Shown here: positions 1-64,000 of the stretch, piece after piece
Layout: every line of letters begins with the position of its first letter
Numbering within the stretch: the first letter of the stretch is position 1
NCBI GenBank assembly: GCA_013696965.1
Contig: JACCXN010000057.1
Span: 224,216-288,215, forward strand
Direction of reading: 5' to 3'
DNA length: 64,000 bases
Source of the DNA: Bacteroidota bacterium
GTDB taxonomy: Bacteria; Bacteroidota; Bacteroidia; JACCXN01
The notes under the pieces: model-generated
Databases searched by the model: none
What the model saw: the letters and a program-made list of their open reading frames with translations, nothing else
Told to the model about the DNA's origin: nothing
Position numbers and translations under genes: made by a program

Positions 1-1055
1 TTATCCTGTTTAAGGTAAGCCCTTCCAATTTGGTAGTAGGCATTTTGAGCAAGTTCATCTTCCACTTTAGTTACTTGCTGGAACAATTCAATTGCCTTAT
101 CATAAATGGCGGTTTGTAAATAAGCAAATCCTAATTGATAAGCATCTTCCCTTGTTAATCTTCCTGATGCTTTTCTGAATTGTTCTAAAAATGGAATAGA
201 TTTTTCAAATTCATTAAGTTTGAAATAGGATTCGCCAATTAAACGCGCTACCTCTGGCGCTCTTTTAACATCCTCTGTTTGAAGCAGGGGAGGAGCATAT
301 TCAATAACAAGTTCATATCTTTTTTGTAAAAAATAAATTTGTGATATGTAATAAGGAACAATGGGTCCAAAAACTGGTTCGCTTTGTAACCTTTGAAAAC
401 CTATAAGGGCAGTTTCATAATTTTTAGTTGTATAGGCGATATGAGAGTAATAATAATTAGCTGGATTGGTATAGCGGGTATCAACATCCTTTATTTCATA
501 AAACATTTTGGATGCCTCATCAAATTTGCCAGTTTCATAATAAGAATATCCTGCTTTAAAATAGTATTCAGCAAGTTCATCCGTACTTAATTCATATATG
601 TCTACCAGTTCGTAGGATTTAATGGCGTCTTTAAATTTCTTTTTTCTGTAATGGTAATTTCCGAGTTTGAAAACTGCCATGCCCACTTTAGGGCTTTCCG
701 GATGCTTTTCAATAAAATTATTTAATTTGTCTTCAGCATCCGAATGAAAGAGTTCAACGGCACACATGGCCGAATAAAAATCACAGTTTGTTATTATTTC
801 CGAATGTGAATTTTTATTGGAATTAACAGCTTTTTCAAAATACACGCGTGCTGCAGCAAATTTTTCCTTGTTATACAATTCCATTGCAAGTTTATAATGC
901 TTATCCGGATCGGAATGTATAAGAGATTGTTGAGCAGAAGCCCTTCCTGCAATAATTAACATTATAGCAAGAATAATAAGTGCTACAAGTATTTTAAGTT
1001 TATTCAAAATAAGATTTTTTAAACCCGACAAAGATAAAAACAGCTTTAGCCTCAT
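1..1055 (-). CDS. Tetratricopeptide repeat protein, secreted/periplasmic, C-terminus outside the window
   Basis: The frame is open from 1055 down to base 1, so at least 351 N-terminal residues are present and the stop lies beyond the window. Translation by eye gives a basic start, a hydrophobic signal segment (roughly residues 18-38, ending GRASAQQ), then repeated helical TPR-like units, for example HYKLAMELYNKEKFAAARVY and YYQIGRAYLKQD, so the protein is probably a periplasmic or outer-membrane scaffold. The start is ATG at 1055; an in-frame TTG at 1007 would begin directly at the signal peptide (NKLKILVALIILAI) and is a possible alternative. It is divergent from ftsE. Large TPR proteins of this kind are common in Bacteroidota and mostly uncharacterised; no specific function can be assigned. 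Confidence 0.85.
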   Translation of the reverse strand, partial: MRLKLFLSLSGLKNLILNKLKILVALIILAIMLIIAGRASAQQSLIHSDPDKHYKLAMELYNKEKFAAARVYFEKAVNSNKNSHSEIITNCDFYSAMCAVELFHSDAEDKLNNFIEKHPESPKVGMAVFKLGNYHYRKKKFKDAIKSYELVDIYELSTDELAEYYFKAGYSYYETGKFDEASKMFYEIKDVDTRYTNPANYYYSHIAYTTKNYETALIGFQRLQSEPVFGPIVPYYISQIYFLQKRYELVIEYAPPLLQTEDVKRAPEVARLIGESYFKLNEFEKSIPFLEQFRKASGRLTREDAYQLGFAYLQTAIYDKAIELFQQVTKVEDELAQNAYYQIGRAYLKQD

Positions 1056-1212
1056 ATTTTTTTAAAATGATAAGTTATCAACGTTTCAATGTTGAAATTG
1101 ATACTCTTCCGGGATTAAATATTTTTTCAGTAAAGAAAGAAAATGCCGATATTTGTTGAATAAACTTAATTACCCGCTAAATTATTTTCTGGTAAATTAA
1201 ATAATAAATGAA

Positions 1213-1902
1213 ATGACAGGTGAAACTATTATAGAATTAAGTAATCTTTCCATTTTCCAAAAGAGCAATCTTGTTTTGGCTGAAGTAAATATTAATATTG
1301 AAAAGGGAGAATTCGTTTATTTAATTGGTCGCACAGGAAGCGGAAAAAGCAGTATTCTGCGCACCTTGTATGCAGATTTGAAACCTGTAGAAGGTGATGC
1401 ACATATTGCAGGGTTTGATTTAAGAAAAATAAAATCCCGAGAAGTGCCTTTTCTTAGAAGAAAATTAGGAATTATTTTCCAGGATTTTCAATTGTTATCC
1501 GATAGGTCTGTTTATAACAACCTGTTATTTGTTTTAAAAGCCACGGGTTGGAAAAACAAAAATGATATTACAATGCGTATAAAGGATGTATTGGCAAAAG
1601 TGGGCCTAAGTACAAAAGATTTTAAAATGCCTCATGAATTATCAGGAGGAGAACAACAAAGGGTTGCTATAGCCCGAGCCCTTTTAAATGATCCTGATGT
1701 TATTCTTGCCGATGAGCCTACCGGAAATCTTGACCCGGAAACCTCCGAAGGGATAATGAACCTTCTGTTTGAAATCAGTAAAAGCGGAAGAGCTGTTGTT
1801 ATGGCATCTCATGATTATGCCCTTTTTGAAAAATTTCCTGCACGTACCATTAAATGTGAAAATGGAAGGGTATTGGATTCTAAATTAGTGGCAAACAGCT
1901 AA
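1213..1902 (+). CDS. ftsE: FtsE-like ABC transporter ATP-binding protein
   Basis: A 229-residue ABC ATPase of the FtsE/LolD class. FtsE works with the membrane protein FtsX at the division site to control peptidoglycan hydrolases. Visible motifs are Walker [10 protein letters not shown] (about residues 39-47), Q-loop IIFQDFQLL, signature LSGGEQQR, Walker [14 protein letters not shown] and the switch histidine in MASHDYAL. The length is normal for FtsE. The ATG at 1213 is used because the ATG six bases upstream runs straight into TGA. No ftsX is adjacent, which is usual in Bacteroidota. LolD or a MacB-like ATPase is the alternative, but the short C-terminus and the [19 protein letters not shown] segment fit FtsE better. 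Confidence 0.85.
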
Positions 1903-2042
1903 AACATACTTTAAAAGCGAGTCTGTAAATAAAGCTTAAAGCTTTATGAAATCCTTTGTATTTTACCCTGATTATTTTTATCCTCAAGTTTTTGCATTAA
2001 CTTAGGATGAAATTGCGTTTGACATTACAACCAATTTAAGCA

Positions 2043-3446
2043 ATGCCTGAAACAGTTAACAACAAAAGCGTTTTTACCTTGCTGGAGGTTACCCAAAGCA
2101 TACAAAAAACACTTGCTGATAGATATAAAAGTACATTTTGGGTAAAAGCCGAAATGAATAAATTAAATTATTATAGTCATTCAGGGCATTGCTATCCTGA
2201 ATTAGTTGAAAAAATAGAGGGAAAGGTTATTGCTCAAATAAAATCAACTCTTTGGAAAGACGAATACAGGAATATAAATTCCAACTTCCTTAGCATTCTT
2301 AAGGAACCTTTAAAAGACGGAATTAAAATATTGTTTCTTGCCAGTATTACATTTGATCCTTCTTATGGGCTTTCTCTCAGAATCATTGATATTGACCCCA
2401 GTTATACATTAGGAGATCTTGAAAAAGAGAAACAGGAAACAATCAAAAGACTTCAGGTTGAAGGGATTTTTAACAAGAACAAAGCTTTGCCTATTTCCTT
2501 GTTGCCTCAACGCATCGCTATTATTTCAGTTGAAACCAGTAAGGGCTATGCAGATTTTTTAAAAGTACTTGAAACCAATCCATGGAAGTATAAATTTTTT
2601 CATCTTCTTTTCCCCTCCTTACTTCAGGGAGAAAAGGCAGTTTATTCAATCATTGACCAGTTGAAACGAATAAATAAAGTAAGGCAACATTTTGATGTAG
2701 TAGCTATCATTCGAGGTGGAGGAGGAGATGTTGGACTATCCTGTTACAACAATTATGAACTTGCAAAAGAAATTGCTTTGTTTCCAATCCCGGTTATTAC
2801 AGGAATTGGACACGCAACAAACGAAACAGTTGCAGAGTTAATAAGCTACTCCAATGCAATTACACCTACAAAAATAGCAGAGTATCTCATTCAAAAATTT
2901 CATAATTTCTCGGTCCCGGTTCATAGAGCAGAAGAAAAAATAATAGAAAAATCAATTCGACTGATAAAGGATGAAAAATCGAAATTTGATGCTCAAATAA
3001 AACTCTTTCGTTCCTTAACAGAAAATATACTCCTATACAACAGGAACCAGCTTAAAGAGCACTTTAGATCATTGTTTCAACAATCTGTGTTTCGCTTTAA
3101 AAGTGAAAAAGGCTTTTTGAAAAAAAATGCAGAAGAAATAAAAAAAGGTTCCATTAATCTATGCATTTCAGCAAAGCAAGAAATCAAACAGTTTGCTGTA
3201 CTTTTGAAAAGGGATGTTTTCACTCAAATCCATAGGGTTAAATCAGAATTAAATAGTTTAGAAAAAAACATCAACAATATGAGCCCGCAAAGTGTATTAA
3301 AAAGAGGCTACAGCATAACCACGAGGAATGGAAAGGCAATAAAAAGTTTTCAATCAGTGAAAAAAGGGGACATAATAGAAACCTTGGTTTATGATGGTAG
3401 TATTAAAAGTAGTGTAAATGAATCAAAAAAAACAGAAGAACAATGA
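2043..3446 (+). CDS. xseA: Exodeoxyribonuclease VII large subunit
   Basis: XseA is the catalytic subunit of exonuclease VII, which degrades single-stranded DNA into oligonucleotides in mismatch repair and damage processing. The N-terminal OB-fold region (about residues 10-120: FTLLEVTQSIQKTL, FWVKAEMNKLN) is followed by the catalytic core with IAIISVETSKGYADFL, VVAIIRGGGG and PVITGIGHATNETVAEL, then a long charged helical region (about 290-420) and the C-terminal VLKRGYSITTRNGK segment. At 467 residues it is near the family norm. It overlaps xseB by 4 nt (ATGA), so the two subunits are translationally coupled. Confidence 0.95.
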   Translation: MPETVNNKSVFTLLEVTQSIQKTLADRYKSTFWVKAEMNKLNYYSHSGHCYPELVEKIEGKVIAQIKSTLWKDEYRNINSNFLSILKEPLKDGIKILFLASITFDPSYGLSLRIIDIDPSYTLGDLEKEKQETIKRLQVEGIFNKNKALPISLLPQRIAIISVETSKGYADFLKVLETNPWKYKFFHLLFPSLLQGEKAVYSIIDQLKRINKVRQHFDVVAIIRGGGGDVGLSCYNNYELAKEIALFPIPVITGIGHATNETVAELISYSNAITPTKIAEYLIQKFHNFSVPVHRAEEKIIEKSIRLIKDEKSKFDAQIKLFRSLTENILLYNRNQLKEHFRSLFQQSVFRFKSEKGFLKKNAEEIKKGSINLCISAKQEIKQFAVLLKRDVFTQIHRVKSELNSLEKNINNMSPQSVLKRGYSITTRNGKAIKSFQSVKKGDIIETLVYDGSIKSSVNESKKTEEQ

Positions 3447-3655
3447 GCGATAAATATAAATATACAGAAGCTTTTGATGAACTTCAATCCATAGTTTCAG
3501 AAATTGAACAAGGAGAAATATCTGTAGACGAACTTTCAGAAAAAGTAAAAAGAGCGGCTTTTTTGATTAAAATTTGCAAAACAAAACTAACCACAACAGA
3601 GGAAGACGTAAACAAGATTTTAAAAGAGCTGGATAAAGCATCAGATGAAGAATAA
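3443..3655 (+). CDS. xseB: Exodeoxyribonuclease VII small subunit
   Basis: A 70-residue helical protein matching the small subunit of exonuclease VII, several copies of which bind the XseA helical region. The family pattern is seen in YTEAFDELQSIVSEIEQGEI followed by SVDELSEKVKRAAFLIKICK. Its start codon overlaps the xseA stop (ATGA), which supports both the assignment and the start. No terminator is visible after it. Confidence 0.93.
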   Translation: MSDKYKYTEAFDELQSIVSEIEQGEISVDELSEKVKRAAFLIKICKTKLTTTEEDVNKILKELDKASDEE

Positions 3656-3896
3656 TAATTAGTAGTGTAATCTATAATATTGGATTAGAAATTTAGGAAT
3701 TACAGGTATTCCAAGTATTACAATAATGCTGGTTGCGTACTGCCTCAATAATTACAGAAGTTTTTTCTCAAAAAGGAATTTGGAAATGCTATACATAACT
3801 GGATCTGAAATGCTATTGAAATACATAATTTTCTTAATCATTGGTGAAAAAAACGTTCTGTTGATTGCTTAATTTGGATTAAAACGAATGAAAGAG
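3656..3896. other. Intergenic gap between convergent genes, no feature recognised
   Basis: About 240 bases between xseB and the convergent glycosyltransferase. It is AT-rich. The only structure seen is a short imperfect direct repeat near 3783-3830 (two copies of a GAAATGCTAT...ACATAA pattern). No terminator hairpin or reading frame was found. Confidence 0.4.
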
Positions 3897-5009
3897 TTAT
3901 AGAATTAATATTAATCGATCAGCATTAACAGAATTAGAAAAATCGCCTGATAAAAGTTCTGTTCTCATCTTAATTTCATCTTCAGTAAAAGCTTGTTTCA
4001 TCAAAGTAATAATTTCTGAAATTATTTCCTGAGGACTGTCTCTTATAATGCAAAACTTTTCCAGACCTGTTCCAATAACCATTGGAGAATTAACAAGGCA
4101 AAATTTACCGTTGTGAAGTGCCGACAATAGTTTTAATTTAATACCTGTTGACTGAAAAGTTGGAAGCAGGTTTATATGTGCCATCCTTATTAACTCTGTA
4201 ATTTGAACTGTTGAATAATTATCTCTTAATTGTATGTGTTCATGTTTTGCTACCTCTGCATTTAATTCAGCAGAAGGATTACTTCCTGCTATAATAAAAG
4301 GAATATCAATTTTACTGAATATTTCCTTTACAAGAAATAAAGCAGCCAGGTTATTTTCTCCAACAGAAAGGTTGCCATGATATAAAACAAAATCGCCCTT
4401 TCCCTGATTAATATTTAATTTATTATCAGGATGAAAAGCAGAAACAGTTACTGTTTTTGGATGATAACACAAGTAATATTCAGTATCAGGGGCAGAAATG
4501 GCGGCTATTGCTGAGGCATTTGAAAGTTTTTTTTCAAAATTTTCAAGCTTTGAAGCCGCCCTTGCAAAATATATTTTTTTTAATGGATTCGTTTCTGCCT
4601 GTGAAAGTTTACGGTAATATACCTGTTCAATATTATGGGTACGAACTATTATTTTTCTATCAGCCAATCGTTTATCATCCAGATAATAGCAGCAATGCAA
4701 ACCTTCCATCAATATTGGGTGTTTATCTGCTAAAAGGTTATTGATTAATTCCTTGGAATTTCTGCTTTTTATAATATAGGGTGTGGAATTTAAAAATTGA
4801 AACAAATTATTCTGCCTTTTGTAATAATTTACTTTGTAACAATATTTTTTTAATTCCTGGGCAGGTTTTCTGCCATATTCAAAACAATGAAGGTGGATTT
4901 TAATGCCTTTTTGGCTTAGGGCTTTTATCTTGTAAAAAACATCAATAACCCCACCATAATCTGCAGGATAAGGAACATCAAAAGAAATAATATGTAAGTG
5001 CTTTTCGAT
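3897..5009 (-). CDS. Glycosyltransferase, GT4-like, with a non-canonical ATC start
   Basis: A GT-B fold glycosyltransferase of about 370 residues. The conventional reading from a TTG at 4805 loses 68 N-terminal residues that are clearly coding: the same frame upstream reads HLHIISFDVPYPADYGGV and KIKIHLHCFEYGRKP-type sequence, the conserved N-terminal Rossmann strand and glycine loop of this family. No ATG, GTG or TTG occurs in frame between 4805 and the in-frame TAA at 5022-5024. The most natural start is ATC at 5009, two bases after the TAG of the upstream glycosyltransferase. C-terminal donor-site features include FVLYHGNLSVGENN, PFIIAGSNPS and LLPTFQSTGIKLKLLSALHNGK. It probably acts on cell-surface polysaccharide; the sugar is unknown. 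Confidence 0.8.
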   Translation of the reverse strand: MEKHLHIISFDVPYPADYGGVIDVFYKIKALSQKGIKIHLHCFEYGRKPAQELKKYCYKVNYYKRQNNLFQFLNSTPYIIKSRNSKELINNLLADKHPILMEGLHCCYYLDDKRLADRKIIVRTHNIEQVYYRKLSQAETNPLKKIYFARAASKLENFEKKLSNASAIAAISAPDTEYYLCYHPKTVTVSAFHPDNKLNINQGKGDFVLYHGNLSVGENNLAALFLVKEIFSKIDIPFIIAGSNPSAELNAEVAKHEHIQLRDNYSTVQITELIRMAHINLLPTFQSTGIKLKLLSALHNGKFCLVNSPMVIGTGLEKFCIIRDSPQEIISEIITLMKQAFTEDEIKMRTELLSGDFSNSVNADRLILIL

Positions 5010-5011
5010 AA

Positions 5012-6133
5012 CTACTTGAATTTATTATATATTTCTTTAAGCTTAATGCTTTCATTCTCCCAATTATATTCTCTGGAAGCTAAAAGTGTGTTTTGCCTCC
5101 ATACTAATTGCATTTGTTCATTCTGAATCATAAATCTTAATTTATCTGCAATGTGTTCAGGATTATGATTGTCAATTAACTCACCCACATTATAACGAGA
5201 ATAAATTTTTTTAATTTCAATGAGCGGGGAGGAGAGTACAGGAATTTGAGAATGAATGTAATCAAACAATTTGTTAGGTAAACTCAATTCATAATTTGGA
5301 TTGTCTGCTTTATCTAATGTAATACCAACATCAGCACAACGTGTATGCTGTATTAATTCAGTAAAGGGCATTTTGTTTTTAAAAACAACCTTTTCCTGAA
5401 GATTAAATTTTGCAGTAATTCCCTTTAATTTATCTATTACATCTCCTCCTCCAATAATAAGCAATAAGGCATCTTCAATATATAACATTGCTTGAAGTGC
5501 TTCTTCGGCTCCTCGGTTTATATTTATACCAGCACCCTGTAAAAGTATTATTGCTTTATTTTCAGGCAAACTAAGCTGGGAACGACTTCTAAATGGAATA
5601 TTTTCAAAGTTTTTAAGCGAAGGAACATTTCTTAGCACAACAGGCTTTATTCCATAATGTTTTTCATATGCCTGAGCAATGCTTTCATTTACGGTAAAAA
5701 CATATTTTAATTTGGGGAATATCCATTGTTCAATTTTTAGCCAGGTTTTCTGAACCATTTTCCTGTTAACAAGTTCAGGAACAAAACAAAAATATTCATG
5801 ACTATCATACACTAATTCTTTTCTTTTAAATTTGCAAACAAGGAAATTTGGCAAAAGCGTATCAAGATCATTTGCATGATATACATCGGCTTTTTGGAAT
5901 AATAGAAAGAAAAACAAGCGTATATTATATTCAGCATAAAACAGAAAACCTTTTGTAAACAACAGTTTCATCCTGTGGGTAGCATAAGTCCTTTTATCCA
6001 TTGGTAAGCTTGTTTTTAATTTTCTGCCAACAAGTAAAACCAAAAACCCTTGCTCTGAAATAGTATTGCATACTTTATTTACACGTTGGTCTGTAACAAG
6101 ATCATTTATAACAGATACAATAACTTTTTGCAT
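5012..6133 (-). CDS. Glycosyltransferase family 4-like protein
   Basis: A 373-residue GT-B glycosyltransferase. The N-terminal acceptor domain starts VIVSVINDLVTDQRVNKVC, with DVYHANDLDTLLPNFL and LVYDSHEYF as typical active-site loops. The C-terminal donor domain has ILLQGAGININRGAEEAL, LLIIGGGDVIDKLK, the glutamate-containing NPNYELSLPNKLFDYIHSQI motif and PVLSSPLIEIKKI. It is the first gene of a two-gene minus-strand operon with the next glycosyltransferase (the stop at 5012-5014 is almost abutting). The likely role is transfer of a sugar from a nucleotide donor in surface glycan synthesis; neither donor nor acceptor can be read from the sequence. Confidence 0.85.
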   Translation of the reverse strand: MQKVIVSVINDLVTDQRVNKVCNTISEQGFLVLLVGRKLKTSLPMDKRTYATHRMKLLFTKGFLFYAEYNIRLFFFLLFQKADVYHANDLDTLLPNFLVCKFKRKELVYDSHEYFCFVPELVNRKMVQKTWLKIEQWIFPKLKYVFTVNESIAQAYEKHYGIKPVVLRNVPSLKNFENIPFRSRSQLSLPENKAIILLQGAGININRGAEEALQAMLYIEDALLLIIGGGDVIDKLKGITAKFNLQEKVVFKNKMPFTELIQHTRCADVGITLDKADNPNYELSLPNKLFDYIHSQIPVLSSPLIEIKKIYSRYNVGELIDNHNPEHIADKLRFMIQNEQMQLVWRQNTLLASREYNWENESIKLKEIYNKFK

Positions 6134-6168
6134 TGAATAATAAAAGATGTATATATATCAATTGGCTG

Positions 6169-6176
6169 CAAAAATA
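6169..6176 (-). promoter_or_regulatory. Candidate -7 element (TATTTTTG) for the glycosyltransferase pair
   Basis: Read on the minus strand, this matches the Bacteroidota TAnnTTTG -7 consensus, about 36 bases upstream of the ATG at 6133. No clear TTG -33 box is seen, so it is only a candidate. Confidence 0.35.
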
Positions 6177-6219
6177 GAAAAATAGAAGCAACTAGGTTTC
6201 AAGGAATCAATATTCATTT

Positions 6220-6227
6220 TAACTTTG
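6220..6227 (+). promoter_or_regulatory. Candidate -7 element (TAACTTTG) upstream of murB
   Basis: Exact match to the Bacteroidota TAnnTTTG -7 consensus, about 46 bases before the murB start. No TTG is found at the expected -33 distance. Confidence 0.4.
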
Positions 6228-6273
6228 CTTTATATTATAGTATTAATTATGCCGTTTTTCAATAAAATAATGC

Positions 6274-7290
6274 ATGCAGATTACTGAAAATTTCCCCCTT
6301 AAAAATTACAACAGTTTTGGCATATCTGCTCAGGCTAAATATTTTGTTGCTATTCATACTCCTGAAGAAATTCAGGAGCTTATACATGAGAATACAATAA
6401 TTGGTTTAGAAAGGTTAATTCTTGGGGGAGGTAGCAATTTATTGTTTACCAGAAATTTTGATGGCATTATTATTAAAAACAATATTAAAGGCATTGAACT
6501 TCTTAAATCCGATACTGATTTTTATTACTTAAAGGCTGGTGCAGGAGAAATTTGGCATGAATTCGTTTTACATTGTATAAAAAATAATTACGCAGGCGTA
6601 GAAAATTTATCTCTGATTCCGGGGAATGTGGGTGCCAGTCCAATGCAAAATATAGGAGCTTATGGAGTAGAAATTAAAGATGTTTTCGAATCTCTTGAGG
6701 CCATTGAAATCACTACAGGAGAGATACATAGCTTTAATAACTCCGATTGTAATTTTGGATACAGGGAGAGTGTTTTTAAAAATATATGTAAAGACAAGTA
6801 TATTATCACTTCGGTTACTTATAAACTCAGAAAAATACCAGAATTCAATACCAGTTACGGTGCAATTGATCAGGAATTGGAGGCAATGGGTGTAAAAGAA
6901 TTATCCGTTTCAGCTATAAGTAAAGCCGTTTGTAACATCCGTTCAAGTAAATTGCCTGATCCAAGATTAATAGGGAATGCTGGAAGTTTTTTTAAAAATC
7001 CGGTTGTTGGTAAGTCTCATTATGATTATTTGAAAACAGTTTTCCCTGGAATTCCTGCGTATGCCCAGCAAAATGAAACTTTTAAATTGGCTGCCGGATG
7101 GTTAATTGAACAATGTGGTTGGAAGGGTTTCAGAAAGAATGATGCAGGTGTGCATGCAAAACAAGCACTGGTTCTTGTAAATTATGGCAATGCTTCTGGA
7201 AATGAAATATATGAAATATCAGAAGAAATTCTAAAGTCTGTCTATTTAAAATTTGAAGTTAACCTTGAAAGGGAAGTAAATATTATTTAG
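6274..7290 (+). CDS. murB: UDP-N-acetylmuramate dehydrogenase
   Basis: MurB is the FAD enzyme that uses NADPH to reduce UDP-GlcNAc-enolpyruvate to UDP-MurNAc in cytoplasmic peptidoglycan precursor synthesis. The FAD-binding segment LILGGGSNLLFTRNFDG, the family core NLSLIPGNVGASPMQNIGAY, the GYRESVFKN catalytic region and NAGSFFKNPVV are all visible. The C-terminal ending GVHAKQALVLVNYGNASG and the 338-residue length fit the type I (E. coli-like) MurB. mnmD follows after 17 bases and may be cotranscribed. Confidence 0.97.
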   Translation: MQITENFPLKNYNSFGISAQAKYFVAIHTPEEIQELIHENTIIGLERLILGGGSNLLFTRNFDGIIIKNNIKGIELLKSDTDFYYLKAGAGEIWHEFVLHCIKNNYAGVENLSLIPGNVGASPMQNIGAYGVEIKDVFESLEAIEITTGEIHSFNNSDCNFGYRESVFKNICKDKYIITSVTYKLRKIPEFNTSYGAIDQELEAMGVKELSVSAISKAVCNIRSSKLPDPRLIGNAGSFFKNPVVGKSHYDYLKTVFPGIPAYAQQNETFKLAAGWLIEQCGWKGFRKNDAGVHAKQALVLVNYGNASGNEIYEISEEILKSVYLKFEVNLEREVNII

Positions 7291-7307
7291 TTAATATAGA
7301 ATAATTA

Positions 7308-7991
7308 ATGTCAGAGCACATTACAAACCAACATTTGCTTATTACTAGCGATGGTTCTCATACGGTTTACCATCCCCAAACCCAACAGCATTACCATTCC
7401 ATTCATGGTGCAATTCAGGAATCAGAACATGTTTTTATTGATGCCGGTCTTAAAGTCATTGAATCAAAGGAAATATCAATTCTTGAAATAGGTTTTGGAA
7501 CTGCTTTGAATTGCTTTTTAACTGCCATGTATGCTATGGAAAACAATTTGAATATCCATTACACCGGTATTGAACCTTTTCCTTTAGATTTAAAAATAGT
7601 GCAGGAATTAAATTACACTCAAAAATTAAAAAAACAACAATTCAATAATGTGTTTTTAAAGATGCATGATTCACAAATGGATCATTGGATTGAAATTAAT
7701 TCAAATTTTAATTTGATAAAAGTTCAACAAAAAATTGAAGATGCAATCCTAATGGATCAATATAATTTAGTCTATTTTGACGCATTTGCACCTGGAGCTC
7801 AACCAGAACTGTGGCTCCCTGAAATTTTTAATAAGATATATAATTCAATGCTTCCCGGAGGAATTTTAACTTCTTATTGTGCTAAAGGGGAATTTAAGCG
7901 CACACTTAAAAAATCAGGTTTTATTTTAGAAGCTTTACCCGGTCCTTTAGGTAAAAGAGAAATGGTAAGGGCCATTAAGCCTCTTTTTTAA
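7308..7991 (+). CDS. mnmD: tRNA 5-methylaminomethyl-2-thiouridine methyltransferase MnmD
   Basis: A 227-residue SAM-dependent methyltransferase (DUF752 family) that methylates nm5(s2)U34 to mnm5(s2)U34 in tRNA wobble positions. Motif I appears as ISILEIGFGTALNCFLT. The family-specific NLVYFDAFAPGAQPELW carries the catalytic Asp, and LTSYCAKGEFKRTLKKSGF with GPLGKREMVRA completes the signature. Only the methyltransferase half of E. coli MnmC is present; the FAD oxidase half is absent, as in most Bacteroidota and Gram-positives. It follows murB by 17 bases. Confidence 0.9.
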   Translation: MSEHITNQHLLITSDGSHTVYHPQTQQHYHSIHGAIQESEHVFIDAGLKVIESKEISILEIGFGTALNCFLTAMYAMENNLNIHYTGIEPFPLDLKIVQELNYTQKLKKQQFNNVFLKMHDSQMDHWIEINSNFNLIKVQQKIEDAILMDQYNLVYFDAFAPGAQPELWLPEIFNKIYNSMLPGGILTSYCAKGEFKRTLKKSGFILEALPGPLGKREMVRAIKPLF

Positions 7992-8051
7992 TTTAATTTA
8001 TGTATTTTTAATAAATCACATGGAGTGCTAATTCGAGTAAAATTTAAAGCA

Positions 8052-8768
8052 ATGAAAATCAAATCTAAATTCAGTTTGTTTTTTTTAATTTTTTGTATTT
8101 TATTGTTGCCTAACAAGCTATATAGTCAGGCTTGTACACAATTCGAACTTTTAAAAGCAGGTACTTCTTATACTATTAAAAATTACGATCCCAAGGGTAG
8201 GCTAACATCAACTTCAAAAAACAAAGTACTAAAGGTTGAAAAAAAAACGGAAGGCATGGAAGCAGTTATTAAAAATGATATTACCACTATCAATAATGAA
8301 CCTTTAGGTAGTGGTATTATTAAAATGCGCTGCGAAAAAGGTGTTATGCACTATGATTTACGGGCAATGCTGAACCCACAAAGCATGGCAGAATTTGAGG
8401 GCATGCAAATGCAAATGGAGAATACCACACTGGAACTTCCCTCAAATTTACAACCCGGTCAACAACTTTCTGAAGGGAATTTAAAGATGAAAATTAATAA
8501 TAAAGGAATAAATATAGCTACTGTTGAATTAAAAATTTACAATAGAAATGTGAATGAATTCGAACAAATTACAACGGAAGCAGGAATTTTTGATACCTAT
8601 AAAATTTCTTATAATACGGAAATGATAACTACTACCAGTATTCCTCTAAAAGTTTTAACCAGCACTGTGGAATGGTATTCTGTTAAGTATGGAATTGTAC
8701 GATCAGAAACCTTTAATAGAAATGGAAAGCCAATTGGATATTCAGTATTGGTAGAATTTAAACAGTAA
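8052..8768 (+). CDS. Secreted TapB/DUF3108-like protein
   Basis: About 238 residues. The ATG at 8052 gives a clean signal peptide (MKIKSKFSLFFLIFCILLLP, cleavage probably after NKLYSQA); an upstream in-frame GTG at 8025 would place charged residues ahead of it. The mature part is beta-rich, with YTIKNYDPKGRLTSTSKNKV, a methionine-rich FEGMQMQMENTTLELP stretch, and a GIFDTYKISYNTEM...VEWYSVKYGIVRSE ending typical of the TapB/DUF3108-like fold. The molecular role is unknown; an envelope location is inferred from the signal peptide. Its 3' end overlaps convergent aroA by 11 bases. Confidence 0.7.
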   Translation: MKIKSKFSLFFLIFCILLLPNKLYSQACTQFELLKAGTSYTIKNYDPKGRLTSTSKNKVLKVEKKTEGMEAVIKNDITTINNEPLGSGIIKMRCEKGVMHYDLRAMLNPQSMAEFEGMQMQMENTTLELPSNLQPGQQLSEGNLKMKINNKGINIATVELKIYNRNVNEFEQITTEAGIFDTYKISYNTEMITTTSIPLKVLTSTVEWYSVKYGIVRSETFNRNGKPIGYSVLVEFKQ

Positions 8769-9984
8769 TTTCAAATCCGGCATTTTCAAGCTCAATCCAA
8801 AATCCCGGGTATGACTTTTTAACAACCCCTGGATTTTTTATTCTTATTTCACCCAGCACTTCTGCAAGAGGGGCAAAGGCCATTGCCATTCGGTGATCCT
8901 GATAGGTTTCAATTGTTACATCCTGTTTGTTGATCTTATCCCCTAAAATTTCAATGTAATCGGCCCCACAAAGTGTTGCCACTCCTAGTTTTTCAAGTTC
9001 AGTGGACAATGCCGATATTCTATCAGTTTCTTTTATTCTCAGACTTGTAATTCCTGATAATATTCCTTTTATTCCTTTTGCAGCCATAGTTACTGCTACC
9101 GCTTGAGCAAGATCAGGGCAATTGGTGAAATCATAATCAAAGCGGTTTAAAATAGGCTGGGGAAGTTTTATTAAAACTGTATTCCCTGCTATTTCTTTAG
9201 ATCGCACACCAAAATTTTTGAAAATTTCATCAAGTACGCTATCACCTTGTATAGTTTGTTTAGAAAGCCCTGACAAAGTGATTTCAGCCTCATAGGAAAT
9301 AGCAACGAGTTCATACCAATAAGATGCAGCGCTCCAATCTTTTTCTACAATAATGTCTGCTGGTGTATATTCGCCTGATGCTACAGTAATTAAAGTATCC
9401 TTTTCGTGAATTTTAGCTCCACACTTTTTCATTAAATCTAAAGTCATTTCAATATAAGGAGCTGAAATCACCCTTCCTTTCAGGCTTATCACCAATCCAT
9501 TTTCTAGATAAGGTGCAATCATAAGCATTGCGGAAACATATTGGCTGCTTATTGTGGAATTAATATCTACTTTTCCCCCTGATAGTTTTTTGCCTTTTAT
9601 TTTTAGTGGTGGGAATCCTTTCTTTCCCAAAAATTGAATATCCGCACCAATGGAGCTTAACACCCTGATTAATTCCTTTACAGGCCTTTGCTTCATTCTT
9701 TCGGAACCAGTTAAAATCCTCTCTCCTTGAATTATTGAAAATAATGCAGCAAGAAAACGCATCACAGTTCCCGCATGTCCCACATCAAATGTAGGACCTT
9801 GTTCATCTAATAGGTTTTTAAGAACAATGGAATCTTCGGCATCAGAAGGATTGATTATATTTATTCTTCCTCCTGATAGTGCATTTATAATAAAAGCCCT
9901 GTTGGTTATACTTTTTGAGCCAGGTAAATTTACCCTGGACGAAACTTCCCCCTTTTTTCTTTTAATGTAAATTGCGTTTATCAT
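8758..9984 (-). CDS. aroA: 3-phosphoshikimate 1-carboxyvinyltransferase (EPSP synthase)
   Basis: Sixth step of the shikimate pathway: shikimate-3-phosphate + PEP to EPSP. Signatures are VNLPGSKSITNRAFIINA, the GHAGTVMRFLAAL loop (NAGTA/T equivalent), RIKETDRISAL and TYQDHRMAMAFAPLA. The protein is about 408 residues, the slightly short form usual in Bacteroidota. I use the ATG at 9984 (MINAIYIKRKKG), one base after the aroB stop, rather than 10002, which would sit inside aroB. It is coupled to aroB; the other shikimate genes are not in the window. Confidence 0.95.
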   Translation of the reverse strand: MINAIYIKRKKGEVSSRVNLPGSKSITNRAFIINALSGGRINIINPSDAEDSIVLKNLLDEQGPTFDVGHAGTVMRFLAALFSIIQGERILTGSERMKQRPVKELIRVLSSIGADIQFLGKKGFPPLKIKGKKLSGGKVDINSTISSQYVSAMLMIAPYLENGLVISLKGRVISAPYIEMTLDLMKKCGAKIHEKDTLITVASGEYTPADIIVEKDWSAASYWYELVAISYEAEITLSGLSKQTIQGDSVLDEIFKNFGVRSKEIAGNTVLIKLPQPILNRFDYDFTNCPDLAQAVAVTMAAKGIKGILSGITSLRIKETDRISALSTELEKLGVATLCGADYIEILGDKINKQDVTIETYQDHRMAMAFAPLAEVLGEIRIKNPGVVKKSYPGFWIELENAGFEITV

Positions 9985-9985
9985 T

Positions 9986-11083
9986 TTATAGATCTGAAGC
10001 AACCATTGCAGCGCGCATTTGATAAAAATTAAACGATTCAGATATTAGTTCCGTACTGCATTTATTGTTTACAACAGCATTTCCTGTTTTGGAAATTAGG
10101 GTAAACATTATTTGGCCGTTTTCATTCTTTTTATCCTGTTCCATAATTTCAATAAGTCGTTGTGGAATAACTTGATTAAAATTAACTGGTTTGTAAAATT
10201 TCAATAAAAAGTCACAGATTTCATCCAATTGGGTGTGTTCCAATCCTGCTTTTTTATACGATAAAAAGGCCTCGCAAAAAATGCCTGCAGCAACTGCCTC
10301 ACCATGCAATAAGGGTTGTAACTCTGATTCAAGAAAAAATGTTTCAATGGCATGGCCTATTGTATGGCCAAAATTCAAGGATTTTCGAATGTTCTTCTCA
10401 TGTGGATCCTTTAATACAATATTGTTTTTTATAACAACAGAACTATAAATTATACCCTCCCAGTCGGGATTTGCTGGTTTGAAATTTTTTATCTGGTTCC
10501 AATAGTTTTCATCAGCAATAAGTGCGTGTTTTATAACTTCGGCAAATCCTGAAAGAATTTGTTTTTTACTTAAGGTATTTAAATATGGAGGGTAAATGAA
10601 TACTGCTTTTGGATTGGAAAATAATCCTACTTGATTCTTGAAATTATCAAGATCTAATCCTGTTTTGCCGCCTATTGAAGCATCTACTTGTGCAAGAAGA
10701 GTTGTAGGAATATTAATATAATCCATTCCTCTTTTAAATGTTGATGCTGCGAAACCTCCCAAATCAGATAAAACTCCTCCTCCAAGATTTACAATTAGGG
10801 ACTTACGGTCTGCTTTCAGCTCTGTTAAGGCTTTCCACATTTGAATACAAATGTCAATAGTTTTATTTTCTTCCCCACTTTCAGTTTCAATTATTTCTGC
10901 TTTTTTTAATTTTTCAACCCGGGCAATTAATTCAGTAAGACAAAACTGCATGGTGTTTTCATCAACAAGGATAAAAATTTTACTGTAATTGTTACTTGCT
11001 AAATAATCATTAATTTGATTAAAAACATCTTTGCCAATGTAAACATTATAGGTATCTGATACTATTGTTTTCATGATTTTCAC
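9986..11083 (-). CDS. aroB: 3-dehydroquinate synthase
   Basis: AroB cyclises DAHP to 3-dehydroquinate with NAD+ and a divalent metal. NAD-binding and active-site motifs are visible: FILVDENTM, ESGEENKTIDICIQMW, LIVNLGGGVLSDLGGFAAST, IPTTLLAQVDASIGGKTGLD, GFAEVIKHALIAD and the zinc histidines in LNFGHTIGHAIE and LLHGEAVAAG. At 365 residues it is complete. The start is either ATG 11083 or ATG 11074 (MKTIVSDTYNVYIG). It is the first gene of an aroB-aroA operon. Confidence 0.96.
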   Translation of the reverse strand: MKIMKTIVSDTYNVYIGKDVFNQINDYLASNNYSKIFILVDENTMQFCLTELIARVEKLKKAEIIETESGEENKTIDICIQMWKALTELKADRKSLIVNLGGGVLSDLGGFAASTFKRGMDYINIPTTLLAQVDASIGGKTGLDLDNFKNQVGLFSNPKAVFIYPPYLNTLSKKQILSGFAEVIKHALIADENYWNQIKNFKPANPDWEGIIYSSVVIKNNIVLKDPHEKNIRKSLNFGHTIGHAIETFFLESELQPLLHGEAVAAGIFCEAFLSYKKAGLEHTQLDEICDFLLKFYKPVNFNQVIPQRLIEIMEQDKKNENGQIMFTLISKTGNAVVNNKCSTELISESFNFYQMRAAMVASDL

Positions 11084-11521
11084 TTTGCAAATATCTGATA
11101 TTTATTGTTATATACTTATTTTTATGTGCTGTGGTTCTTAATTGCAAAATTAATTAAGTTTAAGTATAAATTTAGCAATTTTTTGTATAAAATAACTGAA
11201 AAGAGAATGTACTACTAAAAGCCTGCTTTAATAATTTTCAGCCCTGATATCATTCTCAATTAAATTTGCTAATCTTTTGCTTTATGTAAAACATTTTTCT
11301 TGCACCTAAGCCTTTAGTATGAAGATTATTACTATCAATAATTTAGATTGAAATCATTTCTTTTATTTAGGAAAAAAAGGGAGTAAGCAAAGGTTGAAAT
11401 TTTCATTGATTTTTCTTAAATTAGAATAAACATTTTTCTTAATTAAGGATAATTCCATTGTTGATTTTTACTTAATTTCGTAAAAAATTAATCTGGTAAT
11501 TTGCTTTAACTTTTTTTATTC
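11084..11521. other. Divergent intergenic region, AT-rich
   Basis: About 440 bases between aroB and the TonB-dependent receptor. It has no reading frame with coding character and no hairpin with a GC stem. A TAATTTG-like sequence near 11497 resembles a weak -7 box for the receptor gene, but it departs from TAnnTTTG. Confidence 0.4.
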
Positions 11522-13906
11522 ATGAGGTTTATTTTATTCATTTTAGTATTAATCACCCACATCTCACTATTTGTTTTTCCTTCAAAAGCTCAGCAATTAA
11601 CACAAACTGTAAGAGGGCAGGTGATCGATCAACAATCCAAAGCCACACTAATAGGTGCTAATATAGTGTTATTAGATTCCACCCAATTTATTGGAGCAGC
11701 AACAGACATAGAGGGTAAATTTCGATTGGAAAGGGTGCCGGTAGGTAGGCATAAACTTAAAATTTCTTACCTTGGATACAAGGAAATAGTTCTTAATATT
11801 ATTGTTGGTTCAGGAAAAGAGATCGTGTTAAATATTGAAATGGATGAATCAGTTCTAATGGGTAGAGAAGTGGTTATATCCGCGGAAAAAGAAAAAAGTA
11901 AGGCCAACAATGAAATGACATCAGTTAGTGCTCGCTCTTTCACAATTGAAGAAACAAACAGATATGCAGGCAGTATGGGTGATCCTGCTCGTATGGCTGC
12001 TAATTATGCAGGAGTTTTAGGTTCAAGTGACAATACAAGGAATGATATTATTATTAGAGGCAATTCACCAACAGGAGTGTTATGGCGGCTGGAAGGGGTT
12101 GATATTCCCAATCCCAATCATTTTGCCTTGTTTGGTACAACTGGTGGACCTGTAAGCATTTTAAACAATAACGTGTTAAGCAATTCTGACTTTATTACCG
12201 GGGCTTTTCCTGCAGAATACGGCAATGCAGTGGCTGGTGTTTTTGATTTAAAAATGCGAACTGGAAATAATGAGAAAAGAGAATTTATGGGACAGCTCGG
12301 TTTCAATGGACTTGAAGCTGGTGCGGAGGGACCAATCAATAAAAAGAAGAATTCCTCCTACTTAATTAATTACAGGTATTCAACTATGGAACTTTTTAGC
12401 CTGGCTGGAATTAGTTTTGGAACCAATGCAATCCCCTATTACCAGGATCTCTCATTCAAATTTAATTTCCCAAAAACAAAAATAGGAAGTATTGCCCTTT
12501 TTGGAATAGCTGGTGCCAGTCGCATTGCAATTTTAGACAGTGAAAGAGACACAACTAATTTCTCCTTCGGGAATGCAGGAAATGATGTGTCTTTTGCCAG
12601 TAATATGGCAGTTGGTGGGCTTTCTCATACATACCTTATTAATAGTACAACCTATACACAATTGGTAATTGCTGGATCAGGAAGCATAATGGATATTAAA
12701 AGTGATTCAGTGAATTTCGACAAAACTACAGTTCCCATTTATCGAAATGAATCAAATCAGGGCAAATGCACAACAAATTTCTTTTTAAATAAAAAATTAA
12801 ATTCCCAGCATAATTTTAAGACAGGCTTTATTATTGACCGCATAAATTTTAATTTAGTAGATAGTTTTTTGAATATTGATATCAATCAATTTATAACCAG
12901 CCGAAATTACCAGGGCCACTCTTATTTATTGCAACCCCATTTTCAATGGAAATATAAAATTACGAATTCCCTTGTTTTTAATGGAGGCTTGCATTATCAG
13001 CATTATTTTTTTAATAATTCAAATTCCCTTGAACCCCGAGCAGGGCTTTCCTGGAATTTTAAACCTTTTCAAACATTGAGTATTGCTTATGGTTTGCATA
13101 GTCAGCTTCAAATGGGGTATGCATACGTTAATCAAGTTCAGTTAGGTGATGGAAATTATGTGAAGCCAAACGAAAATATGGGTTTCACTAAAAGCCGTCA
13201 TTATGTTCTTGCCTATGATCATTTATTAAGCGAAAATTTACGTTTAAAATTTGAAACATATTATCAGGAAATTTTCGATGTTCCAATTGATAGAAATAAT
13301 TCGAATTCCTTCTCAATGCTCAATCTTGGGGCCGATTATGATCTTTATTTTCCTGATTCTCTAATTAATAATGGTACAGGAACCAATTATGGATTGGAAC
13401 TCACAGTAGAGAAGTTCTTTAGCAATAAATATTATTATTTGTTTACTACTTCGTTATTTGAGTCAAAATATATTGGAAGTGATGGAGTACAAAGAAATAC
13501 ATCCTTCAATGGAAATTGGATAGCGAATGTGCTTGTGGGGAAAGAATTTAAAGTAGGAAACAAGGAAAACAAGTCCAAAGTATTTACAATAGATGCAAAG
13601 GTAATAAATGCAGGAGGAAGAAGGTATACTCCAATTGATTTAGAATTGTCTGAAAAATTTGGATCTGCAGTTTATATTGATTCTAAAGCATATACCTTAA
13701 GATATCCTGATTTTTTTAGGGCTGATCTTAAAATTGGTTTTCGATTTTACAGAAAAAAGCTAACACAATATTTTGCTCTTGACATTCAAAATGTCCTGAA
13801 TACCAAAAACATACAAGTAAGGATTTATGATAAATCCACCAATTCACTGAGAACAGAATATCAGTTAGGCTTTTTCCCTGTTGCTTTATACAAAATCGAG
13901 TTTTAA
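11522..13906 (+). CDS. TonB-dependent receptor with carboxypeptidase-regulatory-like N-domain
   Basis: A 794-residue outer-membrane receptor. A signal peptide (residues 1-24, ending FPSKAQQ) is followed by a CarboxypepD_reg-like domain (about 28-115: VRGQVIDQQSKATLIGANIV, GKFRLERVPVGRHKLKISYL), then a plug (about 135-250 with RNDIIIRGNSPTGVLWRLEG and FDLKMRTGN) and a beta-barrel to the end. The barrel ends in FFPVALYKIEF, an aromatic-terminated last strand. Such proteins take up large substrates with TonB energy. There is no SusD partner next to it, so the substrate is unknown and it is not a polysaccharide-utilisation pair. Confidence 0.88.
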   Translation: MRFILFILVLITHISLFVFPSKAQQLTQTVRGQVIDQQSKATLIGANIVLLDSTQFIGAATDIEGKFRLERVPVGRHKLKISYLGYKEIVLNIIVGSGKEIVLNIEMDESVLMGREVVISAEKEKSKANNEMTSVSARSFTIEETNRYAGSMGDPARMAANYAGVLGSSDNTRNDIIIRGNSPTGVLWRLEGVDIPNPNHFALFGTTGGPVSILNNNVLSNSDFITGAFPAEYGNAVAGVFDLKMRTGNNEKREFMGQLGFNGLEAGAEGPINKKKNSSYLINYRYSTMELFSLAGISFGTNAIPYYQDLSFKFNFPKTKIGSIALFGIAGASRIAILDSERDTTNFSFGNAGNDVSFASNMAVGGLSHTYLINSTTYTQLVIAGSGSIMDIKSDSVNFDKTTVPIYRNESNQGKCTTNFFLNKKLNSQHNFKTGFIIDRINFNLVDSFLNIDINQFITSRNYQGHSYLLQPHFQWKYKITNSLVFNGGLHYQHYFFNNSNSLEPRAGLSWNFKPFQTLSIAYGLHSQLQMGYAYVNQVQLGDGNYVKPNENMGFTKSRHYVLAYDHLLSENLRLKFETYYQEIFDVPIDRNNSNSFSMLNLGADYDLYFPDSLINNGTGTNYGLELTVEKFFSNKYYYLFTTSLFESKYIGSDGVQRNTSFNGNWIANVLVGKEFKVGNKENKSKVFTIDAKVINAGGRRYTPIDLELSEKFGSAVYIDSKAYTLRYPDFFRADLKIGFRFYRKKLTQYFALDIQNVLNTKNIQVRIYDKSTNSLRTEYQLGFFPVALYKIEF

Positions 13907-14076
13907 AACAAGCCCCAATTTTCTCACTTCCCTCGTTATACCTATTTTCTGGTTCATACCCATAGAAGTAATGCTTTTGAACATATTTTTTATAGTCCTT
14001 GTTAATTGTGTGTTTATAATCCTGTTATATTTGCGGCTTTGGAATATCTTTAAAACGGTTGAGTACGGTAACTTGT

Positions 14077-15246
14077 ATGAAAATATCATTTGACAATACA
14101 GAAATAGCTTTTTCAGGAAAAAGTGATGCAGACCTTACCAGGGCTTATATCCTTTTCAATATGGTTTCAAGTATGCAAATGGTGAAAATTGGTAAAAAGC
14201 TTACCGATTTTTCCATAAAACTTAATCTGCCAATTAAAGGACTTATAAAAGCTACAATTTTCAAGCAATTTTGTGGAGGAGAAACAATAGCTGAATGTGA
14301 TAAAACAATAGCCAATCTGGCTGATTATAAAATAAAAACCATTTTGGATTATTCGGTTGAGGGAAAAGAATCTGAATTAGAATTTGAGCGAACAACAACG
14401 CAATTAATTGCCACAATAGAAAAAGCAAAAACAAGCCAAAATATTCCTTTTAGTGTATTTAAAGTCACCGGTATTGCTCGTTTTAATCTTCTTGAAAAAG
14501 TAAATTCCAATTGTGTTTTAACTGAAGCTGAAAAACAGGAATGGGAGAAAGTAATTTCCCGTTTCGACCATATTTGCAAGACAGCCTTCCTATCTGGTAT
14601 TCCGGTTTTGATTGATGCAGAAGAAAGTTGGATACAGGATGCAATTGATGAATTGGCATTAAAGATGATGCGTCTTTATAACAATGAAAAAGCCATTGTT
14701 TACAACACACTTCAAATGTACCGGACAGGCCGCATTAATTATTTGGAAGAGTTGCTAATGAAAGCCAAAGCTGAGAAGTTTTTTATTGGAATGAAATTAG
14801 TTCGGGGGGCTTATATGGAAAAGGAGCGAACCAGAGCCATTGAAATGAATTACACCTCACCTATACATGTGGATAAACTGGGTGTAGACAAGGATTATGA
14901 CAGGGCATTATTGTTTTGTATTGAAAATTTCTATGAAATTTCAATATGTGCGGGAACGCATAATGAAGCCAGTGCGCTTTACCTTGCCGAATTAATGGAC
15001 GAGTTTAAAATTGAAAAAAACAATCCCAAGATTTATTTTGCTCAATTGCTAGGTATGAGTGATCATATTAGTTACAATATGGCAAAAGTGGGATATAATG
15101 TGGCCAAATATGTCCCCTATGGTCCGGTAAAGGAAATATTACCATATTTAATAAGAAGGGCAGAGGAAAATACTTCAGTGGCAGGGCAAACAAGCCGTGA
15201 GCTTAGCCTTATTTTAAAGGAGAGAAAAAGAAGAAAAGGACACTAA
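14077..15246 (+). CDS. Proline dehydrogenase
   Basis: About 389 residues, a stand-alone FAD proline dehydrogenase that oxidises proline to pyrroline-5-carboxylate. The TIM-barrel core shows TILDYSVEGKESE, FSVFKVTGIARFNLLEKV, PVLIDAEESWIQDAID, YNTLQMYRTGR, IGMKLVRGAYMEKERTRA, ICAGTHNEAS, IYFAQLLGMSDHI and KYVPYGPVKEILPYLIRRAE, all diagnostic. I use the ATG at 14077 (MKISFDNTEIAF) rather than the TTG 18 bases upstream. The P5C dehydrogenase partner is not in the window, so this is the split two-enzyme form, not a PutA fusion. Confidence 0.93.
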   Translation: MKISFDNTEIAFSGKSDADLTRAYILFNMVSSMQMVKIGKKLTDFSIKLNLPIKGLIKATIFKQFCGGETIAECDKTIANLADYKIKTILDYSVEGKESELEFERTTTQLIATIEKAKTSQNIPFSVFKVTGIARFNLLEKVNSNCVLTEAEKQEWEKVISRFDHICKTAFLSGIPVLIDAEESWIQDAIDELALKMMRLYNNEKAIVYNTLQMYRTGRINYLEELLMKAKAEKFFIGMKLVRGAYMEKERTRAIEMNYTSPIHVDKLGVDKDYDRALLFCIENFYEISICAGTHNEASALYLAELMDEFKIEKNNPKIYFAQLLGMSDHISYNMAKVGYNVAKYVPYGPVKEILPYLIRRAEENTSVAGQTSRELSLILKERKRRKGH

Positions 15247-15276
15247 TCATTTATGATTTCTGAAATAGATAAAATC

Positions 15277-15654
15277 CTACTGTGTGTTAGTATGGTATGA
15301 GTAGGATTCTAACCATTTCTTTGCATTCTTTTTTTGATCATAATCAAAATATTTAACTTCAGGTGAAATTATTTTGCTAAAAATAATTGTCATCTGTTCA
15401 TACCATCCCTTTATACCAACTACTGCAATTTTTTCCAATCTATTGTATTTAGGTATATTTTTTATATCCTCCCAAATAGCCTGAAATTCTGGCATATCAA
15501 TTTCATGAATTTCTATATAAATTTTAGGCTTTTCAAAATCTCTTATCGTTTTTTCCAAAATAGGATTAAAAACATCAAAATCCCCTTTTGTAAGCTTGCC
15601 TTTAATCTTAATGGAAATTAAATCTCCTTTTGTTTCATCCAGTATTTGTACCAT
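15277..15654 (-). CDS. SpoIIAA-like (STAS-related) protein
   Basis: A 125-residue protein resembling the SpoIIAA-like family (PF11964). It has the alternating beta/alpha pattern ISIKIKGKLTKGDFDVFNPI, PKIYIEIHEIDMPEFQAIWE and IAVVGIKGWYEQMTIIFSKI, ending in VKYFDYDQKKNAKKWLES. These proteins are small, cytoplasmic and uncharacterised, possibly lipid- or partner-binding. There is no anti-sigma kinase or phosphatase neighbour, so partner-switching is not supported by context. It is convergent with the proline dehydrogenase gene. Confidence 0.7.
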   Translation of the reverse strand: MVQILDETKGDLISIKIKGKLTKGDFDVFNPILEKTIRDFEKPKIYIEIHEIDMPEFQAIWEDIKNIPKYNRLEKIAVVGIKGWYEQMTIIFSKIISPEVKYFDYDQKKNAKKWLESYSYHTNTQ

Positions 15655-15914
15655 TTTCTATTGTATTTAATTTTTTATAGATTTTCACAATTCATTTTTA
15701 TAAATACTCCACTCATAGCGAATCTCCTATCTTTTCTATCAAGGGATCGAGGGAACTTATAAATTGTCGAGTTTATATAACTATAATTTTTTATTCGAGC
15801 TGTAATTGCATCGGTATTTAATTTTTCTGTTGAATGAATATAGGCTATTTTAAAACATAAAAGATGAGTACTGTGTTACCAATGCTAGTTCTACTTACCA
15901 GGATTTTCTCTTGC
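15655..15914. other. Intergenic gap, no feature recognised
   Basis: About 260 AT-rich bases between the pirin-like and SpoIIAA-like genes. A 61-codon open frame at 15845-16030 overlaps the pirin gene out of frame and looks spurious. No hairpin was noted. Confidence 0.35.
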
Positions 15915-16682
15915 TTATTCAACAATTCCACCTTTAACTTTAATTGGCTCTCCATAAGGCATTCCTGATACAAAAATAAATCTACATGCCTTTTCGCGGC
16001 AAATAACTGTGAGATCATGCAAATTTTCAAAAAAGATTCCCTCGCCCGGTTCTATGATTATGTCATTGATACGTATTGAACCATTAATTCCGGTAATAAC
16101 ATAAATAAAGCATCTGCTTTTTTCTGAGAAAGTAAATTTATGAAATGCTTTTTTTGCAAGAGTTACATCATCAAATTGTATATTTCCATGAAGCATAAGG
16201 GGACATTTTTTTCCAGCTATTTTACGTATTAATTTTGTTGCATTTTCTTCATAGGGAATGTCTTTTGCCTCTAGATATTGAAAGGAAATTTCAGAACCAT
16301 GCATTTCTGAGGGAAGTTTTATCCATAATCTTAACCCATGGTTTACTCCATTGGATACAGGTCTGAATGAATTTTGGACGCCTTTTGGGGCAGTAAATCT
16401 TTGTAAGCCTCCATCAGATATTGTTCGGGTATTTCCATTGTGATCTTTAAATTCAAAATTCCCGTCCAATACATATGTTAAGCACTCAAAACCTTGATTT
16501 ATTTGTGTAGGAAGTTCACCAGGAGGTTCAACAAAAAATTCATCTAAAAGAACAAAAGGATCGAATCCACGCATGAAATTTGAAGGAAACAACCTCTTGC
16601 CCCAAATTCCTTTTTCATGGCTCATTTCAACTGATTTTGTTTTTTTTAACTTTTCTATTGTATATTGATGCTGATGATTCAT
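15915..16682 (-). CDS. Pirin-like bicupin lacking the metal ligands
   Basis: A 255-residue member of the pirin family: MRGFDPFVLLDEFFVEPPGE, NQGFECLTYVLDGNFEFKDH, GGLQRFTAPKGVQNSF and the C-terminal cupin HKFTFSEKSRCFIYVITGIN to GEGIFFENLHDLTV. Pirins normally bind Fe/Zn through HPHRGFE and GI-HSE motifs. Here the aligned residues are Gln60, Asn62, Asn104 and Phe106, so all four ligands are replaced. Quercetinase-type oxygenase chemistry is therefore unlikely and a binding or regulatory role is more plausible. It stands alone on the minus strand. Confidence 0.8.
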   Translation of the reverse strand: MNHQHQYTIEKLKKTKSVEMSHEKGIWGKRLFPSNFMRGFDPFVLLDEFFVEPPGELPTQINQGFECLTYVLDGNFEFKDHNGNTRTISDGGLQRFTAPKGVQNSFRPVSNGVNHGLRLWIKLPSEMHGSEISFQYLEAKDIPYEENATKLIRKIAGKKCPLMLHGNIQFDDVTLAKKAFHKFTFSEKSRCFIYVITGINGSIRINDIIIEPGEGIFFENLHDLTVICREKACRFIFVSGMPYGEPIKVKGGIVE

Positions 16683-16874
16683 AATTATTCAATTTAGTTT
16701 ATAAAAATTTCTATTTACTAATTTACAAAATTTATAAAGCTTTAGCAAACCTGTTTGAAACACTGATAAACACTTGTTTTATAACTTATCTTTTAAGTTT
16801 TAGAACAGTTTTATAAATAGTTAATGTTGCTTTTTATAATTTAGCTGAAAAATTTGAGTTTGAAATTTTAATAT

Positions 16875-18035
16875 ATGGCCAGAATTCTTGTAATTGATGA
16901 TGAAAAACCAATAAGAGCAACACTTATTGATATTCTTGAATATGAAAAATTTTCTGTTGATGAAGCTGCGGACGGTATGCAGGCCTTGGCTTTAATCAAA
17001 AAGCAGAAGTATGATGTTATTCTATGTGACATCAAAATGCCCAAAATGGATGGACTTGAGGTATTGGAAAAGATCCAGGAAATTTCTTCGGATGTTCCGG
17101 TTGTCATGATTTCTGGTCATGGCACTATTGAAACTGCAGTTGAAGCTATAAAAAAAGGAGCGTTTGATTTCATTGCCAAACCTCTTGATTTAAATCGCTT
17201 GATGATTACCATTCGAAATGCCATGGAAAAATCATCCCTGATTACAGAAACCAAAGTGTTAAAAAGAAAAATCAAAAAAGCTTTTGAAATGATTGGTGAT
17301 TCAAAGCAAATTGAGGAAATTAAAGAAATGATTGAAAGGGTTGCACCCACTGAGGCTAGGGTTTTAATAACGGGTGATAATGGAACAGGAAAGGAACTTG
17401 TAGCTCGTTGGTTACATGAGAAAAGTAACAGAGCAAACGGACCTTTGGTTGAGGTGAACTGTGCAGCTATACCGTCTGAATTGATAGAAAGTGAACTTTT
17501 TGGACATGAAAAAGGAGCTTTTACTTCTGCCATTAACCAACGCAAAGGTAAATTCGAACAAGCCGAAGGAGGTACATTATTTCTGGATGAAATTGGAGAT
17601 ATGAGTCTTTCTGCACAAGCAAAAGTGCTAAGGGCTTTACAAGAAAGTAAAATTACCAGGGTAGGGGGAGATAAGGAGATAAAAGTTAATGTAAGGGTTG
17701 TGGCTGCAACAAATAAGAACCTGAAAAATGAAATAAGCAACAATAATTTCCGAGAAGACCTTTACCACCGTTTAAGTGTGATATTAATTCATGTTCCATC
17801 TTTAAATGATAGAATGCAAGATATTCCCCTGCTTACAGAGCATTTCCTTTGCGAAATCTGCCAGGAATATGGAATGCCAAAAAAATCAATTTCAAAGGAA
17901 GCTTTAAAAGAACTTCAACAAATTAATTGGACAGGAAACATCAGGGAACTTCGCAATGTAATTGAAAGACTTATTATTCTTTGTGATAAATCAATTACAG
18001 AAAAAGATGTGCTTGCCTATGCCGGAAAAAAATAA
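16875..18035 (+). CDS. NtrC-like response regulator without a DNA-binding domain
   Basis: 386 residues. The receiver domain (1-120) has acidic pair D8/D9, phosphoacceptor D52 in ILCDIKMPKMDG, the S/T site in MISGHG and K in FIAKP. The AAA+ domain (about 140-370) has Walker A TGDNGTGKE, Walker B GGTLFLDEIGDM and WTGNIRELRNVIERL. Two features break from sigma-54 activators. The GAFTGA loop reads GAFTSA (214-219), and the protein stops about 20 residues after the AAA+ domain with no Fis-type HTH. Similar shortened proteins are widespread in Bacteroidota as I recall. It is probably a phosphorylation-controlled AAA+ switch of unknown target. No histidine kinase is adjacent. Confidence 0.85.
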   Translation: MARILVIDDEKPIRATLIDILEYEKFSVDEAADGMQALALIKKQKYDVILCDIKMPKMDGLEVLEKIQEISSDVPVVMISGHGTIETAVEAIKKGAFDFIAKPLDLNRLMITIRNAMEKSSLITETKVLKRKIKKAFEMIGDSKQIEEIKEMIERVAPTEARVLITGDNGTGKELVARWLHEKSNRANGPLVEVNCAAIPSELIESELFGHEKGAFTSAINQRKGKFEQAEGGTLFLDEIGDMSLSAQAKVLRALQESKITRVGGDKEIKVNVRVVAATNKNLKNEISNNNFREDLYHRLSVILIHVPSLNDRMQDIPLLTEHFLCEICQEYGMPKKSISKEALKELQQINWTGNIRELRNVIERLIILCDKSITEKDVLAYAGKK

Positions 18036-18255
18036 TTGTATTGTTTTTTTTGTACCCTTTTTCAAAAAAAGTATCCCTCTTTTGGTTCTGTAGCAATCGC
18101 TTTTGAATTTTTATTATAGGTATCCTGCACTTGTTTCTAAAGCCCGCCCCGCTTCCTCCTAAACAGTCGTTTTGTTAATTCCTTTAAATTCATTATTTTC
18201 AATAAAGATTTTTATCTACTACCTAATTTGGAATTGATAAACTAATTTTTATCCA

Positions 18256-19350
18256 GTGGAAAATAAATTAGGCTTATATAAATTTAACCAGACCCTTTTG
18301 TTGGGGTTTTTGTTGCTTGGAGGATTGTATCTTGGAAAAACTTTTTTAATCCCTGTTTTTATTGCAGCTTTAATAGCCATGCTGTTGTTGCCTATTTGCT
18401 CAAAACTTGAAAAATTGGGATTTAACAGGATTTTTGCAATTATTTCATGCATTTTAATTTTTCTAACTATTTTAATAGGAATTATTTATTTATTCACCTA
18501 TCAAATAATCGGACTCTCCAAAAATTTACCATTTTTTGCAAACAGAATTCAAGAAGTTTTATTAAAGTTAAAAGATTTTATTGCAGAAAACACAAGGCTT
18601 TCACACAATGATATAAGTTCTTATATCGAATCCAGTATAAGGCAGATTGTTGATTCCTTAGGTTCCTATATACAAAGTGTACTTACTATAACAACAGGGG
18701 TAATTGTTAATTTTTTTCTTGTGTTAATATATATTGCATTTTTCCTTGCCTATCGTGAAAGAATAGAAAACTTCATTTTAAAAATTGCTCCTGAAAATGA
18801 AAAGGAAAAAACAGATAAAATCATCAAAAGTTGCACAAGCATGTCCATTTCCTACCTTTCAGGAATTCTAACAGTTTCGTTTATTCTTTCAGTTAGTAAT
18901 GCAATTGCGCTTACAATATTTAGAATAGAATATGCCTTGTTTTTTGCTGTACTTGCTGGAATTCTTAACATCATTCCATTTGTCGGAACATTTTTAGGAA
19001 GTATTTTGCCTGTTGCCCTAGCATTACTTACTAAGGATAGTATTTGGGTTGCTGTTTTTGTTGTAATATATTTTACAGTAATTCAATATATTGAATCCTA
19101 TTTCCTTACTCCATTTATTGTTGGAGGAAAAGTAAGGGTTAACCCCCTAACTGAAATTCTAGCCCTTGTGCTAGGAGGAGTTATTTGGGGTGTTGCTGGT
19201 ATGGTTTTATTTATCCCTTTAACAGGATTAGTTAAAGTTTTATTTGACCATATTGAAAAATTTGAGCCTTTTGCTTATGTTATTGGTAGGGAAGATGTTC
19301 CCAAAACAAGCAAAACTGGAAAAAAGATAAAATACTGGTTTAAGAAATAA
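18256..19350 (+). CDS. AI-2E family transporter (PerM/TqsA-like)
   Basis: A 364-residue inner-membrane protein with about eight hydrophobic segments. Family features include the N-terminal pair of spans (LGFLLLGGLYLGKTFLIPVF), the middle soluble region around residues 90-140, ILNIIPFVGTFLGSILPVAL, YFTVIQYIESYFLTPFIVGG and VRVNPLTEILALVLGGVIWG, which are diagnostic of the UPF0118/AI-2E exporter family. The start is GTG at 18256. Members have been linked to autoinducer-2 export and Na+/H+ antiport; the substrate here is unknown. Confidence 0.88.
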   Translation: MENKLGLYKFNQTLLLGFLLLGGLYLGKTFLIPVFIAALIAMLLLPICSKLEKLGFNRIFAIISCILIFLTILIGIIYLFTYQIIGLSKNLPFFANRIQEVLLKLKDFIAENTRLSHNDISSYIESSIRQIVDSLGSYIQSVLTITTGVIVNFFLVLIYIAFFLAYRERIENFILKIAPENEKEKTDKIIKSCTSMSISYLSGILTVSFILSVSNAIALTIFRIEYALFFAVLAGILNIIPFVGTFLGSILPVALALLTKDSIWVAVFVVIYFTVIQYIESYFLTPFIVGGKVRVNPLTEILALVLGGVIWGVAGMVLFIPLTGLVKVLFDHIEKFEPFAYVIGREDVPKTSKTGKKIKYWFKK

Positions 19351-19463
19351 GTTTTTTTAGTGTTTTTTTTATCTTTTCAAATCAGCTTGCTTCAAATTAG
19401 TACTTAAAATGCTCGTTTTTAATACTTCTAGGTACGGTTTTTGGTTATCAAAACATATTAATT

Positions 19464-19470
19464 GGAGGTG
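19464..19470 (+). promoter_or_regulatory. Strong Shine-Dalgarno sequence GGAGGTG before a TTG start
   Basis: GGAGGTG ends 4 bases before the TTG at 19475. Most genes in this window have only A-rich leaders, so this near-consensus ribosome site is unusual here and supports TTG as the L,D-transpeptidase start. Confidence 0.6.
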
Positions 19471-19474
19471 AGTT

Positions 19475-21208
19475 TTGAGATTACAAATTTTTATTCAGCC
19501 AATATTCTTTTCTGTTATTTTTATCTTAATAAGCTGTTCGAACGATAATAGCAATAATCAAGAAGAAAAAAAATGGATATTGAAAAGAGAGCAAAATGAG
19601 TTATTAGCTAAGGAAAAAAACAGTCTAATTGCCCATTACCTGCAGCTGGAAATAGATTCTTTGGAATCCAAATTCTCAACTCAATTTAATGATGAGCTTA
19701 ATCATAAAGCCTTTGAATTTTATCGCAAAAGAAATTATGATCCTATTTGGAGATTAAATGAATCTTCTTCTATTCTTCCTGAACAATACCTGAGCTTACT
19801 AGATTCAGTCCACCTGGAAGGTTTAAATGCCAATGATTACAATAAAGAAATACTCGAACAATACAGAAAAAATGTTGGGGATTTCATTGATAAGAATAAT
19901 AAGACAAAAGATATTCATGCAAAAGCTATAGCCAAGACCGATTTAAATTTTACAATTTCATTCCTGAAAATTCTCAATCACCTTAAGAATGGAAAAATAG
20001 ATCAAGGTGAACTTGGTTTGCAATGGGATTTAAATAATGAAAATGAGATAAATGCCGAGCAACTTTTAATCCAGGTGATTCAAAAGAATGATATAAATGC
20101 AGCAATAGCAAAAGTTTATCCCAAAATAAAACAATATAATCAATTAAGGGAATTGCTTAAATTCTATTACTCGCTTTCAAACAATACAAATTGGAGAAAA
20201 TTACAACCTGGAATTACTTTAAGCCTTGACAGCGTTTCTGCTGATGTTATAATTTTAAGACAAAACTTATTACAGACAAAGGATTTACAAGAGAATAAAA
20301 ATAATGTACAGCAAAGTACTTTATTTGATGCTGAATTAAAAAAGGCTGTTGTCTCTTATCAAGTAAGGCATGGTTTGGAACCCTCTGGTATTGTTGATGA
20401 GGAATTTATTGAAATAATGAATACTCCTCTCAGTAATTGGATTGCATTAATTGAATTAGGACTTGAAAAAACAAGATGGCTTCCTGATTCTCTTGGTGAT
20501 AAACATATTTTTATAAATATTCCTGATTTCAGCCTGCAAATGATTGATAAGGAAAATGTAATTAGGGAAATGAAGGTAATTACCGGAAAAACAATGCGCT
20601 CAACTCCTGTGTTTAGTGGCAAAATTAAGTATGTTGTGTTTTCTCCCTATTGGAATGTGCCTAAAAGCATTGCTGTAAATGATCTTTTGCCAAAAATTAA
20701 AAACAATCCAGGGTTTTTACGCAAAAATCATTATGAATTATTTGAAAACTGGGATCCAAATTCAACTAGAATTAACCCCCGGAAAATTGATTGGGACACT
20801 ATTGAAGAAAATAATTTTTCTTTTCGTTTAAGGCAAAAACCCGGCCCATGGAATTCCATGGGCAGAGTCAAATTCATGTTTCCTAATAATTTCAGCATTT
20901 ACATGCATGATACCCCGGAAAAGCACTTATTTATAAAAGAGCGCCGCGATTTCAGTAGTGGCTGTATAAGAATTCAGGAGCCTGAAAAAATGGCTGAATT
21001 TTTATTGCCAGAAATGACTGAAGAAGAAATTACTGGTAAAATGAATAAAAAGTCAGAGGAATACATAAATCTCAAAACCCCAACATCTGTTTATATTACC
21101 TACAATACTGTTGGGGTGAATGATAAGGGGCAGGCAGTTTTTTTTCAGGATGTTTATAAAATGGATGAAAAATTGATAGAAATGTATCATAAAACGCCAT
21201 TAAAATAA
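19475..21208 (+). CDS. L,D-transpeptidase, YcbB-like, lipoprotein
   Basis: A 577-residue murein L,D-transpeptidase that would form 3-3 cross-links or attach proteins to peptidoglycan. The signal ends in lipobox LISC with Cys21, giving a lipid anchor. A scaffold region follows (about 50-260), then a peptidoglycan-binding segment (FDAELKKAVVSYQVRHGLEP to DEEFIEIMN) and the YkuD catalytic domain (about 345-520). That domain contains IFINIPDFSLQMI, VITGKTMRSTPVFSG, the histidine in FSIYMHDTPEKHLF and the nucleophile motif FSSGCIRI. It starts with TTG behind a strong GGAGGTG site. It is monocistronic, between a transporter and a DJ-1-like gene. Confidence 0.92.
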   Translation: MRLQIFIQPIFFSVIFILISCSNDNSNNQEEKKWILKREQNELLAKEKNSLIAHYLQLEIDSLESKFSTQFNDELNHKAFEFYRKRNYDPIWRLNESSSILPEQYLSLLDSVHLEGLNANDYNKEILEQYRKNVGDFIDKNNKTKDIHAKAIAKTDLNFTISFLKILNHLKNGKIDQGELGLQWDLNNENEINAEQLLIQVIQKNDINAAIAKVYPKIKQYNQLRELLKFYYSLSNNTNWRKLQPGITLSLDSVSADVIILRQNLLQTKDLQENKNNVQQSTLFDAELKKAVVSYQVRHGLEPSGIVDEEFIEIMNTPLSNWIALIELGLEKTRWLPDSLGDKHIFINIPDFSLQMIDKENVIREMKVITGKTMRSTPVFSGKIKYVVFSPYWNVPKSIAVNDLLPKIKNNPGFLRKNHYELFENWDPNSTRINPRKIDWDTIEENNFSFRLRQKPGPWNSMGRVKFMFPNNFSIYMHDTPEKHLFIKERRDFSSGCIRIQEPEKMAEFLLPEMTEEEITGKMNKKSEEYINLKTPTSVYITYNTVGVNDKGQAVFFQDVYKMDEKLIEMYHKTPLK

Positions 21209-21271
21209 GTGCTGTTTTTTTATTAATTTAGATAGAATAAATTATTTATTCATTTTTTATTAATAAAAAGT

Positions 21272-21832
21272 ATGGAAAACCTAAAAAATTTAAAAGTTGC
21301 AGTTCTTGTAGCCGATGGCTTTGAATTATCTGAATTTGTTGAACCAGTAAAGGCTTTAGAGCAGGAAGGAGCAACAGTACACGTTGTTTCTACTCAAAAA
21401 GATACTGTGCGTTCATGGGATAATGGAAATTGGGGAAAAGAATTTGCAGTTGATGTTGAATTAGAAAATGCAAACCCCAATGATTTTGATGCATTATTAT
21501 TACCGGGTGGTGTGATAAATCCAGATAAATTAAGGAGATCTGAAAAAGCAGTTGATTTTGTAAAAACATTTATGAAAGAAGGAAAGCCTTTAGCAGCCAT
21601 TTGCCATGGTCCTTGGACATTGATAGAAACGGGGATGGTGAAAGGAAGGAAATTAACCTCCTTTTATTCTATAAAAACAGATCTGATCAATGCTGGAGCA
21701 GATTGGCAGGATAAAGAAGTTGTTGTAGATCAAAACCTGGTTACAAGTAGGAACCCAGGAGATATACCTGCATTTATATCTAAAATGACTGAGAAATTCA
21801 AAGAAGGGGTACATGAACCACATTCAAAATAA
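21272..21832 (+). CDS. DJ-1/PfpI family protein (type 1 glutamine amidotransferase-like)
   Basis: A 186-residue protein of the DJ-1/PfpI superfamily: KVAVLVADGFELSEFVEPVK, FDALLLPGGVINPDKLR, the nucleophile elbow LAAICHGPWTLIETG with cysteine and following histidine, and GADWQDKEVVVDQNLVTSRN near the end. Relatives such as YhbO and PfpI are described as stress-protective deglycases or peptidases. The closest look-alikes are general-stress protein 18 types. A clear hairpin terminator follows. Confidence 0.88.
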   Translation: MENLKNLKVAVLVADGFELSEFVEPVKALEQEGATVHVVSTQKDTVRSWDNGNWGKEFAVDVELENANPNDFDALLLPGGVINPDKLRRSEKAVDFVKTFMKEGKPLAAICHGPWTLIETGMVKGRKLTSFYSIKTDLINAGADWQDKEVVVDQNLVTSRNPGDIPAFISKMTEKFKEGVHEPHSK

Positions 21833-21845
21833 TAGTTTATAGGAT

Positions 21846-21885
21846 TTAAAAAAGCCGCAAATATTAAATTTTGCGGCTTTTTTAA
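21846..21885 (+). terminator. Intrinsic terminator after the DJ-1-like gene
   Basis: Inverted repeat with stem AAAAAAGCCGCAAA / TTTGCGGCTTTTTT and a short loop, followed by a T-run. It also has an A-run on the other side, so it may stop transcription from the convergent gene at 22023 too. Confidence 0.85.
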
Positions 21886-22022
21886 TATTAAATGTATAAA
21901 TCAAAGTGGCTGAGTTAACTAACCCTCATTGTTGAAATAAAGCTTTACTGCATTTAAATCCTTTACTTTTTCAGAATTGGATTAAAAAATCAGTTTTTTA
22001 TTTACCTAAATTCTATTTCAAT

Positions 22023-22634
22023 TTATTTTTTGATGTATTTCCAGTTCCTTGTTTTTCCCTCACTTAACCATTCTACAGTGGTTTCCAGACGTTTATTCAT
22101 GGTAGCATCGGTTTTTGCTTCCATAATCCATTCAACATAGTCTTTTTTATTGCTGTAACTAAAGTCATTGAAGTATTGAAGTGCTTTTTTGTTTTTTGAA
22201 ATGGCATCCAGAACAGATTTAGGAACAACTAATTCTTTTTTGGGTTTATTTGTGGGGGAGGGGAGTTTTACCCCATTATCGTTTAAAACGGCCGCTTGCG
22301 TAATATATTCAATCAAAATTTTTTCATCCGGTAGATCATTTATACTTGTAATTCTACCTAAATGTCCCATTGCGGTTTTTCCTATTTCTTCGAGTATTTT
22401 ATTGTTGTCTTGCATTATGGCCCCTTTCCAAAACCCAAATACACAATGTTTTTTAAAAGAGGCCATATGGCATAGGTTTCCTTTATATTCAAAATGTGGA
22501 AACCCCCATTTAATGGTTTCTTCAACCTGTGGACAGGCTTGATGAACAAGTTCCCTTAAGTGGTTTAATATGGGTTTTGCAAATTCTTCAGACTTTATAA
22601 TATAGGCATCAACCCTTTTGTCCCTGGTTTTCAT
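22023..22634 (-). CDS. YdeI/OmpD-associated family protein (DUF1801 + OmdA)
   Basis: A 203-residue cytoplasmic protein. The N-terminal DUF1801-like fold shows FAKPILNHLRELVHQACPQV, EETIKWGFPHFEYKG and FGFWKGAIM. The C-terminal OmdA-type region has VPKSVLDAISKNKKALQYFN, FSYSNKKDYVEWIMEAKTDA and a WLSEGKTRNWKY ending. YdeI-type proteins have been associated with peptide or bacteriocin resistance and OmpD in enterics, but no mechanism is established. Nothing in the neighbourhood narrows the role. Confidence 0.8.
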   Translation of the reverse strand: MKTRDKRVDAYIIKSEEFAKPILNHLRELVHQACPQVEETIKWGFPHFEYKGNLCHMASFKKHCVFGFWKGAIMQDNNKILEEIGKTAMGHLGRITSINDLPDEKILIEYITQAAVLNDNGVKLPSPTNKPKKELVVPKSVLDAISKNKKALQYFNDFSYSNKKDYVEWIMEAKTDATMNKRLETTVEWLSEGKTRNWKYIKK

Positions 22635-22666
22635 GTCCTTAAATAAAATTAAACAAATTATTCAAT

Positions 22667-23188
22667 TTAAAATAATGCCTTAATTTCTCTTTTTATGAAA
22701 TCAAGAGCAAAATCACTAGGAGTTTGTTCAAGTTGACCGGAAAGTTCAAGAATCACTCTGCCAAGCTCAGTTCCTGAAGCATCGTCACTTATTTTAGTGG
22801 AAGCAATGTTAATTAATTTAATGGTTTCTTCCTTTGCTGATTTAATTGCTTTCCAGGCGGAGGATGACATATAAATCTGTTGGGCTACATTATGTTCATA
22901 TTCCGAACGAATTGTTTTAAGCAATTCAGATTGCATTGTGCGCGCACTCATTCCTGTTTTATGGCTACGGATAATAAGGCTGCTTGGAGCAATTCTTTCC
23001 AGGAATATTGCAATTCTTTCGTAAGCTTGCAACCTTATTGGAGTAACTGATTTTTGGTTTTCTCCTTTTATTTCCATCCAATGCCTTTTTTGCTCATTAT
23101 CTATAAATCTTTTAATAATATAAAAAGCCGTTAGAAAAACAACTAAAGAAGGCAGTACCGCAATTAGTACATCAAATAATCTATCCAT
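22667..23188 (-). CDS. Conserved Bacteroidota membrane protein, unknown function
   Basis: 173 residues: one N-terminal transmembrane helix (about 5-27, VLIAVLPSLVVFLTAFYII), then a soluble, mostly helical domain with VTPIRLQAYERIAIFLERIA, MQSELLKTIRSEYEHNVAQQ and IYMSSSAWKAIKSAKEETIK. The pattern is a recurring Bacteroidota-specific family (possibly the one catalogued as DUF7935; from memory, unchecked). It lies 32 bases upstream of the YdeI-like gene on the same strand and may share its transcript. No function can be proposed. Confidence 0.7.
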   Translation of the reverse strand: MDRLFDVLIAVLPSLVVFLTAFYIIKRFIDNEQKRHWMEIKGENQKSVTPIRLQAYERIAIFLERIAPSSLIIRSHKTGMSARTMQSELLKTIRSEYEHNVAQQIYMSSSAWKAIKSAKEETIKLINIASTKISDDASGTELGRVILELSGQLEQTPSDFALDFIKREIKALF

Positions 23189-23270
23189 AAGTCCACAAGA
23201 ATTATAATTGCAAATATCGGATTTTTTATCTTTTACCCATACTGTTGTATAATTAAAACGAATAATTTAC

Positions 23271-23297
23271 TTGCTAACCACAATTTTAGTAGATTTG
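23271..23297 (+). promoter_or_regulatory. Candidate promoter of the aminotransferase gene (TTG-N16-TAGATTTG)
   Basis: TTG at 23271-23273 and TAGATTTG at 23290-23297 match the Bacteroidota -33/-7 pattern with a slightly short 16-base spacer. The transcript would start about 15-20 bases before the ATG at 23321. Confidence 0.5.
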
Positions 23298-23320
23298 CCA
23301 ATAAAATTTCAATACCTGTA

Positions 23321-24514
23321 ATGAATAAATTATCTGATAGAATAAACGCGCTTTCTGAGTCGGAAACAATTGCAATGGCAAGGCGTAGCAGAGAATTAAT
23401 TGCCAAAGGCATAGATGTTATTAACCTGAGTTTAGGTGAACCTGATTTTTCAACTCCTGATGTCATTAAGCAAGCTGCTAAAAAAGCAATAGATGAAAAC
23501 TTTAGTTATTACACTCATGTTTCAGGGTATTTGGAATTAAGACAAGCAATTGTCAAAAAATTTAAAAGAGATAACAACCTGAATTTTTCAGCAGAACAAA
23601 TTGTTGTGTCAACCGGAGCAAAACAGTCAATAGCAAACGCTGTGTTGGCTTTAATTAATCCCGGAGACGAGGTTATTGTTCCTGCTCCTTACTGGGTAAG
23701 TTATATTGAAATAATCAAACTCGCAGGAGGAGTAGCAGTTATTATTCCAACAAGCCTTGAAGATGATTTTAAATTAAACCCTGAGCAGTTAAAAAAAGCC
23801 ATCACTCCTAAAACACGATTATTCATTTATAGCACCCCCTGTAATCCAACAGGAAGTGTATATACTAAACAAGAATTACAAGAACTTGGAAATGTTCTTG
23901 CTACCAAAGAGGATCTTTATATTATTTCTGACGAAATATATGAACACATTAACTTTAGTGGGAAACATGAAAGCATGGCGCAGTTTGCAAATGTATCGGA
24001 TAAGGTTATTACTATCAACGGACTATCAAAGGGTTTTGCTATGACTGGTTGGAGAGTAGGATTTATGGCCGCTCCATTGTGGATTGCCAAGGCCTGTGAT
24101 AAAATGCAGGGCCAATTTACATCAGCCACCTGTTCCATTGCCCAAAAAGCTGCTCAGGCTGCAGTGGAAATGGATCCTTCTACAACTTGGGAAATGAGAG
24201 ATGCCTTTAAAAGAAGAAGAGATTTATTATTGGAATTATTAAAGCAAATTCCAGGTATGAAAGTTAATATTCCTAAAGGTGCATTTTATGTGTTTCCGGA
24301 AGTAACTTATTATTTTGGTAAAAAAGTGGATGAAACTATAATAAATAATGCTTCTGAATTATGTATGTACCTTTTAGAAAAAGCAAATGTTGCTGTTGTC
24401 CCGGGTGATGCTTTTGGAGCACCTGATTATATCCGAATTGCATACGCTACATCAGAAATAAAACTTGAGCAGGCTGTTTCCAGAATCAAGACAGCACTTG
24501 AAAAATTAACATAG
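23321..24514 (+). CDS. Pyridoxal phosphate-dependent aminotransferase (aspartate aminotransferase-like)
   Basis: A 397-residue class I/II aminotransferase. LSLGEPDFSTPDVIKQAAKK, the cofactor loop STGAKQSIANAVLALINPGD, PYWVSYIEIIKLAGG, STPCNPTGSVY, ISDEIYEHINF, the Schiff-base lysine in INGLSKGFAMTGWRVGFMAA, and the C-terminal PGDAFGAPDYIRIAYA with the carboxylate-binding arginine all match AspC-type enzymes. It most likely makes aspartate from oxaloacetate and glutamate. The heptose kinase gene follows after 22 bases. Confidence 0.92.
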   Translation: MNKLSDRINALSESETIAMARRSRELIAKGIDVINLSLGEPDFSTPDVIKQAAKKAIDENFSYYTHVSGYLELRQAIVKKFKRDNNLNFSAEQIVVSTGAKQSIANAVLALINPGDEVIVPAPYWVSYIEIIKLAGGVAVIIPTSLEDDFKLNPEQLKKAITPKTRLFIYSTPCNPTGSVYTKQELQELGNVLATKEDLYIISDEIYEHINFSGKHESMAQFANVSDKVITINGLSKGFAMTGWRVGFMAAPLWIAKACDKMQGQFTSATCSIAQKAAQAAVEMDPSTTWEMRDAFKRRRDLLLELLKQIPGMKVNIPKGAFYVFPEVTYYFGKKVDETIINNASELCMYLLEKANVAVVPGDAFGAPDYIRIAYATSEIKLEQAVSRIKTALEKLT

Positions 24515-24536
24515 ATTTTTTTATATAGCTGCATTT

Positions 24537-25541
24537 TTGAACAAAGAAACTTTAAAAAATATTTTCCAGGAATTTAATAATCTTAAAGTCCTTATCATTG
24601 GTGATGTAATGATTGATGCTTATTTATGGGGCGATGTCAATAGGATTTCACCTGAGGCTCCAGTGCCAATTGTTGTTGTTAATAAACGTGAAAACAGGCT
24701 TGGAGGAGCAGCTAATGTTGCCCTTAATATTCAGGCAATGGGAGCAAAGCCTATTTTATGTTCTATTATTGGAGAGGATGAAAAAAGTAAACTTTTTCTT
24801 GAGTTGCTTGAAAAACAAAATATTACCAGCAAAGGAATTTTAAAAAATTCCGAAAGAGTTACCACTGTTAAAACCCGGATTATTGGAAATAATCACCAAA
24901 TGTTAAGGGTAGATTCAGAAAATGAAAATGAAAATAGCCCAGCTGCAACTGCTGCTTTGTTTGAATTAATAAAATCACTTTTAAATGAGGAGAAAATTGA
25001 TGTTATTATTTTCGAGGATTATGACAAAGGAGTTATTACAGCTGATTTAATAAAACAAATAGTTTCCTTAGCGCTGGAAAAAGGAATTCCTGTTGCTGCC
25101 GACCCCAAAAAACGTAATTTTATGGCCTATCATGGGGTTACTTTATTGAAGCCTAATATCAAGGAACTAAAAGAGGGCTTGAAAATTGATTTTAATCCTA
25201 ATTTAAAAGATGAGTTGGTTTTAGCTGTGACTAAATTAAGGGAGCAACTTGATTTAAAATTTGCTTTGGTAACATTATCAGAAAAGGGAATACTGGCTGC
25301 TACAGATATGGAAAATACTGTTATTCCTGCACATGTGAGAAATATAGCAGATGTTTCAGGTGCAGGAGATACAGTAATAAGTGTGGCAGCTTTGTGCCTT
25401 GCGTTAAAACTACCAGCTTTAACGCTTGCCTCCCTTGCGAATTTGGCTGGCGGTCTTGTTTGCGAATATGTTGGAGTAGTTTCTGTAAATAAAGAACATT
25501 TATACCAAGAAGCTTTACAATTTGGTAATATCAATAGTTAA
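24537..25541 (+). CDS. rfaE1: D-glycero-beta-D-manno-heptose-7-phosphate kinase
   Basis: A 334-residue PfkB-family kinase matching the kinase half of HldE/RfaE, which phosphorylates D,D-heptose-7-phosphate at C1 for LPS core or S-layer heptose. LIIGDVMIDAYLWGDVNRIS, PEAPVPIVVVNKRENRLGGA, AANVALNIQAMGAKPILCSI and the catalytic DVSGAGDTVISVAALCLA are visible. It starts at TTG 24537. The nucleotidyltransferase half is absent, so it would be encoded separately. It is 2 bases from the TrkH-type gene. Confidence 0.88.
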   Translation: MNKETLKNIFQEFNNLKVLIIGDVMIDAYLWGDVNRISPEAPVPIVVVNKRENRLGGAANVALNIQAMGAKPILCSIIGEDEKSKLFLELLEKQNITSKGILKNSERVTTVKTRIIGNNHQMLRVDSENENENSPAATAALFELIKSLLNEEKIDVIIFEDYDKGVITADLIKQIVSLALEKGIPVAADPKKRNFMAYHGVTLLKPNIKELKEGLKIDFNPNLKDELVLAVTKLREQLDLKFALVTLSEKGILAATDMENTVIPAHVRNIADVSGAGDTVISVAALCLALKLPALTLASLANLAGGLVCEYVGVVSVNKEHLYQEALQFGNINS

Positions 25542-25543
25542 CA

Positions 25544-27355
25544 ATGTCATTACAAACATTTAGGGAAAGGGTTAATCTTTATATTTATGACAGTAAGGAG
25601 CGAAACCTTAGAATATTAAGGTATACAAGCTTTTTTGTTTCTGTATTTGTAATAAGTGTTCTTGTTTTTTATTATGGTTTTCCTCAAACCACTGAAAGAC
25701 AGGAAATTCTTTTAGGAGTTATAAAAGTTAGTTTTGTATTTTATATCTTTAGCTACATAACCCGGTTTTTATACACTTTTGAGCCAAAGGAGTTTTTAAA
25801 ACGAACATGGTTTGAAGGTTTATTAATGCTCTTGTTGGTTATTGACGGATTCAGTTATTTCTTTCTCAGAACCCCTTTGGTTATTAATTTTTTCAGAATA
25901 CTTGGCTTTGAGGATATTACTCCCTTTTACGTATTGTTCATTCAACTATATGTACTTGTAATAGTGGCTCTTGATGTGGGTTCTGCCACTTCACGCATTT
26001 CCAAACTTAACCTCACCCCGCCAACCATATTTATATTATCTTTTGTGGCACTTATAATTTCTGGTTGCGGCTTGTTCATGCTTCCAGAAATGACCACCAT
26101 TGAAGGCAGTATGCCTTTCTTTGAAGCCTTATTTACATCTGTTAGTGCTAGTTGTGTTACAGGTTTAATTGTGGTTGATACAGCCACTTATTTTACTTTT
26201 AAAGGTCACTTGATTATTTTGATTTTAATGCAACTTGGTGGATTGAGCATTATTTCATTTGCAACTTTTCTTGTTTCTTTTTCTGGAACAACAATGGGTA
26301 TTAAACAGCAAACTATGATGCAAAGCTTTCTGAGTACTGATTCCTTATTCAGTACAAAGGGATTGCTAAACCAAATTATTTTAATGACCTTGAGTATTGA
26401 GTTTTTTGGTGCTTTGATGATTTATTTTTTATGGAATCCGGTTCTTACATTTCAAAACATTGGCGATAAAATATTCTTTTCGATTTTTCACTCTGTTTCT
26501 GCATTTAATAATGCCGGCTTTTCGCTTTTCACTTACGGACTATTTCAAAATTTTGTAGTGGATTCCTATATACTTCATATCGTATTAATTGTTTTGATAT
26601 TCATGGGTGGGCTGGGTTATTCATCTATAAGAGATTTATTTAGTATCCATAGCCTAAGAAAAAGATTTGATCAACCTTGGAGAAAGCTTCAGTTAACAAC
26701 TCAAATTGCCTTGTATTCAGCCATTACTCTTGTTTTGATTGGAACAATTGTGTTTTATATTTTGGAAAAAAACAATACCCTGGATGGGAAAAGGCTGGTG
26801 GAATCAGTTATTACCTCCTTGTTTCAATCAGTTACTGCAAGAACTGCAGGATTTAATACCGTTGATTTTTCCCTTGTAAGCGCACCAATGCTGATTTTTT
26901 TCATTATGCTAATGTTTATTGGAGGCTCCTCCGGTTCAACTGCAGGGGGTATTAAAACTTCTACATTTACCCTTTTAATTTTATCAGCATATTCAACTTT
27001 AAGAGGAAAAAGAAGTTTGGAATTATCAAATCATTCAATTTCTTATGAACTTCTAAACAGAGCTTTCCTTATTTTTCTTTTTGCTTCAGGGATAATTTTT
27101 TCGGGAGTGTTTATCTTGTCAATCTCAGATCCACATATTCCTATACTCAATCTTGTGTTTGAAGAAGTTTCAGCATTTGCCACTGTCGGACTTTCCACAG
27201 GAATTACCCCTACGCTCTCTGTCACCGGTAAAACCGTATTAATGGCTTCGATGTTCATAGGTAGGGTTGGAATTTTAACCCTCGCATTTTCTATGAGCAG
27301 AAAAGTAATCAGCCGTAATTATAAATATCCTTCAGCTCATATAATGGTGGGATAG
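25544..27355 (+). CDS. TrkH/KtrB-type potassium transporter with N-terminal membrane extension
   Basis: A 603-residue multispan protein. The four pore-loop repeats of the Trk/Ktr/HKT superfamily are visible: FTSVSASCVTGLIVVD, FHSVSAFNNAGFSLF, FQSVTARTAGFNTVDF and FEEVSAFATVGLST, each with its selectivity glycine. IGGSSGSTAGGIKTSTFTLL is the TrkH signature. About 160 residues before the first loop carry four or more extra spans, longer than KtrB. The regulatory TrkA/KtrA subunit is not adjacent. The gene is coupled to the heptose kinase gene (2-base gap). Confidence 0.9.
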   Translation: MSLQTFRERVNLYIYDSKERNLRILRYTSFFVSVFVISVLVFYYGFPQTTERQEILLGVIKVSFVFYIFSYITRFLYTFEPKEFLKRTWFEGLLMLLLVIDGFSYFFLRTPLVINFFRILGFEDITPFYVLFIQLYVLVIVALDVGSATSRISKLNLTPPTIFILSFVALIISGCGLFMLPEMTTIEGSMPFFEALFTSVSASCVTGLIVVDTATYFTFKGHLIILILMQLGGLSIISFATFLVSFSGTTMGIKQQTMMQSFLSTDSLFSTKGLLNQIILMTLSIEFFGALMIYFLWNPVLTFQNIGDKIFFSIFHSVSAFNNAGFSLFTYGLFQNFVVDSYILHIVLIVLIFMGGLGYSSIRDLFSIHSLRKRFDQPWRKLQLTTQIALYSAITLVLIGTIVFYILEKNNTLDGKRLVESVITSLFQSVTARTAGFNTVDFSLVSAPMLIFFIMLMFIGGSSGSTAGGIKTSTFTLLILSAYSTLRGKRSLELSNHSISYELLNRAFLIFLFASGIIFSGVFILSISDPHIPILNLVFEEVSAFATVGLSTGITPTLSVTGKTVLMASMFIGRVGILTLAFSMSRKVISRNYKYPSAHIMVG

Positions 27356-27528
27356 AAGCAAGCATTAACACCTTGCACAAGTCCTACTGTTTTACAAAGC
27401 ATTCAAATTCTTGTTGCAAAATCGTTTTCATTTACACTAAAATCATATTTATTTCTATCAAAGTTTTGAGTAACAAATCGAAAACTAGTATACTTTACAA
27501 GAATTCAACGCGTTTATGATAAACTTTT

Positions 27529-27536
27529 TACCTTTG
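27529..27536 (+). promoter_or_regulatory. Candidate -7 element (TACCTTTG) upstream of ubiE
   Basis: Exact TAnnTTTG match about 25 bases before the ubiE ATG. No convincing -33 TTG is present. Confidence 0.45.
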
Positions 27537-27561
27537 CTTTTTTTTGTAAAATTTCTGTAAA

Positions 27562-28290
27562 ATGACAGTAACTCCATATAAGGATAATAACCTCGGAAAA
27601 AAGCAGCAGGTAACTGCAATGTTCAATAATATCGCCCCTAAATATGATTTTTTAAATCATTTTTTATCCCTTGGCATAGATATTTTATGGAGAAAAAAAG
27701 CAATAAGATTGCTTAAAAAACATCAACCAGCACCAAGATATATTTTAGATATAGCAACTGGAACAGGTGATTTTGCCCTGGAAGCACTTGCTCTCAATCC
27801 TGAAAAAATTACCGGACTTGATGTTTCTGAAGGAATGTTGTTAGTTGGAAGAGAAAAAATAAAACGGAAAAACCTTCAGAATAAAATTGAGTTAATATTG
27901 GGTGATTCCGAAAATTTACCCTTTGATGAAAAAACGTATGATGCAATAACCGTAGGTTTTGGTGTTAGAAATTTTGAAAATCTAAACAAAGGCTTATACG
28001 AAATGTACCGGGTGTTAAGCAGTGGAGGGATGTTAGTGGTTTTGGAATTCTCCAAACCAGTCAAATTTCCTGTTAAGCAGATTTATAATTTATATTTTAT
28101 GCAAGTACTTCCTCTAATTGGAAATTTAATTTCAAAGGATAATTGTGCCTATACATATTTGCCAGAATCTGTTAATGCTTTTCCTGATGGTAAGGAATTT
28201 TTAGACATATTAGAAAAAAACGGATTTAAAGAAACTAAGTGTATTCCTCTTTTCTTTGGCATTGCAAGCATTTATACCGGAAAAAAATAA
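27562..28290 (+). CDS. ubiE: Demethylmenaquinone methyltransferase
   Basis: A 242-residue SAM-dependent C-methyltransferase, the last step of menaquinone synthesis in Bacteroidota (also called menG). Signatures are VTAMFNNIAPKYDFLNHFLS, LGIDILWRKKAIRLL, motif I ILDIATGTGDFALEAL, YDAITVGFGVRNFENLNKGL, and SGGMLVVLEFSKP with YTYLPESVNAFPDG near the end. It sits directly upstream of porT, an arrangement recurrent in Bacteroidota. Confidence 0.96.
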   Translation: MTVTPYKDNNLGKKQQVTAMFNNIAPKYDFLNHFLSLGIDILWRKKAIRLLKKHQPAPRYILDIATGTGDFALEALALNPEKITGLDVSEGMLLVGREKIKRKNLQNKIELILGDSENLPFDEKTYDAITVGFGVRNFENLNKGLYEMYRVLSSGGMLVVLEFSKPVKFPVKQIYNLYFMQVLPLIGNLISKDNCAYTYLPESVNAFPDGKEFLDILEKNGFKETKCIPLFFGIASIYTGKK

Positions 28291-28326
28291 ATGTTGTATC
28301 TTAGATAAAGAATAAAAATAAAAATA

Positions 28327-29046
28327 TTGAAACCGGAAACTATTTTATTTTTAATATTTAGCCTTTTAATAGGTAGCCAAAATACCTATGCCCAAAAGAA
28401 AAAGATTGAAAACCTTCCAAAGTTCGATCGGAAAAAGATGCATTTCGGTTTTTCAATCGGAATAAATTCATCCGATTTCGTTGTTGATCGAATGCCTGAT
28501 TATCAGAATTACGATAGTCTTAGAGTAATTGAATCCCAAGCGAAGACAGGTTTTAACTTAGGAATCATTGCCGATTACCATTTAACACCAGTTCTTAACC
28601 TTCGTTTTATTCCTGCCTTATCCTTTGCTCAACGTAATCTTGAATATACTTTTGCAAGCCAAAACAATGGTTCCTATAACCGTGTTATCAAACCCGTTGA
28701 ATCAACCTTTTTGGATTTCCCACTTTCCATTAAATACCGTTCAGCCAGGCTTAATAATTTTGCAGCTTATGTAGTTGGAGGGGCTAAATATAGTATAGAT
28801 CTTGCCTCTCAAAAAGATGTTACGGGAGTATTTGGTGAAGAAATCGTTAAATTATCAAGACAAGATTATTCCTTTGAAGTTGGAGTTGGTTTTGATTTTT
28901 TTCTCGAATATTTTAAATTCTCACCTGAAATTAAATTATCCTTTGGTTTACCCAATTTAATTATCAGGGATGGTGGTATATATTCGGATCCGATCAAAAA
29001 ACTCACTTCACGGATTGTCTTAATTTCTTTCCATTTTGAAGGATGA
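28327..29046 (+). CDS. porT: PorT-like outer-membrane protein, type IX secretion
   Basis: A 239-residue outer-membrane beta-barrel of the PorT family, a component required for T9SS in Porphyromonas and Flavobacterium. Signal peptide (about 1-22, ending NTYAQKKK), then HFGFSIGINSSDFVVDRM, FNLGIIADYHLTPVLNLRFI, STFLDFPLSIKYRS, YVVGGAKYSIDLAS and a terminal strand VLISFHFEG. It starts at TTG 28327, 37 bases after ubiE; the ubiE-porT order supports the call over a generic porin family. It agrees with the T9SS cargo and PorP/SprF protein elsewhere in the window. Confidence 0.85.
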   Translation: MKPETILFLIFSLLIGSQNTYAQKKKIENLPKFDRKKMHFGFSIGINSSDFVVDRMPDYQNYDSLRVIESQAKTGFNLGIIADYHLTPVLNLRFIPALSFAQRNLEYTFASQNNGSYNRVIKPVESTFLDFPLSIKYRSARLNNFAAYVVGGAKYSIDLASQKDVTGVFGEEIVKLSRQDYSFEVGVGFDFFLEYFKFSPEIKLSFGLPNLIIRDGGIYSDPIKKLTSRIVLISFHFEG

Positions 29047-29172
29047 TTTTTAATCAACAGTTCAATAATTATTAAAATTTTCTGTTTTTTTAATGAGGTA
29101 TTGCAAGTACTTTACTTTAAATAATGGCATTCAGCTTTCAATTTGTAACTTGCGCGCCAATAGTTTAAAATA

Positions 29173-30717
29173 ATGCAAAAAGAACTTAATTTAGTTGTAT
29201 CCCCGGAAAATTCTACTGATACTAAATATTTAATAGGAGTTGTGGCAGAAATGCTTCAGGTAGAAGTTGTGGACGTTTCTTTTGTAAAAATTTTAAAAAG
29301 ATCAATTGATGCACGTTCCAGAAATGTAAAAATTCAGCTAAGAGTATTGGCTTTTGTAAAAGAACCTGAACCACAGGAAACAATACCTGGAATAAAATAT
29401 GAGGATGTAAGAAAAAAAACACCTGTAATTATTATTGGCGCTGGTCCTGCCGGTTTATTCGCTGCATTAAAATTAATTGAAAGAGGTTTTAAGCCGGTAA
29501 TATTAGAAAGAGGAAAGAATGTAAGGGAGCGAAGACGGGATTTGGCAGCTTTAAATAAACAACATATTGTAAATCCAGATTCTAATTATTGTTTTGGTGA
29601 AGGTGGTGCAGGTACTTATTCTGACGGAAAATTATATACACGTTCAACAAAAAGAGGAGATGTACAGGATATTTTAAATACCCTTGTATTTCATGGTGCA
29701 AATGCTGATATATTGATTGATTCTCACCCTCACATTGGAACTAACAAGTTACCTTCAATAATTGTTTCAATTAGAGAATCCATAATTAATGCAGGTGGTG
29801 AAGTACATTTCAATACCAGGGTTACTGATTTTATCATTAATAAGGGAAATTTTGAAGGAGTAACTGACAATAACCAGAATGAATTCAGGGCAAAAGGATG
29901 TATTTTAGCAACTGGGCATTCAGCACGTGATATTTTCAGGCTTCTTTATGCAAAAGAAATCCTGATTGAAGCCAAGCCATTTGCAATGGGAGTTAGAATC
30001 GAGCATCCTCAACATATTATTGATTCTATCCAGTATCATTGCAATACAAGAAGTGAGTTTCTACCTCCTGCTTCCTATAATTTAGTTCAACAAGTAAAAG
30101 ACAGGGGAGTTTATTCATTTTGCATGTGTCCTGGAGGAATTATTGCTCCCTGTGCTACTAGTGATGAGGAAGTTGTAACAAATGGATGGTCTCCCTCTAA
30201 ACGGAATAACCCTTATGCTAATTCAGGAATTGTTGTTTCTGTTGAACCAGATGATTTAAGGGCTTTTTCATATGCCGGGGTCTTTGCAGGACTTCAATAC
30301 CAACAAGAATATGAGAAAATGGCATTTACTGCAGGAGGAAAAACCCAAACAGCTCCTGCACAAAGGCTTGAGGATTTTGTAAAAAACAAATTATCTAAGG
30401 ATTTACCAAGTTGTTCCTATCAACCCGGAATTATTTCTGCACCACTTCATCAGCTGCTTCCTGAACCCATAAGATATAGGTTACAAGAAGGGTTTAAAGC
30501 ATTTGGCGCTAAAATGAAAGGTTATTATACTAATGAAGCTGTTATTGTTGGGGTTGAATCGCGGACATCCTCTCCCATACGCATTCCTCGTGATAAGCTA
30601 ACATTGGAACATCCTCAAATAAAAGGATTATATCCTTGTGGTGAAGGGGCAGGGTATGCAGGTGGAATCGTTTCTGCTGCCATTGACGGGATAAAATGCG
30701 CAGAAGCAATTCAATGA
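29173..30717 (+). CDS. FAD-dependent dehydrogenase (COG2509 family)
   Basis: A 514-residue flavoprotein of the uncharacterised COG2509 family. A roughly 90-residue N-terminal domain (ELNLVVSPENSTDTKYLIGV to RVLAFVKEP) precedes the Rossmann motif PVIIIGAGPAGLFAALKLIE, then CFGEGGAGTYSDGKLYTRST, PFAMGVRIEHPQHIIDSIQY and a C-terminal NAD/FAD ending LYPCGEGAGYAGGIVSAAID. The family occurs in many bacteria with no proven substrate. It is monocistronic and convergent with the SpoU gene. Confidence 0.88.
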   Translation: MQKELNLVVSPENSTDTKYLIGVVAEMLQVEVVDVSFVKILKRSIDARSRNVKIQLRVLAFVKEPEPQETIPGIKYEDVRKKTPVIIIGAGPAGLFAALKLIERGFKPVILERGKNVRERRRDLAALNKQHIVNPDSNYCFGEGGAGTYSDGKLYTRSTKRGDVQDILNTLVFHGANADILIDSHPHIGTNKLPSIIVSIRESIINAGGEVHFNTRVTDFIINKGNFEGVTDNNQNEFRAKGCILATGHSARDIFRLLYAKEILIEAKPFAMGVRIEHPQHIIDSIQYHCNTRSEFLPPASYNLVQQVKDRGVYSFCMCPGGIIAPCATSDEEVVTNGWSPSKRNNPYANSGIVVSVEPDDLRAFSYAGVFAGLQYQQEYEKMAFTAGGKTQTAPAQRLEDFVKNKLSKDLPSCSYQPGIISAPLHQLLPEPIRYRLQEGFKAFGAKMKGYYTNEAVIVGVESRTSSPIRIPRDKLTLEHPQIKGLYPCGEGAGYAGGIVSAAIDGIKCAEAIQ

Positions 30718-30729
30718 TTTGTATGGTTT

Positions 30730-31506
30730 TTAACTATTTGTATTTCTCACAAACTCTGAGCAAATTACAGCTGCAGCTGTTGAAACGTTTAAAGACTCAG
30801 CATTTCCATAGGAAGGTATTTTTATTTTGTGAGTAATAAATGGAAGGAGTTGGTTTGAAATTCCTTTTGATTCATTTCCCAAAAGTATTATTCCCCATTT
30901 CATTAATTTAACCTTATAAATATTTTCACCATTTAATAAAGCCCCATATACTGGCAAACTTAAATGCTTTGAAATATTTCCTTCCAATACAAATTCCAGA
31001 TCCTGATAAAAAATATTAATACGGGAAACAGAACCCATTGTAGCTTGAATAACTTTTGGATTAAAAACATCTACAGAATTTTTTGAGCAAATAATGTTTT
31101 CAATTCCAAACCAATCCGCTATCCTTATAATTGTCCCTAAATTGCCCGGGTCTTTAACTTCATCCAACATTAAAGTGAGTTTTCCTGTTAATGTTTCTAA
31201 CTGGAATATTGGTGAGGGCTTTGCAACCACCATCAAAACTTCATTTGCAGTTGAAAGCGAACTTATTCTTTCCAATTCCTTGTCAGATATTTCAAAAGTA
31301 GAATCCACTAAATCATTTCTTTGAGCTAAAAGATAATTATTCTGATCAAGCCACGTTTTTTTCGCGTAGATTGAATGAATTGTTAAGGGTGAATTTAAAA
31401 TTTCAGAAACAATTTTAGTTCCTTCTGTAAGAAACAAATTAGATTCATCCCTGAATTTTTTTATTTTCAGAGAGTTAATTAGTTTGATTTGATTTTTTGA
31501 CAGCAT
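30730..31506 (-). CDS. SpoU-family RNA 2'-O-methyltransferase
   Basis: About 258 residues, a TrmH/RlmB-type SPOUT methyltransferase. A substrate-binding N-domain (SLKIKKFRDESNLFLTEGTK) precedes the knotted SAM domain with motif 1 LMLDEVKDPGNLGTIIRIAD, motif 2 IILLGNESKGISNQLL and motif 3 IPSYGNAESLNVSTAAAVIC. The target, probably a ribose in 23S rRNA or tRNA, cannot be told from the sequence. The ATG at 31506 is preferred to the adjacent TTG. It is divergent from tamL, an arrangement I know from other Bacteroidota. Confidence 0.9.
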   Translation of the reverse strand: MLSKNQIKLINSLKIKKFRDESNLFLTEGTKIVSEILNSPLTIHSIYAKKTWLDQNNYLLAQRNDLVDSTFEISDKELERISSLSTANEVLMVVAKPSPIFQLETLTGKLTLMLDEVKDPGNLGTIIRIADWFGIENIICSKNSVDVFNPKVIQATMGSVSRINIFYQDLEFVLEGNISKHLSLPVYGALLNGENIYKVKLMKWGIILLGNESKGISNQLLPFITHKIKIPSYGNAESLNVSTAAAVICSEFVRNTNS

Positions 31507-31528
31507 CAACTATATAGCTTGAAATTTG

Positions 31529-31536
31529 TAGATTTG
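31529..31536 (+). promoter_or_regulatory. Candidate -7 element (TAGATTTG) upstream of tamL
   Basis: Exact TAnnTTTG match, 42 bases before the TTG start at 31579, in the short divergent gap with the SpoU gene. No -33 box was identified. Confidence 0.4.
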
Positions 31537-31578
31537 CCAAAAATAATAAAAGGAATTGAACAGAAAATTTAAACCTGC

Positions 31579-34050
31579 TTGAATATTAAATTGAAATCTC
31601 AAAAGCTATTTTTTTTCCTTTTATCCCTAATAATTACTTTCAGTGCCTGTAATCCCACACGCAGAGTGCCGGAGAATCAATACCTGCTTGTTTCCAATAC
31701 AATTAAAGTTGATAAGCAAGGAGTTGAACGCGAAAGCTTAAGACAGGTAATAAAGCAGAAACCCAATAGGAAAATTTTAGGCGTTTTTCGATTTCATCTA
31801 ACCATGTTTAACTTCGTAGATCCTATAAAGGCTAAAAGGGAAAAAGATAAAAAAATTGAAAAACGAAAAGAAAAAAATAAAAAAAGGGATGCTAAGGGGA
31901 AATCCCTAAAAAGTATGGAATTTCAAACAGTCAGAGAATGGCTTATGAATATTGGTGAAGCTCCTGTTTTACTCGATAGCAATCAAACGCTCACTTCCAA
32001 TAAACAACTTCATTTGTCCTTAGTTAAAAAAGGATATTTTAATAATACTGTTTCCGATTCTACTGTTTTTAAAAATAAGAAAGCACATGTTATATATAGT
32101 ATTTTAACGGGAATACCTTACAAACTCGAAAAAATCACCTACACCATACCTGATCCTAAACTAGCTCAGTATGTGGTGGAGGATGCAAAAAAAGCTTCTT
32201 TGTTTAAATTAGGGGAGAATTATGATGAGGAAACAATTATTAAGGAAAGAGAAAGAATTGTTAAGGTACTTCAAAATCTCGGTTATTTTTATTTTGTAAA
32301 GGAGTTTATTCATTTTAAAATAGATACAAGTCTTGGCAATAAAATGGTACATATTGATCTGGAAATAAAAAACAGGGAAGTTAAATTGCCGGAAAATGAT
32401 TCCATTGTTGAAGCAAAGCATAAGCAGTATTATATCAATGATATTTATGTTTACACTGCATTTAATCCTCGAAATCCAGATAAAGAACTCCCGGACACTC
32501 TGCTGGTTAATGATTTTCGGTTTGTGTATAAAAATGAACTTAAATACAAGCCAAATATAATTACACAAAGAATATTTATTAAACCAGGAGAGTATTATCA
32601 GCTCAAAAATTTAGAAGAAACCTACAAAAAAATGGCGGATTTGAAATCATTCAAATTCATAAATATTCAATTTAAAGACGAAGATAATGATCCGGATAAT
32701 AAATTAATAAACTGCCACATTATGCTTTCTCCAGTGGTAAAACAATCTTTTAATTTTGAAACTGAAGGCACAAACAGGGGGGTTAATTTGGGTATAGCGG
32801 GAAATATTGTTTATACAAATAATAACCCATTTAAAGGAGCTGAAAATATTGAAATAAGGTTAAGGGGAGGCCTGGAGAGTCAGCAGACCAGTGCTCAAAT
32901 GGAGGGAGTATTGGATGATATTGATCCAAATTTGGTGTTCTTTAATACAAAGGAATTTGGTCCGGAAATAACATTGAACATCCCTAAATTTCTTCTGCCA
33001 ATAAGGCCAGAAAGGTTTTCCAAATATTTTACACCCAAAACTACAATTACCTCTTCCTATAACTACCAGGACAGGCCGGATTTGACAAGAAGAATAATTA
33101 ACTTTTCATTTGGTTACAATTGGAAAGAATCACCAACAAAAACACATTTTGTTTTTCCTGCTGATATTAATATTGTAAATATAAATCCAAAACCAACTCT
33201 TGCCGATTTTTTTGAAACCCTAAATAATCCATTTATTGAAAGGAGTTTTACTCCCCATGCAACCATTGGTTCAAGATATACCTTTATTTATAACAATCAG
33301 ATTCAAAAGCAAAGAGGGAAATTTATGTATTTCAGGGGATCGGTAGAGGGGGCTGGTAACCTTTTACGTTTAGGTTATAAATTAGCACAGGCTGATACAA
33401 ATGAATTCGGAAGTTATGAAATTATTCCCGGCACTCCTTTTTCTCAATATGTTAAACTTGATGCTGATTTTAGATTTTATAAGATTTTGAACCCTAAAAG
33501 TAATTATGTTGCTCGAACCGCAATTGGAATTGGTAAGCCTTTGAGTAATTTAAATGTACTTCCTCTGGAAAAAAGTTATTTCGGTGGCGGTTCAAACAGC
33601 ATTAGAGCATGGGCTGCGCGTTCTTTGGGTCCAGGATCTTATAATGATACAAGTAGTTTTAATACATTGAGAATTGGTGATATTAGCCTAGAAGCCAATT
33701 TAGAATACAGGTTTGATATATATAAATTTTTTGAAGGGGCATTTTTTGTTGATGCTGGCAATATCTGGTTATTTAATGAAGATCCAGACAGGCCAGGAGG
33801 AAATTTTGAATTCAATAGATTTTTGGATCAAATTGCAATTGGTACAGGGATGGGATTAAGGCTTGATTTTTCGTTTTTTGTTTTTCGTCTTGATCTTGGG
33901 ATTAAGGTAAGAGATCCAATGATTATTGGACAGGATAAATGGGTAATTACCCATATTCTTGATAAACAATGGAAGCAGGATAATTTATCCTTTAACCAGG
34001 GTAGGCGATATTTTACAAATTTAAACTTTGGAATAGGATACCCTTTTTAA
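31579..34050 (+). CDS. tamL: TamL-type Omp85 lipoprotein (BamA/TamA family)
   Basis: An 823-residue outer-membrane assembly protein. It has a signal peptide with lipobox FSAC (Cys24), so it is a lipoprotein as in Bacteroidota TamL and unlike BamA. A lysine-rich insert lies at about 75-105, then POTRA-like domains (for example FKLGENYDEETIIKERERIV and FIKPGEYYQLKNLEETYKKM). The Omp85 barrel (about 400-823) has YFGGGSNSIRAWAARSLGPG, which contains the conserved RxW-type lid motif, and VFFNTKEFGPEITLNIPKFL. It ends in a C-terminal phenylalanine (FGIGYPF), the barrel-assembly signal. It starts at TTG 31579. TamL probably helps insert surface proteins, possibly with TamB. Confidence 0.88.
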   Translation: MNIKLKSQKLFFFLLSLIITFSACNPTRRVPENQYLLVSNTIKVDKQGVERESLRQVIKQKPNRKILGVFRFHLTMFNFVDPIKAKREKDKKIEKRKEKNKKRDAKGKSLKSMEFQTVREWLMNIGEAPVLLDSNQTLTSNKQLHLSLVKKGYFNNTVSDSTVFKNKKAHVIYSILTGIPYKLEKITYTIPDPKLAQYVVEDAKKASLFKLGENYDEETIIKERERIVKVLQNLGYFYFVKEFIHFKIDTSLGNKMVHIDLEIKNREVKLPENDSIVEAKHKQYYINDIYVYTAFNPRNPDKELPDTLLVNDFRFVYKNELKYKPNIITQRIFIKPGEYYQLKNLEETYKKMADLKSFKFINIQFKDEDNDPDNKLINCHIMLSPVVKQSFNFETEGTNRGVNLGIAGNIVYTNNNPFKGAENIEIRLRGGLESQQTSAQMEGVLDDIDPNLVFFNTKEFGPEITLNIPKFLLPIRPERFSKYFTPKTTITSSYNYQDRPDLTRRIINFSFGYNWKESPTKTHFVFPADINIVNINPKPTLADFFETLNNPFIERSFTPHATIGSRYTFIYNNQIQKQRGKFMYFRGSVEGAGNLLRLGYKLAQADTNEFGSYEIIPGTPFSQYVKLDADFRFYKILNPKSNYVARTAIGIGKPLSNLNVLPLEKSYFGGGSNSIRAWAARSLGPGSYNDTSSFNTLRIGDISLEANLEYRFDIYKFFEGAFFVDAGNIWLFNEDPDRPGGNFEFNRFLDQIAIGTGMGLRLDFSFFVFRLDLGIKVRDPMIIGQDKWVITHILDKQWKQDNLSFNQGRRYFTNLNFGIGYPF

Positions 34051-34125
34051 TTTCCCTTTTTTGCCTTATTAAAACATAGCAAAAAATCATTGTAATTATT
34101 GCTACTTTAAATATTATTTATTTTT

Positions 34126-34133
34126 TAGCTTTG
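34126..34133 (+). promoter_or_regulatory. Candidate -7 element (TAGCTTTG) upstream of the aldolase gene
   Basis: Exact TAnnTTTG match followed by CAC, 22 bases before the ATG. A TTG lies 24 bases upstream of it (34099-34101), slightly farther than the usual spacing. Confidence 0.5.
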
Positions 34134-34154
34134 CACTTCTAAAATTTTAAGCAG

Positions 34155-35213
34155 ATGGATAAAAATAGAATAGTAGAATTATTGGGAACTGATGCAGATA
34201 GTCTGCTGAACCATTCGTGTAGAACAATTTCAAAAGATTTAATAGCAACTCCCGGAGCCGATTTTATTGACAGAGCCTTTAGAGATACTAACAGGAGCCC
34301 ACAGGTTTTACGTAATCTCCAGGCAATATACAATCATGGAAGACTAGCGGGAACAGGATATGTTAGCATTTTGCCTGTTGATCAGGGTATTGAGCATTCT
34401 GCAGGATCTGCATTTGCTCCAAATCCAATATATTTCGATCCGGAAAACATTATTAAACTGGCTATAGAGGGAGGTTGTAATGCAGTTGCTTCAACCTTTG
34501 GTGTATTGGCAAATAATTCAAGAAAATATGCGCACAAAATCCCTTTTATTGTAAAAATAAATCACAATGAATTGCTTTCCTACCCCAATAAATATGACCA
34601 AATAATGTTTGGAAGTGTGGATGAGGCTTGGAATCTGGGAGCAGCTGCCGTGGGAGCAACAATTTATTTTGGATCTGAGGAATCTTCCCGTCAAATAGTT
34701 GAAGTGGCTCAAGCCTTTGAAAGAGCCCATGAATTGGGAATGGCTACCATATTATGGTGTTACCTAAGAAACAACGGATTTAAAAAAGATGGCGTTGATT
34801 ATCATGGCGCTACTGATATCACTGCTCAGGCTAATCATTTAGGTGTTACCATTCAAGCAGATATAATTAAACAAAAATTACCGGTAAATAATGGTGGATA
34901 CAATGCTATTAATTTCGGGAAAACACATAAAAAAATATACGATGAACTTACAACTGACCATCCTATAGATCTTTGCCGTTACCAGGTTGCAAACTGTTAC
35001 ATGGGAAAAATTGGTTTAATAAATTCCGGTGGAGAATCAAAAGGAAGTTCAGATCTTTCTGAGGCAGTAACAACTGCAGTGATAAATAAAAGAGCGGGTG
35101 GTCAAGGATTAATATCAGGGCGTAAAGCATTTCAGAAGCCTATAAAGGATGGAATAGAGCTTTTAAATGCAGTGCAGGACGTTTATTTGGATAAACAAAT
35201 TGATTTGGCTTAA
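34155..35213 (+). CDS. fbaB: Class I fructose-bisphosphate aldolase
   Basis: A 352-residue DhnA/FbaB-type aldolase, cleaving fructose-1,6-bisphosphate to DHAP and glyceraldehyde-3-phosphate by a Schiff-base mechanism. [72 protein letters not shown] and [20 protein letters not shown] are typical of the family. It contributes to glycolysis and gluconeogenesis. It precedes accD by 27 bases and is possibly cotranscribed. Confidence 0.92.
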
Positions 35214-35240
35214 TTAACTAGAATAAAAACCGAATAAAAA

Positions 35241-36080
35241 ATGGGATGGTTTAAAAGAATAAAAGAAGGAATTACTACAACCGAAAAGAAAGAAACTCCG
35301 GAAGGATTGTGGTATAAATGTCCGGAATGCAAACAAATTTCTCCTACAAAGGAACATGCTGAGAATCTTTTCGTTTGTTTTAATTGTTCATACCACGAAA
35401 GAATTTCTTCAAAAGATTATTTTAATATTCTCTTTGATAACAACGTATTCACAGAAATTAATGCAGACCTGGTTTCTGCCGATCCACTTAAATTTGAGGA
35501 TACCAAAAAATATACCGATAGAATTGACAGTACAATAAAAAAAACTGGTCTAAAAGACGCTATTCGAACAGGTCATGGAAAAATAAACGGATACAATGCA
35601 ATGATTGCCTGTATGGATTTTGGTTTTATTGGTGGATCAATGGGTTCGGTAATGGGCGAAAAAATTTCACGGGCAATTGATTACTGCATTAAAAACAATA
35701 CTGCATTAATTATTATTTCCAAATCGGGTGGGGCTAGAATGATGGAGGCTGCCTTCTCTCTTATGCAAATGGCAAAAACTTCAGCCAAATTAACTTTACT
35801 TGCTGATGCGCAAATACCTTATATCTCATTGCTTACAGATCCAACAACTGGTGGAATTACAGCATCCTTTGCTATGTTAGGGGATGTTAATATAGCTGAG
35901 CCTGGTGCATTAATAGGTTTTGCAGGTCCAAGGGTTGTAAAAGAAACAATTGGAAAGGATCTTCCAAAAGATTTTCAAACCTCTGAATTCGTTCTTGAAC
36001 ATGGTTTTCTTGATCTTATAGTTCATCGAAAGGAATTAAAAAATAAAATTTCAACTCTTATTAAAATGTTTGAAAATTAA
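35241..36080 (+). CDS. accD: Acetyl-CoA carboxylase carboxyltransferase subunit beta
   Basis: 279 residues. AccD, with AccA, transfers carboxyl from carboxybiotin to acetyl-CoA, the committed step of fatty-acid synthesis. The N-terminal zinc ribbon shows [12 protein letters not shown] and [11 protein letters not shown] (two CxxC pairs). The crotonase-like core shows [60 protein letters not shown] and [15 protein letters not shown] with oxyanion glycines. The length is normal. It is followed closely by the rpsO promoter region. Confidence 0.97.
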
Positions 36081-36103
36081 TTACGTTTTATCAAAAGTTT
36101 TAA

Positions 36104-36111
36104 TATCTTTG
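36104..36111 (+). promoter_or_regulatory. Candidate -7 element (TATCTTTG) upstream of rpsO
   Basis: TATCTTTGCACCC is a textbook Bacteroidota -7 box, 33 bases before the rpsO ATG. There is no evident -33 TTG. It indicates that rpsO has its own promoter apart from accD. Confidence 0.5.
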
Positions 36112-36143
36112 CACCCTTAATTATTGAAAAAAGCAGAAACTAT

Positions 36144-36413
36144 ATGTATTTAACAACAGAAATTAAACAGGATATTTTTAAAAAACACGGAAAATCTGCT
36201 AAAGATACCGGAACTTCTGAAGGACAAATTGCTCTTTTTACACACAGAATCAATCATCTTACAAATCATCTTAAAGAAAACAAGAAAGATTTTAATACTG
36301 AAAGATCCCTTGTACTACTTGTAGGAAAAAGAAAAGCACTTTTGAATTACCTTAAAAACAATCAGATTGAAAGATACAGAGCTATTTTGAAAGAGCTTAA
36401 CCTGAGAAAATAA
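36144..36413 (+). CDS. rpsO: Ribosomal protein S15
   Basis: An 89-residue 30S protein that binds 16S rRNA early in assembly. The usual pattern is visible: FKKHGKSAKDTGTSEGQIAL, FTHRINHLTNHLKENKKDFN, TERSLVLLVGKRKALLNYLK and the ending ERYRAILKELNLRK. It is followed by a strong terminator and then pnp, the common rpsO-pnp order. Confidence 0.98.
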   Translation: MYLTTEIKQDIFKKHGKSAKDTGTSEGQIALFTHRINHLTNHLKENKKDFNTERSLVLLVGKRKALLNYLKNNQIERYRAILKELNLRK

Positions 36414-36444
36414 GTTAATGTTTCACAAAATAAATAAATAATAA

Positions 36445-36480
36445 TGCAAAAAAGGCAATTGAAAAATTGCCTTTTTTGCA
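36445..36480 (+). terminator. Terminator/attenuator between rpsO and pnp (16-bp perfect stem)
   Basis: Arms 36445-36460 and 36465-36480 are perfectly complementary over 16 bases around a GAAA tetraloop, with a T-run in the distal arm. It lies 58 bases before the pnp start, where many bacteria have an RNase III/PNPase-regulated hairpin, so a role in pnp expression is also possible. Confidence 0.85.
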
Positions 36481-36537
36481 TTATTATACTTATAAAAGAA
36501 GAATAAAAAAAGAGGATATAAACAAAAAGAGAGAAAA

Positions 36538-38694
36538 ATGACAAACACAACAAACACAGGAATTACACAAACAATTACATTAGGTAATGGCAGTATTATA
36601 ACAATAGAGACAGGTAGATTAGCTAAATTGGCTGATGGTGCTGTAGTTGTTAAATGTGGAGATACAATGGTGCTGGCAACAGTGGTTTCAAGTAAAGAAG
36701 CAAAAGAAGGAGTAGATTTTCTACCCTTAACTGTTGATTATAAAGAAAAATATTCTGCAGTTGGTAAATTTCCGGGTGGATTTTTCAAAAGAGAAGCAAG
36801 ACCTTCTGATTATGAGATTTTAATTGATAGGATTATTGATCGTGCTCTTAGGCCATTATTTCCAGATGATTACCATGCTGAAACGCAAGTGGCAATTATG
36901 TTGATTTCTGCTGAAAAAAATGTTGCACCTGATGCTTTGGTTTGCCTTGCTGCATCAGCAGCAATAGCTGTTTCTGATATCCCCTTTAATGGCCCGGTTT
37001 CAGAAGTTAGAATTGGAAGAATTAACGGCCAGTTTGTAATAAATCCCACAATTTCTGATTTAGAAATTTCTGATATTGATTTAATGGTTGCAGGAACTTT
37101 ATCTGATATCATGATGGTAGAGGGTGAAATGAAAGAAGTTTCTGAAGATGATATGATTGAAGCAATTAAACTTGCTCATGAACAAATAAAAATACAATGC
37201 AATGCTCAAACTGAATTGGGGGCTAAGGTTGAAAAATCATTGATTAAAAGGACTTATAGTCATGAAACTGATGATTTTCAAATTAGAGATACTTTAAAAG
37301 CTGCTGTTTATCAGAAATTATATGATGTAGCCAAAAAAGGAAACCCTGTTAAGGCTGAAAGAAAAGCTGCATTTGAGGCAGTAAAAGATGAATACATTGC
37401 TACCCTATCAGAAGAAGAAGCCAAAGAAAAAGGCCAGTTTATAAAAAAGTATTTTTATAAAATTGAAAAAGAAGCAGTAAGAAGGTCTATGTTAGATGAG
37501 CAAATTCGTCTTGACGGTAGAAAAATGGATCAAATCAGGCCAATCTGGAGTGAAGTTGATTATTTGCCTTCTGTTCATGGTTCTTCTATTTTTACCCGAG
37601 GTGAAACCCAGTCATTAACTACTGTAACTCTGGGAACCAAACTTGATGAGCAGATTATTGATGGTGCCATTTTCAAAGGAACAGAAAAATTTATTTTGCA
37701 TTATAACTTTCCATCTTTTTCAACCGGAGAGGCAAGACCAAATAGAGGAACAAGCCGCAGAGAAGTAGGGCATGGTAATTTAGCTTTAAGGGCATTAAAA
37801 AACATGATTCCTAAAGGGGAAGAAAATCCTTATACTATCAGGATAGTTTCTGATATTTTAGAATCCAATGGTTCTTCATCTATGGCCACTGTTTGTGCTG
37901 GAACTCTTGCTTTGCTTGATGCAGGTATTAAAATGAAAAAATCAGTTTCAGGAATTGCAATGGGATTGGTTACGGATGAGGCAGGTAAATATGTTGTGTT
38001 ATCGGATATTCTTGGGGATGAAGATCATTTAGGTGATATGGATTTTAAAGTTACAGGTACTGTAGATGGAATTACGGCTTGTCAAATGGACATTAAAGTA
38101 GACGGTTTGCGATATGAAGTACTTGCAGAAGCTCTTCAACAAGCCAAAGCAGGAAGACTCCACATTCTTAAAGAAATGGAGAAAACCTTATCTGTTCCAA
38201 GAGCTGTCTTTAAACCTTTTGTACCTAGAATTGTTCAATTGTCAATTCCAAAAGAATTCATTGGTGCTATAATCGGACCTGGTGGAAAAGTAATTCAGGA
38301 AATGCAAAAAATGACCAATACTGTTATTTCTATTGAGGAAAAGGGAGAGTTTGGCATTGTTCAAATTTCTTCTGAAAATGTTGAGGGAATTGAAGCTGCA
38401 GTAGCTAAGGTTAAAGCAATTACAACAGTTCCTGAAGTTGGAGAGGTTTATACAGGAAAAGTTAAATCAATAATGCCTTTTGGTGCCTTTGTTGAAATTC
38501 TTCCAGGAAAGGATGGTTTACTGCATATTTCCGAAATAGATTGGTCCAGATTGGAAACAGTTGAAAGTGTGCTGAAAGAAGGAGATGTTATTCAAGTTAA
38601 ATTAATTGAAATTGATAAGAAAACTGGCAAAATGAAACTTTCAAGGAAAGTTTTACTTCCAAAACCAGAAAAGCAGGAACAATCAAATCAATAA
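36538..38694 (+). CDS. pnp: Polyribonucleotide nucleotidyltransferase (PNPase)
   Basis: A 718-residue 3'-5' phosphorolytic exoribonuclease. First RNase PH domain ([55 protein letters not shown]), helical linker, catalytic second RNase PH domain ([60 protein letters not shown]), KH domain ([20 protein letters not shown]) and C-terminal S1 domain ([35 protein letters not shown]). All domains are intact. A terminator follows directly. Confidence 0.98.
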
Positions 38695-38705
38695 TAGAAG
38701 TATAA

Positions 38706-38740
38706 AATAAAAAAGCCCGGTTTATCCGGGCTTTTTTATT
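38706..38740 (+). terminator. Intrinsic terminator after pnp
   Basis: Stem AAAAAAGCCCGG / CCGGGCTTTTTT with a TTTAT loop and a T-run. It can also act on the opposite strand for the convergent gene ending at 38800. Confidence 0.9.
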
Positions 38741-38799
38741 TTAGCGATGTTTGTTAATCAATTTTTTTTAAATCAAAAATACTTACAGTCTTTTTACCT

Positions 38800-39567
38800 T
38801 TAGATTCCTGGTTGTTTATCTAAGGCTTTTATTTGTAATTTATATTTAGGGGGAAACAATATAGATTTTAAAATCCAATCTGAATTTAGCATACGGCAAA
38901 GCTTGTATAAACTAATAACAGGACTTAGAAGGGACATCTTACCAAAATTAAGCAGTTGATTTACTTTTTCAGGAACTATCAATATTTGGGTTTCAATTAA
39001 CAATTTATATCTTATTATACCAAGATGTTTTTGATATTGTGTATATAAATCCAGAGTGAAATTACTTTTTTCCAGGTTCTGAATTAAGTGTTCTTTGCGC
39101 ATGGGTATAAATTGCAAATAATTTTTTGGTAGACCTTTTAATCCCATTCGAATTCCCATCCGGTAAAAAACATCAAAAGCTTCCTGTTTTTCATCAACTG
39201 TAAGTTTTTGTTCAAGGAGTTCATAAGAACGAATGGAGTAATCAATAAGCATAAAAAGAACATCACGATAGGCCCACTCTGGTATTGTTGCGCCACGATT
39301 TGATTCCACTGCTGAATGAATGGCTGAAATTTTGTCAATGGATTCATGCGCGGTTTTTAAATCAGAAAACACAATAACCCGGGCATAACTTACAGTGGAA
39401 AATAATCTCCCTAAAGGGTCAGCGGGAAGTCGTCCTGTAAAATACAACCAGTCTACAGCCTTATTTAAGGCAAATTCAGCAGAAGCCCCTGCAAAAATCA
39501 ACAAGATAGTATCGGCTTTACCCCATATTTTTCTTACTATTGATCCTTTATCCACAAAATATTCCAT
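38800..39567 (-). CDS. MpaB/Lcp-like oxygenase family protein (DUF2236)
   Basis: A 255-residue helical protein related to DUF2236, the family of fungal MpaB and rubber-cleaving Lcp oxygenases. The family layout is seen in IVRKIWGKADTILLIFAGAS, the histidine-less N-helix, DPLGRLFSTVSYARVIVFSD, IHSAVESNRGATIPEWAYRD and LFMLIDYSIRSYELLEQK, followed by YRMGIRMGLKGLPKNYLQFI. The heme ligand cannot be assigned securely by eye. The start is ATG 39567; the frame stays open a further 14 codons upstream without another canonical start. Function in bacteria is unknown. Confidence 0.65.
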   Translation of the reverse strand: MEYFVDKGSIVRKIWGKADTILLIFAGASAEFALNKAVDWLYFTGRLPADPLGRLFSTVSYARVIVFSDLKTAHESIDKISAIHSAVESNRGATIPEWAYRDVLFMLIDYSIRSYELLEQKLTVDEKQEAFDVFYRMGIRMGLKGLPKNYLQFIPMRKEHLIQNLEKSNFTLDLYTQYQKHLGIIRYKLLIETQILIVPEKVNQLLNFGKMSLLSPVISLYKLCRMLNSDWILKSILFPPKYKLQIKALDKQPGI

Positions 39568-39777
39568 GGTTGGTAAACGAGCAAACTTATCTTGTAATTG
39601 TAGTCTGAAAAAATCTATTGTTTAAAAATACATTTGATTAATTAGACCATTGTATAAGATACTATTAAACAAAAGTTTAACAACCAAGGATTAAACAGTA
39701 GGATTTAACTCTTTACAATCAGAAAGGAAAATTGAATTAGCCGTATACTGATTACATAGAAATTAAAGTCAGATACA
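39568..39777. other. Intergenic gap, no feature recognised
   Basis: About 210 AT-rich bases. A TAAGTTTG-like box on the minus strand at 39582-39589 is too close to the ATG at 39567 to be convincing as a promoter. Confidence 0.3.
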
Positions 39778-40518
39778 TTAATTTTTTGCAATAACCAGGT
39801 CAGCTAAATTAATAACCTGGTTATTGGTGGTGATTTCCACATCCATAACCACAGTAACGGTACCTGAGGGTGAGGAATTTGAAGGGGCTTTTGAGTAAGA
39901 AAAAACCTTGTATTTTCCTTTTCTTAATCCCTTAAATTCATAATTGCCATCATAACTGGTCCTAATTCTTTTGCTAAAGGATGGTTCATTACCGAACTTC
40001 AAATACACCTCTTCGTCTGAACCGTTATATTGACTAAGTATTTGAGAAAAATTAAAATTGTATTTTTTAACTAATACTTTCCCCTTTATGGATGAACTTC
40101 CATCTTTGTCTGCTGCTCTAAATACTGTTAAATCAATTTCAATTTGTTGTTTCGAATCAGTGATTTCAAAAGATTTAATTACCGGAACCATTGGCGAGGA
40201 AGATTCACTTACAGTATCAAGGGAATAGGCGAAAATTTGATATTTTCCCTGCCTTAAAAAGGGAAACTGAAACGAGCCATCATGGCTGGTCCTTACATCC
40301 TTATCATATGCATTTTCTTTTTCGCCATATACCAAATAAATCCTTTCATCAGGCTCACCATCCTCTGCAGTTAGAACAACATCTGGAGAATGGTAATTCC
40401 CGGAAAACAATTTTCCTTTAACATTTGCTCTTCCACCTGGCCCGGGATCTTTTGAGCAAGAATTTATCATTATAAAAACAAGAAGGCCAAATAGTAAAAA
40501 AATATAATTTTTTTTCAT
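39778..40518 (-). CDS. Lipoprotein with two tandem beta-sandwich repeats
   Basis: About 246 residues from the ATG at 40518 (MKKNYIFLLFGLLV), chosen because it places the signal and lipobox INSC (Cys21) at the N-terminus; an upstream ATG at 40590 would add 24 charged residues. Two similar domains follow. Domain 1 has VKGKLFSGNYHSP, IYLVYGEKENAYDKDVRTSH and DGSFQFPFLRQGKYQIFAYS. Domain 2 has IKGKVLVKKYNF, VYLKFGNEPSFSKRIRTSYD and GNYEFKGLRKGKYKVFSYSK. Each resembles a SdrD/CarboxypepD-regulatory fold. It is probably envelope-anchored. Function is unknown; it is an internal duplication of one ancestral domain. Confidence 0.75.
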   Translation of the reverse strand: MKKNYIFLLFGLLVFIMINSCSKDPGPGGRANVKGKLFSGNYHSPDVVLTAEDGEPDERIYLVYGEKENAYDKDVRTSHDGSFQFPFLRQGKYQIFAYSLDTVSESSSPMVPVIKSFEITDSKQQIEIDLTVFRAADKDGSSSIKGKVLVKKYNFNFSQILSQYNGSDEEVYLKFGNEPSFSKRIRTSYDGNYEFKGLRKGKYKVFSYSKAPSNSSPSGTVTVVMDVEITTNNQVINLADLVIAKN

Positions 40519-40769
40519 GAGCTTTGAATTATTTGATTTTTTTATTCTTATTATTTTAGCATTCATAATTTTGAATTTGTTCCTACTCATTTCTTCTTTC
40601 TCACTTTCCCAAATCCTATATTTTGCATTGATTTTTTCACATTGTTTTTAGGAACCAAAAAATTAATTACAAAATCCTTTAGCCTCTATTTTTATATTTT
40701 TTTATAAAAACCAAATAAGCATTTCATGTTTTTGGCTTTTATAAAATCAAGCAAAAAGCACTAAAAAGT

Positions 40770-41222
40770 TTAATTTTTATCGGTAACTTTCATTAACTCT
40801 CCCAAAGGGTTGTATAGAAGTTCAGTAATATTCCTTGCTTTTACAACCCTTATGAAATAAAGGATTTTATAATCGGGTGTTTCAATTTGTTTAATATCAT
40901 CAATCATCCAGGAACGAAATTCTGATTTGTTATGGGATTCTAGAATTGTAGATGGTAGTTCTTTTTTATTAATGTTCATAGATGTTTTTTTCCATGTGCC
41001 ATCAGTGGTATATTTTGCTTCAAGTTTTTTGCTTTCAAAATTAAAATCAACTTCATAATCACCGTTTTTTGTTTTCCAGGATCGATTTTTTGCATCAGGA
41101 TACTTAGTTGAAAAATTATCCTTAATTAACTTAGGAACGGCAGATTCCTGAACATCCTTTTTTTGTGCATAAACTGAACAAGAAATAAATAGAATTACCA
41201 CTAATAGATGTATTTTTTTCAT
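40770..41222 (-). CDS. Secreted PepSY-like/BLIP-like small protein (DUF2874-type)
   Basis: 150 residues: a signal peptide (1-19, ending CSVYAQ) and two repeats of a beta-alpha pattern, PKLIKDNFSTKYPDAKNRSW-KTKNGDYEVDFNFESKKLEAKY, then PSTILESHNKSEFRSWMIDD-YKILYFIRVVKARNITELLY. This fits the PepSY-like putative beta-lactamase-inhibitor-like family common in Bacteroidota, secreted and of unknown function. The gene is monocistronic, with a long AT-rich leader. Confidence 0.75.
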   Translation of the reverse strand: MKKIHLLVVILFISCSVYAQKKDVQESAVPKLIKDNFSTKYPDAKNRSWKTKNGDYEVDFNFESKKLEAKYTTDGTWKKTSMNINKKELPSTILESHNKSEFRSWMIDDIKQIETPDYKILYFIRVVKARNITELLYNPLGELMKVTDKN

Positions 41223-41504
41223 GACTTATTGAATTTTTTTAAAAGTTAAATTTTTTAATTCAAGGTATATTATTAATAGAATTCACTCCTAATACTTAAA
41301 TCCCTGTTTTAAAATCTGTAAAAAACATACCACAGTTTATTAGCATATAAAATTCAACTTTTAGTACATTCCATACAAATGCTAATTTGAATATTGATAT
41401 TAGACGTTGAATTTTTTCCTGTTTATGAGAAAAATATTACTCTACCACATAAATTGGTTTTTCTTTGACCCCCAAAATGGAGAAAAAAGTGTTGCCCTTT
41501 TTAA
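41223..41504. other. AT-rich spacer before the dispersed repeat
   Basis: About 280 bases with no coding frame I trust. The 133-codon frame 41407-41808 spans the repeat element and is judged non-coding. Confidence 0.4.
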
Positions 41505-41716
41505 TGTCATTCCAAATGGAGCCAAGCGCAATGAGGAATCTCTTTCTGAGCGCATTGTTTGTTGGAAGTACTATTTGCAAGAGATTCCTCCCTTTGGTTC
41601 GAATGACAGCTTGTGTTTTTTAGGAGTAGTCAAAGAAGTGGTCAGCAAAGCCGACCCCTTCTTTGACTACCTTGTCCATCCAATGTTGTTCATTCCGAGC
41701 GCATCGAGGAATCTAA
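41505..41716. repeat. REP-like dispersed repeat with inverted copies and a long hairpin
   Basis: Three related units of the type GTCATTCC-GAGCGCA-GAGGAATCT: unit A 41505-41543 (direct), unit B 41579-41609 (inverted) and unit C 41690-41716 (direct). A and B could pair into a stem. Between B and C an 18-base inverted repeat (41626-41643 and 41653-41670, 17 of 18 pairing, 9-base loop) forms a second hairpin. The GTCATTCCGAGCG...GAGGAATCT motif is a widespread intergenic repeat in Bacteroidota, as I recall. It lies between two minus-strand genes. Confidence 0.7.
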
Positions 41717-41752
41717 AAAACTTTTACCAGACAGCAGTATTTTTTTTTACTA

Positions 41753-41800
41753 ATCAAAAAAAAAAGGAACAAAACGCTTTTAGGCGAATTGTTCCTTTTA
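41753..41800 (-). terminator. Terminator of the metallophosphoesterase gene
   Basis: Arms 41762-41777 and 41784-41799 pair over 14 of 16 positions around a 6-base loop. Read on the minus strand the stem is followed by a long T-run (an A-run on the plus strand before 41766). It lies about 57 bases past the stop at 41857. Confidence 0.8.
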
Positions 41801-41856
41801 AAATTTGAACCTCTACTTTTGAAAAAACTAGATAGCTTTCAATTTAATTCAACTCA

Positions 41857-43407
41857 TTATTTTATTAATATTTTTTGAGTTTCAACCTTTCCCTCTGATT
41901 CGATTGTAATAAAATATATTCCTGGAATTAAATCCTGAGTTTTTACTACCAATTTGTTTTTATCTACATAGGAAATATCCGTTTGAATGGATTTTCCTGT
42001 AATATCAAGTATTTTGACCAAACCTCCTGATATTTTTTCATCTAATTCAATGTTAATGAATTCCTCAGCAGGGTTTGGATAGCTTTTAATTAAAGTAGAA
42101 TTTACCTCGTTTGCCTCCTCATCAATTTTAACAGTCATTCCAGGGTTAGGATAAACTGTTACTACTGCACCATTACTTGGAGCCCATATATTAATGTTTG
42201 AAGGTGAGGCAAAAATATTCGCGTCAGACACAGTACCAACGTTATCAGCGTTATCAATTTTAACATATCGTACTTCAATTTTTTCCTGATCAATAAATAT
42301 CCAGGTAAAGTGATTGAATTTATCGCTGTTACGTGTCCAGCTTTTGGCTTTATCCACTGTTCTTAATGGTGCTCCCCAACATCCTTCTCCTATATAAGTA
42401 ACTCCTTTTTCCTGATCTCTTACAAAACCCTGAACGTTTCCTGAAGCGCTTGAGGCCCTTATCGGATAAGTTGATTTTACACAATGTGCATCTGACTCAA
42501 CTACTAATTTCACGCCATGCTGATAGAACAAAGGCTCCCAATTGGCAACAATATCGTTTCTATCCACTTTAGATGAAACATGAGGTCTCATTGGCCTGTG
42601 GTATTGAGCAATTTTCCATTGGGTATTTGTATTGGCCTCAAGATCGCTTTTTAACCATGAAGTCTGATTACCTGCTACTGATATCTCACTATTTAATGTA
42701 TATACCCTTAATAAGGAACCACCAAGGCTTAAAGCATAATAAACTTCTGCACTTGGAACATCAAAAATATTTACCATATCTGGATTTTTATCATGATTTC
42801 CTCTTTCAGCGATTATTGGAATCATTCTACCATCTGCTCCAATAGTTAATTGCCAATCATCTAACCATTCTTTCCATTCTGAATCTGTACTTTGATCAGT
42901 CATGTCGCCACCAAACAACACAGCATGTGGGCGCAATTTTGCAACCATCTTATTTCCGTTCCTTCTGGGAACAGCATTGTTCCTAGAATCACCACCTGCA
43001 ATTAACGAAAGTCTTTCTGTAGGTGAATCAGGTGCTGTTTTAAACCAGAGTCTTTTGCTGGTTCCTTCACTGTCACGAATTACAAAATAATATGAAGTAT
43101 TTGGCATTAATCCGGTTAAGCGTACAAAATTGTGGTTTAAGCCTTTATCTGTAACAGTACGGTTGGGAGTTTGTGAACTTGTATACAACTGGTAATTTGT
43201 CCCCTGATCTGTGGTGCCATAATGTACCGTTGGGGAACTGCCGCTTACTTGTGCCCAGCCAATTACCATTGTGGTTGAGGGATTATCACGCCAGGATATT
43301 CTGTATTTATTTGTAACTGCTAATATTCTTTCAGGACAAAACATACAAAATGTAAGTATTGCAGTAAACAAGTAAATCAGTTTTTTGCTTTTTTGTAGAT
43401 TTTTCAT
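41857..43407 (-). CDS. Secreted purple-acid-phosphatase-like metallophosphoesterase, T9SS type A cargo
   Basis: About 516 residues from the ATG at 43407 (MKNLQKSKKLIYLFTAIL). A signal peptide is followed by an FN3-like N-domain (YRISWRDNPSTTMVIGWAQV, HNFVRLTGLMPNTSYYFVIR). The calcineurin-like core (about 135-320) has GGDSRNN, LFGGDMTDQSTDSEW, RGNHD and a catalytic histidine in QYHRPMRPH. Instead of the usual GHxHxYER ending, it has VVESDAHCVKS. The C-terminus (SYPNPAEEFINIEL to LIPGIYFITIESEG-KILIK) is a type A T9SS sorting domain, so export and surface attachment or release by T9SS is expected. The substrate is unknown. Confidence 0.88.
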   Translation of the reverse strand: MKNLQKSKKLIYLFTAILTFCMFCPERILAVTNKYRISWRDNPSTTMVIGWAQVSGSSPTVHYGTTDQGTNYQLYTSSQTPNRTVTDKGLNHNFVRLTGLMPNTSYYFVIRDSEGTSKRLWFKTAPDSPTERLSLIAGGDSRNNAVPRRNGNKMVAKLRPHAVLFGGDMTDQSTDSEWKEWLDDWQLTIGADGRMIPIIAERGNHDKNPDMVNIFDVPSAEVYYALSLGGSLLRVYTLNSEISVAGNQTSWLKSDLEANTNTQWKIAQYHRPMRPHVSSKVDRNDIVANWEPLFYQHGVKLVVESDAHCVKSTYPIRASSASGNVQGFVRDQEKGVTYIGEGCWGAPLRTVDKAKSWTRNSDKFNHFTWIFIDQEKIEVRYVKIDNADNVGTVSDANIFASPSNINIWAPSNGAVVTVYPNPGMTVKIDEEANEVNSTLIKSYPNPAEEFINIELDEKISGGLVKILDITGKSIQTDISYVDKNKLVVKTQDLIPGIYFITIESEGKVETQKILIK

Positions 43408-43410
43408 TTG

Positions 43411-43462
43411 TTTCGGATTTAGTTTAAATAAAAAATTGATTTTTGACTTTTTTGAAAATTTC
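43411..43462. repeat. Leader duplication, copy 1 (52 bases)
   Basis: The 52-base block TTTCGGATTTAGTTTAAAT...GAAAATTTC lies immediately upstream of the metallophosphoesterase ATG. It is repeated with few mismatches at 43506-43557, 95 bases away, in the same orientation. Confidence 0.85.
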
Positions 43463-43501
43463 AATTGATTTAAAATAAAAATATAAAACTGGTCTCTTCA
43501 T
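43424..43501 (-). pseudogene. Short 25-codon leader frame after repeat copy 2
   Basis: An ATG at 43501 follows repeat copy 2 exactly as the metallophosphoesterase ATG follows copy 1. The frame reads MKRPVLYFYFK and stops after 25 codons. It could be a remnant of a duplicated or deleted gene start, or an upstream leader peptide; neither is proven. Confidence 0.35.
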
Positions 43502-43505
43502 TGGA

Positions 43506-43557
43506 TTTCGGATTTAGTTTAAATTAAAAAATTGACTTCTGATTTTTTTGAAAATTC
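43506..43557. repeat. Leader duplication, copy 2 (52 bases)
   Basis: Second copy of the block at 43411-43462, equal in length. On the minus strand it also ends with CCGAAA followed shortly by an ATGAA start. Confidence 0.85.
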
Positions 43558-43889
43558 TAAAGATTTTTGTTGAAAAAAATAATGCTGTTCCCTGGTATAT
43601 TGAATCTTTTTTTTTGATTATAAATTCACTTATTTCTTCTGTAGTGCTTGTAAATAATGCGTTTCGTGGATTATTAGAACTAGAAAATTGTCAAATTATT
43701 TTATTGTAGTTGTTTGAAAAAATGAATTATTCTTTAAATAAATTATTTTCTGATACACATTGAGTTTTTATTTTATTTTTTACTTGATTTTTTTCTCTGA
43801 TGCCTTTGTAATTAACCGTTTCAGGCAATATGAATTTTGAAAAACAGTTTATTTGTTTATTAAAATAAAAACACAAATTGTTATTGAAA
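43558..43889. other. AT-rich divergent intergenic region
   Basis: About 330 bases between the duplicated leader and the multispan membrane gene. Nothing with coding character. It probably holds promoters for both genes, but no TAnnTTTG box was found with confidence. Confidence 0.35.
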
Positions 43890-44855
43890 ATGAATTCTAA
43901 CATAGCCAATAGTAATCAATCATCCTCCTACCAATTTTTACTACTTGTGATTTTAAAAATTACCTGCTTTGGTGTTTTTATTGGAAGAGCCTGGGAACAT
44001 TTAAGATGGGACCCTCCCTTTAGATCATTTTTGTGGGATCAGAGTTTATTAGAGCCTTTTATTTTAAAAATCACAGGTTTAAGCTGGATGGAATATGCTA
44101 CAAGTGATAAGGTTGATAGTTTAATTCAAAATACTGTCTTTTCAATTGGATTGTTTTATGTTTTATGTGCTATTGCTGCTTTAGTAATCTCCAAAAAACA
44201 CCTTTTAATTTATAGGCTATGTAAATATATTTTAATCCTGGGATCATTAAGCTTAATATTCCTTGCTTTTCTCTATTATAAGGAACGGTTTATGGAAGTT
44301 GGGCAGTTTTTTGAATACACTTCTCAATTTAGCTCCCCATTGATTCTATTGCTTTTGCTTTCTGGTTTTTCCAAAAAAGGGATGGTATTCTTTATTAAGG
44401 CAGCAATTGCATTAACCTTTATTTGCCATGGACTTTATGCCATTGGTTTTTACTCAATCCCTGGAGAATGGGTAGATATGCTTATTGTTTCTTTAAATGT
44501 TTCTGAGCAAAGTGCTTATTCCATACTCTATTTAGCGGGCACCTTAGATATTGTATTTAGTGTACTGATATTTATTCCAGGGCTAGTAAAACCATCCCTG
44601 GTTTATTTGCTTTTATGGGGTTTGGCAACAACTGCTTCACGAGTTTATGCCAACATTTACATTGATTCTTTCTGGTTAATAGTTGAAATTTATTTACATC
44701 AAGTTCTATACAGAGTGCCTCATTTTCTTTTGCCCCTTTCTTTATTGTTTATAATTAAAGACAGAAGTATTTTAAGTGAACTAATAAAATGCATTTCCAT
44801 AGATAACAAACACTCCAAATCACATGAACCCGAGCCCCAGCCCCAGTCCTCGTAG
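43890..44855 (+). CDS. Multispan membrane protein, unknown family
   Basis: About 321 residues from ATG 43890 (MNSNIANSNQSS). Eight or more hydrophobic helices are separated by short loops. The first loop carries an aromatic-rich motif, GRAWEHLRWDPPFRSFLWDQ, and a later loop has CHGLYAIGFYSIPGEWVDML. The tail SHEPEPQPQSS is hydrophilic. I do not recognise the family. The conserved-looking Trp/His/Arg motif and an internal CHG motif suggest a redox, carotenoid or sterol-desaturase-like membrane enzyme less than a transporter, but this is a guess. The 3' end forms part of a terminator-like hairpin. Confidence 0.7.
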   Translation: MNSNIANSNQSSSYQFLLLVILKITCFGVFIGRAWEHLRWDPPFRSFLWDQSLLEPFILKITGLSWMEYATSDKVDSLIQNTVFSIGLFYVLCAIAALVISKKHLLIYRLCKYILILGSLSLIFLAFLYYKERFMEVGQFFEYTSQFSSPLILLLLLSGFSKKGMVFFIKAAIALTFICHGLYAIGFYSIPGEWVDMLIVSLNVSEQSAYSILYLAGTLDIVFSVLIFIPGLVKPSLVYLLLWGLATTASRVYANIYIDSFWLIVEIYLHQVLYRVPHFLLPLSLLFIIKDRSILSELIKCISIDNKHSKSHEPEPQPQSS

Positions 44856-44875
44856 GACTAATATCTGGGCTTTTG
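44839..44875 (+). terminator. Possible terminator overlapping a stop codon
   Basis: AGCCCCAGTCCT pairs with AGGACT and, past a 5-base bulge, CTGGGCT, followed by TTTT. The TAG stop at 44853-44855 lies in the stem, which explains the GC-rich codons of the EPEPQPQSS tail. The stem is imperfect. Confidence 0.4.
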
Positions 44876-44995
44876 ATAGGATAATTCCTTATTTCACATT
44901 ATAAGTTTTAAATTAATAAAACACAAAATCGTCAATAATTATTCAATTAAAGCTTTAGGTTTTGTATTTGAATCAGAACAAATATCCAGTATTGC

Positions 44996-45024
44996 TTTGT
45001 AAATGAAGGAATATAATATCTTTG
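44996..45024 (+). promoter_or_regulatory. Promoter of the RNA helicase gene (TTTG-N17-TATCTTTG)
   Basis: TTTG at 44996-44999 and TATCTTTG at 45017-45024, separated by 17 bases, form the best complete Bacteroidota -33/-7 promoter in the window. The predicted transcript starts near 45030 and leaves a leader of about 60 bases. Confidence 0.65.
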
Positions 45025-45092
45025 TAGCCGTTATATTACATAGATGGTCTTAAAGTAGGATATTTCCTGCTACATCCTAAATAAATTATATT

Positions 45093-46286
45093 TTGAATTT
45101 CAGTGATTTTAAATTCCACCCCTCACTTCTGGAAGGATTGGAATCAATGGGTTATACAAAGCCAACCCCCATACAAGAACAAACAATACCAATTATACAA
45201 GAGAACAACGATATTATTGCATGTGCTCAAACCGGTACAGGTAAAACTGCTGCTTATTTGCTTCCCATACTAGATAAATTATCTTCGAACAAGGCAGATA
45301 CATTTAAGATTAATACAATAATTTTAGCGCCAACCAGGGAACTTGCATTGCAAATAGATCAACAATTAGAAGGGTTTTCATATTTTACTAACGTGAGTTC
45401 ACTTCCTCTTTATGGTGGTGGTGATGGAGCCGGATTTGATCAGCAGAAAAAAGCATTAACCAAGGGTGCAGACGTTATAGTTGCCACGCCTGGTAAATTA
45501 CTTTCTCATTTAAATCTTGGTTATGTGGATACTTCTGAACTAAAACACCTTATCTTAGATGAGGCAGACCGCATGCTGGATATGGGATTTTATGATGATA
45601 TTATGAAAATCATTAATTTTCTTCCTAAAAAAAGACAGACATTGTTATTTTCAGCCACAATGCCTCCAAAAATTAATTCTTTGGCAATTAAAATTTTAAT
45701 TGACCCAAAACAAGTAAATATTGCTATTTCAAAACCAGCTGCAGGCATCACTCAGCAGGCTTATATGGCTTTTAACAGTCAAAAAATTCATTTGATTCAG
45801 CATTTACTTAAGGAAACTGTTTTTACCAGTATCATTATATTCTCAGGAAGTAAAGCCCTTGTTAAGGAAATAGAAATTACCCTGAAAAAACTAAAACTAG
45901 CAGTAAAATCAATCCATTCAGATTTAGATCAAACCGAGAGGGAAAATGTATTAAGAGATTTTAAGAGTAGAAGGCTTCAGGTACTTGTTGCCACTGATAT
46001 TCTCTCACGGGGAATTGATATAGAGGCTATTGATTTGGTTATAAACTATGATGTTCCAGGTTCTCCGGAAGATTATGTTCATAGAATTGGACGAACAGCC
46101 CGGGCATCAAATAAAGGGCTTGCAATTACTTTTATCAATGAAAAAGACCAGCAAAGATTTTATAGAATTGAGAAATTAATAGAAACAAAAATACCTAAAC
46201 TAGCTTTACCTGAATTTCTGGGAGATGGTCCCAAATATGAACCTGAAAAAAGAGTTCACCATTTTAAGAAACCCATACGCAAGTAA
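45093..46286 (+). CDS. rhlE: DEAD-box ATP-dependent RNA helicase, RhlE-like
   Basis: 397 residues. All DEAD-box motifs are present: Q motif GYTKPTPIQEQ, I AQTGTGKTAA, Ia PTRELALQI, Ib TPGKL, II DEAD, III SATMP, IV IIFSGSKAL, V ATDILSRGIDIE and VI HRIGRTARA. The short basic tail (VHHFKKPIRK) is the RhlE type. It is expected to unwind RNA in ribosome assembly, decay or cold response. The start is TTG 45093 (MNFSDFKFHPSLLEGLE). It has its own promoter and is convergent with the MFS gene. Confidence 0.92.
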   Translation: MNFSDFKFHPSLLEGLESMGYTKPTPIQEQTIPIIQENNDIIACAQTGTGKTAAYLLPILDKLSSNKADTFKINTIILAPTRELALQIDQQLEGFSYFTNVSSLPLYGGGDGAGFDQQKKALTKGADVIVATPGKLLSHLNLGYVDTSELKHLILDEADRMLDMGFYDDIMKIINFLPKKRQTLLFSATMPPKINSLAIKILIDPKQVNIAISKPAAGITQQAYMAFNSQKIHLIQHLLKETVFTSIIIFSGSKALVKEIEITLKKLKLAVKSIHSDLDQTERENVLRDFKSRRLQVLVATDILSRGIDIEAIDLVINYDVPGSPEDYVHRIGRTARASNKGLAITFINEKDQQRFYRIEKLIETKIPKLALPEFLGDGPKYEPEKRVHHFKKPIRK

Positions 46287-46301
46287 AACTGGTTGTAATA
46301 C

Positions 46302-47594
46302 CTATAAAACCTGAACTGAAAGATCTATGGCTGGTGTTAAAACTGTTGATTCTTTAGTAGTTTTAAGTTCCTCTTCTGTTTTCCCTGAATCTGATTTCAA
46401 AATTAAATAAAATCCAAGAGCAGCAATAGAGGCAATAATTCCTGTTAACCACCAAAGCCATTCATACCCTAAATGAACTATTGTTTTTGTTCCTAAAAAT
46501 GGTGCAATTACAAATGCGCTGGCATAAGAAAGAGAATATAAACCCATATATGAACCCCGAGTTTTTTCACTCGAGCGTTTTATTGTATAAGTTACCATAA
46601 AAGGCATTGCTAATATTTCTGCAATACTCATTACAATCATAGAGGCATAAAGTATCCAATAGGAAGAAGAAAAATTCAACATTACCATTGCAACACCAAT
46701 AAATAGAGTTCCCAATGCGATTAATTTCCCGTAACCAAAACGATTCCCAATTAGATAAACAATTATCATTTCAAACAAAAAAACAATAATTCCATTTATA
46801 CCAATTAGTATTCCTATTGAACTTTCCTTCATTTTGTATACTTCCCTGTAATAAAGAGGAAGGGTAGAAAACAATTGAAATAACACAATTGCAAAAAGCA
46901 TACAGCACAGGGCAAAAAGCAGAAATCTACCATCATGCCAGGCAGATTTTTTTAAATTCATCTTTTCAGATAGTGTAGCTGTTTTTTTTTGCTCCACAGG
47001 TTTATAGGTTTTTCTGTTTCTGAAAAAGAAGAAAAATAATAAGCCGGCAAAAATGCAGGTAATTCCATCGCCAAGAAAAAGCCACTGATATGAAATTGCT
47101 GCTAAAACTCCCCCAAGGGCCGGACCTATGGAAAAGCCTAAATTTATTGCCATGCGATTTAGTGAAAAGGCCCTTGTAAGGTTTTCAGGCCGGGCATAAA
47201 GTGCAATGGAAGAAGCATTTGCAGGCCGTAAACTGTCTGTAACCATACTTAAAAGGAAAATCCAAATTGCCAAAAATTCAAATTGGGTGATTTGCCCCAA
47301 AATAAGGAACATAAAACCACCTAAAGTCAGGCTTGTTAATTGTACATGAAATTGTCCAAATCGATCAGTTAGCCATCCTCCCAGAAAGGACCCGGCCATA
47401 GATCCAAGGCCAAAAATACTTAGGATTATACCTGTACGTTCTACCGTAAATTTAAGTTCCATTGTAAGATAAACACTCATAAATGGAATCACCATTCCCC
47501 CGGCGCGGTTAATCAGCATTACCAAAGCAAGTACCCATGCTGCATCCGATAAACCGCCATAAGCGTTTTTATACAATTGAATTACTCTTTTCAT
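46302..47594 (-). CDS. MFS transporter, drug-efflux type
   Basis: A 430-residue, 12-span major facilitator. Features include the N-terminal AWVLALVMLINRAGGMVIPF, the loop-2-3 motif GGWLTDRFGQFHVQ, FSIGPALGGVLAAISYQWLF (motif C-like, span 5) and SLSYASAFVIAPFLGTKTIV. A cytoplasmic loop (about 195-220) follows span 6. The substrate is unknown; the architecture resembles multidrug exporters such as YdeE/MdtH-like proteins. Confidence 0.85.
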   Translation of the reverse strand: MKRVIQLYKNAYGGLSDAAWVLALVMLINRAGGMVIPFMSVYLTMELKFTVERTGIILSIFGLGSMAGSFLGGWLTDRFGQFHVQLTSLTLGGFMFLILGQITQFEFLAIWIFLLSMVTDSLRPANASSIALYARPENLTRAFSLNRMAINLGFSIGPALGGVLAAISYQWLFLGDGITCIFAGLLFFFFFRNRKTYKPVEQKKTATLSEKMNLKKSAWHDGRFLLFALCCMLFAIVLFQLFSTLPLYYREVYKMKESSIGILIGINGIIVFLFEMIIVYLIGNRFGYGKLIALGTLFIGVAMVMLNFSSSYWILYASMIVMSIAEILAMPFMVTYTIKRSSEKTRGSYMGLYSLSYASAFVIAPFLGTKTIVHLGYEWLWWLTGIIASIAALGFYLILKSDSGKTEEELKTTKESTVLTPAIDLSVQVL

Positions 47595-47786
47595 GCCAAT
47601 TAAAAGCGGTTAATCATTCATTACAAAGGAAAATAAAATTAAACGATGATTTATCTGATTTTTATAATAAATAGGAATAGGTAAACTCAGAGCATCTAGT
47701 GCAATAGGGAAGAAGAGAGAATGAAATTAAGCACTTTTAAAATCGTGGTTATAAAAGTTTTTTATAAAACTTCATGGGGTATTTTT

Positions 47787-48173
47787 TTATTCAAATCCGG
47801 CAAAAAAAATACAATTTCTATCGGAGCGAATTAAAACTATCATTTTTCTTAATGGATCACGGTCAATAATTACCGACTGAATTCCTAATGGATTATTTTC
47901 AATTTGGTATGTTGTAACCCCAGTTGAACTATCATCAGGTTTTACTGAAAGTATATTAAGATCATAACCTGATGCTCCATCAGCAAAAACAACTACCACT
48001 TTTTTATCCGATTCATTGACAATAATGGTGCTTTTAATCACCCTTGGGGTACCTGAAGTATTGCTTCCACAACGGCCAACTTTCATCACCGTACTATAAA
48101 AAGTATATTCCTGAGAAAAGGCATTTGCGATTAATAAAAAAGAAAAAACTAAAATTAGTGGAATTGATCTCAT
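47787..48173 (-). CDS. Small secreted protein, unknown function
   Basis: About 128 residues from ATG 48173 (MRSIPLILVFSFLLIANAFS); the longer frame from 48209 would put 12 charged residues ahead of the signal. The mature part is short and beta-rich: EYTFYSTVMKVGRCGS, VVVVFADGASGYDLNILSVK, IQSVIIDRDPLRKMIVLIRS. Two cysteines (GRCGS and NCIFFAGFE) could form a disulfide. I do not recognise the family. It is divergent from the giant cargo operon. Confidence 0.6.
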   Translation of the reverse strand: MRSIPLILVFSFLLIANAFSQEYTFYSTVMKVGRCGSNTSGTPRVIKSTIIVNESDKKVVVVFADGASGYDLNILSVKPDDSSTGVTTYQIENNPLGIQSVIIDRDPLRKMIVLIRSDRNCIFFAGFE

Positions 48174-48273
48174 TTTTATTTTTTTTAAAGATTGAAAACT
48201 TACATTCATTTTCTGCTAAAATACAAAATTTCACTGCCTTTAATCGAAATAATTTGTAATTTAGTTCACTTCT

Positions 48274-51200
48274 ATGATTATGCGCATTTTTTTATTGTTA
48301 TTGTTCTCTTTTTTATTCAGCAAAACATATGCTGAACATAAGGATAATGGTTCTCATTCATCCGATAAAAATTCCCGTTTAACATTTATTGAAAATAAAA
48401 ATCAATGGAATAAAAATGTGCAATACAAGGCAGATATTCCAGGAGGCTTTCTTTACCTGGAAAAAAACGGATTTACCTTGGATTTTATTGATCACCAAAC
48501 TTTTACTAATCTAAGAGGGCATGGACATAATAGTAAATTAAAATCGGATGCCACAATTGCAGAAGCCATAAAAGCCCATTGCATTAAAACCTCCTTTATT
48601 AATTCCAATTCCATAGTTACACTTACTGGTATAGAAAACACCCAGAATTATTACAATTACTTTCTTGGAAATGATAAAGCCAAATGGGCTGGGAATGTTC
48701 CCGGCTACAATAAAATCCTATATAACGACATTTATAATCACATTGATTTAATAGTGTATTCAACCCAAGCTAATTTAAAATATGATTTTATTGTTAAACC
48801 AGGTGGGAATCCTTCCCAGATATTAGTTGAATACCAAGGTGCTGATAAAATGCAACTTAAAAATGGCCATTTATTGATAAAAACCTCGGTAAATGAATTT
48901 ACAGAACAAAAACCTTATGCTTACCAGGTATTTAATGGTATTTTAAAAGAAGTTCCTTGTAAATATGTCTTAAATGAAAAACAAATAAGTTATTTCTTTC
49001 CTTTAGGATATGATATAACAAAAGAATTAATTATAGATCCGGTCCTACTATTTTCAACACATTCAGGTTCATATTCTAATAACTTTGGTTATACTGCCAC
49101 TTTTGATTCCAAAGGCTTTTTATATGCCGCTAGTACTGCTTTTGGAAACTTGTATCCTGTTACTCCAGGTGCTTATGATATAAGTTTTAACTCAGGTAAT
49201 GTGGATATCGCCATAACTAAATATGATACAAGCGGAACTGCAATAATTTATTCAACTTATTTAGGCGGTAATGGAGATGAATTGCCTCATAGCCTTGTGG
49301 TAAACAGCAACCAAGAATTGTTTATTTATGGGACAACAGGTTCTGCTAATTTTCCTGTTACTTCCGGGGCATATGACAATACTTTCAATGGAGGTCCCGC
49401 ATTAAGTCCAAATGGATTAGGAGTTTCTTTTCCTTCAGGGTCAGATATTATTGTAAGTCGGCTGAATAGCAATGGATCTCAACTTTTAGCTTCTACATAC
49501 TTAGGGGGATCACACAATGATGGTTTAAATTATACTTCCAATAATACTGTAAATAATATTTTAAAATACAACTATGCAGATGAAGTAAGAGGCGAAATTG
49601 ATATAGATGAACAAAATAATATTTACATTGTTTCATGTACACGTTCAATAAATTTTCCTATTGTTGGGAATTCATTCCAGCCTGTTTATGGAGGAGGTGA
49701 TATAGATGGCGTGGTTGTGAAAATGAACAATAGCCTGTCTTCAATTATTTGGAGTTCATTTATTGGAGGGAATCAACACGATGCAGCTTATTCACTTTCC
49801 CTGGATAGTAACAATGACATTTATATAGCTGGGGGAACCTCTTCTCCAAATTTTCCTGTCACTTCTACGGCTTTGCAAAGTACTTTTCAAGGGGGAAGAT
49901 CGGATGGTTTTATTCTGCATGTTAGTAAAAATGGACAAACTATTATAAATGGAACCTACTATGGTTCTATTGCATATGATCAAACTTATTTTGTAGAACT
50001 TGATAAACAAAATAACATTTATGTTTTTGGTCAAACAGAGGCATCTGGAAATACATTTATTTATAATGCTTTATATTCTAATCCAAATAGTGGTCAATTT
50101 ATTAGTAAAATAACCCCTCAACTGGATTCGCTAATTTTTTCTACTGCTTTTGGAACGGGCTCAGGAGGGCCTAATATTTCACCAACCGCTTTTCTTGTTG
50201 ATGTTTGCAATAAAATGTATCTCTCAGGGTGGGGTGGAGGAACAAATAATTTGAATATTAATTTTTTATACAACAATGCAGGATATACAACAGGAATGCA
50301 GGTTACTCCTGATGCCTTTCAGTCTACAACAGACGGTAGTGATTTTTATTTAATGGTATTGGAAGATGATGCATCGGCCTTGGTTTATGGTAGCTTTTTT
50401 GGTGGATCACAATCACAGGAACATGTAGATGGAGGCACGAGTCGTTTTGATAAAAAAGGAAAAATTTATCAAACAGTTTGTGCAGGATGTGGAGGCAATT
50501 CTGATTTTCCTATTTATCCTAATCCAGGCGCTGTTTCCCCAACTAACAATAGCAGTTGCAACAGTGCGGTTTTTAAATTTGATTTTAATTTACCCATTTC
50601 AATTGCTGGTTTTGATGCTCCAGCACCCGGTTGTGTGCCCTACACAGTTCAATTTGTAAACAACAGCACTATTACCGGAACAAGTAATTATTACTGGGAA
50701 TTTGGTGATGGAAATACTTCTACTGATTTTAATCCCATTCATGAATATTTAACAACAGGACTATTTAATATTATGCTTGTTACTTATGATATTGCTTCCT
50801 GCAACCTCTCAGATACTGTATTTGCCCAGGTAATTGTTTTATCAGATACTTCTTATTCACTTACTCCCCAAACCATTTGTGGTTCGGGAGCGGTTCAAAT
50901 TGGTTTAACACCTGTTAATGATCCATCAATTACTTATCATTGGAGCCCTGCCACTGGATTGTCGGATACTGCCGTTGCAAATCCATTTGCTAATCCAAGT
51001 CAAACTGCCCAATATACCTTAATCATGTCTAATGGAATTTGCATGGATACCATTTCTCAAACAGTAAATTATTATCCTGAATTGTTGAATGTAACAGCAG
51101 ATACATCTGTTTGTGGAGATGCTGCCCTATTGCTTGTTGCAAGTACAATGGGAAATTACTATCAATACATATGGTCAAGTAACAGTACTTTTACTGACAC

Positions 51201-53532
51201 CCTGAATAGTCCCTTAAGCGATAGTACCCTAAATATTAGTATTGCTAATTCAACTACTTATTACATAATGGCTCTGGAATCTGGTTGTGTTTTGAAAGAT
51301 AGCGTCAAAATCCAGGTTTTTCCGGATAGTACTTATGTTTTAAACCCACTAACTTTATGTGGTCAAGGATCAATCCAAATTGGACTTACACCTTTAAATG
51401 ATACTGTTACAACCTATCATTGGAGCCCGGGAATAAGTCTTACAGATTCTACTCTTGCCAATCCCTACGCATTGCTTAATGAATCTGCAGAGTTTCAATT
51501 AATTATTTTGAATGGAGCTTGTATTGATACTTTAACACAGGTAGTTAATTATTTTCCTAACCTTTTGGAAACTTCTCTGGATACTTTTGTTTGCAGCCCT
51601 TCTAGTATTTCAATATATGCAAGTACTTTTGGAAATTTCAGCCAATATATTTGGTCCTCAAATTCTATGTTTTCTGACACATTGAATAATCCTTTAAGTG
51701 ATAGTACTTTAAGCATAAATGTCATTAATTCATCAACATATTATATTTTGGCTTCTGAATCGGTATGCAATTTATTGGATAGTGTTTCTATACAAGTATA
51801 TTCTGATACCACATACAGCTTAAGCCCATTAGAAATTTGTAAGGGCGATACAGTTAACATAGGATTTTTAACTGTACCAGGGAATGTATACACCTGGAAT
51901 TCCTCCTTTGGAATAAGCGATAGTACCATTTCATATCCACAGGCATGGCCTATTGAAAATTCATCTTACATGCTTCTTTCATTTGATGGCTTTTGTACCG
52001 ACACAATTTATCAATCAGTTAATGTTGTTCCGGTTCCGGATATTCAGGTAACCAACGATACAACAATTTGTAGGGGAAATGAAATTACGGTTTTTGCAAC
52101 CACAGGAGGAGTTTACAGCCAATATATATGGTCAAGTAATCCTTCTTTTTCTGATACTCTTAACAATTCTGTTGCTGATAGTTTTTATACTTTTATTCCT
52201 TTAAATGATGTAACATTATATATTGGGGCATTTCAAAGTATTTGTGTTGTAATGGACAGTGTTAAAATTTATGTTTTAAAAGACACTATGTATTCATTGC
52301 CTAATGTAAATTTATGCTTTGCAGATTCAGTTCAAATTGGCCAAATACCCTCAACTGATCCCACAATTACTTATAGTTGGAATCCATCCACAGGATTAAG
52401 CAATTCAAGCATTCCCAATCCTTTTGCATCCCCTGGGCAGTCTTTGATGTATGAATTATTAATTTCAAATGGTTTCTGCACTGATACTATTCGTCAGTTT
52501 GTTAATGTAACCTCTTTCAATTTATTTACTGTAAATGATACAACTGTTTGTAAGGGTCAATCCCTACAAATTAATGCAGGAACTGATATTCCGGGCTCAA
52601 GTTTTCATTGGTCTTCCAATGCTGGTTTTACAGACACATTAAACTTTGTGTCTAATGATGGAAGTCTTTTTGTGAATCCTGTGCAGGGTTCTAATATGTA
52701 TTATGTTAAAGCCCTTTTATCCGGATGTGAAAAACAGGATAGCGTAAGGATAAACAACGATGAAGTAAAAATACAGGCAAATTCTTCAGGAATATGTTTT
52801 GGTGATACCGCTTTTTTAACTGCAATTAATTTAGTTAGCAGCCAGGAGTTAAGTTATTCATGGAGTCCCGTTTCAATGATTATAGCGGGTGAAAACACCT
52901 CAACTGCCCTGGCGAGTCCTTCTCAATCCACTGCTTATTCTGTTACTGCAGAAAATTCTTCTGGTTGCAAAGCAAGTTCACTAACAACACTTTCTGTATC
53001 ATTACTAGAGCCTCAAACAATTAATGCCTCTGTTTCACAAGATTCTATACTTGCTGGAAATTCAGTTTTACTGCAAGCCATGCCCACTTCAGGTTACACC
53101 TACCAATGGAACCCTCACTATGGTTTAAATAATAGCCAGGTTTCAGCCCCCGTTTCAACTCCCTTTACTACTACAACTTATACCGTAACAATTGCCGATG
53201 GACCATGTTATTATTCTGATTCAGTAACTGTTTATGTTTATGAAATCGTTTGTGGAGCACCAAACATATTTATTCCCAATGCTTTTACTCCCAATGATGA
53301 TAATAAAAATGATGTTTTATATGTAAGAGGGAAGTATATCGATTTAATTTATTTTACTGTTTACAATCGATGGGGAGAAAAAGTTTTTGAAACAACAGAT
53401 CAGTCAGTTGGCTGGGATGGAGTGTTTAAAGGCATGAAAGCAGATCCAGGTGTCTTTGTTTACTATCTTACAGCAACATGTTTGGATGGTCAGAATTTTT
53501 TCCTAAAGGGTAATGTTACTTTAATTCGATGA
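48274..53532 (+). CDS. Giant secreted protein: DUF7948/SBBP propeller, PKD, four 160-residue repeats, T9SS type B domain
   Basis: 1752 residues. The signal peptide ends FLFSKTYAEH. An N-terminal domain (about 35-250) starts FIENKNQWNKNVQYKADIPG, the DUF7948 pattern. A repeated beta-propeller (SBBP-like, about 260-770) has blades such as STYLGGNGDELPHSLVVNSN, STYLGGSHNDG and SSFIGGNQHDAAYSLSLDSN. A PKD domain (about 785-855) has WEFGDGNTSTDFNPIHEY. Four tandem units start at D858, D1018, D1178 and D1337, followed by an Ig-like unit. The C-terminus (1660-1752: IFIPNAFTPNDDNKNDV, YNRWGEKVFE, FVYYLTATCLDGQNF) is a CHU_C/type B sorting domain. It is expected to be exported by T9SS and displayed, with adhesion or gliding as possible roles. 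Confidence 0.9.
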   Translation: MIMRIFLLLLFSFLFSKTYAEHKDNGSHSSDKNSRLTFIENKNQWNKNVQYKADIPGGFLYLEKNGFTLDFIDHQTFTNLRGHGHNSKLKSDATIAEAIKAHCIKTSFINSNSIVTLTGIENTQNYYNYFLGNDKAKWAGNVPGYNKILYNDIYNHIDLIVYSTQANLKYDFIVKPGGNPSQILVEYQGADKMQLKNGHLLIKTSVNEFTEQKPYAYQVFNGILKEVPCKYVLNEKQISYFFPLGYDITKELIIDPVLLFSTHSGSYSNNFGYTATFDSKGFLYAASTAFGNLYPVTPGAYDISFNSGNVDIAITKYDTSGTAIIYSTYLGGNGDELPHSLVVNSNQELFIYGTTGSANFPVTSGAYDNTFNGGPALSPNGLGVSFPSGSDIIVSRLNSNGSQLLASTYLGGSHNDGLNYTSNNTVNNILKYNYADEVRGEIDIDEQNNIYIVSCTRSINFPIVGNSFQPVYGGGDIDGVVVKMNNSLSSIIWSSFIGGNQHDAAYSLSLDSNNDIYIAGGTSSPNFPVTSTALQSTFQGGRSDGFILHVSKNGQTIINGTYYGSIAYDQTYFVELDKQNNIYVFGQTEASGNTFIYNALYSNPNSGQFISKITPQLDSLIFSTAFGTGSGGPNISPTAFLVDVCNKMYLSGWGGGTNNLNINFLYNNAGYTTGMQVTPDAFQSTTDGSDFYLMVLEDDASALVYGSFFGGSQSQEHVDGGTSRFDKKGKIYQTVCAGCGGNSDFPIYPNPGAVSPTNNSSCNSAVFKFDFNLPISIAGFDAPAPGCVPYTVQFVNNSTITGTSNYYWEFGDGNTSTDFNPIHEYLTTGLFNIMLVTYDIASCNLSDTVFAQVIVLSDTSYSLTPQTICGSGAVQIGLTPVNDPSITYHWSPATGLSDTAVANPFANPSQTAQYTLIMSNGICMDTISQTVNYYPELLNVTADTSVCGDAALLLVASTMGNYYQYIWSSNSTFTDTLNSPLSDSTLNISIANSTTYYIMALESGCVLKDSVKIQVFPDSTYVLNPLTLCGQGSIQIGLTPLNDTVTTYHWSPGISLTDSTLANPYALLNESAEFQLIILNGACIDTLTQVVNYFPNLLETSLDTFVCSPSSISIYASTFGNFSQYIWSSNSMFSDTLNNPLSDSTLSINVINSSTYYILASESVCNLLDSVSIQVYSDTTYSLSPLEICKGDTVNIGFLTVPGNVYTWNSSFGISDSTISYPQAWPIENSSYMLLSFDGFCTDTIYQSVNVVPVPDIQVTNDTTICRGNEITVFATTGGVYSQYIWSSNPSFSDTLNNSVADSFYTFIPLNDVTLYIGAFQSICVVMDSVKIYVLKDTMYSLPNVNLCFADSVQIGQIPSTDPTITYSWNPSTGLSNSSIPNPFASPGQSLMYELLISNGFCTDTIRQFVNVTSFNLFTVNDTTVCKGQSLQINAGTDIPGSSFHWSSNAGFTDTLNFVSNDGSLFVNPVQGSNMYYVKALLSGCEKQDSVRINNDEVKIQANSSGICFGDTAFLTAINLVSSQELSYSWSPVSMIIAGENTSTALASPSQSTAYSVTAENSSGCKASSLTTLSVSLLEPQTINASVSQDSILAGNSVLLQAMPTSGYTYQWNPHYGLNNSQVSAPVSTPFTTTTYTVTIADGPCYYSDSVTVYVYEIVCGAPNIFIPNAFTPNDDNKNDVLYVRGKYIDLIYFTVYNRWGEKVFETTDQSVGWDGVFKGMKADPGVFVYYLTATCLDGQNFFLKGNVTLIR
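50845..52758 (+). repeat. Four in-gene tandem units of 159-160 codons
   Basis: Unit starts at 50845, 51325, 51805 and 52282 give periods of 160, 160 and 159 codons. Each unit has half A (D-T-Y-SL-P...IGLTP...TYHWSPATGLSD) and half B (DT-VC...ASTxGNY-QYIWSSN-F-DTLN...YYI-A-ES). DNA identity between units is modest, so the duplication is old and kept by selection on the fold. Confidence 0.85.
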
Positions 53533-54545
53533 GCATGAAAATTCGATCTTTTCTATTGCTTATTTTAACCGGTTCATTTTTTGGATTACATGCTCAGGAT
53601 ATCCATTATTCTCAATTTATTTCTGCACCTTATAATCTTAACCCGGCTTTAACCGGAGCTTTTGTTGGTGATGCAAGATTCACTGCCAACCAAAGAACTC
53701 AATGGAGAAGTGTTACTACTCCATATCAAACTTTTGGCGGATTTGTGGATATGAGAAATGTAGCCTTCAAAAATTTCCATCCTGGTATATCAGTATACAA
53801 CGATAAGGCTGGTGATTCACAATTTGGCACTTTTCAACTAAATATTTCAGGTGCATACTCTAAAAAACTTGGCAATTATAACAGGCATAGACTCACACTT
53901 GGAATTCAAACTGGAATTACCCAACGAAAACTAGATTACAATAATCTTTCCTTTGATAATCAATATAACGGATCATCCTATGATTCAGACCTTAGTAGTG
54001 GTGAAAATTTTTCCAGGCAAAGTTACATGTATTTTAATTTGAACTCCGGAATAGTCTACAATTACAGGATAAATAAAAAAGTAGAATTTAATACAGGTTT
54101 AGCAATATTTAATATTAATAAACCCGATCAATCCTTGTATGACAAAGAAAAAATAAAGCTTGACCGTAGGTATACACTTTTTTTAAGTGCAGATGTGGTA
54201 ATTGCAAGCAACAGGGTTAATGTATTGCCATCGTTACTTATTATGACACAAGGAACTTTCAGGGAATATCTTGCAGGTTCATCTGTAAAATTCACCCTTC
54301 AAAATAATTCTGGAAAATATTCGGCACTGCATTTTGGAAGTTGGTTAAGAATGAAGGATTCAGGTTTTATTCTCCTTGGAATGGATTATGATAACGTATA
54401 TGTTGGTCTTAGTTATGATTTTAATTATTCGAATCTAGTTCCAGCTAGCAATTACAGAGGAGGATTTGAAGTTTCAGTAATATATATACTAAGAAAATTT
54501 GTCCCTGGTAAGATAAAATACAAATATTGTCCAGGCTTTATTTAA
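53529..54545 (+). CDS. PorP/SprF family type IX secretion membrane protein
   Basis: 338 residues. Members of this family (SprF in Flavobacterium, PorP in Porphyromonas) pair with individual type B cargo for secretion and attachment. The signal peptide ends FFGLHAQ. The family signature YSQFISAPYNLNPALTGAFV is followed by RFTANQRTQWRSVTTPYQTF, GISVYNDKAGDSQFGTFQLN and LASYSKKLG-type barrel strands, ending VSVIYILRKF. Its start overlaps the stop of the giant cargo gene by 4 bases (ATGA), which fits a dedicated cargo-SprF pair. Confidence 0.93.
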   Translation: MSMKIRSFLLLILTGSFFGLHAQDIHYSQFISAPYNLNPALTGAFVGDARFTANQRTQWRSVTTPYQTFGGFVDMRNVAFKNFHPGISVYNDKAGDSQFGTFQLNISGAYSKKLGNYNRHRLTLGIQTGITQRKLDYNNLSFDNQYNGSSYDSDLSSGENFSRQSYMYFNLNSGIVYNYRINKKVEFNTGLAIFNINKPDQSLYDKEKIKLDRRYTLFLSADVVIASNRVNVLPSLLIMTQGTFREYLAGSSVKFTLQNNSGKYSALHFGSWLRMKDSGFILLGMDYDNVYVGLSYDFNYSNLVPASNYRGGFEVSVIYILRKFVPGKIKYKYCPGFI

Positions 54546-54557
54546 TAGAGGTTATAA

Positions 54558-56858
54558 ATGATTTTTCCTAAGCTATTTGTTTCCCTTCTGTTTTTATTAA
54601 TGGTTTTTTCTGCCTTTGGCCAAAGTCAAAAAAAATTAATAAAGTATGCGGATAAGGCATTCCTGGAGGGTGATTTTTATGGTGCATCTATTTATTACAA
54701 GCAGGCAATGGATAATGATTCTTCTCAAATTCAACTTTTGTATAAATATGCAAGTTCTTTGAGAATGTTAAATGAATATGAATCTGCAGAATATTATTTT
54801 GAAAAGGTTTATAAAAAAGATCGTGGCAGGGAATTAACAGAAACTTTATTTTGGCTGGCTTCCATGCAAAAGAACAATGCCAATTATCTTCAAGCAAAGA
54901 AGAACTTTAAAAAATTAAACAGTCAGTATAAAAAGGATAAAAACAATTACTTTTACAAAAAATCATTAAAAGAACAGGAATCCTGCGATTATGCAATGAA
55001 GCCCTTGATTAATGATTCTGTTGTTATAGAAAACATTGGTGATCCAATTAATTCAATTCATGCAGAATTTAGTCCTTTTCTTTTTGAAAGCGATTTGTAC
55101 TTTTCATCCTTAAGGATAAGTGATACAAGCACCAGGTCAATAGTTGAACCAGGGGAACTGCATTATATAAAAATTTACAAACAACCTTTTTTTAGTGAAA
55201 TTTCAAAGGACATTGAGGAATTGGATACCATCATTAATTCGCCTGGCTTCCATAGTGCCAATGGGACATTCAGCCCGGATGGAAAAAGATTTTATTTTTC
55301 AAGATGTTCCCCGGATAATAAATGTAAAATTTATGAATCTAAAGTGGAAGATGGTATTCATGGTATTTCAGTTGAACTTGAAGATAAAATAAATTTACCC
55401 GGCTTTACATCCACACAACCTTCAATATCTGGGTTTGATTCTGATCAGGAAATCTTGCTTTTTGTATCAGATAGAAATGGGGGAGAGGGAGGCTTGGATA
55501 TTTGGTATTCCATGTTTAAATCAGGAAAATTTTCAACACCAGTTAATGCAGGAAAATTGGTAAATTCAATTGAAAATGAGGTTACACCATTCTACCATAC
55601 ATCTTCCCAGACTCTTTATTTTAGTTCATCTTGGCACAATGGATCAGGAGGGATGGATATATTTAAATCACAGGGTGTGCCCGGAAGTTTTAAAGAACCT
55701 GAAAATCTTGGAAATCCAATTAATAGCTGTGCAAATGATTTGTATTTTACAATCGATTCCGCTGGTGTTTCAGGATTTTTAGCTTCAAATCGTAAAGGCG
55801 GGCATGCTGCACAAGGTGAAACCTGTTGCAATGATATTTACCATTTTCAGTTTCCCCAAACCCTTATTGAGCAGGATTCTCTTCCACCCACTGTTTATAC
55901 AACTTTAGAACAAATTAATAAATATTTGCCTGTTACCTTATATTTTCATAATGATGAGCCAAATCCAAGAACAACAGATACTATCACCTTTAAAAATTAC
56001 ATGAAAACTTATGAATCCTATTTGGGGCTTAAAGAACAATATAAAAAAGAATACAGTACTGGATTAAAAGGTGTTGATATTCAGGAGGCTACTGAGATTA
56101 TTGAAGTATTCTTTGAGGATTTTGTATCAAAAGGTGTAGATGATCTTGAAATGTTTACTCGAATTTTATTTGATGTATTAAAAGAAGGACAGCAAATTGA
56201 ATTAACAGTTAAAGGTTATGCAAGTCCTCTTGCAAAGTCAGACTATAATTTAAAGTTGACAAAAAGAAGAATAAGTAGTCTAAAGAATTATTTAAATGAA
56301 TTTGAAAATGGAATTTTCAAATCTTTTATGGATGGAACTGCGGAAAATGGAGGCTTACTAACACTTGTTGAAATGCCTTTTGGCTCGTTCAAGGCCAATG
56401 AAATGGTGAGCAGCAATTTGCAGGATCTTAAAAATTCAGTATACAGCAAAGCAGCAGCAATGGAACGAAAAATTGAAATTATTGCAGTATCTGTTAAAGA
56501 TTCGGTAAAAATAAGATTAGATGATTTGCAAGAAGAAAAATTTGCGGAAATTTTTGTAGAGGATAAAATATTTAACTTTGGAAAAATTAATTACGGTGAA
56601 GTAGTGGAACATACTTTTCTCATTAAAAACACAGGCGATTCGGATTTAATTATTTACAATGCAAGCGGAAGTTGTGGTTGTACAATTCCTCAATGGAGTA
56701 AAGAACCTGTTCTCCCAGGTGAACAGGCTGCTATAAAAGTTAAGTTTGATTCAAAAGGGAAAATGGGAAATCAAAGCAATACCGTCACTTTAATAAGCAA
56801 TGCGGTTCCCAATGTAACAGTACTAACTGTATCTGCAGAAGTGCTATTAAAGAAATAA
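54558..56858 (+). CDS. PD40-OmpA protein with C-terminal DUF1573 domain
   Basis: 766 residues. The signal peptide ends VFSAFGQSQ. TPR-like helices (about 25-125: FLEGDFYGASIYYKQAMDND, YESAEYYFEKVYKKD) are followed by PD40/WD40-like propeller blades (about 160-430: FSPDGKRFYFSRCSPDNKCK, FVSDRNGGEGGLDIWYSMFK, LYFSSSWHNGSGGMDIFKS). Next is an OmpA-type peptidoglycan-binding domain (about 480-640) with ELTVKGYASPLAKSDYNLKL. Finally a DUF1573 domain (about 668-766) has FNFGKINYGEVVEHTF, SGSCGCTIPQWSKEPVLPGE. TPR-PD40-OmpA proteins resemble PorE-like T9SS parts; the DUF1573 fusion is unusual. It lies 12 bases after the SprF gene. Confidence 0.88.
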   Translation: MIFPKLFVSLLFLLMVFSAFGQSQKKLIKYADKAFLEGDFYGASIYYKQAMDNDSSQIQLLYKYASSLRMLNEYESAEYYFEKVYKKDRGRELTETLFWLASMQKNNANYLQAKKNFKKLNSQYKKDKNNYFYKKSLKEQESCDYAMKPLINDSVVIENIGDPINSIHAEFSPFLFESDLYFSSLRISDTSTRSIVEPGELHYIKIYKQPFFSEISKDIEELDTIINSPGFHSANGTFSPDGKRFYFSRCSPDNKCKIYESKVEDGIHGISVELEDKINLPGFTSTQPSISGFDSDQEILLFVSDRNGGEGGLDIWYSMFKSGKFSTPVNAGKLVNSIENEVTPFYHTSSQTLYFSSSWHNGSGGMDIFKSQGVPGSFKEPENLGNPINSCANDLYFTIDSAGVSGFLASNRKGGHAAQGETCCNDIYHFQFPQTLIEQDSLPPTVYTTLEQINKYLPVTLYFHNDEPNPRTTDTITFKNYMKTYESYLGLKEQYKKEYSTGLKGVDIQEATEIIEVFFEDFVSKGVDDLEMFTRILFDVLKEGQQIELTVKGYASPLAKSDYNLKLTKRRISSLKNYLNEFENGIFKSFMDGTAENGGLLTLVEMPFGSFKANEMVSSNLQDLKNSVYSKAAAMERKIEIIAVSVKDSVKIRLDDLQEEKFAEIFVEDKIFNFGKINYGEVVEHTFLIKNTGDSDLIIYNASGSCGCTIPQWSKEPVLPGEQAAIKVKFDSKGKMGNQSNTVTLISNAVPNVTVLTVSAEVLLKK

Positions 56859-56908
56859 ATGAATTCATTTTAATAAATAATTTAATGCCTTATATCAACT
56901 AAAAAACA

Positions 56909-57340
56909 ATGGAAGTTTACATACATTTTAAAGAAGTAAATTCAGATTTTAGCAAGCAAATCGCAGATCAATTTTTTGAAGGAAAAGAAAGTGAAGATAA
57001 CATCAAGTATTCCTGGGAAGACGAGGTGAAAATTACTGAGGATGTAGTTGATTTTAAAATCATTAATCGTGCTGTTTACAATTTAAAAGGAAATTTTGCT
57101 GATGATAAGGCTTTTAGCTTTGATATTCCTGATATGACTATTTGTGAATCAAAAACCATTTCAGGAAATATAGTGCAATTTGCTGTTTCAGGTAAACTAA
57201 TTAAGCAAACTGAAAAAAGATACGACAACCAAAAGGAAATAATGCATTTTTATTTTTATTTGTTTGATAGATTTCCAGTAAAAAACCCCTTTCCGGGTGT
57301 TTATATTCTCGCCAAACATTTCCCTGAGGAATTGAAATAA
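56909..57340 (+). CDS. Conserved hypothetical protein, unknown function
   Basis: 143 residues, no signal peptide. It reads MEVYIHFKEVNSDFSKQIAD-QFFEGKESEDNIKYSWEDE, then beta-rich KITEDVVDFKIINRAVYNLK, AFSFDIPDMTICESKTISGN, EIMHFYFYLFDRFPVKNPFP and ends YILAKHFPEELK. Cytoplasmic and acidic in the first half. I do not recognise the family. It lies 50 bases after the OmpA gene and upstream of gyrB, probably a separate unit. Confidence 0.6.
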   Translation: MEVYIHFKEVNSDFSKQIADQFFEGKESEDNIKYSWEDEVKITEDVVDFKIINRAVYNLKGNFADDKAFSFDIPDMTICESKTISGNIVQFAVSGKLIKQTEKRYDNQKEIMHFYFYLFDRFPVKNPFPGVYILAKHFPEELK

Positions 57341-57460
57341 AACATTCATTATTTAATTACTTGATTTACGGCAATATAAACCGTTTTTTTTTGTTAATTA
57401 AATGTTGATAAATCACCTGATTTTATAAGGATTTCAAAGGGTTTTTATAAGGTGGTTTTG

Positions 57461-57468
57461 TATGTTTG
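57461..57468 (+). promoter_or_regulatory. Candidate -7 element (TATGTTTG) upstream of gyrB
   Basis: Exact TAnnTTTG match, 38 bases before the gyrB ATG. No -33 TTG at the expected distance. Confidence 0.45.
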
Positions 57469-57499
57469 TATAGTATAAAAAAATCAAAACAAAATTTAA

Positions 57500-59461
<1,962 letters not shown>

Positions 59462-59472
59462 TACTAAATTTT

Positions 59473-59525
59473 ATAATCAAAAAGAAAGGCCGGTTCAAAT
59501 TGAACCGGCCTTTCTTTTTGATTAT
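59473..59525 (+). terminator. 53-base near-perfect palindromic terminator shared by convergent genes
   Basis: Two 26-base arms are exactly complementary around a single central A, with GGCCGGTTCAA at the core and a run of A then T at the ends. Both strands end in a T-run, so it can stop gyrB and the minus-strand locus ending at 59554. Confidence 0.92.
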
Positions 59526-59553
59526 CTTTTCCTGTTAGAAATAGATATAGAAT

Positions 59554-59817
59554 TTATTCAGGAATCCTTTTGCTGGAATAAGTTACATTTCCTTTTTTAT
59601 TTGTAGAAGTTGTATCAGAAGGAACTTCTTTAGGCAAAGAAGATGGAATTCTTTGATTTGATGTAGCTTTTTGAGTGTTTTTTTCTTCCATAATTTCAGG
59701 AGCCGTTTGAATTGACCTTTCTGAATTTAAATTGTTTGTTATCCTTTTAGAACTTTCTTGAGCATAACTATTAATTACTATCAAAGTAAATAATAAAACA
59801 AAAGCTGTAAGTTTCAT
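59554..59817 (-). CDS. Small secreted protein at the end of the collagen-like locus
   Basis: 87 residues: a signal peptide (1-19, MKLTAFVLLFTLIVINSYA) followed by a polar, low-complexity segment with no predicted fold (QESSKRITNNLNSERSIQTA, EKNTQKATSNQRIPSSLP). It begins 7 bases after the collagen-like gene and is probably cotranscribed. The repeated SSKRI(T/P) pattern near both ends of the mature part (QESSKRITNN and YSSKRIPE) is notable. Function is unknown. Confidence 0.6.
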   Translation of the reverse strand: MKLTAFVLLFTLIVINSYAQESSKRITNNLNSERSIQTAPEIMEEKNTQKATSNQRIPSSLPKEVPSDTTSTNKKGNVTYSSKRIPE

Positions 59818-59824
59818 ACTATTT

Positions 59825-61534
59825 TTAATTTAAAATCATAATTGTCATTTCACCAGGATTGGTATCTGTAGCTGCATTTCCACCAATATCAACGGTAGTG
59901 TTACCACTCAATCTTGCAGTTCTTAACTGTATAGTATGTGTTCCTGCTGCAACGGTAAACATTGAATTTATAGCACAGGTATTAAATGAATTTGCATTTG
60001 TTGGATTTACTATTGTAAATCTATTCCAGCCTCCCGATACTAAAGCCGCACCATTTAGATAAACTACCATATCAACATTGGCATATAAGCCAGAACTTGT
60101 AGAGGTATTTCTAGCTCCAATAGTTGCCCATACAATAACGGTTGATGGTGCTGTTACAGTAAAAGTTTGGGTTATTCCAGGTTGCAACACATACGCTGTT
60201 GAACTTATTCCTAGTCTTGCTCCTGTTCCATAAACGTGGAAATTTTGAAAGATACCAGTTGCTCCAGTTGCACCAATTGATCCAGTTGCACCAATAGCAC
60301 CGGTTGCTCCGTTAGTTCCAGTTGCGCCATTAGTCCCGTTTGTTCCAGCTGCACCGGTTGCTCCATTAGTTCCATTAGTTCCAGCTGCGCCTGTTGCACC
60401 GGTTGTTCCTGCTGCGCCAGTTGCTCCATTAGTCCCGTTTGTTCCAGCTGCTCCTGTTGCGCCAATTGATCCTGTTGCGCCATTTGATCCTGTTGCTCCT
60501 GTTGCACCAGTTGCTCCAGTTGCACCGTTAATTCCATTTGCTCCATTTGCTCCCGTTGTTCCTTGCGGACCTTGCACTCCGATTTGACCGGTTGCTCCTG
60601 TTGCTCCGTTAATTCCATTTGCTCCCGTTGCTCCATTTGCTCCTGTTTCCCCTTGCGGACCTTGCACTCCGATTTGTCCAGTTGCTCCTGTTGCACCGTT
60701 TATTCCATTTGCTCCTGTTGCACCTTGTGGACCTTGCACCCCCATTTGACCAGTTGCTCCAGTTGAACCTTGAGGACCTTGCACTCCAATTTGTCCTGTT
60801 GCTCCTTGAGGGCCAGTTGGGCCAATTGAAGCCGTACCCGCACAATCATTTGAATCCCAGTTTCCATCATTGTTTATATCCTCGGATGGATCATTTATTC
60901 CATTTCCATTTAAATCCCAGCAAGGAGTACCATTTGCTCCAGTGGGTCCAGTTGAACCGTTAATCCCAGTAGCCCCTGTTGTTCCATTAATACCATTAGT
61001 TCCATTCGCACCAGTAGCTCCTGTTATACCATCCAATCCGTTAGTACCATCAGCACCAGTAGCTCCTGTTGTACCATTTATTCCGTTAGTGCCTGTAGCA
61101 CCTGTTGTTCCATTTATTCCATTGCTTCCATTAGATCCCGTTGCACCAGTTGTTCCGTTTATTCCATTAGTTCCATCAGTTCCATTAGTTCCATTAGTTC
61201 CATTAGTTCCATTAGCACCGGTAGGGCCGGTGGGACCTATAGGACCAGCTCCAGCTCCAATTGCCCTCCAAAATATACCATCAAAATAATAAAATATATT
61301 ATCTGTAATTTGATAAATCAATAATCCTGTAGCAGGAGTTCCAGGTGCAATGTTTACTGTAATTGTATCTGTCCTTGGTATTAATATTCCTTTATCAGAA
61401 GATTTTAAATCAAGAATTGCTGAAGGGTCAGGAGTAACTGTTCCTATTCCAACATTGTCTTGGGCTGTAGTAATAAATAATGAGCAGAAATAAACAACAG
61501 CTATTAGTCCTAATTTTTGTAAACCTTTATTCAT
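59825..61534 (-). CDS. Collagen-like fibre protein with Ca-binding-type insert and C-terminal globular domain
   Basis: 569 residues. Signal peptide (1-25). N-terminal head [53 protein letters not shown], a motif common at the base of Bacteroidota fibre proteins. Gly-X-Y block 1 (about 93-202: [19 protein letters not shown]) is interrupted by [20 protein letters not shown] (205-), an acidic EF-hand/dockerin-like motif with two Asn/Asp loops. Gly-X-Y block 2 (about 240-426) follows, then a C-terminal domain of about 140 residues ([37 protein letters not shown]) resembling a C1q-like or tail-tip jelly-roll. It is probably a trimeric surface fibre. It is the likely target of the linked ECF sigma factor. 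Confidence 0.85.
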
Positions 61535-61802
61535 ATGATAGATCTATAGTAAATAAAACACTAAAGTATAAAAAATTCCCATTTTTATATTCTTTTTGTA
61601 TAAATATTAATTTTTTTCTTTCAATTTAAAATGATTCTACATGAATATTATTACAAATATTTATGTATTTACCATCCTGTTTGCTTGAAATACTGAAACA
61701 CTGTTTACTTTAACTGTTCGTGGAATTAATATTCCTTTATCTGAAGATTTTTAATGCAGAATAGATGAGGGTTTAATGCTTTTTAAGATTTGAAGGTTTA
61801 AA
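61535..61802. other. Intergenic region holding a gene remnant
   Basis: About 270 AT-rich bases between the anti-sigma-like gene and the collagen-like gene. Apart from the remnant at 61700-61775, nothing was found. Confidence 0.4.
61700..61775 (-). pseudogene. Remnant of the N-terminal head of a collagen-like/fibre gene
   Basis: On the minus strand this reads KPSSILH[16 protein letters not shown], matching [20 protein letters not shown] of the neighbouring collagen-like protein in frame except for one stop. It has no start, no repeat region and no tail: a decayed duplicate or the result of a deletion. Confidence 0.7.
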
Positions 61803-63110
61803 TTATCGTCTGATTATAGTAATATTACCAAAGTACGATTTTATTTCCCCATCATTTTGATTGATATTTACAACCCATAAAAATGTTGTTCCTGTATGAA
61901 ATTCATCTCCTGATTTAAAACTTCGTCCATCCCATGGTTTACTTGCATCTTTTGTTTTATAAACTAAAGATCCTGAACGATCATAAATTAACATTTCAAA
62001 AGAAAATTCTGATATTTCAAGTGCTTTAGGAATAAAATTATCATTTAATCCATCGCCATCAGGTGAAAATACATTTGGAGCCAAAAGAGGATTGTTCTCC
62101 TCAAATACAATCGTTTTTGCAATACTATCCTTACAGCCATCTGGGTTTTTAGCTATCAATTTTACCTGATAATTGCCTCTGGATAAGTATATGTGTTTTG
62201 GAGTTTTCTCATAGGAAAACTGATTGTCCCCAAAACTCCATATCCATTCAGTGGTATTGTTGCAATTGCCCGAAAATTCAGCCCCATGATTTACAGAACC
62301 GGAATTAAAAGTCTTCCAATCAAAATTTGCATCAGGAGTATTAATTGGATCAATATTAAATTGTTTTTTTGAACCGGAAATTTTATTGTTTTCCTTATCA
62401 TAAACATTTAAAACAACCATAAAACTTCCTGGATTGCGATATTGATGAATTGGATTAATATTTTTGCTACTCATCCCATCACCGAAATTCCATTCATAGC
62501 TATAGCTGTCATTTGGATTATCCAAAGTAAACTTCGATAACAGATCACATTTTGAGAGACGTTCAATTGTGAAATTCGAATTGTATAATGTTCCTGAATT
62601 GTTTTTTATGGATTTTACATTGTCTTTTATTTCAGTCTCATTTTCAGTGGAAACTTGATTTAATATTTGTTGAAATGCAATAGTTTCAGACTTTATTACG
62701 GAAAGATTGTTTTGTATCTGTTCTTGATGTTTATCAGGGATAGAATTAATTATACCACTGATATTTTCCGAATCAGAAATAATTGCTTTTTCAGCTATTA
62801 TTACATTTTTGTCTTTTGCTGGTGTTTCTGGAATTACATGATTCCCTATTCCATTTTCTTGAGCAATAATAGGTGATCCAAGGTCATATAAATAATAACA
62901 AATAAAACTGGTTATTAATAATAGACTTACTCCTCCAAGTTTTATTCCAGAAGAACCAAACCAATTTGTTTTACTTGATTTCCCAATTGGCGAATTCTCA
63001 AGTTTTTGGCTCATTTCAGTCCAATGACCTGGATTGTATTCAACTTCATAATTCTCAAAAGAATCTTTAATGAAGTCTTCAAAACCATTGTTTTCTTTAT
63101 TGTGATTCAT
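61803..63110 (-). CDS. Single-span anti-sigma-like protein with PKD and CHU_C (T9SS type B-like) outer region
   Basis: 435 residues. The cytoplasmic N-terminus (1-50) has FEDFIKDSFENYEVEYNPGHW-TEMSQKLE, a pattern seen in Bacteroidota proteins encoded after ECF sigma factors and proposed to bind them. One membrane helix (about 56-72, GGVSLLLITSFICYYLY) follows, then an external linker. Two PKD-like domains (about 170-320) have YEWNFGDGMSSKNINPIHQY and WIWSFGDNQFSYEKTPKHIY. The C-terminus has APNVFSPDGDGLNDNFIPKA, YDRSGSLVYKT and TTFLWVVNINQNDGEIKSYF, the CHU_C/type B sorting signature. Its start overlaps the sigma gene by 14 bases. A membrane-tethered protein with a T9SS-like signal is odd. 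Confidence 0.75.
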   Translation of the reverse strand: MNHNKENNGFEDFIKDSFENYEVEYNPGHWTEMSQKLENSPIGKSSKTNWFGSSGIKLGGVSLLLITSFICYYLYDLGSPIIAQENGIGNHVIPETPAKDKNVIIAEKAIISDSENISGIINSIPDKHQEQIQNNLSVIKSETIAFQQILNQVSTENETEIKDNVKSIKNNSGTLYNSNFTIERLSKCDLLSKFTLDNPNDSYSYEWNFGDGMSSKNINPIHQYRNPGSFMVVLNVYDKENNKISGSKKQFNIDPINTPDANFDWKTFNSGSVNHGAEFSGNCNNTTEWIWSFGDNQFSYEKTPKHIYLSRGNYQVKLIAKNPDGCKDSIAKTIVFEENNPLLAPNVFSPDGDGLNDNFIPKALEISEFSFEMLIYDRSGSLVYKTKDASKPWDGRSFKSGDEFHTGTTFLWVVNINQNDGEIKSYFGNITIIRR

Positions 63111-63672
63111 TGTTAACTAACTTAAGTTGTAATATTTTTTTTAAATTTTGCTTGGCTTTTGAATAATTAGATTTGGATGTCCCAATACTTATATTTAATT
63201 CGTTTGCAATTTGCTGATGTGAATAACCATCTACGGCATAAAGATTAAACACTGTTTTATAAGCGGGAGAAAGTCTTTGAATTGCTTCTAAAAGATCAGC
63301 AGTTTTAATTTTTTTCGAAATTAAATTTTCCTCGGGATCCTCTTCTACAAAATCTATGTTTTCAAGCTGTATGTTCGTGTCAAATAATTTAATAGCACTC
63401 TTGTTTTTTCTAAAATTATCAATGGCAGTATTTACCATAATTCTTCTTAACCAACCCTCAAATGATCCTATAAAATCAAACTTAGATAAGCTATTAAAGA
63501 CTTTAATAAATCCTTCCTGCAAAATATCTTTTGCCTCATCAGAATCATTCGTATATCTTAAACAAATAACCATCATTTTACCATAATACATTTTATATAG
63601 CATTTCCTGACATTTTTTGTCTCCATTTTTGCATCCTGAAACTATTTCAATTATGTTCTTATCTTGAGACAT
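63097..63672 (-). CDS. ECF-type RNA polymerase sigma factor
   Basis: A 191-residue extracytoplasmic-function sigma factor. Region 2 (about 20-95) has YKMYYGKMMVICLRYTNDSD, EAKDILQEGFIKVFNSLSKF and FEGWLRRIMVNTAIDNFRKN. Region 4 (about 125-185) has LLEAIQRLSPAYKTVFNLYA, DGYSHQQIANELNISIGTSK and SNYSKAKQNLKKILQ, a helix-turn-helix. Its gene overlaps the start of the PKD/CHU_C membrane gene by 14 bases, so the two are translationally coupled, as in sigma/anti-sigma pairs. The target promoters are unknown; the downstream collagen-like gene is the natural candidate. Confidence 0.92.
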   Translation of the reverse strand: MSQDKNIIEIVSGCKNGDKKCQEMLYKMYYGKMMVICLRYTNDSDEAKDILQEGFIKVFNSLSKFDFIGSFEGWLRRIMVNTAIDNFRKNKSAIKLFDTNIQLENIDFVEEDPEENLISKKIKTADLLEAIQRLSPAYKTVFNLYAVDGYSHQQIANELNISIGTSKSNYSKAKQNLKKILQLKLVNNESQ

Positions 63673-64000
63673 TATCTTAATTCACTTTAATGACGAGGTT
63701 ATAATTAATAGGTTGCTTGTGAATGAGTTTTTAATATAATAAGTACTATAAAGCGTATTTGCAATTTTTTGATTGTTAAGAAACAAGGATAGTTTTGATT
63801 TTCCTAAATAAATAAAAAAACAGGCTCCAACTATTTATTAATATAAAAGTCTGAATAATTTTTAATTAATTATCAATGTTGTCCTAAACAATTTTTAGGT
63901 TAAGCAAAACTACTGATTTCATTGAACAAATTCATCAGTATTTAACAATTTCAAAAAAGAACCCCTTGTATAAAATCTTGTGGTGGGTCATTGTATTCCT
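63673..64000. other. AT-rich region upstream of the sigma gene, no gene seen
   Basis: About 330 bases on the right edge with long A/T runs and no coding frame. It probably carries the sigma gene promoter; no TAnnTTTG box was found on the minus strand. Confidence 0.4.

Follow-up and report, generated by a model that had tools for sequence, protein, structure and literature searches.

The first two genes of a minus-strand locus in the window (the whole 64,000-nucleotide stretch of DNA that was analysed) probably encode an ECF sigma factor that regulates its own expression and, as its partner, a membrane anti-sigma factor from the stock of the Bacteroidota Dma/Reo proteins, and we contend that the pair is best read, from sequence comparison, as a sensor of type B T9SS secretion and anchoring that works by docking and release. 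The sigma/anti-sigma pair is widespread and common across Bacteroidota. Little is understood of how T9SS bacteria match the production of type B surface proteins to what they can secrete and anchor; the known cases are PorXY-SigP of P. gingivalis (PMC4800418) and, in F. psychrophilum, a promoter class likely under ECF control (PMC9723704). The pair would represent a widespread family with sensor parts taken from the type B pathway itself, and would extend the Dma concept beyond Bacteroides. Among the papers searched, none was listed that describes an anti-sigma protein of this type, with a gliding-motility or type B CTD or with SprF/PorP parts.

The five elements listed in the first-pass annotation, namely a sigma factor, an overlapping membrane protein, a fossil, a fibre and a small protein, were found at or near their original coordinates. 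The sigma gene (63097..63672, minus strand) encodes 191 aa with Sigma70_r2 (E 1e-16) and Sigma70_r4_2 (E 2e-14) matches in Pfam/NCBIfam, and its end is overlapped by 14 nt by the membrane-protein gene (61803..63110, minus strand; 435 aa), the product of which is assigned as an anti-sigma factor by homology and position. The contig ends at window position 64000, which cuts off the upstream side of the sigma gene.

The N-terminal sigma-linked domain of the membrane protein (ASD; residues 1-45, 62976..63110, minus strand) carries the motif FExxIKxSLENxExPYxxxxWxxL. When 396 genomes from the class Bacteroidia were sampled, its profile was found in 310 of them. An ECF sigma gene lies directly upstream of the ASD gene at all 105 loci inspected, the two genes overlapping in 54 cases and lying within 25 nt of each other in 49. 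Independent, reverse sampling by sigma factor placed an ASD gene behind 76 of the 80 closest sigma genes of other genomes, whose products are 39-54% identical to that of the window. The anti-sigma position first proposed for the membrane protein is thereby borne out, and the conserved linkage expected in relatives holds for the sigma and membrane genes but not for the collagen-like gene, which is linked to them only in the window. The window genome contains dozens of PKD/CHU_C-like matches, and an ordinary CHU_C cargo gene might have come to lie next to the ECF sigma gene by chance; because the linkage recurs at every one of the 105 relatives, and in the reverse sample as well, we regard this explanation as refuted and give it practically no weight.

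The membrane protein has no N-terminal signal peptide; a charged domain of about 45 residues precedes its only hydrophobic helix. The AlphaFold2 model contains short N-terminal helices (residues 9-19 and 27-38), a transmembrane helix (residues 60-76; 62883..62933, minus strand), disorder over approximately residues 76-171 and then three mostly confident beta domains (residues 172-435). A hydrophobic segment is found in 177 of 181 members of the family. The disordered stretch is a predicted periplasmic tether (residues 77-171; 62598..62882, minus strand), with pLDDT <50 over nearly all of residues 76-171. Pfam and NCBIfam scans revealed no FecR family in the protein. For the N-terminal domain, Pfam returned no family at a meaningful score in 19 members; hhalign matched CHU_C-type to barrel-type (Dma-like) N-termini with a probability of 98.9 (E 1.4e-17). 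The barrel-type members carry OMP_b-brl_2.

The barrel-type members are laid out as reported for Dma, the deletion phenotype of which depends on the cognate sigma gene (PMC13088901); a similar pair is described in PMC9308784, and Das1/Das2 are given as ECF21 (PMC13088901). As in Dma (PMC13088901) and EcfO-Reo (PMC13114119, PMC9308784), a sigma gene is followed by an anti-sigma gene, and a single transmembrane helix leads into a disordered tether towards the outer membrane; the N-terminal domain belongs to the family of the barrel-type relatives, through which, rather than through the Dma1/Dma2 sequences, the comparison was made. Unlike both systems, which end in an outer-membrane beta-barrel, the window protein ends in PKD domains and an RW-less CHU_C domain, and its type occurs in T9SS-bearing, mostly Flavobacteriales-like genomes. 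Since PKD, PKD and CHU_C replace the barrel, the protein is classed as a variant and not as a Dma member.

The two PKD-type domains (residues 172-339; 62094..62597, minus strand) match PF18911 (E 3e-24), and the second of them superimposes on 6aem_A and 4l9d_B (Z 13.0; rmsd 1.6, with 80 and 77 residues aligned). The CHU_C-like domain (residues 340-435; 61806..62093, minus strand) matches PF13585 (E 1e-13), and the type B sorting domain model TIGR04131 scores 33.3 bits on the protein, slightly below its 35-bit cut-off. Foldseek and VIA-align recovered PKD and Ig-like folds from the model without a clear CHU_C domain-level match, and a PDB sequence search with the CHU_C domain gave only weak matches (E 0.4-0.8). 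The CHU_C fold and the PNVFSPDGDGxND core are retained, but the domain is degenerate: it reads YDRSG, with DRSG against DRWG in exported cargo, and so lacks RW from the RWG motif. This RW is found in none of 114 sigma-linked CHU_C domains as compared with 66 of 73 cargo domains (Fisher 9e-35 in a 140-domain set, with related genomes counted as independent), and the sigma-linked domains form clusters separate from those of cargo (5 label changes, against 45 after shuffling).

The pairing of an anti-sigma position with a type B-like C-terminus is real and recurrent, being found in 80 of the 105 sampled ASD proteins. SprB and PG1035 are T9SS type B CTD (CHU_C) cargo anchored by SprF/PorP (PMC9143113); like such cargo, the window protein has a CHU_C domain that keeps its core motifs, and the PKD domains ahead of it are also a feature of many cargo proteins, but unlike cargo, the protein has a cytoplasmic N-terminus. 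The type B-like C-terminus noted initially is present, but it is not an ordinary export tag. Given the missing RW, the lack of a signal peptide and the transmembrane anchor, a docking or sensing role fits better than exported cargo, with the C-terminus as a putative non-exported look-alike of the type B sorting domain. The loss of RW provides a sequence mark to separate sensors from cargo, both of which are now annotated alike.

The connection of the pair with T9SS is supported by these C-termini and also by the neighbouring genes. Behind ASD genes of the CHU_C form, the next gene encodes CHU_C cargo in 38 of 80 cases, against 3 of 278 for other genes. Where the ASD is joined to the PorP/SprF loop peptide FGD[MQ][IL]D, a PorP/SprF gene comes next in 7 of 8 cases (vs 0 of 80), and where it is fused to a whole PorP_SprF barrel (E 1.5e-21 and 1.9e-19), the next gene encodes an RW-less CHU_C protein; the anti-sigma protein itself carries no CHU_C in either of these forms. 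Type B CTD proteins are bound by PorP-like proteins (PMC9143113). A PDB sequence search with a PorP protein gave no match. Other members of the family bear no more than a tether, a basic tail or an unrelated barrel. CHU_C-type members were found solely in SprA-positive genomes, the one exception being a draft genome whose genus is otherwise positive; the cultured environmental bacterium Crocinitomix catalasitica ATCC 23190 is among the carriers of a CHU_C-type pair. Another idea, that the anti-sigma CHU_C is a copy of that of its own neighbour, was rejected for most pairs, as the neighbour ranked first in only 3 of 34; a partner-specific decoy thus lacks support.

From the supported features, i.e., the sigma linkage, the Dma-like N-terminus, the membrane helix and tether, the RW-less CHU_C, the PorP module swapping and the shared promoter motif, we infer the following mechanism. 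The short N-terminal domain would hold the sigma factor in the cytoplasm, the helix would anchor the anti-sigma factor in the inner membrane, and the flexible tether of about 95 residues would carry the PKD and CHU_C-like domains towards the outer membrane. There the look-alike may stand in for Dma's own barrel and would most likely dock to a type B pathway partner, either the translocon or a barrel of the PorP/SprF family. If cargo competition, loss of free receptor or envelope stress altered this docking, the sigma factor would be freed and would then transcribe the operon to which it belongs; in many relatives it would also transcribe PorP or CHU_C surface-protein genes next to that operon. 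A worn sorting tag on a membrane-anchored anti-sigma factor suggests that T9SS is monitored through a non-exportable cargo look-alike, and it is possible, as was originally hypothesized, that T9SS status is the signal. A comparable route is FecI/FecR TonB-dependent signalling (PMC9249621), in which an outer-membrane event reaches an ECF sigma factor through an inner-membrane anti-sigma factor, as would be the case here; unlike FecR, the window protein has no FecR domain, and its partner would be a T9SS part instead of a TonB receptor. More tentatively, and with somewhat less than even confidence, it can be speculated that across T9SS-bearing Bacteroidota this family of pairs uses molecular mimicry to monitor how type B proteins are secreted and anchored. 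Each anti-sigma factor would present an imitation of a single partner, itself not exported (an RW-less sorting domain, a PorP/SprF loop or a whole PorP/SprF barrel), would compete with the genuine partners and would release a sigma factor through which more cargo or receptor is produced.

In a real sigma/anti-sigma pair, PKD and CHU_C might also be nothing more than generic Ig-like folds, responding to envelope stress or an unknown ligand and making no contact with T9SS partners. The lost RW, the great sequence differences among the CHU_C-type proteins, the members with other C-termini and the response of a barrel-type relative to envelope stress (PMC9308784) agree with this, but CHU_C, PorP loop and PorP barrel all come from one pathway, the neighbouring genes match, and the CHU_C type follows SprA; we judge it rather unlikely, though the most serious competitor. 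Far less probable is that the membrane protein is a genuine type B substrate, released proteolytically, so that export would remove the anti-sigma arm and secretion activity would be the signal, in line with the first-pass hypothesis. The retained CHU_C fold and core, together with PorA, a T9SS CTD protein that influences PorXY-SigP signalling in Porphyromonas gingivalis (PMC7712824), speak in its favour, whereas the modelled uncleaved anchor with its cytoplasmic domain, the RW loss in all 114 sigma-linked domains and the PorP forms devoid of CHU_C argue against it. PorA resembles the window protein as a sorting-domain protein acting on an ECF sigma factor, but it is exported and works through a two-component system rather than as an anti-sigma factor (PMC7712824, PMC4800418).

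An ECF-type promoter motif (GGCAACC-N15/16-CGTCTA) built from 170 sigma upstream regions is common to the sigma genes, that of the window included, and to about half of the adjacent PorP genes. The window site, CAAGCAACC-N12-CCTCGTCAT (63690..63719, minus strand), scores 19.8 bits and ends 17 nt upstream of the sigma ATG. The motif stands ahead of 5 of 9 next PorP genes and 5 of 47 next CHU_C cargo genes, as compared with 1 of 307 opposite-strand genes, and makes regulons searchable. In the window genome, the exact-pattern search found only one further intergenic site above 18 bits, which weighs against the docking reading; exact patterns matched 7 times, against once in the reversed control. 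For a variant pattern the corresponding counts were 2 and 4, and few of all these matches lie ahead of plausible targets.

The first-pass annotation had also placed the collagen-like fibre (59825..61534, minus strand; 569 aa, PF01391 E 1e-45) under the sigma factor. This control is unsupported, as the fibre adjoins the pair without being a conserved part of the unit (among 105 ASD loci and 80 sigma loci elsewhere, none has a collagen-like gene directly behind the pair) and the motif is absent upstream of it. A single surface-signalling regulon of sigma factor, anti-sigma factor, fibre and small protein would be compatible with the docking reading, and the common strand, a pair/fibre gap free of terminator-like sites on that strand, the strong terminator shared at the end and a relative (L136) with a similar NVGI..PDPSA head protein behind its pair are in keeping with it. 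The gap, however, measures 269 nt and contains a fibre-head fossil (61711..61771, minus strand; 61 nt, 82% identity to the fibre-head DNA at 61366-61426), and with the absence of both linkage and motif we consider control of the fibre improbable. It also counts against the docking reading that the gene next to the pair in the window is this motif-less fibre and not CHU_C cargo. The small secreted protein (59554..59817, minus strand; 87 aa), predicted as an ORF, has no significant family, its DUF6705 match being sub-threshold. It is the last gene ahead of the strong terminator, a palindrome with a 20-bp stem (59476..59522, unstranded) between the convergent gyrB gene and the gene group of the locus.

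The locus in the window (59554-63672, minus strand) contains an ECF sigma factor gene and an overlapping gene (61803-63110) for a 435-aa single-span protein whose C-terminal part comprises two PKD domains and a T9SS type B-type domain (CHU_C). It also holds a fossil fibre head of 61 nt, a gene for a collagen-like fibre (59825-61534) and one for a small secreted protein. On the upstream side of the sigma gene the contig stops at position 64000 of the window; at its other end the group shares a palindromic terminator with gyrB, which is convergent to it. On the far side of gyrB, some 5 kb away from the sigma pair, lies a type B operon (48274-56858, plus strand) encoding a 1752-aa CHU_C cargo with intact RWG, a PorP/SprF protein (PF11751, E 2e-37) and, at the position of a PorE-like gene, a 766-aa PD40/DUF1573 protein.

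A search with the N-terminal 117 residues of the membrane protein recovered relatives in 15 of 60 genomes, with an ECF sigma gene immediately upstream at all fetched loci. A profile of its N-terminal sigma-linked domain (ASD, residues 1-45), which is covered by no family in Pfam or NCBIfam, matches 310 of the 396 genomes sampled from the class. The 100 neighbourhoods inspected were drawn from the best-scoring matches, so that class proportions are skewed towards CHU_C forms; they contain 105 ASD genes (54 overlapping the sigma gene, 49 at most 25 nt from it). The sigma and membrane protein linkage proposed in the first-pass annotation is kept in relatives, as a same-strand ECF sigma gene precedes all 105 and, in reverse sampling by sigma sequence among named genomes, 76 of the 80 nearest sigma genes are followed by an ASD gene. 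This sigma/anti-sigma family is real and widespread.

The same annotation had suggested that the sigma factor controls the collagen-like fibre. Among the 100 neighbourhoods, a collagen-like gene lies directly behind the pair in the window alone, and sigma control of the fibre is unsupported, the best promoter motif match upstream of the fibre gene scoring just 3.2 bits. Behind a CHU_C-type pair, L136:3607-4827 encodes a protein whose NVGI..PDPSA head resembles that of the window fibre; no Pfam family matches this protein, which is not collagen-like. At four loci (L105, L111, L114, L137) the next gene behind a CHU_C-type pair has as its product a conserved protein, about 644 aa long, that carries DLREKITEDDLPQLCNELRDFIVDVVSQ close to its start and lacks a signal peptide, so no surface gene comes next there. 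Five others (L045, L084, L087, L090, L103) carry a second tandem pair, in which the ASD protein has a lysine-rich C-terminal tail; behind this pair lies a gene whose product is about 600 aa long.

The ASD also stands at the start of longer, CHU_C-less proteins in many genomes, among them those of Bacteroidales and Cytophagales; the proteins scanned have an OMP_b-brl-type outer-membrane barrel at the C-terminus. The N-termini of CHU_C-type and barrel-type proteins match in profile comparison (probability 98.9, E 1.4e-17). Barrel-type proteins have the architecture described for the Dma anti-sigma factors, namely anti-sigma domain, TM helix, disordered tether and beta-barrel, with an adjoining ECF sigma gene (PMC13088901); a pair resembling this layout (PMC9308784) and EcfO-Reo (PMC13114119) have also been published. 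The window protein is modelled as two short helices, a TM helix (60-76), a disordered stretch (76-171) and then two PKD domains and the CHU_C domain, for the most part at good confidence. Homology and gene order suggest that it acts as an anti-sigma factor. The CHU_C-type pair is a variant of the Dma kind in which a degenerate T9SS type B domain replaces the barrel.

This degeneracy is apparent when sigma-linked CHU_C domains are aligned with cargo CHU_C domains of the same neighbourhoods. The core (FxPxGDGxN, WDG, GxYxW) is retained, whereas the RW of [IV][FY][DN]RWG, near-invariant in cargo, occurs in 0/80 sigma-linked versus 56/60 cargo domains (Fisher 9e-35), and in 0/34 versus 10/13 in the named-genome set. 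Sigma-linked domains mostly form their own clusters (5 label changes, shuffled mean 45) and in just 3 of 34 cases are nearest to their own neighbour's CHU_C. The sigma-linked domain differs from a normal sorting signal, and export of the membrane protein like ordinary cargo is unlikely, given its uncleaved TM anchor and cytoplasmic N-terminus.

CHU_C terminates 80 of the 105 ASD proteins. A further eight contain FGDMIDxxxGFVxxTxE, a 17-residue peptide matching PorP/SprF proteins; its core motif occurs in 1 of 1368 other ORFs. At L040 and L178 a PorP_SprF barrel is joined to the ASD (E 1.9e-19 for L040, 1.5e-21 for L178), and the next gene encodes a small CHU_C protein, also without RW, which at L178 has a lipoprotein-like signal. 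These fusions (L178:5283-7762, L040:8000-10539) contain up to four copies of the ASD. The gene behind a CHU_C-type pair encodes CHU_C cargo in 38/80 cases (background genes, 3/278), and the gene behind a peptide-type pair encodes PorP/SprF in 7/8 versus 0/80. On the sigma tree the periplasmic modules require 16 changes against a shuffled mean of 61.5, and are thus mostly inherited with some switching. This swapping stays within one pathway.

The best-supported mechanism is sensing of type B secretion or anchoring, with a putative ligand and a putative release step. Both P. gingivalis and F. johnsoniae have PorP-like proteins that bind type B CTD proteins (PMC9143113), so the natural candidate partner that the sigma-linked CHU_C domain may engage is a PorP/SprF-family protein. 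As SprA is near-universal (383/396 genomes), co-occurrence has little power. The ASD proteins identified in the 13 SprA-negative genomes have no CHU_C; the one exception is a draft genome (G061) of an otherwise SprA-positive genus.

Regions upstream of the sigma genes share the motif AGGCAACC-N15/16-C[GA]TCTA, with a 19.8-bit match 17 nt ahead of the ATG of the window sigma gene. The 72% match rate before sigma genes is optimistic, since these regions trained the matrix. Neighbouring genes served as an independent test: matches above 12 bits precede 5/9 next PorP genes (one locus accounts for two of the five, as copies) and, among next CHU_C cargo genes, 5/47, versus 1/307 opposite-strand and 7/358 other later same-strand genes. 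An exact pattern has 7 matches in the window genome (control, 1). One of these, a 21.3-bit motif on contig C56 (L265:2450-7382), lies about 480 nt ahead of a gene for a type A CTD protein, and the gene after that encodes PorP/SprF.
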